From Ectocarpus siliculosus (taxonomy: Eukaryota; Sar; Phaeophyceae; Ectocarpales; Ectocarpaceae), in NCBI GenBank assembly GCA_000310025.1, contig FN648381.1, positions 1 through 44,514 on the forward strand: DNA of 44,514 bases, given 5' to 3'. This document shows positions 1-44,514 of this stretch, piece after piece (position 1 is the stretch's first letter; every line of letters starts with the position of its first letter). Both the position numbers and the translations under genes were made by a program. Under the pieces are notes generated by a model that was not told the DNA's origin, did not search any database, and was given only the letters and a program-made list of their open reading frames with translations.

Positions 1-495
1 ACACGATGGCTATGCATGTGACACTTTGAATCGACCCTCGTCCGACGGAAAGCCGCCAATTCGTCTGTGCATTTAAGTTCGACAACCCACGGGAGATTGC
101 CCCACAGGCCAACACATCCCACACACGTGTTTTTTCGCCGCCAGTCACGTGCAACAACGATGCGCAGTCACCCTCCCTTTGGGTTGGCTTTTTGTGCTCC
201 CTATTTCCTCTGTGCTTGGTGGTGGATGGGGGTAGGTGGGCACACGCCGTGTATGCGAGTAGACCGTGGTCCCGCAACTATGGACGCTGTTCACCCAAAT
301 CGGGATCCGATTATACGATTTCACCTTCTTCCAAATCCCGATTTGGTTTTAGGTCGTCCTGTTTTAAGTCCTCAAGATTCGACGGATTCCATAACATTTT
401 TAATCAATCAACGAAAGAGTTTTGTGGATCGTCCGGTCTTATAGCCAAATCCGAATGTGATTTCGAGATCTGATTTCTTCGTTAAGACCGACACT
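1..495 (+). mobile_element. Truncated copy of a TIR element (family 1), right end
   Basis: This stretch is the near-identical reverse complement of about 28400-28898. The shared text includes the segments around 40-130, 160-210 and 290-345. It ends near 490 with the same terminal sequence (gatctgatttcttcgttaag) that closes the complete copy at 29199. The left end lies outside the window. No coding capacity is recognised; the open frames here are a consequence of the repeat. The complete copy has inverted ends, so this is read as a non-autonomous DNA transposon. The superfamily is not assigned. Confidence 0.75.
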
Positions 496-1429
496 AACAT
501 CATGTTGTATATACAAGGGCTCCGGACTTCGGGCGCAGAGGCGCCCTCGTCCTTAGTAGTAGGCTTAAAGGGAAGGTGTGAAGGCTGTGCACAGCATACC
601 AAGGGCATGAAGATTCGGTGTGAAGATGTTCGCGTTTTATTCCAGAAATGTGTCGTTCCCTGTGTAACATGAACCCAAAAGAGTCACGCGTACGTGATTT
701 TTTGTCTTGCTTCGCCCGGTGCGGACGAAAACGAGATGTAAGCTACGGTCGCCTCCCTATTCTTGCGCCGGTATGAACGTAATCACACTCTCACGCAACG
801 TTCTCTAAGTGGCTTTGTGGTGGCGAACATCCTCCCCGAAGGGGTCAAAGAACGAACGAACACTGCAATTGTTGGACGGTATTGCCGGTAGTTTGTGGTG
901 TGTTGCCGCCTAGCTCTCATACTCAAACTTCTTCAGTGTCGCGCCTTTCTCCAATGTCCCCTTCTAATGTTCTGGAGGTATTATTCTTATTTCTTCAGTG
1001 TCGTCCCGCTGTAACGGTCATATTCTAACTTCTTCAGTGTCGATCCGATCTAATGTCGTGCCTTTCTCTAATGTCCCCCTCTAATGACGCCGATATGCGG
1101 TATCCCTCACATTGTGAAAGGAGTCGACCACCTACAACATTCAGACAAAGTAAGAACGAACACCGTACGCAATGGTTCGACTGCGTTGCCGCTAGTTGAC
1201 GGTGAAAGAGTTGACGCCTCCCGCCTCGGGTCATCGTTGCCCCTTACGGCCCTGGTGGTTATTGCCGACTACCACTGCGGAAGGTATGGTTTCGTTTGCA
1301 GCCTTGTACGCAGGTCTCGAGCTTCTTAATGTTAAAGCGCGACGGTGATGACCGTGATGCTGTCGGTGATGGTGCAGGCGGTAGGGTGCCTGCGCTGGCG
1401 GCAGAATGAAATTATTGGGGAGATGGATG
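496..1429. other. No gene seen; short direct repeats
   Basis: No credible coding sequence is visible. From 925 to 1086 the motif cttcttcagtgtcg occurs three times, and a longer phrase (cctttctc-aatgtccccttctaatg) occurs twice, as a decayed short tandem array. The rest is unremarkable. Confidence 0.5.
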
Positions 1430-2224
1430 TCAGAGCGTGTACGTGTCATAATGCCTAGATGATACCGTATAACGTAAATTTAAAGCAGAAACGATAAGCC
1501 CGTTGTACCTTATTTGAGCAGAAATCAATTTTGTAGTTTTAAACAGCGTCATAAGATGGTGGGGTACATATTTGAGAGGATGGATACACGACTTGCCTTT
1601 GTTACAACAATTTAATCCCTTTTCTTCTTTCCAAAGCTGAGCATTGCAGTGAGAACATGTGATATTTCGTTGATCATCCAAATCCGTGTGGTTTAGCTCG
1701 AAAGGTCCTGAGGGGAAGTCGAATGATTGCGAGTCAAATGTCTTGCACTCCAAGGCAGATTTGGATGTGAGCATCATCGTGACGGCTGTCTAGACTGGGT
1801 GCCGGTAACCTTGGTGCACGATTCCACGTTTGGCTAAAATGTTGACGTATCATATCGAGTTCAGGGTCTGAGTCGTGTGGTGTGTTATTGCTTGCATTGC
1901 GACGTCGACGTTCCGTTAAGATTTCAGCACGTCTTCGTCTGCGAGATCTTGCTAGTTCTGCGTGTTACGCGTTATCCGGACAGGTTTCAGCGTCGTTCGT
2001 TGTTGGGTGAGCGATCTTCGTTGGGTATTTCGACGAGCTGAAGGTGGTTGTCGAGTTGGAGTTGTTTGTACCTTCCTTGAGGGAGTGTTACTCTGGCTAG
2101 GTGTGGAACTTTGGTGTGGACTGTGACGTGCAGTATGTGATCGTGTTTGGCGATTTTGAGATGCGGCTGCTAAACGTGTTACCCGATGAATTGGCGTCGG
2201 CCGACATCGATGATTGTCAGACAT
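1430..2224 (-). pseudogene. Helitron Rep/helicase N-terminal remnant
   Basis: On the minus strand, about 1975 to 1735 reads an Arg-rich segment (SRRRRAEILTERRRRNA) followed by an acidic stretch. After a frameshift near 1735-1775 the frame continues with a zinc-ribbon-like block: C-x2-C (CSHCNAQLW), then CCNKGK, then PLKYVP and an S-x2-IRYN motif, ending near 1470. This order (RRRR..AE repeats, CxxC..W..E, CC..GK, P..L, IR.YN) is the usual text just before the Helitron helicase-like domain of rolling-circle Rep/Hel proteins. Residues 41-44 of the 1777-1430 frame hold the CxxC pair. The more upstream frame (2224-1952), rich in Ser, Thr, Arg and Gln, is probably the extreme N-terminus. No Rep HUH motif or helicase is present, so this is a fragment of a dead element. 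The family match is by motif memory; I am fairly sure. Confidence 0.7.
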
Positions 2225-2339
2225 GAGGTGATATCTTTACTCAATTGATTGTTGGCGAAAGCCAGTTGAAGTGGCAACAATGTGCCTTGAATAACTTGAG
2301 ACGTTTACTTTTTTCCGAAATGGAAACACACGTCTTACT

Positions 2340-3652
2340 TTAGAGGGCGGCGAGGGCGGCCGGGACGTTGGCAGAGGGGTGGGAGAACTCCTTGTCGTGG
2401 GTAGTTCCCAGGTCGCGGTGCTCGTCGGTATTGTTGAGGATCTCGTTGATGGTCTGGTCCCACAGGCGGCGGGTGCACTTGTATCGCAGCGGTGGGAAGC
2501 GTCCTCGACGATCTCGCCCGTGCACCCGTCGGCCAGGTCTTCCTCGTTAGTCGCTGCGTCGGAACACTCGCAGTGCTCCTTTGCAGTGGATATCGGATAG
2601 GTGACAGGGGAAAATATAAGGAATAAACTTCACGTGGTTTTATTTTACTCTAGAACAAAAAATGATATTTTATTGATGACGTCGACGGTTGAACTCTGCG
2701 TACTGACAGCGGAGAATACGAAAAAAATGTCACATGGTTTCCCCATGCTAAAAAATTGTTAAATTTTTTTTCATGACGTCGACCGGTGAACACGGTGTAC
2801 TTTTGTGACATATGGGTATCTAAGTTATAGCAACAGTCGGATGCATCCGCGCACCCATATCTAGGTAACTACGCACACACACGACTGTTCACTACACAAT
2901 CACGTTCCGATGTGATCGGGAGGCTGGCGGGGGCGACGGTGACGTGCTTGAACTTCTTGCCGTCCGAAGACTTGGCACCAGCGCAAAGACGCCACACCGC
3001 GTGGATGTTTTTCCACTCTGACAACAACAGAAAGCAAAAAAGGCATTGTTGTGGAGAGATTTAGCGGTTGCGGTTGCGATGCAGTTTCGTGTCAGGGCTT
3101 CATGCAACACCTGAACAGCATTCGGGCACACATCAGGCGGAAATTACTTAATACAATCAAAGAGAGAATTTTCTTTTACCTTTGTAGCCGCGGCTGTTTA
3201 TCTGGTTGGTAAGGGTTAGGAGTACCTCCCACCGGGGCGAGGCAGAGCTGGCACGGCGTGGGGTACGTTGTCGACGGGGTGAGGATGGTGCAGGATACGC
3301 TACAACTGTGTCCTCGTCGCGGTTGGTTGTTGTTACGGTCGCAAGGGGCAAACTCGCCTTTCTTTACCGTCGCGCTCGTTTACGAGCTTCAGGCGACCGC
3401 CGTCGCAGTCGGGCCCGGGGCAAGGCCAGTTGGGGTCGCCCTGTTGTACAGGGCGGCGAGACACTCCACTACGACTCGCTGACTGGGTGGACTTACGCTT
3501 AGCTGGGGAGCTACGGGAGGGCGTTCATGTTGTGCTGCAGCTGATTTTCGATGCGGGGGTGAGAGGAGAGGATGTCGAAAGTGAGAGTGACCGGGATGTG
3601 CCCCCTTTCATTCACTCTGCACAGACTTTCAGCAAATATTCCAACTTCTGAC
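2340..3652 (-). pseudogene. Decayed or multi-exon gene, unrecognised
   Basis: Several minus-strand segments have codon use typical of coding DNA. (1) 3652-3515 reads on through HIPVTLTFDILSSHPRIEN. (2) In another frame, 3510-3368 has a basic stretch (PAKRKSTQSASR) and then a possible zinc-binding segment (DPNWPCPGPDCDGG). It ends at a GT-AAAG donor-like site. (3) 3017-2904 follows a strong polypyrimidine-CAG acceptor and begins WKNIHAVWRLCAGAK. (4) 2593-2340 has Cys/acidic text (EHCECSDAATNEEDLADG), then, after a frame change, CTRRLWDQTINEILNN and a terminal NVPAALAAL stop. Segments 1 and 2 are only about 30 bases apart, too close for an intron, so a frameshift separates them. I do not recognise the family. 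It could be a host gene fragment or a transposon protein. Confidence 0.4.
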
Positions 3653-5388
3653 TAACCTCCAGCAAATATCCCATGAAATGGTTTACACAACCCAGAACGT
3701 TCACTCTGCATAGATCAACTTCTGGCACAATTATTCTTACCTCTGACTATTGTAACTTCCAGCAACGTTCACTGTGCGCAGACTAACTTCTGAGTAACTT
3801 CTGACTAACTTCCAGCAATTAGTCTATTCCATGAAACAGTGTGATATCGCTTCATCTCTCTTATTTAACTGTATATTATAAATAGGATGTAGCGCAGTCT
3901 ACAGCAGCACCTTCAATACATCAACAGCAGTACAACAACAGCAGTGTTCACAGTATTACAGAAGGCATATGCCTACAACCTTGCAGCACTTGCAGCAATT
4001 GATGATGTCGTGAGATTTGCGTGCATGTTAAAGCTCCAAACCAAGCAAGTTAAGTCTAAAGTTGTGGCGTACCACAACAACGATCAATCTGCATTTGTCG
4101 AATCTTCCTTGCTACATACAGCTAGCTGTAGAATATGTAACCATCCGTGCGGTGACAATACACGATGCACATACTCCAGTTCGAGTTGCTTCCGCTAGAG
4201 AAGGCGACAGGGTGCATGCATGCACTGCTGTACCTACAACGCATACCATATAGTACGGACAGTCTGTCGATATCTATCTACAGATGAGACCATGCGGGAA
4301 AACGTCTGTGCTAGGTACTGCATGTATGCTTGTACTTCAAGTATGTCATGATTTTGGAGTTGACGTTCTCCGAAATCTCGTCCAATGGGCTCCGTGATTC
4401 TTTAGAGATCACAGTCCCTTGAAGTCCCTTGCGTAGACGCGCCCGGATGCAGGAGATTTAGCCGTACTTCACGGTTCTGTAACTCGGCTCGCCCTTGGAG
4501 TCTAGAGCTCGCGACAGGGGCGCTGTGGTCGTGAGAATGGCACGCCCATGTCGGCGAAGACGGCCGAGGAAATTGTTTGAACCCCATTTTAAAACAATTA
4601 AAACGTTTTATCCGCACCGCAACGTCTAGCTCAACGACTGAACTAGTGGTTGTGTGCATTCACCGTGTTGCAACTCTACTCGCCTTTGGAGTTTCGAGCT
4701 CGAGACAGGGGCGATGCGATCTAGAGACTGGCCCACCGCAGCAGGCAACAGCCGGGGAAAAAAAAAAGTCTTGAGGCGACCGAGAACTGATGCACCCAAA
4801 AAAACGTCTTGCTTGTAGAGTGCAACAATGGTTGAACTCTTGCGTCTCAGGCCTCCGACATAATTGTAGGTAACCCTTTGTAGTCTTCGGCCGGTCTGAG
4901 AGATCATTGATTGATCATTTTATCCATTTTTTTTTATGGGGCTGAACAGACGGTCTAGTCGTGTAGTGGAGGATAGGAAAAGAACTCGAACCCGCACGCA
5001 GAGGAGTTGTACAGCACAGCATGCTAAGCGAGGGCACGCCACACACAAGCCACGCACAAACGACAAGAAGGTGCGCCGAGAGCTCATGGGGAGGCATCTA
5101 CGCCGCGCGTGGTGCCCTTTTCGGCGTTGTTGGTAGCGCTTGCGGTTGCACTACCAGCAGCGCCAGTAGGCACTCCTGCTTCTACATTGGCGCCCGTCTC
5201 CCGCATGCAGCAGTCCACACTCGACCCATCTGAGGCTAGCGATGATGGGGATTCAGACGACGAGATAGATCAAGTCCTTTAAGTCCCGAGCGCGGTATGC
5301 TGCAAACTCGCACAACGCTGGTCTCAACACGAAGGGGGCAGCTCGGCACCATCAACAACAGCGGCAGCAGCATCCCACCCCGGCATCT
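3653..5388. other. No gene seen; degenerate short repeats
   Basis: 3610-3825 carries a loose array of the words aacttctgactaacttccagcaa and gttcactctgca. 3895-3955 is rich in cagcagtacaacaacagcag. A diverged tandem pair lies at 4476-4734 (listed separately). Open frames here are short, overlap on both strands, and match nothing I know. Confidence 0.4.
4476..4734. repeat. Diverged tandem duplication, period about 190 bp
   Basis: The block at about 4476-4540 (gctcgcccttggagtctaga, gctcgcgacaggggcg) recurs at 4666-4734 (actcgcctttggagtttcga, gctcgagacaggggcg). The copies are diverged but clearly related. No function is inferred. Confidence 0.5.
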
Positions 5389-6086
5389 TTGGTCACGGCC
5401 CCGGCTCGGACGGCCACGCGTGAGCCGCGACAACCGATGCATCTGCGGATAGCGGAGTCGAAGCGGCAAGCGCGGGAGGCCGCAGAGCGGGAGCAGCAGC
5501 AGTGGGAGCAGCAGCAGCAGCAACCATCGCCGGAGCCAGCTCCAGCCAACAGCTCGAACTCGCAACAACAACAGACACCGGCACGACCGTTGACGGAGCT
5601 GCTCCGAACAACGTCGCGTGAACCGCAACAGCAGCAGCAGCAGCAGCAACCGTCCCCACCGGATCCTTCTCCGGCCACCAAGTCCGTATGCGGCGCTATC
5701 ACTAGCCGCGGCTCACGGACCGGCAAAAATGCGGCAATAAGGTTGGAGGTAGAACAGCAGGGTTTTGCAAGCACCATGATGGACAACAAAAGCGCAGCAA
5801 ACCGGCCGTAGGTGCAGCTGTTTGAGTGGGGGACGGCGTCCAGGCAGGAAATTATTACTCGGAGTCGGAGTTGGGTGGTGGCGTGGACGAATTGCGGACT
5901 CCTGGTGCGCATCCTGTCATAGCGAAGTCCAGGGAACTGCACTACGCGCAGGCCAAGAAAATCCAGGATGAGGGCTTCAGGGCAGAGCAGGAGAGTGTGT
6001 GGCACCTCAAGCACCACAAACTCCCAAAACCAAAGGTGCGCCACATAGTGCTTCGCCTACCTTTGAGCGCTGGTGTGGTTCCATGA
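5389..6086 (+). CDS. Gln-rich protein gene (two segments), function unknown
   Basis: The first segment (5389-5811) encodes about 140 residues with an Arg/Ala/Glu-rich helix-like stretch (SKRQAREAAEREQQQW), several polyglutamine runs from CAG/CAA tracts, and Pro/Ser-rich spacers. A second open segment (5826-6086) in another frame contains SRELHYAQAKKIQDEGFRAE and ends in a stop 60 bases before an AATAAA at 6148. A GT near 5808 and an AG near 5848 could remove the intervening stop, but that intron would be only about 40 bases, so a frameshift is equally possible. PolyQ and coiled-coil-like composition suggests a regulatory or structural protein, or the N-terminal part of a transposon protein. 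It lies upstream of further coding exons and the PiggyBac remnant. The initiator ATG is not certain. Confidence 0.45.
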
Positions 6087-6147
6087 AATAGTACGTCTGC
6101 GTGAGAAAACACCATGAAGCACACAGCAGTGTGCTTTGATTAGGTAC

Positions 6148-6153
6148 AATAAA
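6148..6153 (+). other. Candidate polyadenylation signal AATAAA
   Basis: AATAAA lies 60 bases past the stop of the 5826-6086 frame, in an AT-richer stretch. It fits a 3' end for the Q-rich gene. Confidence 0.4.
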
Positions 6154-6428
6154 TACAGTCTACACATGTTTCTTGTTTCACTGTTTTTGGAGTAGCACCG
6201 ACCCCGCACAATGTAGACGGCTGACTAACGACAAATGTGTGTGTCTCTCATTGCCGTAGGCGATACTGCTATGTGTCTGTCGTACTGTGACCAATCGTAG
6301 TGTATGTTTGTACCATTGCGCCGTGTGTTGTTCGGTGCTGCTGTACGACTCTATTTTTCTTTCGGGTGTATTTTTTTGTTGCCCTCTAACGATACCCGTC
6401 CCTGGTGTTTTTTGTTGGCCTTTTCCAG

Positions 6429-6720
6429 GCTGGTGACCCACCTCCCCCTCCCATGCCGGACGATCCCAAAGGGTAAGTGTTGGAGGGACTACCACGGGAC
6501 GAGCCATCCGACCCTTACAAGAGACGGCACAAACACCCCGGCGGCAACAAGTTCAGCCTATCGGACCAGCTGAAGACGAGTCTACCTAAGGTCGACAAAC
6601 AAGGGCTACCTGCTTTGCGTTTTTTCGTCAACAGGAAGGGTGGGGGTCTCCCATTCATGTTCTTCGAGAAGACTTTCCCGAAGAAGGCGCAGGACGTCGT
6701 CCTCGAGGAGGTGAGGAAAC
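6429..6720 (+). CDS. Coding exon(s) upstream of PiggyBac remnant, unknown
   Basis: A 44-base microexon-like segment (6429-6472) lies between a ttttccag acceptor and a GTAAGT donor and encodes a Pro-rich peptide (AGDPPPPPMPDDPKG-like). From about 6480 to 6711 one frame has good codon use and reads through RRHKHPGGNKFSLSDQLKTS, FFVNRKGGG, FMFFEKTFPKKAQDVVLEE and then a GTGAGG donor. Downstream, an AATAAA at 6924 could end the transcript. I do not recognise the family. It may be the 5' part of the same transcription unit as the PiggyBac transposase, or of the Q-rich gene before it; neither can be proved from sequence alone. Confidence 0.4.
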
Positions 6721-6923
6721 CAAGGTCGTGCTTTGTGTCTTTCAAAAATATTCTGCGAGTTAGGGTATCCCCCCCCCTCACCGGACAAACAACGAAAGAT
6801 TGGTCTTCAAGTCGTGGAATGGTGTTCATCATGCCACGCGGCAGGAGGACGAGTATACCGGCCACCACGCGCACTATAGCATAAGCGCGTACTGAGGGTG
6901 CTTCTTGGTGCTTCTTATCGACC

Positions 6924-6929
6924 AATAAA
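6924..6929 (+). other. Candidate polyadenylation signal AATAAA
   Basis: AATAAA is followed within 10 bases by an A-rich run, about 200 bases after the last coding-like frame of the 6429-6720 exons. Confidence 0.3.
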
Positions 6930-6930
6930 A

Positions 6931-8280
6931 CATGAAAAAAAAAACGAAACCGTGTTTTCTTAAACATATATGGAGGCGTTTTTCCCCGAAAGCGTGAAAG
7001 GAAGGAGCCGGGTTTTTTTGGGGCTTGCTACTTTAACGAATACGTGTTTTTGATAAAAGCATCGGACAAGCGCACCGCGGGCGCTGTAACATCACTGAGA
7101 ACGCTAGAAAGACCTGCCAGACTCACGTCCAGGTCTGTTGTGGAGATGGACAAGCGGCAGAAGCGGCGTTCAGTCCGTTCTTGGCCCAAAACTAGGCATT
7201 GCGTGGTGCTCTCATCTTCAACTGCTGCTGTTGGTGCTTGGGGATTTTTTTCAATCACACATAGCAAACACGGAAACAGTAGAACGAGTACAGCAGCAGC
7301 ACCAAGACCTCCAACGCGCTGATTCCTTCGGTTCGGCTGTCCATATGATACCATCTCCCGGCGCCGTGCTGCTTCATGGGTATTGGGTGCTTGGGTGCTG
7401 CTCAATAAAATGTGTTAGAGACGTGTGCCACCTCACCAAAATGCCGTTGGAAAAAATGTGGCGAGATGATGCGTTTTCGGTCGGACGCATCAACGTCAAT
7501 CCACGGCACCACGCAGCAGTAGAGCAACAGGGCCTCCGACACGGTAATTCTTTCGGATTGGCCATCTATATGATGCCGGCCGTCAGCGCGGCTGCCGCCC
7601 TATGATTGTTGAGTAGGTGGTGGTCAAAGATGGGAGTCGCAACCGTGAAAAATGAGCTGGCAAACTGAAGAAATCGCAAGCAACACCCAGGTGGCGACAC
7701 TCTGCCCTGCGCCGGCTGTTGCTGAAAACTGAAAACAGCAGGCCAGGTGGACGGGATCTTTCTAAGTGTGTTGTCCTCTGTGTCGGGTGCTGCTCATTGC
7801 GCTTTCACCGCTGCTCTATGGTGAGCAATACCATGTCAACCTGTTGTGTGTCGAGCGAAACGTGTAATCAGGGAAGGAAACGTGCCTTTCGCGATGACAT
7901 CACGATTAGAACAAGCGAAAAATAATCGGATCTTCTTTTCACCGTTCAGTGAAAAAAAACGTTTTTTTTCGTTGCGTTAACAATAACCCTGAATAACGGC
8001 CGATAGTGTCCACGAAGCATTTTTTCACTTCGAATTTTACTTCGAACTGTTTGTGAGGGCATGGGTTTATCGTTACATGTTGAGACGTGCAGGAGCTTTG
8101 CGTAGACGGCCGGGGAGCGGGGAGGGGGCATTCGTGAAACACGATGGGGCTAGGATCCACCAGGTATCAAAGTCAACAAGAGAAAAAATGCAACATCAAA
8201 CGTAGGCAGCAACGACGCGTGAAAGGAGTTCTAGCATCGTACTCGCCATAAACAATCACCATTATCAGCGACAATGTAAA
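6931..8280. other. No clear gene; internal duplication of about 210 bp spacing
   Basis: 7296-7360 (cagcagcaccaagacctcc, then ttcggttcggctgtccatatg) recurs in diverged form at about 7508-7575 (cagcagtagagcaacaggg, then ttcggattggccatctatatg). At 7951-7970 an A8/T8 near-palindrome (gaaaaaaaacgttttttttc) occurs. Open frames to about 155 codons (7138-7605) exist but I do not recognise them. Confidence 0.35.
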
Positions 8281-11200
8281 TCACACCATGCACATTGCAC
8301 GGAACCCGCAAGACCTTCATGGCTACCTGAAACCGGGGGCTGTGTTTTTGAAGGGACGCTGTGCACCACCAACTATCTTCACGATGTTGTGCTACGCTTC
8401 CTCCAGGCTGACAACCTTTCGTTGGGCCAATTTGTTTTTTACAGACCCTTCTTGTGTCCCGCCCCTTCCCGCCTTTATATCCCGCCCTCTCACCAGACGA
8501 ACGGGTACGTCAACTTTTGCGCCGACGAGTCTGACCCGCCCCTTGAACACCAAGAAGATCGGCACCGGGCGAAGAAGGTGACGCGTGGCTTTCAGACGGT
8601 GCCGTACAAGGACCTGGCGGATGGATCTCGAGAGTACGGTTTCGAGCGCAAGCACCTGTACGGCGTGATAGGTATCCTGATCACCGCGGGAATCACCCAG
8701 AAGCGGCGGATCACCGATCACTGGGGAGTGGAAGCCCATGACAACTACCCCCTGGTCCGTGCCTGTATGCCTCGAGACCTGTTTGTCCTGTTCTACGGTC
8801 GCTTCTTCCACTTGGCCCCGGCCACCGGCACGCTGAACAAGGAAGACCCCTAGTGCGACTGCAAACACCACATCAGGTATGCCCGATAACGTGTATCTTT
8901 TGTTTCCCTCGGATGTGTTGCCTGCTCCGCCCCTTCAGCACAACGGCCTAAGATATGTATTCCCCAATCGTGAAAAATCACTAATTATGTACTAGAGGAA
9001 ACGTCTCAACAAGAAAACAGAGGAGCGACCCCTAAAATACAATACTCTACTGTTCGTAAGACACGAGGGGTTGCGGGGGGGGAGCGTGCGTGTCGAATAA
9101 AAAAACTAAGAAAGATACACCAAGCAAACAGCTTTTTTCTCTCTCTTCCCCCTCTCCAATGTGCTACCCATCCCCTCATATGAAGTGCATGATAACAGAC
9201 CGCTCAGGACCGCGGGCAGCTGCTTTGGGGCATAAAGTGAATGTCGTTGTCGGAGCGTGCAGACCCCTTAGGCCCGCGGGCAGCTGCTTTGGGGCATAAA
9301 GTGTATGTCGTTGTCGGAGCGTGAAGCGGCCGAAAAATACGCCGGGTAGCTCGGCAGACGCTGTGTTTCGACGGTATAATGTTTCCTGACAAAACAAGTG
9401 TGCCCTCCGTCACACCGCGTACGATGACTCGTTCGAATGTAACCACAAACAATATCTGCTACTTTTGGCAGGAAGCTGGAGGACGTGTTGAACAAGTGCT
9501 GGAGCGAGCTTGTGGAACCGGGCGCATGGCTATCGTACGACGAGCAGATGGTTAAGAGCACGGCGAGAGTGATGTTCGCGCTCATGAGGTTCAACAAGGC
9601 GAAGCCTATCAAGCACGGTGAGGTTGAAAGTGAAAACCCGAGTAGATGGTGGGGGGGGGGGGGGCGGGGGCGTTATCCCCCCTGTCTGAAGTCGGTTGCC
9701 TAATCCGTTCCCAAACCGTTGCCTGGAAACATTGCGTTTTCCCTGTCTTTTTTTTTTTTTTTTGGGGTACAACCATGAGGGTGGTCGTGTAAAAAATATC
9801 GTGGGGAGTCCAAAACCCTTTTCACTCCCAACCCTCACTCCGTGCAAAGGGTATGATCACACCACGTTGTATTAAAATTAGTCAAGCACCCTCGATGTAG
9901 TTACACAGTGCTGCTGTCTTCGGGAGTTGAGGTACCAGAAAAATAATTGTCCATTCCCAGTCTTCCTCCGAACGGACGTCAGGAAGCACAGTACGCCAAA
10001 CACTAAATGGTAATATTGAACTATTTACCGATTCCTGCGGGCGTGTTAAACAAAAGTTGAAGTGCATCGCTCGTGTCAACTTTGACATACTGTACAGTTA
10101 GGGAGCAATGGCGACAACTCACGTGCCCGTTTTCTTTTTTTTGTTGTTCTTCGTCGTCTTTCGCGCAGGAATCGAATGCTGGGCTATTTGCTGCCCTTTC
10201 GGCTACTGCTTCGTCCAAAGCATCGACGGCGGGTTCAGCAGCGACATCAAGCTAAGGCCGTATGCGAGTTGCCCGCTTGGGCGGTCAGCACGCACGGTCA
10301 TCTACGTCCTACTCGAGGCGTGCGAGACTTTCTCCAACAAAATCATCGGCAAGGGTATCACGGTAGCCATGGACAACTTCTTCACGGGAGCCCCCCTGCT
10401 GCGATGCCTCGCTACGCGCGACGGGACTCTACGCGGCAACCGCATCGGAGTGGAGCTCGCCAACTACCTCTGGGCCAAGGAGGGCATGACGGCGACGGAG
10501 CGTGGGCAAATGCTGACGGTCCGCTCGGACGAGCTCGTGATGGTCAAGTGGATACACTCCCAGGAGGTGTACCTGATGTCGACGAAGCATGTATTTGCGG
10601 ACGAGTGGGATCCTCTCGCTTACGAGTGAGTACATTCGCAAAATTACGCCGCGATGATAGTTTCTCCCGGGTCTGCACCCAAATTGATTAGTATATTATT
10701 TGTTTCGTGGTTTTCTCCCAAACAAGTTGACGGTGTGTTGTACGGCATGATCAATGGGGGAAATATAGTGCGGTTTGTGAGGGCATGTTTGTCTGCTGGA
10801 GGTGATAGACTTCCAACGGAAGATTGAAAGTTTGTTTTGCCTGCAGCACGGGCTAAGGTTACATGTGAATCACCCACCGTACTTTTTTACCGATCAACCT
10901 GACACTTCCGCCGATCTTCTTTTTTCATATCTTCACAGGAAGCGAGCTGCGAACAACAACGGCGAGAAAGTGTCGAGCAGGCAGCCACTAGCTCGCAAGG
11001 ACTATGTGTAGAACATGGGTGGTGTCGACGTCGCGGACCAGCGGCTAGGCGCCCACGCCCATTCGCACAGGCCGATGCCGTTCTTTTCGAGGCGTGTCTT
11101 CGATCAAAGGTTCGCTCAAGCTGTCAGCAACGCGTGGCTCCTGTTTTACGAGTGGGCTGGGGTGCTAGCCACGCAGTGTACGGCGGCGTTGGAGTCAGCG

Positions 11201-11686
11201 ACCCAAGCCGGGGGGTTGGTGACGCCGGGGAGGCCGCACAGGGAGGGGCGGCGGCGGACAGTTGCGACCTCACGGTGGCAGAGCTTCGCGAGTTTCAAAC
11301 CCTCGTCAAGAAGGCCATGAAGATGGAGGGTGTTGACTGGGACCGTAGGCTCGCGAATCAACTCATATCCTTGTGTAATGTAGGACAAACCGAGAATGGG
11401 GCGAGGCGCGCGACGAAACCTTTCGAGTCGTACCTCGTGAACGGCGCACGTTCACCCCGTGTATGCCGTGGGGGGGGCTTGCAAAAAGACGGCCGGTCCG
11501 TACACTGGGACTAGAACTTGTGGGGTATGCTGGTGTGATACTTGCACGGGTGGGAAGGGGAAGGACCGCGCTTTGATCCGGTGCACGAAGTGTCACAAAA
11601 TACCGGAATTGCATGTCGCCGCTAGGGAATGGGCCGCCGGGAGAAAGTACAAGCCAATCTCTTGGTCGGAAGCGACGCCAGAATAG
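8281..11686 (+). pseudogene. PiggyBac-type (DDE_Tnp_1_7) transposase, intron-containing and decayed
   Basis: Four exons join in frame. Exon 1 runs to 8876 (AG|GTATGC). Exon 2 is 9472-9617 after ttggcag, with donor GTGAGG. Exon 3 is 10169-10625 after cgcgcag, with donor GTGAGT. Exon 4 starts at 10939 after cttcacag. Exon 1 holds the family's RKHLYGVIGILITAGI..DHW..PLVRACMPRDLF block. Exon 2 holds the first catalytic Asp in SYDEQMV (codon 9539). Exon 3 holds the second in AMDNFFTGAPLL (codon 10372), then LRGNRIG. Exon 4 holds MGGVDVADQ with the third and fourth Asp (11027, 11036). A Cys-rich tail (TCGVCWCDTC...IRCTKC, 11513-11600) matches the C-terminal zinc domain. Damage: TAG at 8851-8853, TAG at 11009-11011 just before NMGGVD, a frame change after about 11190, and another near 11450-11470. 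No TTAA-flanked terminal inverted repeats were identified. It is inactive as it stands. Confidence 0.85.
9211..9326. repeat. 64-bp tandem duplication in a PiggyBac intron
   Basis: The unit cgcgggcagctgctttgggg..aatgtcgttgtcggagcgtg begins at 9211 and again at 9275, with very few differences. It lies inside the intron between exons 1 and 2. A G14 run (9651-9664) and a T16 run (9748-9763) follow in the next intron. Confidence 0.75.
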
Positions 11687-11764
11687 TTTTTTGTTTATCT
11701 GTGTGTTCTAGGCACGTGCAGTAAAGTACCAGCAAGGAAGGCGTCGCCGCCGTCAGAATACGAT

Positions 11765-11880
11765 CGGGGGGGGGCGGGGGGGTGTACTCATAGTCGTGCA
11801 TGCCGTAGTCGTTTGACCATTGACCTCGCATCCCTACAAAGCCGGGACGGAGCACGCCGGGTTCTCACCGGACCAGGCTC
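11765..11880 (-). mobile_element. Solo LINE 3' end (or SINE sharing it)
   Basis: This segment matches 20524-20632, the stretch just past the C-terminus of the minus-strand LINE. Shared words include gtgtactc, gcatgcc, gaccattgacc, ggacggagc and ggacc, in the same order. Both copies begin next to a G-rich run (C-rich in the LINE sense). It is read as an extremely 5'-truncated LINE copy or a SINE using the same tail. A weak tRNA A-box-like word (tagcggttaga in the second copy) leaves the SINE option open. Confidence 0.5.
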
Positions 11881-12248
11881 TCACATCACCAAGCGCGAAG
11901 CGCCGTGAGGCATTTGGCGAGTCGCATGAAGGGTGAGCTGCATCCTGCTAAGGGTGTTCGACATCTTGTGCTTACTTCCTTGCGTACGGATGACAGCTGC
12001 GTATGACTTAATTTATTTTCTGGTGCTTTCACTTCCAGAGACAGTTGTAAGCACTGTGTAACTGCCTCGAGGAAGCTTGACCATTTTAACACAACGTGGT
12101 GCGATCATCCCCCGTTGCGCGGAGTGAGGTTTCTCGACCCCGCACAACATGATCTACTCGACCACCATTATGGTTACCGCCAAAAAAAAAACCAGAGGTG
12201 AAAAAAAAAGACGGTAACCAGGTTGCCGAGTTCACGAAGTGAATTGGC
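11881..12248. other. No gene seen
   Basis: No convincing coding sequence, RNA gene or repeat is visible apart from A-runs at 12181-12190 and 12202-12210. Confidence 0.4.
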
Positions 12249-12512
12249 TTGTTTTACAACGTCGGTGCCAATCGACGAAAACCCCATCCCGATGGCAAAC
12301 ACCGAGTGGGGGGCTTGTTTTACAACGTCGTTGCCAAGCGACGAAAACCCCATCCCGATGGCAAACACCGAGTGGGGGGCTTGTTTTACAACGTCGTTGC
12401 CAAGCGACGAAAACCCCATCCCGATGGCAAACACCGAGTGGGGGGCTTGTTTTACAACGTCGTTGCCAAGCGACGAAAACCCAAACCCCGATGGCAAACA
12501 CCGGGGGGGGGG
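12249..12512. repeat. 66-bp minisatellite, four copies
   Basis: The unit beginning ttgttttacaacgtcgttgc starts at 12249, 12315, 12381 and 12447, an exact 66-bp period. Copies 2 and 3 are identical over their length as far as I can read. Copy 1 differs at a few bases, and copy 4 diverges at its end into a G run (12504-12515). Because 66 is a multiple of three and no unit holds a stop in most frames, all overlapping frames show a 22-residue repeat. That includes the minus-strand 280-codon frame at 12174-13016, so the open frames are not evidence of a gene. Confidence 0.95.
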
Positions 12513-13524
12513 GGGATGTTGTTTCCTTGTGGCAGTGTGTGGGCAAACGCAGCCCTGTTGTAACGATATATAATTGAACCAGGCGTAGGGCGGCCAATTG
12601 TGCTTATTTACATGGATAGGGATGTCGACCGGTACGGGGGTTCGTATTTTCTGATGGCTTGCAAAGCAACAGAAGGAATTACCACGACTTATCGCGAGGC
12701 TGGTGTGTGCAATGATGAACCAGTTTTTTTGTGCTTCTCGGCTGCCACGGCAGAAATGTTCCGGCTTGGGTTTGTAGTTTGCTGCCTGTGATGTTCGTAG
12801 GTTAATATTGATAATCAACGTTTCGGCGCTCGAAGTACGACGAACGCAGTCAAAGGTAATTGGGTTAGGGCAACACCACAGGAACACAGCACTTCCGAGA
12901 CCATTGTAGAGGCGATCAAAACAACAAGCCAAATTGAAATCATGACCACGAAAAGATACGGCTTTGACCCTGACACAACAGCATTGTGCCGTCAGCCACG
13001 ACAACGTCGAACACACCTACAGCTACATAGCACTTGGTTGCAACACGCCAACATGTCCAAGTAGTAGGTCTTGCGAAGGTTGGCTGGTGCCTCTAGCACG
13101 AGAACGCCTCAACTACGGAGGCTTCCAATTCCTCGTTGCCAGGCCACAACACACGGCAAGCGTGCGTGAAACACTCCGCCCTCTTGAGCTGCACTCCCCT
13201 CCCTCGAGCGTTCATGGCCATCGCCCCGTCGAAGCAAGCCTGTGGCATTACATGCATTGACCAGCATACACACATCAGTCACCGGAACCTTACTTACATA
13301 CACATTCATATGGACGGAGAAGGCGAGGAGTGTGCCCATCAGCCATACTGCAGTGGGCATATTGGCGTTTCAAGACGGCATGCCACTTCCAACTCAACTC
13401 CCCAGCGTCGTGAGGGGTGCATTAGCGATATTCGCCGACACCCGCACAGACAGCCATTTTCGAAGAGTAGGGCACAGTCAAGGGAGAAAGCCAACAACAT
13501 GAAACACACAGAGCATCGTACAGC
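12513..13524. other. No recognised gene
   Basis: A minus-strand frame of 280 codons (13016-12174) crosses this stretch and the minisatellite. Its non-repeat half has no recognisable domain and ordinary composition, so it is not called as a gene. Nothing else stands out. Confidence 0.35.
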
Positions 13525-14637
13525 AGTTCTGAGGCTTTAGCTTCAGTCTCATCTTTCAATATCCGTGGGTGGGTGGAACTCTTATTCGCATAGCTCCCCC
13601 CTTGCCCGACCCTGTCTCAAATGCCGATCTCGAGCTACAGTGTAAATCTCGTGGCGCCTGAAGTATGGTTCCGTAGGCAATCGCAAACCATTACCCCTCC
13701 CCAAGTTTCAGCAGCTTCCACCTGCTGCGGCCAACACGACTCGGCCTGGACTGTTTCTTGTCTGTGTCGCCATGGGAACGGCGGGTTGAACAGCGAAGGA
13801 GGGTCCTGCGTGCTGCGCGCCACAATCTTTTTTTTTGTGTGATTTTCTTCCTGAGTGACATACGGCTGTTGCTGAATTGCTTCAGTCTCTGTCGCTTTGG
13901 GCTGCACGCGTTGCTCGCGTAGGCGTTGCTCGCGTAATAGGCGATGCGCATCACTCACTTTTCGCCTGTTGCAACAGCAGCACAACTATTGAAGAGACAG
14001 ACAACAGCAGGCCTTTTTTTTCTGTTGCTGCATATCAATGGGTGGTGTGCATCGCACAGTATAAGCGGCATATGCGTGTGCTGTGGAATACATCGTATAA
14101 GCGTGTTGCCTTTTTCGAGTCACTGCGTAGTCAGTCGTAACTTGAGCCATAAGGTAGATGGCAGCACAATCGCGGACGGACTTGATACTACTGTAGTTCG
14201 TCCGTGTACAGCAGTGGTCACGTTCTTTTTTTTTTCTCACTTCGTCACAGGAGATGAAAGTCCGCACTGTTCTTTGGTTGTGTTGCTGAGCCTACATCGG
14301 ATACCGCCGTCCGTTACACATGTCTGACAGCCTACAGTACGGTGGGCGAAAGGGACGGGAGTGAGTGGTTGTCTTTTCGAGAGTGGATCCCTTGTCTGCT
14401 CCCCGCTCTCTTCTTTGTTGTCTACCTACAGTACCTGTCTCTCTCTCGCCTTTCGCCGGTTGGTGGGGTCCCAACAACATCGAACTCCGTCTGACTCACT
14501 TGTCTTTGTTCCCTTTCTTTTTTTATTTTTCATGCTTTGCTATTTGGGGGTCCGCCGGTCACCCGCCCACCCATTCGTTCAGTTTTAGTGTGTTTACTTG
14601 CCATGTCTGTAGCTGGGCCCCGCAAGTTTCGCAACTA
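13525..14637 (+). repeat. Dispersed tandem repeat family 2, copy A
   Basis: It opens with gctttagcttcagtctcatc and contains tcaatatccgtgggtgggtgg, tatggttc-gtaggcaatcgc, a shared agggtcctgcgtgctgcgcg block, a cacgcgttgctcgcgtaggcg region, gtcagtcgtaacttgagc, and a pyrimidine-rich tail (ctctctctcgcctttcgccgg, ggggtcccaacaacatcgaa). The same order occurs in copies B, C and D. No protein is recognised. It holds the empty site (about 14011-14023) corresponding to the hAT insertion in copy C. Confidence 0.8.
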
Positions 14638-16030
14638 ATTCTGAAGCGTTTCTGAAGCTAAATAGTTGAAACAGTCTCGTCGTTCGATATCCGTTCGGTG
14701 GGGAATCAATCGCAAATCATGACCCCCGTCCCCGAGTTTGAGCAGCTTCCGCTTCCTATGGCCGACAGGAGTCGGCCTTCAAGCGCCGGCCTTTGCTGTA
14801 ACTTGTCGGTTTCGCCGTGGGAACGGCCGCGGTTGAAAAGTGAAAGAGGGTCCTGCGTGCTGCGCGCCACAACCTGTTCTTTTTTTGCGTTTGTTTGTTT
14901 GTGATTTTCTTCCTGAGTGAGTGACCGTTGTACACATACATTGCTGCTGTACACATTCACGCGGTTGATGCACTATATACTCGGAATGTGCTGCGACGGT
15001 CGTAAGGTTATCGCCTCTGTTGTTTTGGGCTGCACGCGTTCCTCGCGTAGGCGATACGCGTCTCCTACCTTTTTCCAGTGTCGTTATCTATGAAGAGCAA
15101 CGGCAGCACGGCAGCACAGTTGAAGAGACAAACAACAACAGACGGTCCGCCTTCGTTTTTGTTTTGGTTTGCTGCACGTATGGATGGATGGTATGCATCG
15201 GTCCAAGCGTGTTGCTGACTTACCTTGAGTCTGCTCCGTAGTCTTAATATGAGCGATAAGGTATTGTAGATGGCAGCACAATCGTATTTACTACGAAGTG
15301 AGGTATGATAACCAGCAGTTGCTCGTTCGTGCAGCGGTGCGCATCTATCGCGGACGGCAAGTGTATTGAGATAATAGTTCGTCCGTGGTGCTATGTAGTC
15401 ATGTTCGCTTTAGCTCTCACTTCGTACAACAAGGTAGTCCACAGTTCGCACACGGCGACTATAATTGTTTGTTGTGTTTGTTGTTGCTGAGCCGACATCG
15501 GATATCACCGTTCGATACACAATGTGACATCATGTCTTGACAGCCTGCGGTGAGCCAGATGGACGAGAGTGTCTTCTCTAGAGTTCATGCCTTGTCTTCT
15601 CGAATCTCCCTTCCTTTAGTCTACCTCTCTCTCTCTCTCTCTCTCTCGCCTTTTGCCGGTGGGGTCCCAACAACATTGAACGTCAACCAACCGCTGTCGT
15701 TTTGATTCTTGCTGTGTAAGAGGCTACCCGTGCATCCGGCTGCTGCATGAGGAGCGATGGGCGTTATGCCAAGCAATGGACTTGGGCCCTACCTAACGTT
15801 TGCGCATATGCAGTGCCATGTGAGAGTTTCCAGCAGTCCAGAGCGAGTGGCGACCGTGTTTTTTCTACGCTCTCTTTCGCCTTCTCCCTGAAACCTGTCG
15901 CGCCTGGCTCTTTTGTTCTCGCTTCTTTCTTTCTTAAAGTTTTCATGCTTTGTTTTTTGGGGTCCCCCGGTTTCCCTGTGTGCTGCTCATCGGGCGTCTT
16001 CTTGGTGTCTACCTTGATTGTTACCCGCTG
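14638..16030 (+). repeat. Dispersed tandem repeat family 2, copy B
   Basis: Directly follows copy A in the same orientation. Shared text: gatatccgttcggtggggaa, caatcgcaaatcatgacccc, agggtcctgcgtgctgcgcg, ggctgcacgcgttcctcgcg, gatggcagcacaatcg, cgcggacggcaagtgtattg and ggggtcccaacaacattgaa. The start is rearranged relative to A. A (TC)n run of about 25 bases lies at 15624-15648. The right end, near 16030, is approximate. Confidence 0.75.
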
Positions 16031-16452
16031 AAAAAATCGAAAGCTTCAGACACGCAACGCGACGATACTCGTCTAGTTGCCATACACAATACATGACACC
16101 GCCGACGACACATCGCCCAGCAGGCGCTTACTCTAACAGCGACTCGCGGGCAGCAGCAGGAAGGAAGGAGTTTATCTACCTACATGCATACATGTGACTA
16201 TAGTCTACTTGCTGACTTGTTTGTTGCACGGCTGAATAGATAGATAGGTGGCATTATTTCACTAACATGTCAGTGTATAACCTGCAGCACAGCAGGGGCT
16301 GCTGAAACGTATCTACATGAATATCTACGACGGCCAGCAAAGCTCTCCTTTCTCTCTTCGCTTCGTGCTTCTCATACTCGTACAACAACAACAGCAACGA
16401 CAACAACACACAACAACACCACTCCCGCCCCTCCACATACGCAAGCACTTAC
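16031..16452. other. No gene seen
   Basis: No coding sequence is evident on its own. On the minus strand this would be intron or downstream sequence of the exon at 16453-16803, past its GTAAGT donor. CAA/CAG-rich text occurs at 16380-16415. Confidence 0.35.
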
Positions 16453-16803
16453 TTGGTTGCGGTATTTGTTCCCCGTGGTTGAGCCCGATCGTGCTTGCAC
16501 GGCCTGGGTCTTCACGGCAGCTATGATGTGGGCGTGGTACACGCCGCACAGACGCGGGTGATCGGCAGCAGCTACCTTGGCAGCTGCAGGGGCCATGCTG
16601 GGCATTGGCTCGGGCTCGGTCAAGTAATGGCAATTCTCCCCTCCCACGGCGGCGTCAATTCCGAAGGCGAAAGCACGCGCCAGATTGTGGTTTGTGCCAT
16701 GTTCCGATGGTGTGTTGTCGGCGATCATAGACACCAACTGGTCGTGGCAGGCCGTTGCGTTGCCGGCCTTGTACGCCTCGACGTCTGGTGCTGGCAATTC
16801 CAT
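16453..16803 (-). CDS. Plausible first exon of an unrecognised gene
   Basis: A minus-strand frame begins with ATG at 16803 and runs 117 codons (MELPAPDVEAYKAG..., NLARAFAFGIDAAVGG, HPRLCGVYHAHIIAAV) to a consensus donor, AA|GTAAGT, read at 16452-16447. Codon use looks coding, with G/C favoured at third positions and a reasonable acidic/basic mix. The frame has a stop just upstream of the ATG, which supports the start. Past the donor the translation turns into low-complexity valine text, as expected for intron. The protein has no domain I recognise, no signal peptide and no membrane span. The next exon is not identified. Confidence 0.4.
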
Positions 16804-18359
16804 AGCTTATTGCTGCAAAGCTTGGGGCGGTGTAACGTGCTACTGCTGCTGTAGCTCGTGGGCTCTGTGTTAATAGGAGCTCTAGAGAGCTGGCAGGGCT
16901 CACATTGAGTGGGGACAGAGAAGTACAGAAGTGCATATACCAGCTATGGGTCTTCACTGATCATTTTGCCCCCTTTTGACTTATCATTCACAACACATTG
17001 GCACCTTGACGACTGATCATTGCAAAGTCTACAAGGCTAGTCTGCCCTACCCGCAGCACCCCGACCACGCACCAAACCTTCTATGACCCTATCTTCGGCC
17101 AGCACCCTGTCGCGGGCTACCTTCATGGCCTACAGGTGGAGATAACTGTTGCTTGTGGAGAAGTACAGCGGGCTGTTTTGCTGCACTTCTCGCTCTCGCC
17201 GTACTCGCGCCCCCCTTTATATTTTTTTCCCAATAATCCACTATGGACTGACGCGGAATTTTGACCTTTGAGGATTGACGCCAACATCAAGTAACGGTTG
17301 AGGGTTTTGACGGAAATAAATCGCACCGCGTGTGCCCGTTGGCACGTGGGAGGAAAAAAAAAATGGTGGAGTAGAGTTGACGCGTTAACGCCGGTCGGCC
17401 ATGTTCTCGACCCCGGGTTGGTTCGGGCTGCCACCCAGGGTCGACATGCTGAAGCGAAGACTCACACTCCCAGGCTCCCAGGAGACTAGGTGTACCCCTC
17501 CGCCTCATCCCGCCGACCTTCTCTCTTTCGCCGCGGCGACTTCCCAGGCGTCAAACTGCCATTGCTGATGAGTGAGGCAGCTGCTCGCTGTACTGCTGTG
17601 TACTGCTGTGTACCGATGTCACTGCGGCAGCAGAGCACCGAACCCCGTGAGGGGGCGGACGAAATGCACCTACTGACTGGCCAAGTCCGTGTACCCTCCC
17701 TTAATCCTCTATATGTGCTCCCTCCGAGGGCGGGACTCCCCCGAGTACTGCCTATGCCCCTTTTTGCTGCTGAAAGCCCGTGCGCAATCGCGATGGCTCA
17801 TCTACCGAACGCGCGCGCCGAACAAGCGAGTCCGGCCACTGGGCCGCCGTGAGAACTGCCGAGACGTGTGTGTGCAGGACCGCTAGGAGCAATCAGTAGA
17901 CATGGCCAATGTGTTCGCTGCTGACCGCGCTCCTTTCGTGATTTGGTGAGGGTAACGGAGCACAGAGCAAGCGTGTGTGAGCCACAGTCTGGCGATATTT
18001 GAAGTGTCAATCTTTTCGCGTCGGTTCAAGTTTTGGCGCTTTTTCACAAACATTTCGCCGTCAGAGTTTGCCTCCAAAAAAGCGGCGTAACCTCGTCACG
18101 TCAAAACTTCCTGAAATGTCAATATTTCACGTCATTTCAACAACACGTGGATCCCCTCTACCCTATAATAAAAAAAAAGCATCGAAACGGAACACGCTGC
18201 TTGCGGACCACCCTTTCAGCCGGCGACTCGCCTAGACGCCTAGACCCAACGGGGTTAAGTCTATAATCACAGGACTCACAGGATGGTCGTCGTGACGTGA
18301 TACATTTGTCTTTATTATTAGTATGGAAAAACAAAATAAAGATGGCTCGATTTTTGTAT
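16804..18359. other. No recognised gene
   Basis: Open frames of 60-120 codons (such as 17490-17852, +) exist on both strands but show no motifs. No RNA gene or clear repeat was found. 16840-16860 has a short CTG/CTGCTG run. Confidence 0.35.
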
Positions 18360-18990
18360 TTCCACAGCAGTATGGACCAGACGCCGACTGTACATAGAAG
18401 TCGTACGAGTGTCGACTTAGTTGTGCTGTCACAGCATCTTCCACGCACTTCTGCTAGTGCTGGTTTGTTGATTGGAGTCTTGTAGGTCGAGATACAGCAG
18501 TGGGATTCTCGGGTGCGGAGGCAAACGTGAACCAGAGCAAACAATTTCATGCTTATGTGTAGCCCGCCGACTGCTGTGTGTTTGCAACAGCAGTATGGAC
18601 TAGACGCCGAACGACGTCCGCGTACTACCGCAACGACCTAACTGGATGGGATACTTCCTGCCACGGCGAACCATAGTACAATGCGATGCAAACATCCGTT
18701 CATGTGTCGCGCGGCTGCCACATGTGTCGACGACAGGTACACCTAGAGCTCTCGCAATGCTGTCAGTACCGCGCAGGAGGACCCCTCGGAGATCTTCCAC
18801 ATGGTGCTGCAACGACAGCCGTGCTACTGTACATACATGTCGTAGGAGAGTGGAGTTGTGTTGTCACGGCATCTCCCACGCACTCTCCTACCAGTGCTTG
18901 TGTCGATTGGAGTCTTGTAGGCCGAAACACATGAGTGGGTTGGGCTCCCGGGTTGTGGGGTCAAACCTGCCTGCAACAACAGAGAAGGCG
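18360..18990. repeat. Diverged direct duplication with about 200-bp insert
   Basis: 18360-18530 (cagcagtatggaccagacgcc, tgtcacagcatcttccacgc, gattggagtcttgtaggtcg) recurs at 18590-18990. There the first part (cagcagtatggactagacgcc) is separated from the rest (tgtcacggcatctcccacgc, gattggagtcttgtaggccg) by about 200 extra bases (18625-18830). The phrase gattggagtcttgtagg..gagatacag also resembles the core motif of the palindromic element at 21900-23064. Confidence 0.6.
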
Positions 18991-20523
18991 GTGTTCTATT
19001 TACTACAGCAGTATCCCGCTCAACTTTTGATTTTTTTTTTCCCTTAATATGACACAACGAATCCATCTCTTTTTTTTGGGGGGGGGGCATGTGGTTGCAT
19101 ATTTCTTTGCCACTGCCGAAAAAGACCGCTGGATCTTTACGCAGTCCATCTTTCGCATTTATCATTTTACACCGAACGACGCAGGACGGGTCGACCTTCA
19201 TCATTGTTGTTGTTGTTGTTGTCTCCACATTAAAAACCGTTCCGACCTCTCTCTACCCAGTACCTTGATATGTATGTCCGCACTGATCCAACACTTGACG
19301 CCGTCAATTCACGTGGTCACAGGCTAACTTACTCTAAAAAGGTACACTCAAATAAACTGGCCCCGAGGGTTCCGCAAGTAATAGAAACCAACGACAGATA
19401 TTCTGGAGTTCTCCGCTCCCTCTGCGCGCTATGCGAGTTAACAACCGAGACTAGGAATAAGCATCACGGGCCAGAGAGAAAGAGGTACACCCCCTTGGTT
19501 CAATCTCGCTTTGACTTTCACGATGGGTATTTTACCTCCCCGTCTTGCATTGGTGAGTGAAGTTATCAGGAAGGATTGCATTAAAGTATGACTTTTTCTC
19601 CTTGCGTTTCCTTCCCCTATCCTTCTTTGGGTACAACATGTGTGTCATTAATCGTCGTCGGCTTCCTCGATACTTGTGGATTACCTTCATTCCGAGAGAG
19701 CCATAGGTCGGCATCCGGCCTCTTCTTTTTTTGTATGCACTTTTCTTGGTGTGAAGTTTTGACGTTGCGCTTGCCATCGTCGCGTAGTAAGTGTTTGTGT
19801 TTTCGAACCTTCTCAGCCGGCCTTCAAACTTGTTGTTGATAAGTTTCCGTGGTAACTTTTCCGCGCATGAATCATATGCAGTTATAACCTGCGCTTTGAC
19901 TTTCACGATGGGTATTTTATCTCCTCGTCATGCATTGGTGAGTACCCGAGATATACGGAAGGATCAGTCCACCAAGCAAAAGTCGACGTCTCTGTTTTTC
20001 GTTTTGTCCCCTCGCACTCCTTGCTCGCCGCGGTTTTCACACCGACTTCGAACGTGGGGTGCAATTTCACCTCTTCGTACCTTCCTCGTCGGCCTTCTCC
20101 ATCGTTGTGTACATAATGTATACCTCCATTTTTGGGCTTTTCGATTCCGATAGACAAGACTACGGACTGGCATGTCCCTTTCACCCCCGGCGGGACCGCG
20201 CGCTCGTCGAGTGCCGAAATGCTTCACCACTTCATTGCCTCTCCCAACACCGTCCCCTCTTCCCGCCCTTACAAATCATCTCTCCTTCTTCTTCTTCTTT
20301 CCGTCCTCCCGGACACTCACCACCATCCGTCCTGGATGTTGGCCCACAGCCCCATGTTGGGGCGGGGGGCCAATCCTTAACCCTAGTACACTACATTTCC
20401 AGGAACACGGAACGTTTCAGTGCGCGCTTGGGGCCCACAGGTACTCGAAGGCAACAAATACAACCATTGGATGCACAAAAACGAGTGGGAGGTAGACGGT
20501 AGAGGAGGGAGGGGGTGGGGGGG
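18991..20523. other. No recognised gene; short repeats
   Basis: Contains a T10 run (19030-19039), a G-rich run at 19079-19088 and a (GTT)n run at 19204-19220. A minus-strand frame of 124 codons (19906-19532) is very basic (KKSAYKKRRGR, RGSRRRL, KDRGRKRKEKK) and could be real, but nothing in it is recognisable and it ends inside a 50-bp duplication. Confidence 0.3.
19509..19943. repeat. Pair of 50-bp direct repeats, 385 bp apart
   Basis: 19509-19558 and 19894-19943 share ctttgactttcacgatgggt through attggtgagt with about three differences. Both copies end in a splice-donor-like GGTGAGT. They enclose 335 bp that are not repeated elsewhere in the window. Confidence 0.75.
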
Positions 20524-21728
20524 GAGGTGTACTCTTTATGTATTGCATGCCTTAGCGGTTAGACCATTGACCACGCGTCCTCGAGAGGACGGAGCATTGT
20601 TCCCACAGGACCGATCACCTATGGCCAATCCGTCCTCTCCTTTCTATTCCATGCCTCAAACATCTGCCTGTACGTCCCTTGTATTTTTCCCAGTTCAGTC
20701 ATGTACACTTCCCTCTCCTCTTCGTACCACGGACATCCCGCGACTACATGAACACGGTCTTCGCATTCGAAGCCGCAATCACATTTGAACTTGTCATCTT
20801 CGTCGTCTACCGTCCTATGTCTTCGTCGACGTTCTCGAAGGCCTATGTCCCCGGTCCTGAACTTGACCTTAAGCTTTGTCCCTGCATCCATTAGTTTATG
20901 TAGGTAATCCTTGAACCCTATTCCTTCTGTCAACATTCCGTACACTTCTAGACCCTACTTGTCCTTGGTTTCTTTGCTTAGATTCTGTTCTTCTCTCTCG
21001 GCACAGGCAACAGATATGTTATCCTTGAACCCCTGTAGACCCTCCGTTTTCAGCGTTCCATCTTCGTCGACGTCTAACCCCTTCCATATGTCCTCTACAA
21101 ACTTGACCCATTCCGTGGGTTTTCTACCCCTCTTTTTGTTTGCCCACTTCCTCGCATATTATTCTCGGCAACCTCTCCTCTCCCATCCCGCACATGCGCC
21201 ACTGCCATGTCAGCTTTCTTGCGTCTCTTTCCTACCGTAGGCATTGGGTCCCCAATTCTGCCCTGACGGCCGCATTACTTGTGCGCTTGGAGCATCCTAG
21301 GATGATTTTCGCTGCTTTTATCTGCGCCGCCTCGAGTACTTTCACTACTTTCTTATTTCCTTCCCATACTCCTTCGGCGTACTCAGCGGCGGTACGATTA
21401 CGCTCTTGAAAACCGCCAATTTGATGCGTGTATTGAGGTGCCGGTTTGCGAGTGTTGGGTGCAGCTTCCCTGCTCGTGCTTTGTTTCCGCTACCTTGGAC
21501 ATGTGTGCATTCCACGAGCAGTCGTTTGCGATCTCTACTGTACTGGTCCACTACTGCGATCTCCTCGATCCCCCACTTCCATCTATGTTCCACTGGTTCC
21601 TTCCTGACCTCGTTGCACACCATGACGGCACTCTTCTTAACGTTGGCAGACAATCTCCATTTATCAGTAAACTTTTCGCCGCGTCTATTTGTAGTTGCAG
21701 TCCCTCAGGGGTGTCCGACATACCAACA
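20524..21728 (-). pseudogene. 5'-truncated LINE (non-LTR) reverse transcriptase remnant
   Basis: On the minus strand, about 21725-21560 reads GMSDTPEGLQLQIDAAK and then, after a frameshift near 21660, DKWRLSANVKKSAVMVCNE. This is the usual RT palm/thumb text after the catalytic YADD. 21450-21370 reads NTRIKLAVFKSVIVPPL and then, in another frame, VWEGNKKVVKVLEAAQIKAA, LGCSKRTSNAAVRAELGT, typical of LINE C-termini. 20945-20619 reads RFRTGDIGLRERRRRH and a zinc-binding block (C-x-C-x7-H-x3-C: CDCGFECEDRVHVVAGC), as in the RT zinc-binding domain. The catalytic YxDD and everything N-terminal are missing, so it is 5'-truncated. The 3' UTR-like tail at 20524-20632 recurs at 11765-11880. Confidence 0.8.
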
Positions 21729-21899
21729 AGAGGAGGGAGGGGGTGGTCCAAATAACCTGTTGATGAGCGTACATCAAACACATGTGCTAGGCATCGGCTA
21801 GAACAGGCGGTGCTCGTCATGCAATACGCACCCTCAACATTGCTCTGAAAGGCATACTTGTTTTGAGTTGTGGTTCACGGCAGCTTGCCGTTTCTTTTG
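21729..21899. other. No gene seen
   Basis: Short spacer between the LINE truncation point and the palindromic element. A run of purines (gaggagggagggggtgg, 21729-21747) marks the LINE's upstream edge. Confidence 0.3.
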
Positions 21900-23064
21900 C
21901 GGCGTGTTTCAATGCCCCCCCGTCTGTATCTCCGCTCACAAGGCACCAATCGAGCCAAGACATGCACGGCTGTGTTGTTGTGATGTGGGCCTACCCCGAG
22001 ATACATCGTACAGCGGAAACGGTTCAGGTTTGGTGCAGCCATGGCTGATGGGCAAGATATATCTGTTGCCCCACCCTGCTTCCCGGGGGAGATTAGTGTC
22101 AAACCACCCCCCTGTCTGTATCTCCACCCATACGGTACCAATCGACTGACAAACACTGGTAGAAGTGTGTGAAACCATGCACGTACAGGACACAGCAGCG
22201 GGCAGCAGGTGAGGCCATTGGAGCCTTGTACAGAGGTGCGAGGCCCATGGTGGGGTGGTAGACATATCCCATCCCCCTCCCCGCAGCAGCACATCGGTAG
22301 TTTACCCCAACGGCGGTGTTAGCACCTGAACGAAGCCCTGCAGGCCACGCCGTTCGGGCTAAGGATGAGTCATATGGTAGCCCTACAGCGAAGCAACACA
22401 GTTGAGCATGTCCTGTGTCGACTGAAGTCTTTTGTGACGACATACCGCTGGGGGGGGTAAGCAAGGCTTTTTTACCCTACCAGTGAGACGGCGGTGGAAG
22501 CCTCCCACTGGGTGTGTGTAAAGCTGTTGGTAGGAATATTTGATGTGCTGGTCGCCTCACCTCGTGCCCGCTGCTGTGTGCTGTGCATGCGCGTTCCATA
22601 TACGTCTACAGTCCATTGGTGCTTTGCAGCGCTACATTCATGTACAGCAGTGGAAGTGTTTCTCGTAAAGCTGAATAACGTGTGCCTCAAGAAGAAGAGA
22701 ACAAGTATTCGGTTCCCATTGGGTGTGTGTAAAGCTGTGCGCAGGAATACTTGATACTCGCCTCACCTGCTGCCCGCTGCTGTGCGCTGTACGTGCATGT
22801 TTTCACACACTTTTACCGGTGTTTGTCAGTTGATTGGTGCCTTGTGGGCGGAGATACAGACGGGGGGCCCCCGGGGGGCAGGTTGGGGCAACAGACTTAT
22901 TTTGCCCACCAGCCATGGCTGCACAAAACCTGCACCGTTTCCGCTGTACGATGTATCTCGCGATAGCCACACATCACAGCAACACAGCCGTGCATGTCCT
23001 GGTCCATTGGTGCCCTGTGGGCGGAGATACAGACGGGGGGGTATTTAAACATGCCGTTTCTTTT
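21900..23064. mobile_element. Large palindromic (foldback) element with about 310-bp arms
   Basis: About 21900-22215 is the reverse complement of 22745-23064. Shared text includes ccccccgtctgtatctccgc, gacatgcacggctgtgttg, gagatacatcgtacagcgga, gtgcagccatggctg, tctgtatctcc again, actgacaaacac, gtgtgtgaaa and acagcagcgggcagcaggtg. Each arm holds two copies of the motif tctgtatctccgcccacaag. The centre (about 22216-22744) includes a further partial direct copy of the right arm's inner end (22495-22620, tgggtgtgtgtaaagctgt). No transposase is recognised. It would form a long hairpin, so it is listed as a foldback element of unknown class. Confidence 0.75.
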
Positions 23065-23559
23065 ACCACTTTCCGTTCCCCCGTACAACGGCTACACGAG
23101 CATCCACCGCCTTTTTATGCATGCGAGACATCTGACAATGGTGGCAATGATTACACGGCTTGAACCGGTATCATGCAGCACCTGTGGCAGCCGCATGCCC
23201 GAGAGTGATTACACACATCCCACCACGTCCTGAATTGCCACCGAAGAGCCCGTGTTCCACGTTGCCTACGGTTGGTTGGCTAATTTTAAGTCCCGAGCGA
23301 GCTAAAATTATGGTGCGGCATAACTACCTCAAACAAGGAACGTTTGTGGCATTTCTTGTTTCCGAGAAAGTTGATTTGTCTGGCTGACCAAGCAGGTAAT
23401 AATTCCTTGTTCTCTCTTGCCTGTTGCCTGTCCAGAAAATTGACGTTAGTCGTGATTGGCCCACTATATTCTGCTTGCCGTGGGAGATGCACAACGCCAC
23501 GCGAGCGAAGCGATAACCGTTGGAGGCGGAGGGTAGTTAAAATAAAATCCATGAACAGG
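23065..23559. other. No gene seen
   Basis: No convincing frame, RNA gene or repeat is visible. Confidence 0.35.
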
Positions 23560-23695
23560 TAGGCTAGAACCACCACGGACGGAATACAACACCTCAATAC
23601 GCCTGCCGTCCGTGCTAGATGCGCACCGTTACACGATGGGTGGGCGGGGGACCCCAACAAACAAAGCATGAACAAAAATAGCTATAAAGCATTAA
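23560..23695 (-). repeat. Family 2 repeat fragment, copy E
   Basis: The reverse complement reads gttcatgctttgtttgttgg, ggtcccccgcccacccat, cggtgcgcatctagcacgga and cggcaggcgtattgaggtg, then a second ttccgtccgtggtg. These words occur in copies A-D (for example gcggtgcgcatctatcgcgg and ttcgtccgtggtg in copy B), but in a different order, so this is a rearranged fragment on the opposite strand. Confidence 0.6.
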
Positions 23696-26396
23696 GGTAC
23701 GTGAAGAAAGATCCAAGCCAAGAGAGTGAGCCAGACCCGACAGACTTCAGAAAGGAGGCGGCGGAGAGCTAGCTTATAGAAAACGCACCCTCCTTGACGC
23801 TCTGGATCCCCGGAAGTTGTTACACAGGCACAGTAGCAAACATCATGGTCATGCCCATTCCCTGGCAGCATCCATCGTTTGCCATACAGCAGTCGGGTGC
23901 ACGGGTAGCCTCTTTACTCGGTCAGCAAGATAAAAGCAATCGCGGTTGGCGTTGTCGTGGGGACCTTACACCGGCAAGTGGCGAAAGAAGAGAAAGAAAA
24001 AAACAACAGACAACATGCACTCTCGATTACACAGCACAAGGTGGCCCTCTCGAGAAGACACCCACTCCCGTCCCTCTAACCGTCCCTCTGACCCACCGGA
24101 AATCAGCGTCCGACCGCCCTACCTACAAAACTATTACCGCACGCTAAGCCGTCCTTCCACCGCATGACATGCGTGTCGTTCTCCACGATCGATCACGTGG
24201 TCTTGTCTATGTACATATGTATGCAGACGTAAGACGTTACTGAGCAGAGAACAGCAAAAATACAAGTATCCATTGACGAACCCAGCAGTGCCTGCTCCGC
24301 TTCTGGTTAGTGTTACTGTTGTTGGAGAACGACGGGTGGTGGAAGGACATATGGGCGCAAACACATCGGTACCTCTCAGGAGAGCTGGTGCACCAGTAGG
24401 TTCGGGGTGCAGCGGACACACGCAGCCTCAAACAGTGGGCTTGGACCTATCTTCTGCTGCCAGGGGGTGGGCGGCATAGCTGAGGACTTTGGGTTTGCCA
24501 CCGCAATTGTCTTCGCTGTGGATTCCGTCTTGTCGGCTATGAAATCGCGATCTGATCGGGAGCAGGATACAGCCAAAATTACAAATTTACCGTTTGTTTG
24601 GGTGTACACGCCATGACAAGGGTAGTTTTCGGGTCGTGTGGCGGAGTCGTGCATGGTGAAAGAGCCAGGGGATGGGCTTCCCCTGTGCTTCGCCTGTGGG
24701 TGCCCCGGCGGTCGCCATACGTGCTCGAGCAGGTAGAAGCACATTGGACCAAGGAGAATATTGGGCGGAGCTGGACGAGTGGTCTGCGACAGCAGTAGGA
24801 GAAAGGTGACCTCATGAGCGCGACCATGAATCAGAGCCTCTGAAGGTGGGGGGGATACAGTTGTTGCCGGCCAGACTGTCTGCGTGGGACCTACCGAACG
24901 TTTACGCTGCGCCGCTGGAAGGAAGATAAGAGGGTTTGCGGCCAGGATGGCGGTTGAGCAGCCCTCGCCGACGGGTCGATACCCTTCAACGGACTTTCAG
25001 GTAGAATGTTAACACGTGCTTCCGGACGTTCAGGAAGGACGTTGAGCTTTTCTTAGGAAGAGGCGAAGAGACGGCAACCGCCCGTAGCCCGATTTTCAAA
25101 GCGCGATTTTAATTCTCCGTTGCTGTCCGCACAAGTGTGTAGGTAGATTTGAAACATGGACCCTAATGCATCTATTGCGCGCATGTGTCCTTGTCAAATA
25201 AAGCACGGTGCTGACAGCGCGCGGTCTTCGTGATGCCACCAACGACTTCAATCACATGTAGGCGTAGGTATGTCTTGCGGCCTATTTCTAAGCCACCACG
25301 AGGGTGTACATGCCGAGTTCCTAAAGCTCTCCGAGCCCCCCAACCTGCTGGCAGGTCTAGGTTCGCAAAACAATATCAGACCCCACCGTTGTTTTGTGTG
25401 TCTTGGTGATTAGCTTGCGGCGGTAGCGCGGTGGGGTGTACCACTTTGGAAAGCTTACCGCAGGTGCTCGCGGAGAAGCAAGACAGCCTGTAATATGCGA
25501 CAGGTGGAACACTGCTGAGCGCTGTTACGCAGCTCCGTTACCCTCGGAACGACGAGATACAAGATGTCATTGATGTCGTTGTTACTGGCTGACTCCAAAG
25601 TCAGGTTTTGATGGTGGAAGATGAGAGGGAGACAGAGAGGCGCGCCGACCACCTACAGACCGATATCGCCCTACAGCGCTCGCCTCGCGATATCTGGAGG
25701 ATGCATCGGTAGGCATAGTGATTCGTGGTCCCTCGCCAAGTGTCATTACCCTCCAAGCGCAGTGACATACGCCACAAAAGTGTGCGACGATGTGCCACGA
25801 TGTGCGCTGTTTCTCTCATCTTCACCGGTTCACCGCTCTCGTTTCTTGTCGACCCATTTCGGAAAAACAATCGAATTTCAGAGTCCGCTTCAGCAAACAA
25901 TGGCATCATGTCCATTCACTATTGCAGGTGGTCTACTGTAGAATATGTGTGGGCTGAGGGAGCTGCCAACACGACGCATTGCTTACAAGTCATGGTACGA
26001 CCACAGCGCGCACGGTGTGCCGATATGCATGCATCCTGCATAGACTATGCCAGCAGGGTGCGACCATGTGCGTTCATCCGCGCTCTTCACGGCCTGTTGT
26101 TGTGTAGATTTTCGGGAAAAGTTGAATCTCCAGGGTCCTTGCAGCGTCCTCATCCTGTATCATCAGCAGATGTATTGCCGGTGCACGTACATGCAGTGAA
26201 CAAAGTAAGCACGGGCAATGCTGCAGATGTCGGATGAGATTAATTCGCATATACTGCAGGTGTGCCAGCAGAATGCGATATCACACCCCATACACAAAAC
26301 GAACACTTGTTGTGTGGTAACGTAAGAACCAAAATAAATGTCATCACGCGGGATGCCGTATCTTGTGGAACCTACGGTCACTATATTAATAATTCA
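23696..26396. other. No recognised gene
   Basis: Candidate coding stretches with no family match: 23691-23771 (+, ALRYVKKDPSQESEPDPTDF), 24640-24400 on either strand, and 25915-25455 (-), where two overlapping frames read FRNGSTRNESGEPVKMRET and NDINDILYLVVPRVTELRNS. None has start, splice and stop signals that agree. No RNA gene or repeat was found. Confidence 0.3.
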
Positions 26397-27354
26397 AACT
26401 AAGGAGTAATAGAAACACACACAGAAAGACTACCCATTCGAGATATACCCACAGTCGAACGGGAAGTGGTGGAGTCTTCTCAGTGAGTGGAGGAAACCGG
26501 CTTTGTACTGGACATATTTCGAGTCTTGTTAAGTTCATACACTGATGATTTATATCAGTTATGCCAGCTGGTGCCAAGTACAAAAACATCTGTACAGACA
26601 GGTAACTAAAAACATTTTACAATACATCCCCTGTAGTTCTCTACTGGGTCAATGACAAAATATCGGGGAGGATCCCTCCGTTGTGTCGTGTATTGTAAAA
26701 AGGTAACCTGTTGGAATACTCAATGTCAGTCATTAGAGTGTCCACTGATGTAAACAACATTAAGTAGGTATTCACCTAAAGAGTATTCCCGGAATAGCCG
26801 TCGGTATGTTGATTCAGTAATCGGATGATTATTTCTACCTACGGGTTATACATGGAACCATAAAAGTATGGTACATCGGACCATTGTCCTTAAGGATAAC
26901 CTCGAAACGTTGCCATAGGTCGGAGTGACCGTCTATTACCGTGATCGGTACGTTGAAATACCCCCGTGTATGTTTCCTTTCCGTGATGACGGTAGATGGC
27001 TCTCCCCCCGTGGTGCTCGCCCCCACTCGCTCGCTCACTTATTACTTCTTCTTCTCCTTTCTCTCTTCTGACCTTCCGGCCAACTAAGCGCCAATACAAC
27101 CACATCATCTGGTCTACAACAGAAGTGTACTTTACAGTCACTCTGTGAGCCTCTGCACACTGATACTACACAGTGGCCACTGCCAGGGATACACCTATCA
27201 CAAAGGTTACATCCCAACATAGCCTTCACAGGGGACACGGCGCAGTGTCTTTTGACAGCTTCCTGGTTTGTTGGATACTCGACCACATCCCGTTCGACTG
27301 TGGGTATATCTCGAGTGGGTAGTCTTTTGTGTGTGTACTTATTATTCCTTAATT
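26397..27354. mobile_element. TIR element, 958 bp, about 75-bp inverted ends
   Basis: 26397-26474 is the inverted match of 27278-27354. Both read, after a short AT-rich tip (aact/aattaagg), acacacacaga/aaagactacccattcgagatat and acccacagtcgaacgggaagtggt with few differences. The interior (minus strand) has short Cys-rich frames (CNLCDRCIPGSGHC at 27190-27150) and a frame reading DLWQRFEVILKDNG (26930-26890), without a recognised transposase. No clear target duplication is seen (flanks aataattca and aagatttgg). It is probably a non-autonomous DNA transposon, class unknown. Confidence 0.75.
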
Positions 27355-28393
27355 AAGATTTGGAGGCCATCGAGGTGTTGTATTTTCACCTGGTCATGTG
27401 ACGTAATTTGTGATCCGAGATTAGAAATATTAGGTTGCAGCAATGATATTTGCAACTTGTCACGGGCAAGTGTCTTTGTCCAAGGCGCCGCAATCGTGCA
27501 CGCTAACAGCAGCGCAGCAGCAGCCAGAGAAGCTCGTCAACATCTCAAGAAGGGCGGTCTCGCTTGCCGATGCATCTTCTTGTTGTGTACAATCATTCCT
27601 TCATTCGAAGTATCGATTGCTCGCGGGTGAAAGGGGTGTGATGGGAGCCGGGAGCTTGTTTTACTGCCTGAAAGAAGCCCTGTTAGTATGTGCTTCTTGC
27701 GTCTCTTGCTTGAACCCTTACGCGCGTTCTTGTTGTGTACTCGCGCGCCGCTGTGGCTGCTACATACATACGGTCCGTGTGTAACTCCATACCCCAAACC
27801 CCTGTTGTTTCCAACCGTCGGGTTTCAAGCAAGAGTAAATTTCAATGTTCGTGTGGGTTGAGTGAGTTACCAACGCGACGTACAGTAGAGCCAATTAGAC
27901 ACGGTGACCCGATGTGCAATACTGCCTTCGCTTTTCTGCACTGGCTCGCCGTCTACCTCTTGTCTCTTCAGATAATGTTTTTTGCTCGGGCGAAGTTCGG
28001 ACTACATTTTTGAATCTCATGGTCCACTGGCAGCAACCGCACCAGTCGATGTGACCGATTCATGAACGTCCATCTACATGTGCATTTTAACACGCACGCG
28101 CACTACGTGAACATGTTTGGATCACGGGCAATCCATCAGCTGTCTAAAAGAAAAAAACGGCAGCAAAAATCAAAGCTTCAGACAGGCAACGTAGTCGTCG
28201 CGTTAAGAGACCACAATGCAGCAGGTAGCAACAGGTGGCAACCAAAGATAGAGAGTCTACGTAAAGACGCAAAGGAAAGAGCCGAATTTCGTCTACTTTT
28301 ATGTAACTGCGTAACTGCTTGCGGAAGACCGGACTTCCTCTCTCCCTGGCCTATTTTTGGACGCTTTTCAGAAGTAAGAGTCTACACGACGTC
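27355..28393. other. No recognised gene
   Basis: A 113-codon frame (27443-27784, +) and a 130-codon frame (28062-28454, +) have no recognisable motif. The word ttcttgttgtgtac occurs twice (about 27585 and 27729). Nothing else stands out. Confidence 0.3.
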
Positions 28394-29199
28394 AGGGTCG
28401 GTCTTACCGGAGAAATCAGGTCTATCTCGAAATCACATTCAGATTTGGTCGTAAGACCGGACGATCCACAGAACTCTTTCGTTGATTGGCTGAAATGTTA
28501 TGGAACCCGTCGAATCTTGAGGACCTATAACAGGACGACCCAAAACCAAATCGGGATTTGGAAAAGGTGAAATCATTTAATCGGATCCCGATTTGGGTGA
28601 ACAGCGTCCATAGTTGCAGGACCACGGTCTACTCGCACACACGGCGCGTGCCCACCTACCCCCATCCACACGAACTCCATCCACCGCCAAGCACAGAGGA
28701 AATAGGGAGCACAAAAAGCCAACCCAAAGGGAGGGTGACTGCGCATCGTTGTTGCACGTGACTGGCGGCGAAAAAACACGTGTGTGGGATGTGTTGGTCT
28801 GTGGGGCAATCTCCCGTGGGTTGTCGAACTTCAAATACACAGATGAATTGGCGGCTTTCCGTCGGACGAGGGTCGATTCAAAGTGTCACATGCGTAGACG
28901 TCGTGTCAGCACCGCACAGAGGCCATGTACGCGTTTGGTGTGTGCTTCTCGGGAGCGATAGCTCCCCATGTGGTGTGGCCACGCCATAGCAGTACGTCAC
29001 AACAGCAATCTGTCTGGCAGTTGGCAAGCGGCGGACCTCTGGGGTTGTTCGTGGTGGACTGCAGAGATTCGTTTCCATTTGGCACATCTCCCGTTAAGAC
29101 GCACAGGCCATTTCTGTCCGGATTTGGGTAGATCCGAGTATTTTATTCTTATCTCGAAATGTGATTTCGAGATCTGATTTCTTCGTTAAGAACGACCCT
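28394..29199. mobile_element. Complete TIR element (family 1), 806 bp
   Basis: The left end (28394-28438) begins agggtcggtcttaccggag and passes into atctcgaaatcacatt. The right end (29157-29199) is its inverted match, closing with ttaagaacgaccct. Each end also holds a small palindrome (atctcgaaatgtgatttcgagat on the right). The interior shares over 450 bp with 1-495 in opposite orientation. No transposase is encoded. The flanks (cacgacgtc / catgcgcgt) do not form a clear target duplication, so the superfamily is not assigned. Confidence 0.8.
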
Positions 29200-31580
29200 C
29201 ATGCGCGTGACCGTTTGCCCCTTTCTTGTCTGCTCAGGCAACGTCGTTCAGACGTGTAGGCACCACGCATCGCCCCTGCAGTCCCACCAAACTGCGCTGC
29301 CAAACAACTTATTTTTACTCTACCGTCATCATGAGCCATCCAACCGAAGATAGATCTCTATCGCAACCTTGCTACAAAACTTCAAGTTAAACTTGGCTCG
29401 TTGGTCTGTCGCGTCCGGAGAATATGAAACAAGGGGCGTTAAGATAAGTAACGTCAAAATCGAGTTGAACGTCACTTTTTTATTCCTAGCAGAAGGTCCA
29501 GCCCAAGTCGACCAATTTCTTAAAAGTATTGTTTCTTATTCCTTTGGGATGTCGCATCCTCCGCGCTCATTCTCATAAATATATATTTATTGTGGTGGCG
29601 GCTCGATAGGGGTGCTTTTTGCAAGAAAAAGCTGATATAGAAGGATCGATCGTGATGTGCACATATGTACGTTCGAAAAAACAGAACAATATTTCTGCGG
29701 GGGGTGGTGGAAATACACGATAGACGTCCGTCTGTCGGTGACGGGCGACTTGCGACCAAATTGCAATCTAAGACTTGCGCACAACAAGTAATACTTCTGC
29801 CCGAGCTGTCCCAACTGCTACTATTTCATTCCGTGGTCGGTGCGTCGAGATAGCACAACATCTGTGCAGAATATGCATGTCGCATTCAGGCGTCCCCGAC
29901 TTGGAGGAGGAGGCTTGCTGGGGACAAGAGGTACGAAGGCATAGATAGGTTCACGCAAAGACAGCATCATAATCACCCGGGAGCCAGACATGGTCAAGGA
30001 TTGGGAAGGAGGGAGACACACACCACAGCGAAAGTTTGGGCGAGAGCGAGGCGGAAGCAGGGTGTGCCCTATACTACCGCTGTTCGCTATCGGCAGAGGA
30101 GCGAGAGGAGAAATACATGCGTACACGGTTGGTTGTTGTATCCAGCGGGCTGTGGGACATAGGCTGCACGCAAGACACCACGGAGGCATGTGTAAAAAGG
30201 GGGAGGAAGAGCGAGGGCGAGACGGCAGGAGGAGCAGGGTATGACCTATACATACTGCTGCTGTTAGCTATGTATCGATCGGCGGACGAGTAAGCGAGAG
30301 GAGAGATGCGGGTTTGGTTGGGTCTCTCTCGGCCAGGGACCATACACAGCACGGGCATCGATGTTCTCCCGCTTTCAGGCATATCTGTGGCCTTAATACA
30401 GCAGAGGCGCGCAAGGCCTCACCAGAGTGCCCACTTCAGTCCCACATCGTGGTGGATGTATACCCAGGGGCGTCTGTATTTTGACCAACTTTTGTTCAAA
30501 TGGTACCCACGTGTGTCCACTTACGGGGGGCGGAAATCGAGCAGAAATCGACCTCCACATCACCGCACGGCAGAACATTGAATACCCTCGGAACGTCTCA
30601 GAATCTCCCACCACCGTATCCATGGCATCTTTCGCATCCATGGCTGCCGATTGCGGACCGACCGAGGGATATCGGGCCGGATTTTCACTTCGTATGCATA
30701 CATTCATGTAATGCTATCAATACACTTTTAACATCACGTAGTTGCGAGGCAAAATGACTCGACATGCTGCTGCTGCCCTCACGGGTCGGTTTGCACTCGT
30801 CGTTGTGGTTGGAGTTTGTCTGTGTGTCTGTGTTGCTGTATGCGCGACCCGTTGTTTTTGTTGACCGTTGTGTTTCAAGCACATTTTAGTGCGCTGCTTG
30901 CCGGACTTGCCGCGGGTATCTTCCCGTGCCGGTACCGAAGGGGTCGGGCATGTTTCTGACATGTTCCTCCGCGGTCTTTGGGAACTTCTTGGCAGAAGAG
31001 TTATGCAGCATTTTTCGGTGCTGCGTTTCTCGTCTGGACGGATTGCCTTCGTTTCTGTCTGTATGTCGAGTTTCTCGTTCCTTTTGTGGTTTGCCATTTG
31101 TTGACGGTATTCGTCGTGCTGCAGACACGTGCCGGGACGACGAACAAAGAAATCCCACAAGCTTCGCTTTCACACCACCGCCGGCTAACCCATCCGGACT
31201 GCCCTCAGTCATTCTCTCCCGTTTTTTTCGACCGGGGTAACTGCTGCGATTCACGCTTCCCCGTCTACCCGTCAAAGAGTGGCCTTGCCGACCATGGGTA
31301 CCATGGTAACGGCCGACGGCCCCCTTGGTTATTGCCGACTCTATTTCGTGGTCATTGCGAACGTCGAGTGGGTTTTTAGTCAGAAACGGGGAGAAATGAT
31401 GTTTCTTTCCTTCTTTTCTTACTTCTTTTATTCGTCCCTTCTTTCATTTCACATCGATGGATGGACTCTGTTATCCATCCAGACATAAACAATCGTCTTC
31501 ATCACCGCCCCCAACTACATACCCCCGGGCTATTATCAGAGATGATACTGCTTGTTGTACTGCGGCGGACAGCATTGTAT
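29200..31580. other. No recognised gene; one diverged duplication
   Basis: Overlapping frames of 80-150 codons occur on both strands (for example 30707-30393 and 31160-30717 on minus, 30427-30711 on plus). None has a domain I recognise. A duplication at 29998-30325 is listed separately. Confidence 0.3.
29998..30325. repeat. Diverged tandem duplication, about 190 bp spacing
   Basis: 29998-30120 (gcgagagcgaggcgg, cagggtgtgccctatactaccgctg, cgagaggagaaatac) recurs in diverged form at 30200-30312 (gcgagggcgagacgg, cagggtatgacctatacatactgctg, cgagaggagagatgc). Confidence 0.5.
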
Positions 31581-31596
31581 CCCCCCCCCCCCCCCC
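31581..31596. repeat. C16 homopolymer
   Basis: Sixteen consecutive C bases. Length is likely to vary and to be error-prone in assembly. Confidence 0.95.
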
Positions 31597-31621
31597 ATGA
31601 TTTCCGACGGCAGTGCAACAA

Positions 31622-32281
31622 TCAGGCGTGATTCCGCAAAATCCAGCATGCCATTTCTTCATCCAACTTCATCAGATAAAGCTCCGAACCGAAATAATAA
31701 ACCAAAATAACATAAGGTCGAGCGCCAAACCCGACACAAGGCAAACACCCGTGAGCGTCTCGTGCACATCTCCAAAGCAATGGAAAATCACATCCAGCTC
31801 GCCAAAGGATTTCACGGGAACACGCCTGCCGACGGAAAGCACTAGCAGCTGTTCCTCCGGGCGCGAAGACGCCTGTAGGTACACCGTTTTCTCCGAGCGG
31901 ACCACGCGGATCTTGGAACTGGTGTGTTTCAGGAAAACTGTGTGGCACCCGGGCGATTCGGGAAAAGGGCAGGCATCGTACGCACAAGTTGCTGCCGTTG
32001 TCGCATCTGTTGCTGCGGTTGTAGTTAAGTCTGACGAGTAACACCACCCCGAGACCACTGTTGCAACTGCGTTCGCTGCTGGGACTGGGCTCTACATGCC
32101 TGGTGTTGACGTTGCGTTTGCTGCTGCTGCGGATGCTGCGGATGGTTGGCAACACGCAGCTGGGTACGAGCACTAAATTGCTGCTGTTGTTGTTGTTGTT
32201 GTGGTTGCTGCTGCCTACAACTCTCCGCCTCATAGTCGGCAGCCGCCGCAGCTCTGAGCGCCTCCGCCAGCCTCTCCACAT
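31622..32281 (-). pseudogene. Ty1/copia-like gag-pol remnant
   Basis: On the minus strand, 32279-32025 encodes Ala-rich then polyglutamine text (QQQPQQQQQQQQ). A second frame, 32058-31672, reads SKIRVVRSEKTVYLQ, then LLVLSVGRRVPVKSFGELDV, then IFHCFGDVHETLTGVCLVSG and LALDLM. This order (G-x-L-x-V, then T-L-x-x-V-x-x-V-x-G-L, then D-L-M/NLLS) is the signature of the segment between the retropepsin and the GAG-pre-integrase domain in copia-type polyproteins. The upstream D-S/T-G protease motif is not visible. After DLM the frame breaks, and a third frame resumes with WRNGMLDFAESR-like text. Stops and frame changes show that it is dead. An alternative is an unrelated Q-rich gene with chance resemblance. 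Confidence 0.5.
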
Positions 32282-33629
32282 TACACTCGGCAGCTCGTTG
32301 CGGCTATTCCATCCTCATGCGCACAACTGTATTGTCCTCCGTGCGAAATCTCCTCCTATTCCACCGCTTCTCTCTCCTTCCAAAACCCTCAACTTGATAA
32401 ATCCACACGTAACCTGCTGTCCCAGCTACACACCCTCTGCTGTCGTGGTCCCCGATGGCCACCGTCCCAGCTATACACTACCCAGCTTTGCTATGAAGAT
32501 GTCGTCCCATGCCCCGATGGCCCAGCTCCCACCGTTCAGACACCAATAGAAGCTACACACCAGGTATCACAGTATACTGTATTTGGGTTCGGTAGCTTGT
32601 CAGAGGCCGCAAAAGAAAGAAGGTTTGGCTTAAGACCTTTTTTTTAGAGAGTTAGAGACAATCGGTAGGGAACACCATCGCCATGTAGCGTATCCATCAA
32701 CGTATTCCATCCGCGTATCCCCCAGAGGCCACGGAGACAGAGTACTCTGCCGAGCACCCCAACCAATGGTCGATGCTGTCAATCATTTGCGACATGTGCG
32801 TCGACCTTTAACATGAAAGGTCGCGTGTGACTGAACGTGGTGTGTGTTTCGCAGGAAAAAATACTGTGAGATCCATGTACACATTAGGTAGTAAAAACGA
32901 AAATGAGGGCCCTTTATTCAGTAAAAGAGCAGACAACGACGACCATACCTCTCTGTACCAAATTTACATGATTTGCAAATGTGTTAGTAGGTATTGAGGT
33001 ATCGTCAGTTGCGGGCAAATGTAGATTCGGGAACTTTGAGAGGGTATCACAGCTGAGCAGGTTGCCTCCCGAGAGTGCAAAAAAAGTGCCTGAGGCCATA
33101 TGTTACGGTGTCTTATTGGGGATCTTTCCCCCCCCAAAAGGGACGACCCAACCCGGGATCTACAAAAACGATGACGCGCTTCTTACGGTGATGATCGATC
33201 CTTTTTCCCATCCGGATTATCGACAAAAAATAGAAACTCTCTTCTACGGCTGTTCGTCATAAATCCATGTACCTTCCCGCCGAAATGGTATTTCCGTGAT
33301 ATCTCCTCACTGTAAAGCTATCCCTCGCAAACGGTGTGTGGTCCGTCTTGTGTGGCGGCTGAAAAAGACCACGGAGCAATGGGAGGCACGGAAACTGAGG
33401 TGGCTCAGAGTCGGCAGCACGTTCCTAAAAAGCCCACCGTGCCAGCAACCAGTTTATTTTTTCTCTTTCGCTTGTGTCGTCACTTGGGTTTTCTTGAGAT
33501 CTCGCCACCCACTCAAGCAACAGCGAGACAAAAGGTTAAAGCCACGACCTGTATGTGGCCGCACCCCCATAGTCATATCTGGCGCCCATATATTGCATGA
33601 AGAACCGAACTAAATACGGCCTCCGTGTG
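32282..33629. other. No recognised gene
   Basis: A 93-codon plus-strand frame (32981-33262, with PFSHPDYRQKIETLFYGC near its end) and a 105-codon frame (33296-33613) have no match I know. 32440-32530 has repeated cccagct-cacc phrases. No RNA gene was found. Confidence 0.3.
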
Positions 33630-34142
33630 AGTTCTGAAGCTTTAGCTTCAGTCTCATCTTTCAATATCCGTGGGTGGGTGGAACGTTTATTCGCATGCCC
33701 CACCCCTTGCCCGACCCGGTCTCAAATGCTGATCTCGATCTACAGTCCAAATGTCGTGGTGCCCCAAGTATGGTTCGGTAGGCAATCGCAAACCATGACC
33801 CCTCCCCGAGTTTCTGCAGTTTCCCTCTCTGTGGCCGACACGACTCGGCCTTGACTGTTCCTTGTCTGTTTCGCCATGGAAACGGCCGGTTGCACAGCGA
33901 AAGATGGTCCTGCGTGCTGCGCGCCAGAATGTTTGTGTCTGTTTCTTCTTCCTGAGTGACCATGCTACTGTTGCTGAATTGCTTCAAACAAGGTTGTTAA
34001 GGCTATCGTGTCTGTCGCTTTGGGGTGCACGCGTCGCGTAGTAGGCGATGCGCGTCGCTTTTACGTTGTCGCCTGTTGCGTCGTTATACATGAAAAACAA
34101 CAATAGCACAACAGTTGAGACAGACAACAACAGGCCTTTTTG

Positions 34143-34908
34143 CAGTGATCGCCGTACGTACCGGTAATTACCGGTAACAAGGTTGGGGGTGCGGTAACAA
34201 AAGAAATCGAGGTAATTGGGGTGCCCCCTGAGGGCTACATCCACGGGACCCCCTCTTGCGTGCCACAGCAGAGCTGTGTGACAGCAGACAGACAGCAGAC
34301 AGTAGACAGCAGACAGCAGACAGACCCTAGCCCAACGAAGCACACACGTAGCACTTGATTACGGACTATGAGCAATCGTGGAGGGTCCTCCTCTTGGGGG
34401 AGTGTGGGCCCTTCACTTAGTTTAGAAGACGAGAACGCTAAAGGCCGCGCCGGGCTTCGTGCATTTGTCGAGGTCACGAAAGCACGTTCCGCCCACTCCA
34501 TCATGCGAGTCACGTGCAAGACGTGCAGCAAAGAGATGCCGGGCACCACGGAGAGGATCGCCGCGCATTTGTGTAATAATAAAAACGACTTGTGGGTGGG
34601 TGTGAAGGAGTTAAGGAAGAGCCAAAAGTAATGGTCTTGATCATCATGCTGCTGTATGTATTATATATCGGAACAGCAGCACACCAAACAAAAACAAGCA
34701 CATTTTTCCATTTTTTCCAGACGATATGATGACATGAGCACTGCGAGACCCCGGAGGTACTCCGAACTATCCTCTGCGGAGCCCTCCGGGGACGCTTCTG
34801 AAACGTCCCCTGTTTTTTGCGGTAACTGCGGTGCGGTAACACCATTTTGAGCTTTGCGGGAATTACCGGTAACGCTTTCAGACTGTTCTGAGGTAACGGC
34901 GATCACTG
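34143..34908 (+). mobile_element. hAT-type DNA transposon, 766 bp, non-autonomous
   Basis: The ends are perfect 13-bp inverted repeats: cagtgatcgccgt (34143-34155) and acggcgatcactg (34896-34908). They are flanked by an exact 8-bp direct repeat, cctttttg (34135-34142 and 34909-34916). An 8-bp duplication and tips beginning CAG are diagnostic of the hAT superfamily. The empty site is seen in repeat copy A (14006-14030, ggcctttttttt then ctgttgctgcatat). Subterminal GGTAAC/GGTAAT words occur four times near each end. The interior carries a BED-finger frame but no hAT catalytic or dimerisation domain, so it cannot move itself. Confidence 0.93.
34368..34631 (+). CDS. BED-type zinc finger ORF of the hAT element
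   Basis: An 87-codon ATG frame lies entirely inside the transposon. Residues 48-69 (RVTCKTCSKEMPGTTERIAAHL, C-x2-C ... H-x-C) match a compact BED finger, the DNA-binding module at the N-terminus of hAT transposases. The N-terminal third is Ser/Gly-rich and low in structure. The frame ends in a stop, but GT at 34629 (GTAATG) and a strong acceptor (ttttttccag, 34713-34722) could splice it to a second open segment ending at 34847 (FCGNCGAVTPF). The product would bind DNA but have no nuclease. It could bind element ends without catalysing transposition. Confidence 0.6.
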   Translation: MSNRGGSSSWGSVGPSLSLEDENAKGRAGLRAFVEVTKARSAHSIMRVTCKTCSKEMPGTTERIAAHLCNNKNDLWVGVKELRKSQK

Positions 34909-35863
34909 CCTTTTTGCTCTCTTGCTGCATATGGATGGGTGGTATGCTCTAAGCGGCGTATGCATGGGTGGCATTCATCTGCTGCATAGTCAGTCGTAAC
35001 TTGAGCGATAAGGTACAGTAGATGGCAGCACAATCACATGTACAACAGAAAGTGAGGAATGATAACCAACAGTCTGCTGCTCTGTAGAACGGTGCACATC
35101 GATCGCGGACGGACTAGTTCGTCCATGTAGTCATGTTTTTTGTTCTCACTTCGTCACAGAAGGATGAAAGTCCGCACTGCTCTAGCCTAGTTCCAACTCG
35201 GCGACTTGTGTTTGTTGTGTTTGTTGTTGCTGAGCTCACTTCGGATACCGCCATTCGGTACAGATGTCTGACAGCCTGCGGTGGGCCAAAAGGACGAGAG
35301 TGAGTGAGTGTCTTCCACGAGAGTGAAAGCCTTGTCTTCTCTCCGCTCTCTTCTTTTAGTCTACCTGTCTCTCTCTCGCCTTACGCCGGCGGGGTCCCAA
35401 CAATATCGAACTACGTCAACCTCAGTGGTTTCGCATCTTGCTGAGTAAGAGACTACCCGTGCACCGGGCTGCTGCATGAGAGGCGATGTGCGCTACCTGT
35501 CTTATGGCAAGCAACGGACTTGGGGCCCTACCTAATGCTGGATATGTAGTGCTGTATGACATGTTCCAGCGGCCCAGAGCGAGCGACGACCACGGTGGGT
35601 TTTCTATGCTTCTTTTGCCTCCTCCCTCAAGCCTGTCGCGCCTGGCTCACTTGTCTTTGATCTTCGTTTTTTTTTTTCATGCTTTGTTTGTTGGGGTCCC
35701 CCAGCCACCCGCCCACCATTAATTTTTGTTGGGAGGGGTGTTTACTTGCCATGTTCATGATTGGGCCCCGGACTTTTTACTCGCACCCCGTCCATTCCAC
35801 TTGTCAACACACCACCACATCCTATTGTACCATGCCCACCGACACGTCCAAGGCTTGGGGAAT

Positions 35864-36989
35864 TTTGAAGCTTTCGCTTCAGTCTCATCGTTCAATATCC
35901 GTGGAAGATTCATTCGCATGCCCCACCCCTGCCTGACCCGGTCTGAAATAAATGCTGATCTCGAGCTACAGTGCAAATCTCGTGGCGCCTCGAGTATGGT
36001 TCGGTGCGGAATCGCAAGTCATCAGCCGTCCCCAAGTTTGAGCGACTTCCCGCTCCTGTGGGCAGTAAGAATCGGCCTTGACGGTTCCGTGCCTGTTTCG
36101 CCATGGGAACGGCCGGTTGAACAGCGAAAAAGGGTCCTGCGTGCTGCGCGCCACATTTTCTTTTTTTTTTGCGTTTGTTCTTGAGTGACCATTGTACACA
36201 TGCGGCTGCTGGTGGGGTTCCTGCTGTTATGGTCGGAATGTGCTGCAATGGTCGTACTGTTATCGTAGTCAGGTTTGACAACAGCAGTCTGCTCGTTCGT
36301 ATAGCTGTAGCGGTGCGCATCTATCGCGACGGCAAGCGCATTGAGATAATAGTTCGTCCATCGTGCTTCTAGTCTACACAGACAGATAGAATAGTCGTGT
36401 TCTTCTTTGTTGCCACTTCATGCCAGAAAAGAAAGAAAGTCTCCACCAACTTACAGTATCTCCACAGCAGTTCGGAAACGACGACAATTTTCAGTTGTCG
36501 TGTTTGTTGTTGCTGAGCGCACGTCGGATGTCGCCGTTCGTTACACGTGTTCGAGCCTGCGGCGGACAAGCGGGAAGAGAGTGAGTGTCTTCTCGACGAC
36601 AATTCATGCCTTGTCTTCTCGAGTCTCTCTTCCTTTTTAGTCTACCTCTCTCTCTTCGTTGCATTTTCGCCGTCAGAGTCCCCAATAACATCGAACGTCA
36701 ACGGCAATCGTTTTGCGTCTTGCTGAGTAGGAGGCTACGCGTGTACCCCGCTGCTGCATGTGAGGCAAAGGGCGCCGCCTCTTTCCGTTAAGCAATTCGC
36801 ATGGCTCCTACGGTTCGCCGCACATGCAGTGCTGTGTGACAGCTTCCAGCAGTTCAGAGCGTCGACGGTGTTATTCGCCGCTAGGGCCCCAGAACAACGC
36901 GAACCCCGCGACTGTTTCATTGTTTTGGGGTCACCCATCCATGAATTTCAGCAGTTTTCGTTGAGGAGATGTTTTTCTTGTCATGTCCA
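35864..36989 (+). repeat. Dispersed tandem repeat family 2, copy D
   Basis: Directly follows copy C in the same orientation: gaagctttcgcttcagtctc, ttcaatatccgtgg, ctcgagctacagtgcaaatc, agggtcctgcgtgctgcgcg, ggtgcgcatctatcgcgacgg, then a pyrimidine-rich tail. Homology to copy C stops at about 36990, exactly where the Ty3 LTR is proposed to begin. Confidence 0.75.
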
Positions 36990-37297
36990 TGACGTGGTGC
37001 TGTTATGGAGGAACAGAGAAATAAAAGAGGGAAGGGAGCAAGCTCGTTGCTCCTGGCTTCGGGTACTCACAGTTGTTGTTTGATCTCTCGTTTAGCCTTC
37101 TTAGACCAGGTCCGCTCAGCACCCACTCGGAGAGTGAGGGAGCGGGGCTGGGATTTTGATCTTCCTTCAAGCTACTTCAATACCCCTCAACGTCGCCAAA
37201 TATCCATATCCAAAGAAAATTCAAAATATCCAATAAGCGCTCATACAACGTTCATGAAACGCTCATACAATGCAAATACACTAGTTGCTCCATTACA
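36990..37297 (-). repeat. Candidate 3' LTR, about 308 bp
   Basis: In the element's sense it begins TGTAATGGAGCAAC just after a purine tract and ends CCACGTCA, so it has the canonical TG...CA ends. The outer boundary coincides with the point where repeat copy D stops matching copy C. A 7-bp stem hairpin (ggagcaagctcgttgctcc, 37035-37053) lies inside. A shorter LTR starting near 37074 is also possible. The predicted flanking duplication is gtcca (36985-36989), to be matched beyond the other LTR. Confidence 0.5.
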
Positions 37298-37300
37298 TTA

Positions 37301-37309
37301 GCCCACCCT
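37301..37309 (-). other. Candidate polypurine tract
   Basis: In the sense of the element the sequence AGGGTGGGC lies four bases before the TG of the LTR. This is where Ty3-type elements prime plus-strand DNA. Confidence 0.45.
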
Positions 37310-37681
37310 GGGAAGTCGTAGATGCAGATACTTTATCGTCAATCCAATACTCAACCTCAAATAACGATCGAAGATGCGACTTTCCAAAACAGACAAAATA
37401 AGATAAAATAAAAGCAACTAGGGTCAGAGGAAATATTTCATCCCCGACAAATACTCCAAACCATCCCCACACCACACAGTGATGACTACTGAGAATCACA
37501 TCGCCAACGACGGAACCAGTCTGAATCAAAATGGGGTTCGGTCGCGTTGGGCACGCAAAGGTCGGGGTGACTATTGCAACAATAGAAGAAGCTCACACCA
37601 CCCAAACACGCGCTAGCGTACCACTGCGTACGATGTAGAACAAAACATAAAAACGTGTAGCGGCCCGTAGGCGGCATGATA

Positions 37682-39730
37682 TTAAAGCACAGATCCAGAT
37701 GGGGCAACAGCCAGCTGTGCCACAACGCCTGGTGTTCGCGACGTAACGCCATCATCCGTGGAGGGGTTGGTCAAACCACGAATACGGTGTTTTTGCAAGC
37801 ACCAAGAACCACAAGGAGCATCCAAAACCGTGGAGTAACTATACTCCGGGAGAGAAAGCTTTCGAGGGCCGGGGGTGTCCAAAAATCGAACAATGTACTG
37901 ACCTGTTACGAAACTACTAATCTGCCCAAGCCATCAAAGTCCATCCAAAGCTTTGTACCAAATGTGGGCTCCGACAGGCAAAACAGAAACAGAGAAGCGA
38001 GCCAACCAAATGTCACGCGAAACCAACTCGTACCCAGGAGCAATGAAACGTTCGGCTTGATTCCGAGCAAGTTCTCGGTCGGCCGAAGCTATCCGAGCAT
38101 TACGATAAGCTCGGTCTCCTTGTACGCGCTGACTAGCGTTACCAGACCAGTAAAGCAGAATGTGTTTTCTGTATTCCTGCAAATCAGACTCCCTTTCCCA
38201 CGACGGTGTCAACAAACCAATCCAATGGGTCAGGTACAAGACAGCTACCACACCACCGCGTCCACGTACAATTTGGTGTCCTGAAATATTCTCAACATCC
38301 AGACGACTAGACTCCGCTAAAATATCATCAGCAGTCAAATTGTACGGGGGAGACTTGTTACTATACGAGTGCAAAACATATTTCGACAGATTGGCCGGCA
38401 TATACTTAGGCAGGTCATCCGTGTCGTATGGGTTGGTACACGGTTTGCACCGCAAGACGGAGACACGGTTGCGGGATTCTGGTCCCAGCATGTCTGACGG
38501 CAGGTCCAGGTAGAGAAGTTTGCGCTCCACAGGTTTTCCATCCGGTGAATCCTCCGCTTTGGCCGGGCCAACAGCGAGGATTTTATACGGTCCGGTGTAG
38601 TTGAGCGAAAGCTTCGCTTTGAGCACCGAATCATCGGTGTGTTTCCGCACACCCTGCCGAATAGTAGCGGCAGAGTTGTAGACCCAAGCCCAACCACCAA
38701 CTTCGTATTTCGGGACCTGACGCAGACCGTCCAACAGTGCAGAGTTACGACGTTCGACACGCGACACCGTAATCGCATGCTGTTCCCGCACCAACGCGTA
38801 AGCTCGTCTCTGGCGTTCCACCGCAAGATTGCAGAAAGCGAGCTGGTCTCGATCCAAACTTTGATGGCCACCCACGCTAGGGTGGTCCAAAACAGAAAGC
38901 GGGAGACGGGGCAACCGTCCAATATGCACTTCATTCGGCGCCAAACCTGTGGCGGTGTTTACCGAGTTGTTGTATGCAAACTCGACATGGGGAAGATGGA
39001 CGTCCCAATCGTCCTGACGCTCATTGACCACAACAGCAAGCATTTGAGCCATGGTGTGGTTAACACGCTCGGCCCCACCGTTAGTTTGGGGGTGGTACGA
39101 ACTGGTGGTGACTGTCTTGATCTTCATCAGCTCGTAAATAGCCATGGACAACTTGGAACAAAATTGCATACCGTTATCCGAAAAAAGAGTCACCGGACAA
39201 CCCCACAACGCCGTGTAGCAGTTGACGAAAATGTTAGCCGTTCCCTTAGCGGTAAATTCCGCCTTGGTAGTGGCATACATATCCGCCCGTCGACTGAAAC
39301 GGTCCGTAAACAAAAGTATATATGCATTCCCACGGGACGTGACCGGCAATGGCCCAAAAAAATCGACGCTCACTACAATACCCGGCCCATTCGGGAGGGG
39401 CAGAGTGAGCGTAGGCCAGCGATACGTTTGCCGGGAAGTCTTGCGCGCTTGGCAAATTAAACAATGCCGAAGCCACCAACGAACGGACAAATCCATCCGA
39501 ATCCACCAGAAAAATCGCTCCAACATACGTAAAGTCCGAGCGGTGCACAGGTGAAAAGACGCGGTGGCGTGACATGCTTGTAGGACCCAAGGTCGCAATA
39601 GCATAGGCACGTATATGCGGGGAGTCTTCGAAGGCGGGAGGCGAGTGATACGCCCGCCCGAACTACCGATAGGCAGTGGGGCAGAATTTCGCACCAACAA
39701 TCGCGTACCATCGTCTGTGTGTGTAGGCAT
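37682..39730 (-). pseudogene. Integrase with chromodomain and Tudor/Agenet-like tail (Ty3 pol C-terminus)
   Basis: Positions are in the frame starting at 39730. An H-H-C-C zinc region (H54, H60, C90, C93) is followed by the integrase core: D123 (SVDFFG), D185 (SDNGMQF) and E221 (GGAERVN), the last two 35 residues apart as the DD35E rule needs. After a GPY-like stretch (YTGPYKIL, about 377-384), residues 478-528 form a chromodomain (HQIVRGRGG, VLYLTHWIG, SWERESDLQ, YRKHILLYW). Next comes a tail reading GYELVSRDIWLARF and IWYKALDGL. The frame stops at TGA (37931-37933) where relatives probably have Trp, then runs on open: WLGQISSF, YIVRFLDTPGP, GSWCLQKH, to a true stop at 37682. The tail resembles Tudor/Agenet folds (tentative). 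The integrase inserts element DNA into the genome; the chromodomain would direct it to marked chromatin. Confidence 0.85.
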
Positions 39731-41139
39731 GTTTTAGATGCGAGGGCGACAACATCAGACAACGCCGGCCGTCGCGCACAGGGCAAGCAATCCGAGAATG
39801 TATCCGGCAAAACCGCCGGGGATCCCAAAGACAAAAAATGTATAGCCGCGACACACTCACTTTCTGACAGCTGTTCTCGGGCCCAATCGGCATGCGAGAA
39901 TGTATGCATACAGTCGCGGAGGTGAGCTTCCTCAGCGGCCGTGGGCGGCACCACGGAAGTCGCAGGGCTAGTACCTGCGGGCGACAACACTGGCGGCATG
40001 GGCGCCGCGGGCGGCGGTGGCGCCGGGGTGGCGGCAGCAGGCGCGGGCGGCGGCGGCTGCAATTCAGCCGGCGCCGGAGAAGGCAGCGGGCCAGAAGTAG
40101 GGCTACCCACGGTTCTCGTAGACCGCGCGGAACGGCTCGACCGGGCCGGCGTTCGAGGAGGTCGCGGCGGTCTAGGCACCACAACGGCCCGTGGTTGTTT
40201 CGGAAAATAATTGGGACGGCTGTGAGCCATGCCCGAGGCCGAATTCGTTCTCGCCCGGGTACGAGAAGAAATCAGAGGGCCACGCGAAAGCGACAGGGCA
40301 GCTGAGGAGGTTCCGACGGTGGACGAGGGAGCGACGTCTGGCTCCGCAGAAACGGAAGCCGGAGGAGGTCCATCGGGCACAGAACTCTCGGGGGCTGCAT
40401 CGCAAACGACAGCGAAAACACCAGGCGGCGAAAATTTCGACGAATCAACTACGGAGGACGGCGACAGAGCCGGCAGGACCATTTGTGGCCCAAAACGGTG
40501 GAAGTCCCCAAAGTCATCCTCCGTCAGAGGCGCGTGTGCCAACGCGTCTCGTTGATCGTCAATGTCAAGCCCACCCAAGCCGATGTTCGGCGTCGAACTA
40601 GAGTGATAACTCCGTCCGCACGCACGAATGAGATACACGCCCGCGGCGTCATCGACTGCGATACTGGTGTCCCCGTGTCTATCCGCGTCGGTTGCCGGCA
40701 GGGGCAACCGCGAAAGAAAATCCGCGTTGGCGTTGGCAGTGCCTTTGCGGTAGACAAGGGTGTAATTGAACGAGGAAAGGAACTCGAGCCAACGTTAGAC
40801 GCGGGCGTTGTGTTCACCCACCTTGACGATGCTCTCCAAAGCCTTGTGATCCGAATGAATCAGAAAGTGCGTAGACCAAAAATAACCGCGTAAGCGTTTA
40901 ATTGCCCACACGATACTTCCAGCTTCCAAGTCGAGCACTGTCCAATTGCGCTCGGATTCGAGCATAGCGCGGCCAACGAACAGAATGGGACGGGTGGAAC
41001 CATCGGCCTGTTCCTGTTCAAGGGCCGCACCAAAACCATCGATACAGGCGTCACAGCAAAGCCGGAGAGGGCGGCTGCCATCTGCGACAGCGTCCCAATC
41101 CGGGAAAGCCAAAACCGGAGTTTCGGACAGTTTCGCCAA
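39715..41139 (-). pseudogene. RNase H and Pro-rich linker of Ty3 pol
   Basis: Continues the RT frame after the TAA at 41143. The RNase H catalytic residues are visible: DACIDGFGAALEQ (first Asp), LDLEAGSIVWAIKRL (Glu) and HSDHKALE (Asp). A TAA at 40795-40797 interrupts the conserved GEHNARV-RWLEFL, where relatives have Gln. After RKGTANANADFLSRLP, an unusually long Pro/Ala/Ser-rich linker of about 250 residues (40650-39900) leads to DWAREQLSESECVAAIHFL, the normal run-up to the integrase zinc region. The frame is lost near 39716 in a CACACACA run; removal of one CA unit would restore it. RNase H degrades the RNA strand during reverse transcription. Confidence 0.85.
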
Positions 41140-41142
41140 GAG

Positions 41143-42888
41143 TTATTTGACAGTATCCGCCATAGCCGGCGTAAAACAAAACTTCGCGTCCTTACGCAGA
41201 AGGTCTGTGAGTGGTTTCACGCGCATGGCCAAACCCTTGATGAATTTGCGGTAATACGAACCCTTGATGAATTTGCGGTAATACGAAAGCCCACCCAGCA
41301 AGGAACGCAGCTTTTTGACGTTGTTAGGCAGCGGCATTTTTGTGAGGGCTTCGACCTTATCGGCACGAGGACTAACACCCGCAGGGGAGATTGTGTGACC
41401 TAAATAAACGGCCTCCTTGGCGCCGACGCGACTCTTGAAAGGAGAAAGCTTGAGGTTGAACTTGCGCAAACGCTCCAAAAATAGCCGTATGTTGGCGACA
41501 TGGTGGATGGGGTCGGCGTCAAACACAATCACATCATCCAGGTATGCAAGCACATGGTCCAGACCTTTAACCACTTCGGTGATGACCATGGTGAACCACG
41601 ACGGTGCCACGGAGCTTCCCTGAGGCATACGGAGCCACTCGAAAAGTTGCGTGGGCGTACAAAACGCCGTAAGCTGAACCGTGTCCTCTTCGACGGTGAT
41701 TTGGTGGAAAGCGGAGTTAAGATCGAAAATGGAAAATACCTTGCCCTTGTGCAGGGAATCGATGATGTGGTCAACTCGCGGCTGCGGTTGTTGACCAAGG
41801 CTGCACAATTTGTTAAGCTTTTTGTAGTTCACGGTCAAACGCAGATTGCCGTACTTTTTAGGCATGACAACGAGAGGGCTCGCCCACGGCGATTGCGAGT
41901 GCTGAAGAAGACCGGCAGCAAGGTATTGATCGAGAATTGCATCGACCTTTTTCTCCACCAGTGGGTTGAGCCTACAGGGACGCGAGGCCAACGGTTTCGT
42001 TCCCGGGGGCACTTCCAAACGAAACGGTTTCACGGAACAGCAACCGAAATCGGACGGTGACCGCGGAAACACATCCGAAAAGTCACACAGCACATCCGCC
42101 AGGCTGTCGATGGCTTCCGGGGTCCAACCCGAGTCATCTAAATCAAACGTCACATCGTGCAAATGTGCAGGCAAACGTTGCCACAACTCGCGAAAACTCA
42201 CTCGCTGCGCTTCTGAGAGGCGTTCCAACAGATCCGGTGGCGGCGGTTTCGGCGGCAGTGAGGCCGCGGGGGAATCCGAGATCTCCGGATCCGCAACCGG
42301 GATGTTTGAATGCAAAGAATTCACGCGAGACGGCGGCCCATCCGCGGAACGGGCTGGCGGCGGAGGGTCACTCAACCCGACACCCTCGGCCGTCTGCGGT
42401 GTAGGATCAATCGACGCAAGCGGAATCTGCACAAGTGGGGCAGTCGCCACTCCAAGCACCTCACCTGGCTCCAACTCGGCGCACCCTGTCAATGGGATGT
42501 GTTGAGGCCCGTCCGAAACAAACGCGCTCGACGCCGAGAGGGCGCCGTGTTTCGGTAAAAACGTGACAAGATAGATGCCGGTGAGAGCGGGGGTCCCAGA
42601 GTTGCGAACGAGGTTCACCCTCGTCAAAGTGGGTTTATCGGAAAGGGAGACACCCTTCCTGCCGGCGTACCGCAGGAAGTAAGATGCCCCGGGGGCGGAG
42701 GGTCCAGCGACATACGCGGAAGCTCCCGCCGCAAAATCCGATGACAGAGAAAGTTTCTCCATATTGCGTCCACTTGCCGACCGCGTGGGCAAAGTAGCGG
42801 ACAAACGAGAGTTAAAACGCATCCAACTATCACGTCCAAGAAGGAGGGCGTGACCCGTGGCGGCAGCTGGGACAACATACACCCACAC
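41143..42888 (-). pseudogene. Protease C-terminus and reverse transcriptase of Ty3 pol
   Basis: 581 codons. Residues 10-25 (TGHALLLGRDSWMRF) are the second half of the retropepsin (the LLGRD element). A Pro-rich spacer with two acidic stretches (about 160-280) follows. RT starts near 305 (RPCRLNPLVEKKVDAIL) and includes LTVNYKKLN (351-359), FSIFDLNSAFHQI (385-397, first catalytic Asp), LPQG-like MPQG, AYLDDVIVF (448-456, catalytic YLDD) and YLGHTIS. SYYRKFIKG occurs twice in a row (535-552), from a 27-bp tandem duplication absent in ordinary RTs. It ends at an in-frame TAA (41143-41145) before the RNase H domain. The boundary with the upstream frame is a -1 step at an A6 (T6 in sense) run. 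Confidence 0.88.
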
Positions 42889-42890
42889 CG

Positions 42891-44321
42891 CTAACGAAGC
42901 GGTGGCACTATCACCATAAAAAATTGAACGGACAGCCGCACGGATGAGGTGGTTTCAAGGGCATTGCCATAGCCAAAACCACCCCACTGCCGAACGGGCA
43001 CCGAACGACGACTGTGGACGGATGCAGCTCTTGACGCCTCCATGGCTTCAAGGAAAGCATCACTAATAAAAGATGAAGGTGAGCCCGAGTCCAAAAGGGC
43101 TACACCAGTCGCTGTACACACGGCTCCGGTACCACTATGAACGCGGACTCGCGTCGTAGAGGTATCGCAATCTACTAAAACATCACCGCTCACCAAATCT
43201 GGGCCGTGTTCCGCCAATAGCGGCGGTGGGGAAGCGGCGGCTTCGCGAAAAGCAGCAGAGGCAATATGCAGCACCTGTTTCGAGTGGTCCGCGGGCGTGT
43301 TGGCTGGCACGTCCAGCGGGCCGCGCGCGTCCTCGGGCGAGGAATCATTGACCGAAGAGTCCTCACCCGGGGGCGCAATTTCGTGGATAGTGGGACACAC
43401 GGGACCAGGTTGCCCCGAGTGTTCAGGGCGTAAAGGCTTATCGGGTTCGACCGGGCGCACACGCAGGAGCGTGCGCGTCGCAACAAGCGCTTTGCCCAAG
43501 AGGTTTTTACCAGTCCACTTGGAGGGCGACGCCGCACGCGGATCGAAGGCATCAACACCAATGCCCCACAATCCGTCATAAGGACTGGCCTCCGCTATCT
43601 GTCTATCACCCGTAGCCAACAAACGTTCACGCGCGTCAGCATTTTTGGCAAATTTTGCATACAAAAGCGAAAAAACAACATCCTCGCGCCGGAGTTCCCA
43701 TAGAGCATGGTCAAAACCGCGTACCTTGCGACCAAGGGACTTGTGTTCTCCCGGGTCGGAGGTAGCCATGATTTTGGCATAAGCGGCATCATCGCCGAAA
43801 ATCCGGGCTTTCTCCGCCATCATGAACTGTTCGCCGCACACGTAGCGAATGCCATGAACCGTGAACTCACAGGGCGTCCAGTTAGACAGAAAGGACGGCG
43901 GTTTCCGAAAGAGGAAAACCTCATCGTTATAATATTCCTGACAACCGTCAAAAACAGGGGCCTGCCGCGCGGGTGCGCTTACCTTCCCCGAAGAAATATT
44001 ATCAAGAGAAATGGCACCGGCAACCGGCAGGACAATCTGGGTGCCGCCCGAAGGCGGGCCGGATGGTGGGTTACGAGGAGAGGCAGGCAAGAGCGGTGAA
44101 CCAGCCGCAGAAGCGTGCGAAACCAAGCGGTCTACGCGGGCGTTTTCGCGCCAAACGTCGGCGTAGGCCTGTTCATTAAAAGCGGCCTTCATCGCGGGCG
44201 CTCGACCAACACGGTCAGCGGCCGCGGGAGGCTCGGGACCGCTATTTCGTGACAAAGAACATGAACCTTCCGATTTGGGGAAACCGTTACTTGCGCTCGG
44301 CAACGGCGGTGCAGTCAGCAC
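42891..44321 (-). CDS. NADAR domain fused to aspartic protease (Ty3 gag-pro region)
   Basis: 476 codons, uninterrupted. Residues 1-128 are low-complexity, Pro/Ser/Ala-rich. Residues 129-290 (43937-43452) form a full NADAR domain: FLSNW (144-148), GEQFMMAEKA (163-172), LGRKVRGF and W208, KFAKN, LLATGDRQIAEASPYDGLWG (234-253), GKNLLGKAL (271-279) and R283. The DUF1768/YbiA-type superfamily binds ADP-ribose-containing molecules; members act in riboflavin metabolism and in removing ADP-ribose from guanine. After a linker, residues 383-430 start the retropepsin with VALLDSGSPSSFI (catalytic Asp 411). It ends at the T6 run where the frame must step -1 to continue the protease. No CCHC zinc knuckle is seen. 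All main NADAR motifs are present. Confidence 0.88.
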   Translation of the reverse strand: MLTAPPLPSASNGFPKSEGSCSLSRNSGPEPPAAADRVGRAPAMKAAFNEQAYADVWRENARVDRLVSHASAAGSPLLPASPRNPPSGPPSGGTQIVLPVAGAISLDNISSGKVSAPARQAPVFDGCQEYYNDEVFLFRKPPSFLSNWTPCEFTVHGIRYVCGEQFMMAEKARIFGDDAAYAKIMATSDPGEHKSLGRKVRGFDHALWELRREDVVFSLLYAKFAKNADARERLLATGDRQIAEASPYDGLWGIGVDAFDPRAASPSKWTGKNLLGKALVATRTLLRVRPVEPDKPLRPEHSGQPGPVCPTIHEIAPPGEDSSVNDSSPEDARGPLDVPANTPADHSKQVLHIASAAFREAAASPPPLLAEHGPDLVSGDVLVDCDTSTTRVRVHSGTGAVCTATGVALLDSGSPSSFISDAFLEAMEASRAASVHSRRSVPVRQWGGFGYGNALETTSSVRLSVQFFMVIVPPLR

Positions 44322-44514
44322 CGTGCGACGTTGGTGCTCCGTAGAGGAACGTCGCGAGGGTTAGGGTTAGGTATGCCGAAGGCCCCGACTTGTCCTTCGT
44401 CTCCAAGAAACGTTTCACCCGAGAAAACGAAGAATCCACCAATTCGCGGGTTGCGGCATTGGCGCCTTGAGGGTTCGAAATGGCCATAAGGACACGCTTG
44501 TGAAAGGGGGCATA
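44287..44514 (-). pseudogene. Gag-region fragment, open to the window edge
   Basis: The frame is open from the window end and reads HKRVLMAISNPQGANAATRE, then SFSRVKRFLETKDKSG. It passes through a telomere-like tract (CCTAACCCTAACCCT in sense, 44358-44373) and then stops at 44287. The NADAR frame overlaps it in another phase and is closed upstream by the TAA triplets of that tract. The tract is thus the likely site of the frame break. I cannot identify a capsid motif in so short a piece; more of gag lies beyond the window. Confidence 0.5.

What the first reader, a model, noticed from the sequence alone, without database searches (positions are those of the whole stretch)
43452..43937. Intact NADAR domain built into a Ty3/gypsy gag-pol precursor
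Seen: a complete NADAR domain (LSNW, EQFMMAEKA, LLATGDRQIAEASPYDGLWG, GKNLLGKAL) lies in one uninterrupted frame with the retropepsin DSG, upstream of RT, RNase H and integrase. Known: NADAR proteins bind or process ADP-ribose compounds, and some reverse guanine ADP-ribosylation laid down by DarT-type enzymes. Inferred: the element may carry it to erase ADP-ribose marks on its RNA or cDNA (counter-defence), or to handle NAD-derived metabolites in the particle. The adjacent protease could release it. I cannot say whether NADAR-bearing retroelements have been described before.
Basis: partly seen in the sequence, partly recalled or inferred. Interest (0 to 1): 0.88.

Follow-up and report, generated by a model that had tools for sequence, protein, structure and literature searches.

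The report
NADAR enzyme domain in algal retrotransposons
More than a hundred retrotransposon copies in what looks like a brown-algal genome carry, inside their Pol protein, an intact-looking enzyme domain of a family that strips ADP-ribose from nucleic acids; the fusion is already in print, but its job is unknown and testable.

Summary
A complete NADAR domain (Pfam E 1.5e-45) lies in one frame with the protease DSG motif, upstream of RT, RNase H and integrase. It is no one-off capture: 122 of 150 scored RT hits of this lineage have a NADAR just upstream, and the 12 exceptions checked (of 28) showed no intact NADAR-less element. In copies with long frames the order is upstream (gag-position) frame, one UGA, then Pol = leader, NADAR, PR, RT, RH, INT, chromo-like tail. 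So NADAR belongs to Pol. Nine catalytic or ADP-ribose-contact residues are kept in 38-41 of 41 readable copies. The fold matches ADP-ribose-bound Phytophthora NADAR. Between two subfamilies NADAR is as conserved as PR, unlike its leader. Unnamed environmental proteins carry the same fusion.

NADAR at the N-terminus of Pol in one Ectocarpus Gypsy lineage was published in 2025 (PMC12477816), so the core finding is known. I add the UGA junction, residue census, constraint, wider range and a separate spliced host NADAR gene. Erasing guanine ADP-ribosylation from element RNA or cDNA is plausible but untested.

The parts
43452..43937 (-). NADAR domain, YbiA type, uninterrupted
   Evidence: Pfam PF08719 E 1.5e-45; AlphaFold2 mean pLDDT 96.5; Foldseek to 8bau TM 0.89
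42894..43256 (-). aspartic protease (retropepsin) region with LLDSGSP, same open frame as NADAR
   Evidence: motif read by eye, no Pfam hit; region conserved across the lineage, D-S/T-G in 7 of 7 rows of alignment A1
43257..43451 (-). NADAR-PR linker
   Evidence: 51/88 identical between L012 and L016
43938..44360 (-). remaining part of the Pol leader; in-frame stop at 44361-44363, where relatives with long frames are open further upstream
41326..41949 (-). reverse transcriptase (another frame than NADAR-PR in this copy)
   Evidence: RVT_1 E 8.2e-29; lineage search
40795..41139 (-). RNase H
   Evidence: RT_RNaseH E 3.4e-24
39089..39610 (-). integrase: H2C2 zinc binding and rve core
   Evidence: E 1.1e-12 and 4.6e-9
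38150..38296 (-). chromodomain-like tail behind integrase
   Evidence: Pfam Chromo E 0.064, below its cut-off; 0.0025 to 0.11 in three other copies, also below

Best explanation
The NADAR is a standard domain of the Pol polyprotein of a Ty3/gypsy lineage. It was probably gained once, before the lineage split into its present subfamilies, and has been kept under purifying selection. SHOWN: position leader-NADAR-PR-RT-RH-INT; upstream (gag-position) frame and pol in one frame, parted by a single UGA followed by C in the ten junctions read; catalytic and ADP-ribose-contact residues and fold kept. INFERRED: ribosomes read through the UGA at low rate, so NADAR enters the particle in enzyme amounts as part of Gag-Pol, and the adjacent protease frees it. 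It then works as an ADP-ribosyl (or related N-glycosyl) hydrolase in the particle, most likely removing ADP-ribose from guanine in the packaged RNA or nascent cDNA, so that reverse transcription is not blocked. My step-wise estimates: anatomy about 0.95; active N-glycosyl/ADP-ribosyl hydrolase about 0.75; target is the element's own nucleic acid about 0.4.
For: 150 scored NADAR hits of 230 candidates in the genome, all 150 over the Pfam cut-off; 22 of the 150 lie in open frames of 2,000-2,600 aa with no stop in the match (counted by eye; two longer frames left out, of which the one fetched, L023, is open in all six frames over 4.4 kb and so appears to run into N). 122 of 150 scored lineage RT hits have NADAR upstream on the same strand within 4 kb, 118 of the 122 at 1,459-1,787 nt. 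In 41 readable own-genome copies (of 48 held): E43-equivalent 40, K50 38, E125 41, D130 40, W133 41. Nine such positions are invariant across seven diverged element sequences, where 56 of 159 columns are (P 5e-5; the same residues are also common in bacterial NADARs). Between L012 and L016: NADAR 123/158 identical with no gap column, PR 80/101, but leader 156/450 with 89 gap columns. dN/dS 0.07 and 0.20 in the two NADAR pairs where dS is measurable. UGA-C at 10 of 10 junctions read, in four subfamilies. Structure matches 8bau, a NADAR with bound ADP-ribose. Characterised NADARs reverse guanosine ADP-ribosylation on DNA and RNA (PMC11543638, PMC11833690; passages).
Against: No activity is shown for any element NADAR. 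NADAR changes faster than RT (dN/dS about 2.7- and 15-fold higher in the same two pairs). The conserved residues would equally serve another N-glycosidase substrate, as in YbiA of riboflavin metabolism. No DarT and no KptA hit in the genome, and only four short PARP matches, so no writer of guanine ADP-ribose is identified; exon-split genes may be missed. No hairpin beyond chance follows the UGA (4 of 4 folds, z -0.04 to 0.44), so read-through itself is not shown. The upstream frame is called gag by position only: no Pfam domain was found in the three such frames scanned.
Confidence: 0.4

Rival explanations
1. Metabolite clean-up: the domain hydrolyses soluble ADP-ribose or NAD-derived or riboflavin-pathway N-glycosides in or near the particle, protecting reverse transcription from reactive sugars or countering a soluble host signal.
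For: YbiA acts on riboflavin intermediates (PMC11543638, passage); NADARs of DNA viruses and phages have been proposed to act on soluble ADP-ribose derivatives (PMC9503650, passages). The pocket residues are the same.
Against: The same authors argue that NADARs of eukaryotic RNA-virus polyproteins primarily target macromolecular ADP-ribose. A gain from packaging a general metabolite enzyme at Pol level is less obvious. Neither is tested here.
Confidence: 0.25
2. Binding module: the domain binds ADP-ribose, NAD-capped RNA or ADP-ribosylated chromatin proteins and serves packaging or target-site choice, catalysis being incidental.
For: Position next to the protease and Pol start; these elements also carry a chromatin-reader-like tail (below cut-off).
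Against: E125 and E43, the residues at the distal ribose, are kept as strictly as the phosphate-contacting ones, while D86, which touches only the adenine-side ribose, is free to vary.
Confidence: 0.15
3. Passenger: a captured host or bacterial gene carried along without function.
For: Some copies are decayed (6 of 48 held have a stop in NADAR; two more have an out-of-frame segment).
Against: Kept through subfamilies whose NADARs are only about 55-60% identical; gap-free while its leader has diverged; dN/dS well under 1 with 2dlnL 43.9 and 114.9 against neutrality; present in environmental relatives.
Confidence: 0.03
4. Assembly join or host gene beside an element.
For: The window copy appears to end at an assembly gap (L009: all frames open beyond it).
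Against: Same order in 122 places of one genome and in proteins from other contigs. The host NADAR gene found has introns and no protease behind it.
Confidence: 0.01

Closest known systems
NADAR-bearing Gypsy lineage of Ectocarpus, e.g. Gypsy-12_Ec32 (PMC12477816, passages read; supplements not read)
   Same: Ty3/gypsy Pol with a YbiA-family NADAR at its N-terminal region and a putative C-terminal chromodomain; brown alga; NADAR blastp hits outside Ectocarpus almost exclusively bacterial
   Different: No difference established. In its main text the terms 'readthrough', 'stop codon' and 'in-frame' do not occur; the NADAR passages I saw do not discuss catalytic residues, selection, or NADAR-Gypsy relatives in other genomes.
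Tx1 LINEs of Crassostrea gigas with NADAR in ORF1 (PMC12477816, passage)
   Same: NADAR in a retroelement
   Different: Non-LTR element; domain in ORF1; described there as divergent
NADAR domains in polyproteins of positive-strand RNA viruses, e.g. nidoviruses (PMC9503650 passages; Foldseek hits to yellow head and gill-associated virus proteins)
   Same: NADAR embedded in a replication polyprotein
   Different: RNA viruses; no reverse transcription
Phytophthora nicotianae NADAR, PDB 8bau (PMC11543638, passages)
   Same: Fold (TM 0.89), YbiA-type Glu, ADP-ribose contacts; shown to remove guanine-linked ADP-ribose
   Different: Characterised as a stand-alone NADAR; 32% identity in the structural alignment
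Ectocarpus protein Esi0017_0056 (PMC7922944, passages)
   Same: NADAR domain in the same kind of alga
   Different: 391-aa gene with two predicted introns; its apparent counterpart here, at G000:C24, has no element protease behind it

Membership tests
Ty3/gypsy (Metaviridae-type) LTR retrotransposon | Pol order PR-RT-RNase H-integrase | tested here: met
   (PR by motif and homology, the rest by Pfam in the window)
Ty3/gypsy (Metaviridae-type) LTR retrotransposon | long terminal repeats | tested here: inconclusive
   self-comparison of the loci showed no repeat pair flanking an element, but loci were at most 10 kb, shorter than a whole element, and the 5' side of the window copy appears to be next to a gap
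NADAR superfamily, YbiA subfamily | significant match to the NADAR profile | tested here: met
   E 1.5e-45
NADAR superfamily, YbiA subfamily | Glu at the E125 position (Asp in the DarT-linked BC4488 type) | tested here: met
   41 of 41 readable own copies, 12 of 12 environmental rows
NADAR superfamily, YbiA subfamily | N-glycosyl or ADP-ribosyl hydrolase activity | not testable with these tools
   needs protein
DarT-NADAR toxin-antitoxin module | adjacent or genomic DarT | tested here: not met
   0 DarT hits in the genome; no such domain found in the element pieces scanned
[quoted passage not shown]
Published Ectocarpus NADAR-Gypsy lineage | C-terminal chromodomain | tested here: inconclusive
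   Chromo E 0.0025-0.11 in 4 of 4 tails scanned, all below the Pfam cut-off
Published Ectocarpus NADAR-Gypsy lineage | sequence identity to the published families | not testable with these tools
   consensus sequences not held

The most novel reading that the evidence does not exclude
A retrotransposon lineage carries, packages and protease-releases its own nucleic-acid ADP-ribosylhydrolase, made at Pol level by UGA read-through, to erase guanine ADP-ribosylation that the host places on retroelement RNA or cDNA. Brown algae would then have an undescribed ADP-ribose-based defence against reverse-transcribing elements, with the element's NADAR as counter-defence.
Probability: 0.2. Interest if true: 0.85.

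Novelty: already known. Interest (0 to 1): 0.45.

Why it matters
If the domain is an active eraser in the particle, nucleic-acid ADP-ribosylation is a real pressure on reverse transcription in a eukaryote, and the elements tell us where to look for the writer. The physiological role of eukaryotic NADARs is stated to be unclear (PMC11125620, passage); an element that keeps one under selection gives that question a concrete substrate pair to test: particle RNA and cDNA.

Tried and rejected
Idea dropped: that the Ectocarpus protein Esi0017_0056 (391 aa, NADAR at 132-291, two predicted introns; PMC7922944, passages) is a gene model cut out of an element. The genome holds a gene at G000:C24 whose three exons give 391 aa with NADAR from residue 132, and no element protease was found behind its NADAR exon. 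Start (the only Met upstream in that frame) and splice points were set by eye, and I knew the published length when I set them.

Tested and weak: hairpin after the UGA (none beyond chance in 4 of 4); dN/dS between most subfamilies (of 21 NADAR and 21 RT pairs only L013-L016 and L015-L027 have dS under 2.5); Pfam domain in gag-position frames, leader or RH-INT spacer (none in those scanned); DarT and KptA in the genome (none).

Results against a simple story. With the host gene added, the best tree no longer has the element NADARs as one clade without it. It falls among them near the base (92/95 for the joint group; 89/86 for its place). An element-only clade is not rejected (p-AU 0.329). The host row is a long branch. 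So capture from a host gene, from bacteria, or a host gene derived from an element cannot be told apart. The 27 rows that I labelled bacterial were drawn from hits to element NADARs, which favours near ones, and only 7 of the 27 bear a bacterial name.

Full report
WHAT IS THERE. The window ORF 42891-44321 (-) contains a full NADAR domain (Pfam E 1.5e-45) and, in the same frame, the protease motif LLDSGSP (by eye). RT, RNase H and integrase domains follow downstream. In this copy NADAR-PR, RT and integrase are in three frames, a stop parts RT from RNase H, and an in-frame stop lies 423 nt upstream of NADAR. It is a damaged copy with an undamaged NADAR.

IT IS FAMILY-WIDE. The genome (189 Mb, 492 contigs, unnamed) gave 150 scored NADAR hits of 230 candidates, all 150 over the curated cut-off. 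A search with this element's RT gave 150 scored hits of 461 candidates, 53-99% identical. 122 of the 150 have a scored NADAR on the same strand within 4 kb upstream. I looked at 12 of the other 28 RT hits: 4 have a frame-shifted NADAR, and 8 have none in the expected 1.1 kb and no DNA match there to the 28 reference loci. One of the 8, followed over 5.2 kb, keeps the protease and then runs into DNA without NADAR. The remaining 16 were not examined. Of the 28 NADAR hits without a scored RT, 17 were examined: 16 are elements (protease or RT beside them) and one is a host gene (below); 11 were not examined.

ANATOMY. In copies with long open frames the order is an upstream frame (about 340 to 1,020 aa visible; gag by position, without Pfam match in the three scanned), one stop, then the Pol frame (22 of 150 NADAR hits lie in frames of 2,000-2,600 aa). 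Pol has a leader of about 280-435 aa, NADAR, PR, RT, RH, a spacer, INT and a chromo-like tail. Two leaders and one spacer that were scanned had no Pfam match. I read ten junctions, chosen because one stop parts two frames in line; in 10 of 10 the stop is UGA followed by C, in four subfamilies. L016 also has UGA. This arrangement suggests read-through; Candida Tca2 also parts gag and pol by UGA (PMC2194720, start of abstract in a listing). No hairpin beyond chance follows. If so, NADAR is made with the Pol enzymes and not with Gag.

CATALYTIC STATE. I mapped residues by alignment to the Phytophthora nicotianae NADAR (8bau), whose contacts are given in PMC11543638 (passages); all 11 named residues were recovered under one numbering offset. 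Among 48 own-genome NADARs held, 41 could be read without a stop over at least 85% of the domain (6 had a stop, 1 was split); the 41 include two with an out-of-frame segment (L020, L021). E43-equivalent is kept in 40, K50 in 38, K75 in 38, R79 in 38, W89 in 39, R93 in 39, E125 in 41, D130 in 40, W133 in 41 of 41. The Y84 position is Phe in 39, and D86 is variable. The model of the window domain has mean pLDDT 96.5. Its only PDB matches with E under 0.001 are 8bau (TM 0.89, E 2.6e-12) and YbiA 2b3w.

SELECTION. Between copies L012 and L016 (RT stretch 181/199 identical) identity is 35% in the leader with 89 gap columns, 78% in NADAR with none, 58% in the NADAR-PR linker, 79% in PR and 67% between PR and RT. 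Pairwise codon models give dN/dS 0.069 (L013-L016; dS 2.3, so near saturation) and 0.204 (L015-L027; dS 0.9) for NADAR, against 0.026 and 0.014 for RT. The other 19 pairs of each domain were saturated at silent sites. So NADAR is constrained about like the protease and less than RT. NADAR and RT trees agree on the deep split and on the subfamilies; the order within one half is unresolved in the NADAR tree. Some copies are young: 97.3-99.4% DNA identity over about 2.6 kb in 15 within-subfamily pairs.

WIDER RANGE. Profile search with the NADAR-PR piece gave 137 proteins, 120 listed. Ten without any organism name cover 81% or more of the query (two of them, P0126 and P0127, were rows of the query itself; P0127 and P0138 are near-copies). 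All ten contain NADAR followed by a D-(T/S)-G protease motif by eye. One of them (P0141) stands for 76 sequences and lies on a 1.08-Mb contig, so it is probably a repeat family of another eukaryote; its name is not given. The element proteins that bear an organism name in the lists are from Ectocarpus sp. CCAP 1310/34. In a tree of 60 NADARs the 25 rows taken as element domains (13 own, 12 environmental) form one group (98/97) next to stand-alone NADARs that I labelled bacterial, 7 of 27 by name. Of the 12 environmental rows 7 show the protease region in the same protein; the other 5 were placed with the elements by sequence likeness. Environmental rows are interleaved with the algal subfamilies, so the subfamilies look old.

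A HOST NADAR GENE. At G000:C24:329598-332898, three exons with GT-AG boundaries, set by eye, give 391 aa with NADAR from residue 132. This equals the description of Esi0017_0056 in PMC7922944 (391 aa, residues 132-291, two predicted introns). It supports the genome being Ectocarpus or a near relative, and shows that the host has its own NADAR. Added to the tree it joins the element group (92/95) with a long branch and unsettled place. The source of the element domain, host gene or bacterium, is therefore open; PMC12477816 suggested horizontal transfer from its bacterial blastp hits.

KNOWN OR NEW. [quoted passage not shown] My literature searches (open-access library only; judged from listings, which for one search show 40 of 3,020 papers, with few papers opened) showed no other report of NADAR in an LTR element. 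That main text has no hit for 'readthrough', 'stop codon' or 'in-frame'; its supplements were not readable here. The finding itself is thus known. The UGA junction, residue census, constraint profile, environmental relatives and host gene are additions as far as I could see.

FUNCTION. NADARs tested so far hydrolyse ADP-ribose from guanine in DNA and RNA but not from phosphate ends (PMC11543638, PMC11833690; passages). A reverse-transcribing particle contains both RNA and single-stranded cDNA, so an eraser packaged at Pol level is a coherent role. But no writer is identified: DarT 0, KptA 0, four short PARP matches (genes split by introns may be missed). I hold hydrolase activity as likely and the counter-defence role as possible.

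Noticed in passing
G000:C24:329598-332898 (L102, L095, L103): Spliced 391-aa host NADAR gene matching the published description of Esi0017_0056; its N-terminus has a Cys/His-rich motif that may bind zinc, followed by a Gln run.
   Followed up: partly
window 12246-12512: Four copies of a 66-bp tandem repeat, open on the minus strand (ORF 12174-13016); a similar peptide ends the Ectocarpus NADAR protein P0111.
   Followed up: no
window, near 44361-44375: Short telomere-like tract (GGGTTAGGGTTAGG) at the in-frame stop upstream of NADAR.
   Followed up: no
window 41232-41287: 27-bp tandem duplication in the RT-RNase H stretch; duplicates a nine-residue peptide.
   Followed up: no
L009, L010, L012, L015, L017 between RNase H and integrase: About 1.1 to 1.4 kb between RNase H and the integrase match; the piece of L017 that was scanned has no Pfam domain.
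   Followed up: partly
L015 and L027: RT 95% identical but NADAR only 77%; L027's NADAR is nearest to the environmental protein P0126. Recombination between subfamilies is possible.
   Followed up: partly
P0160, P0184, P0205, P0218, P0224: Proteins whose listed Pfam domains join NADAR with Macro (PF01661), PF10021 or PF03747, other domains of ADP-ribose processing as I recall.
   Followed up: no
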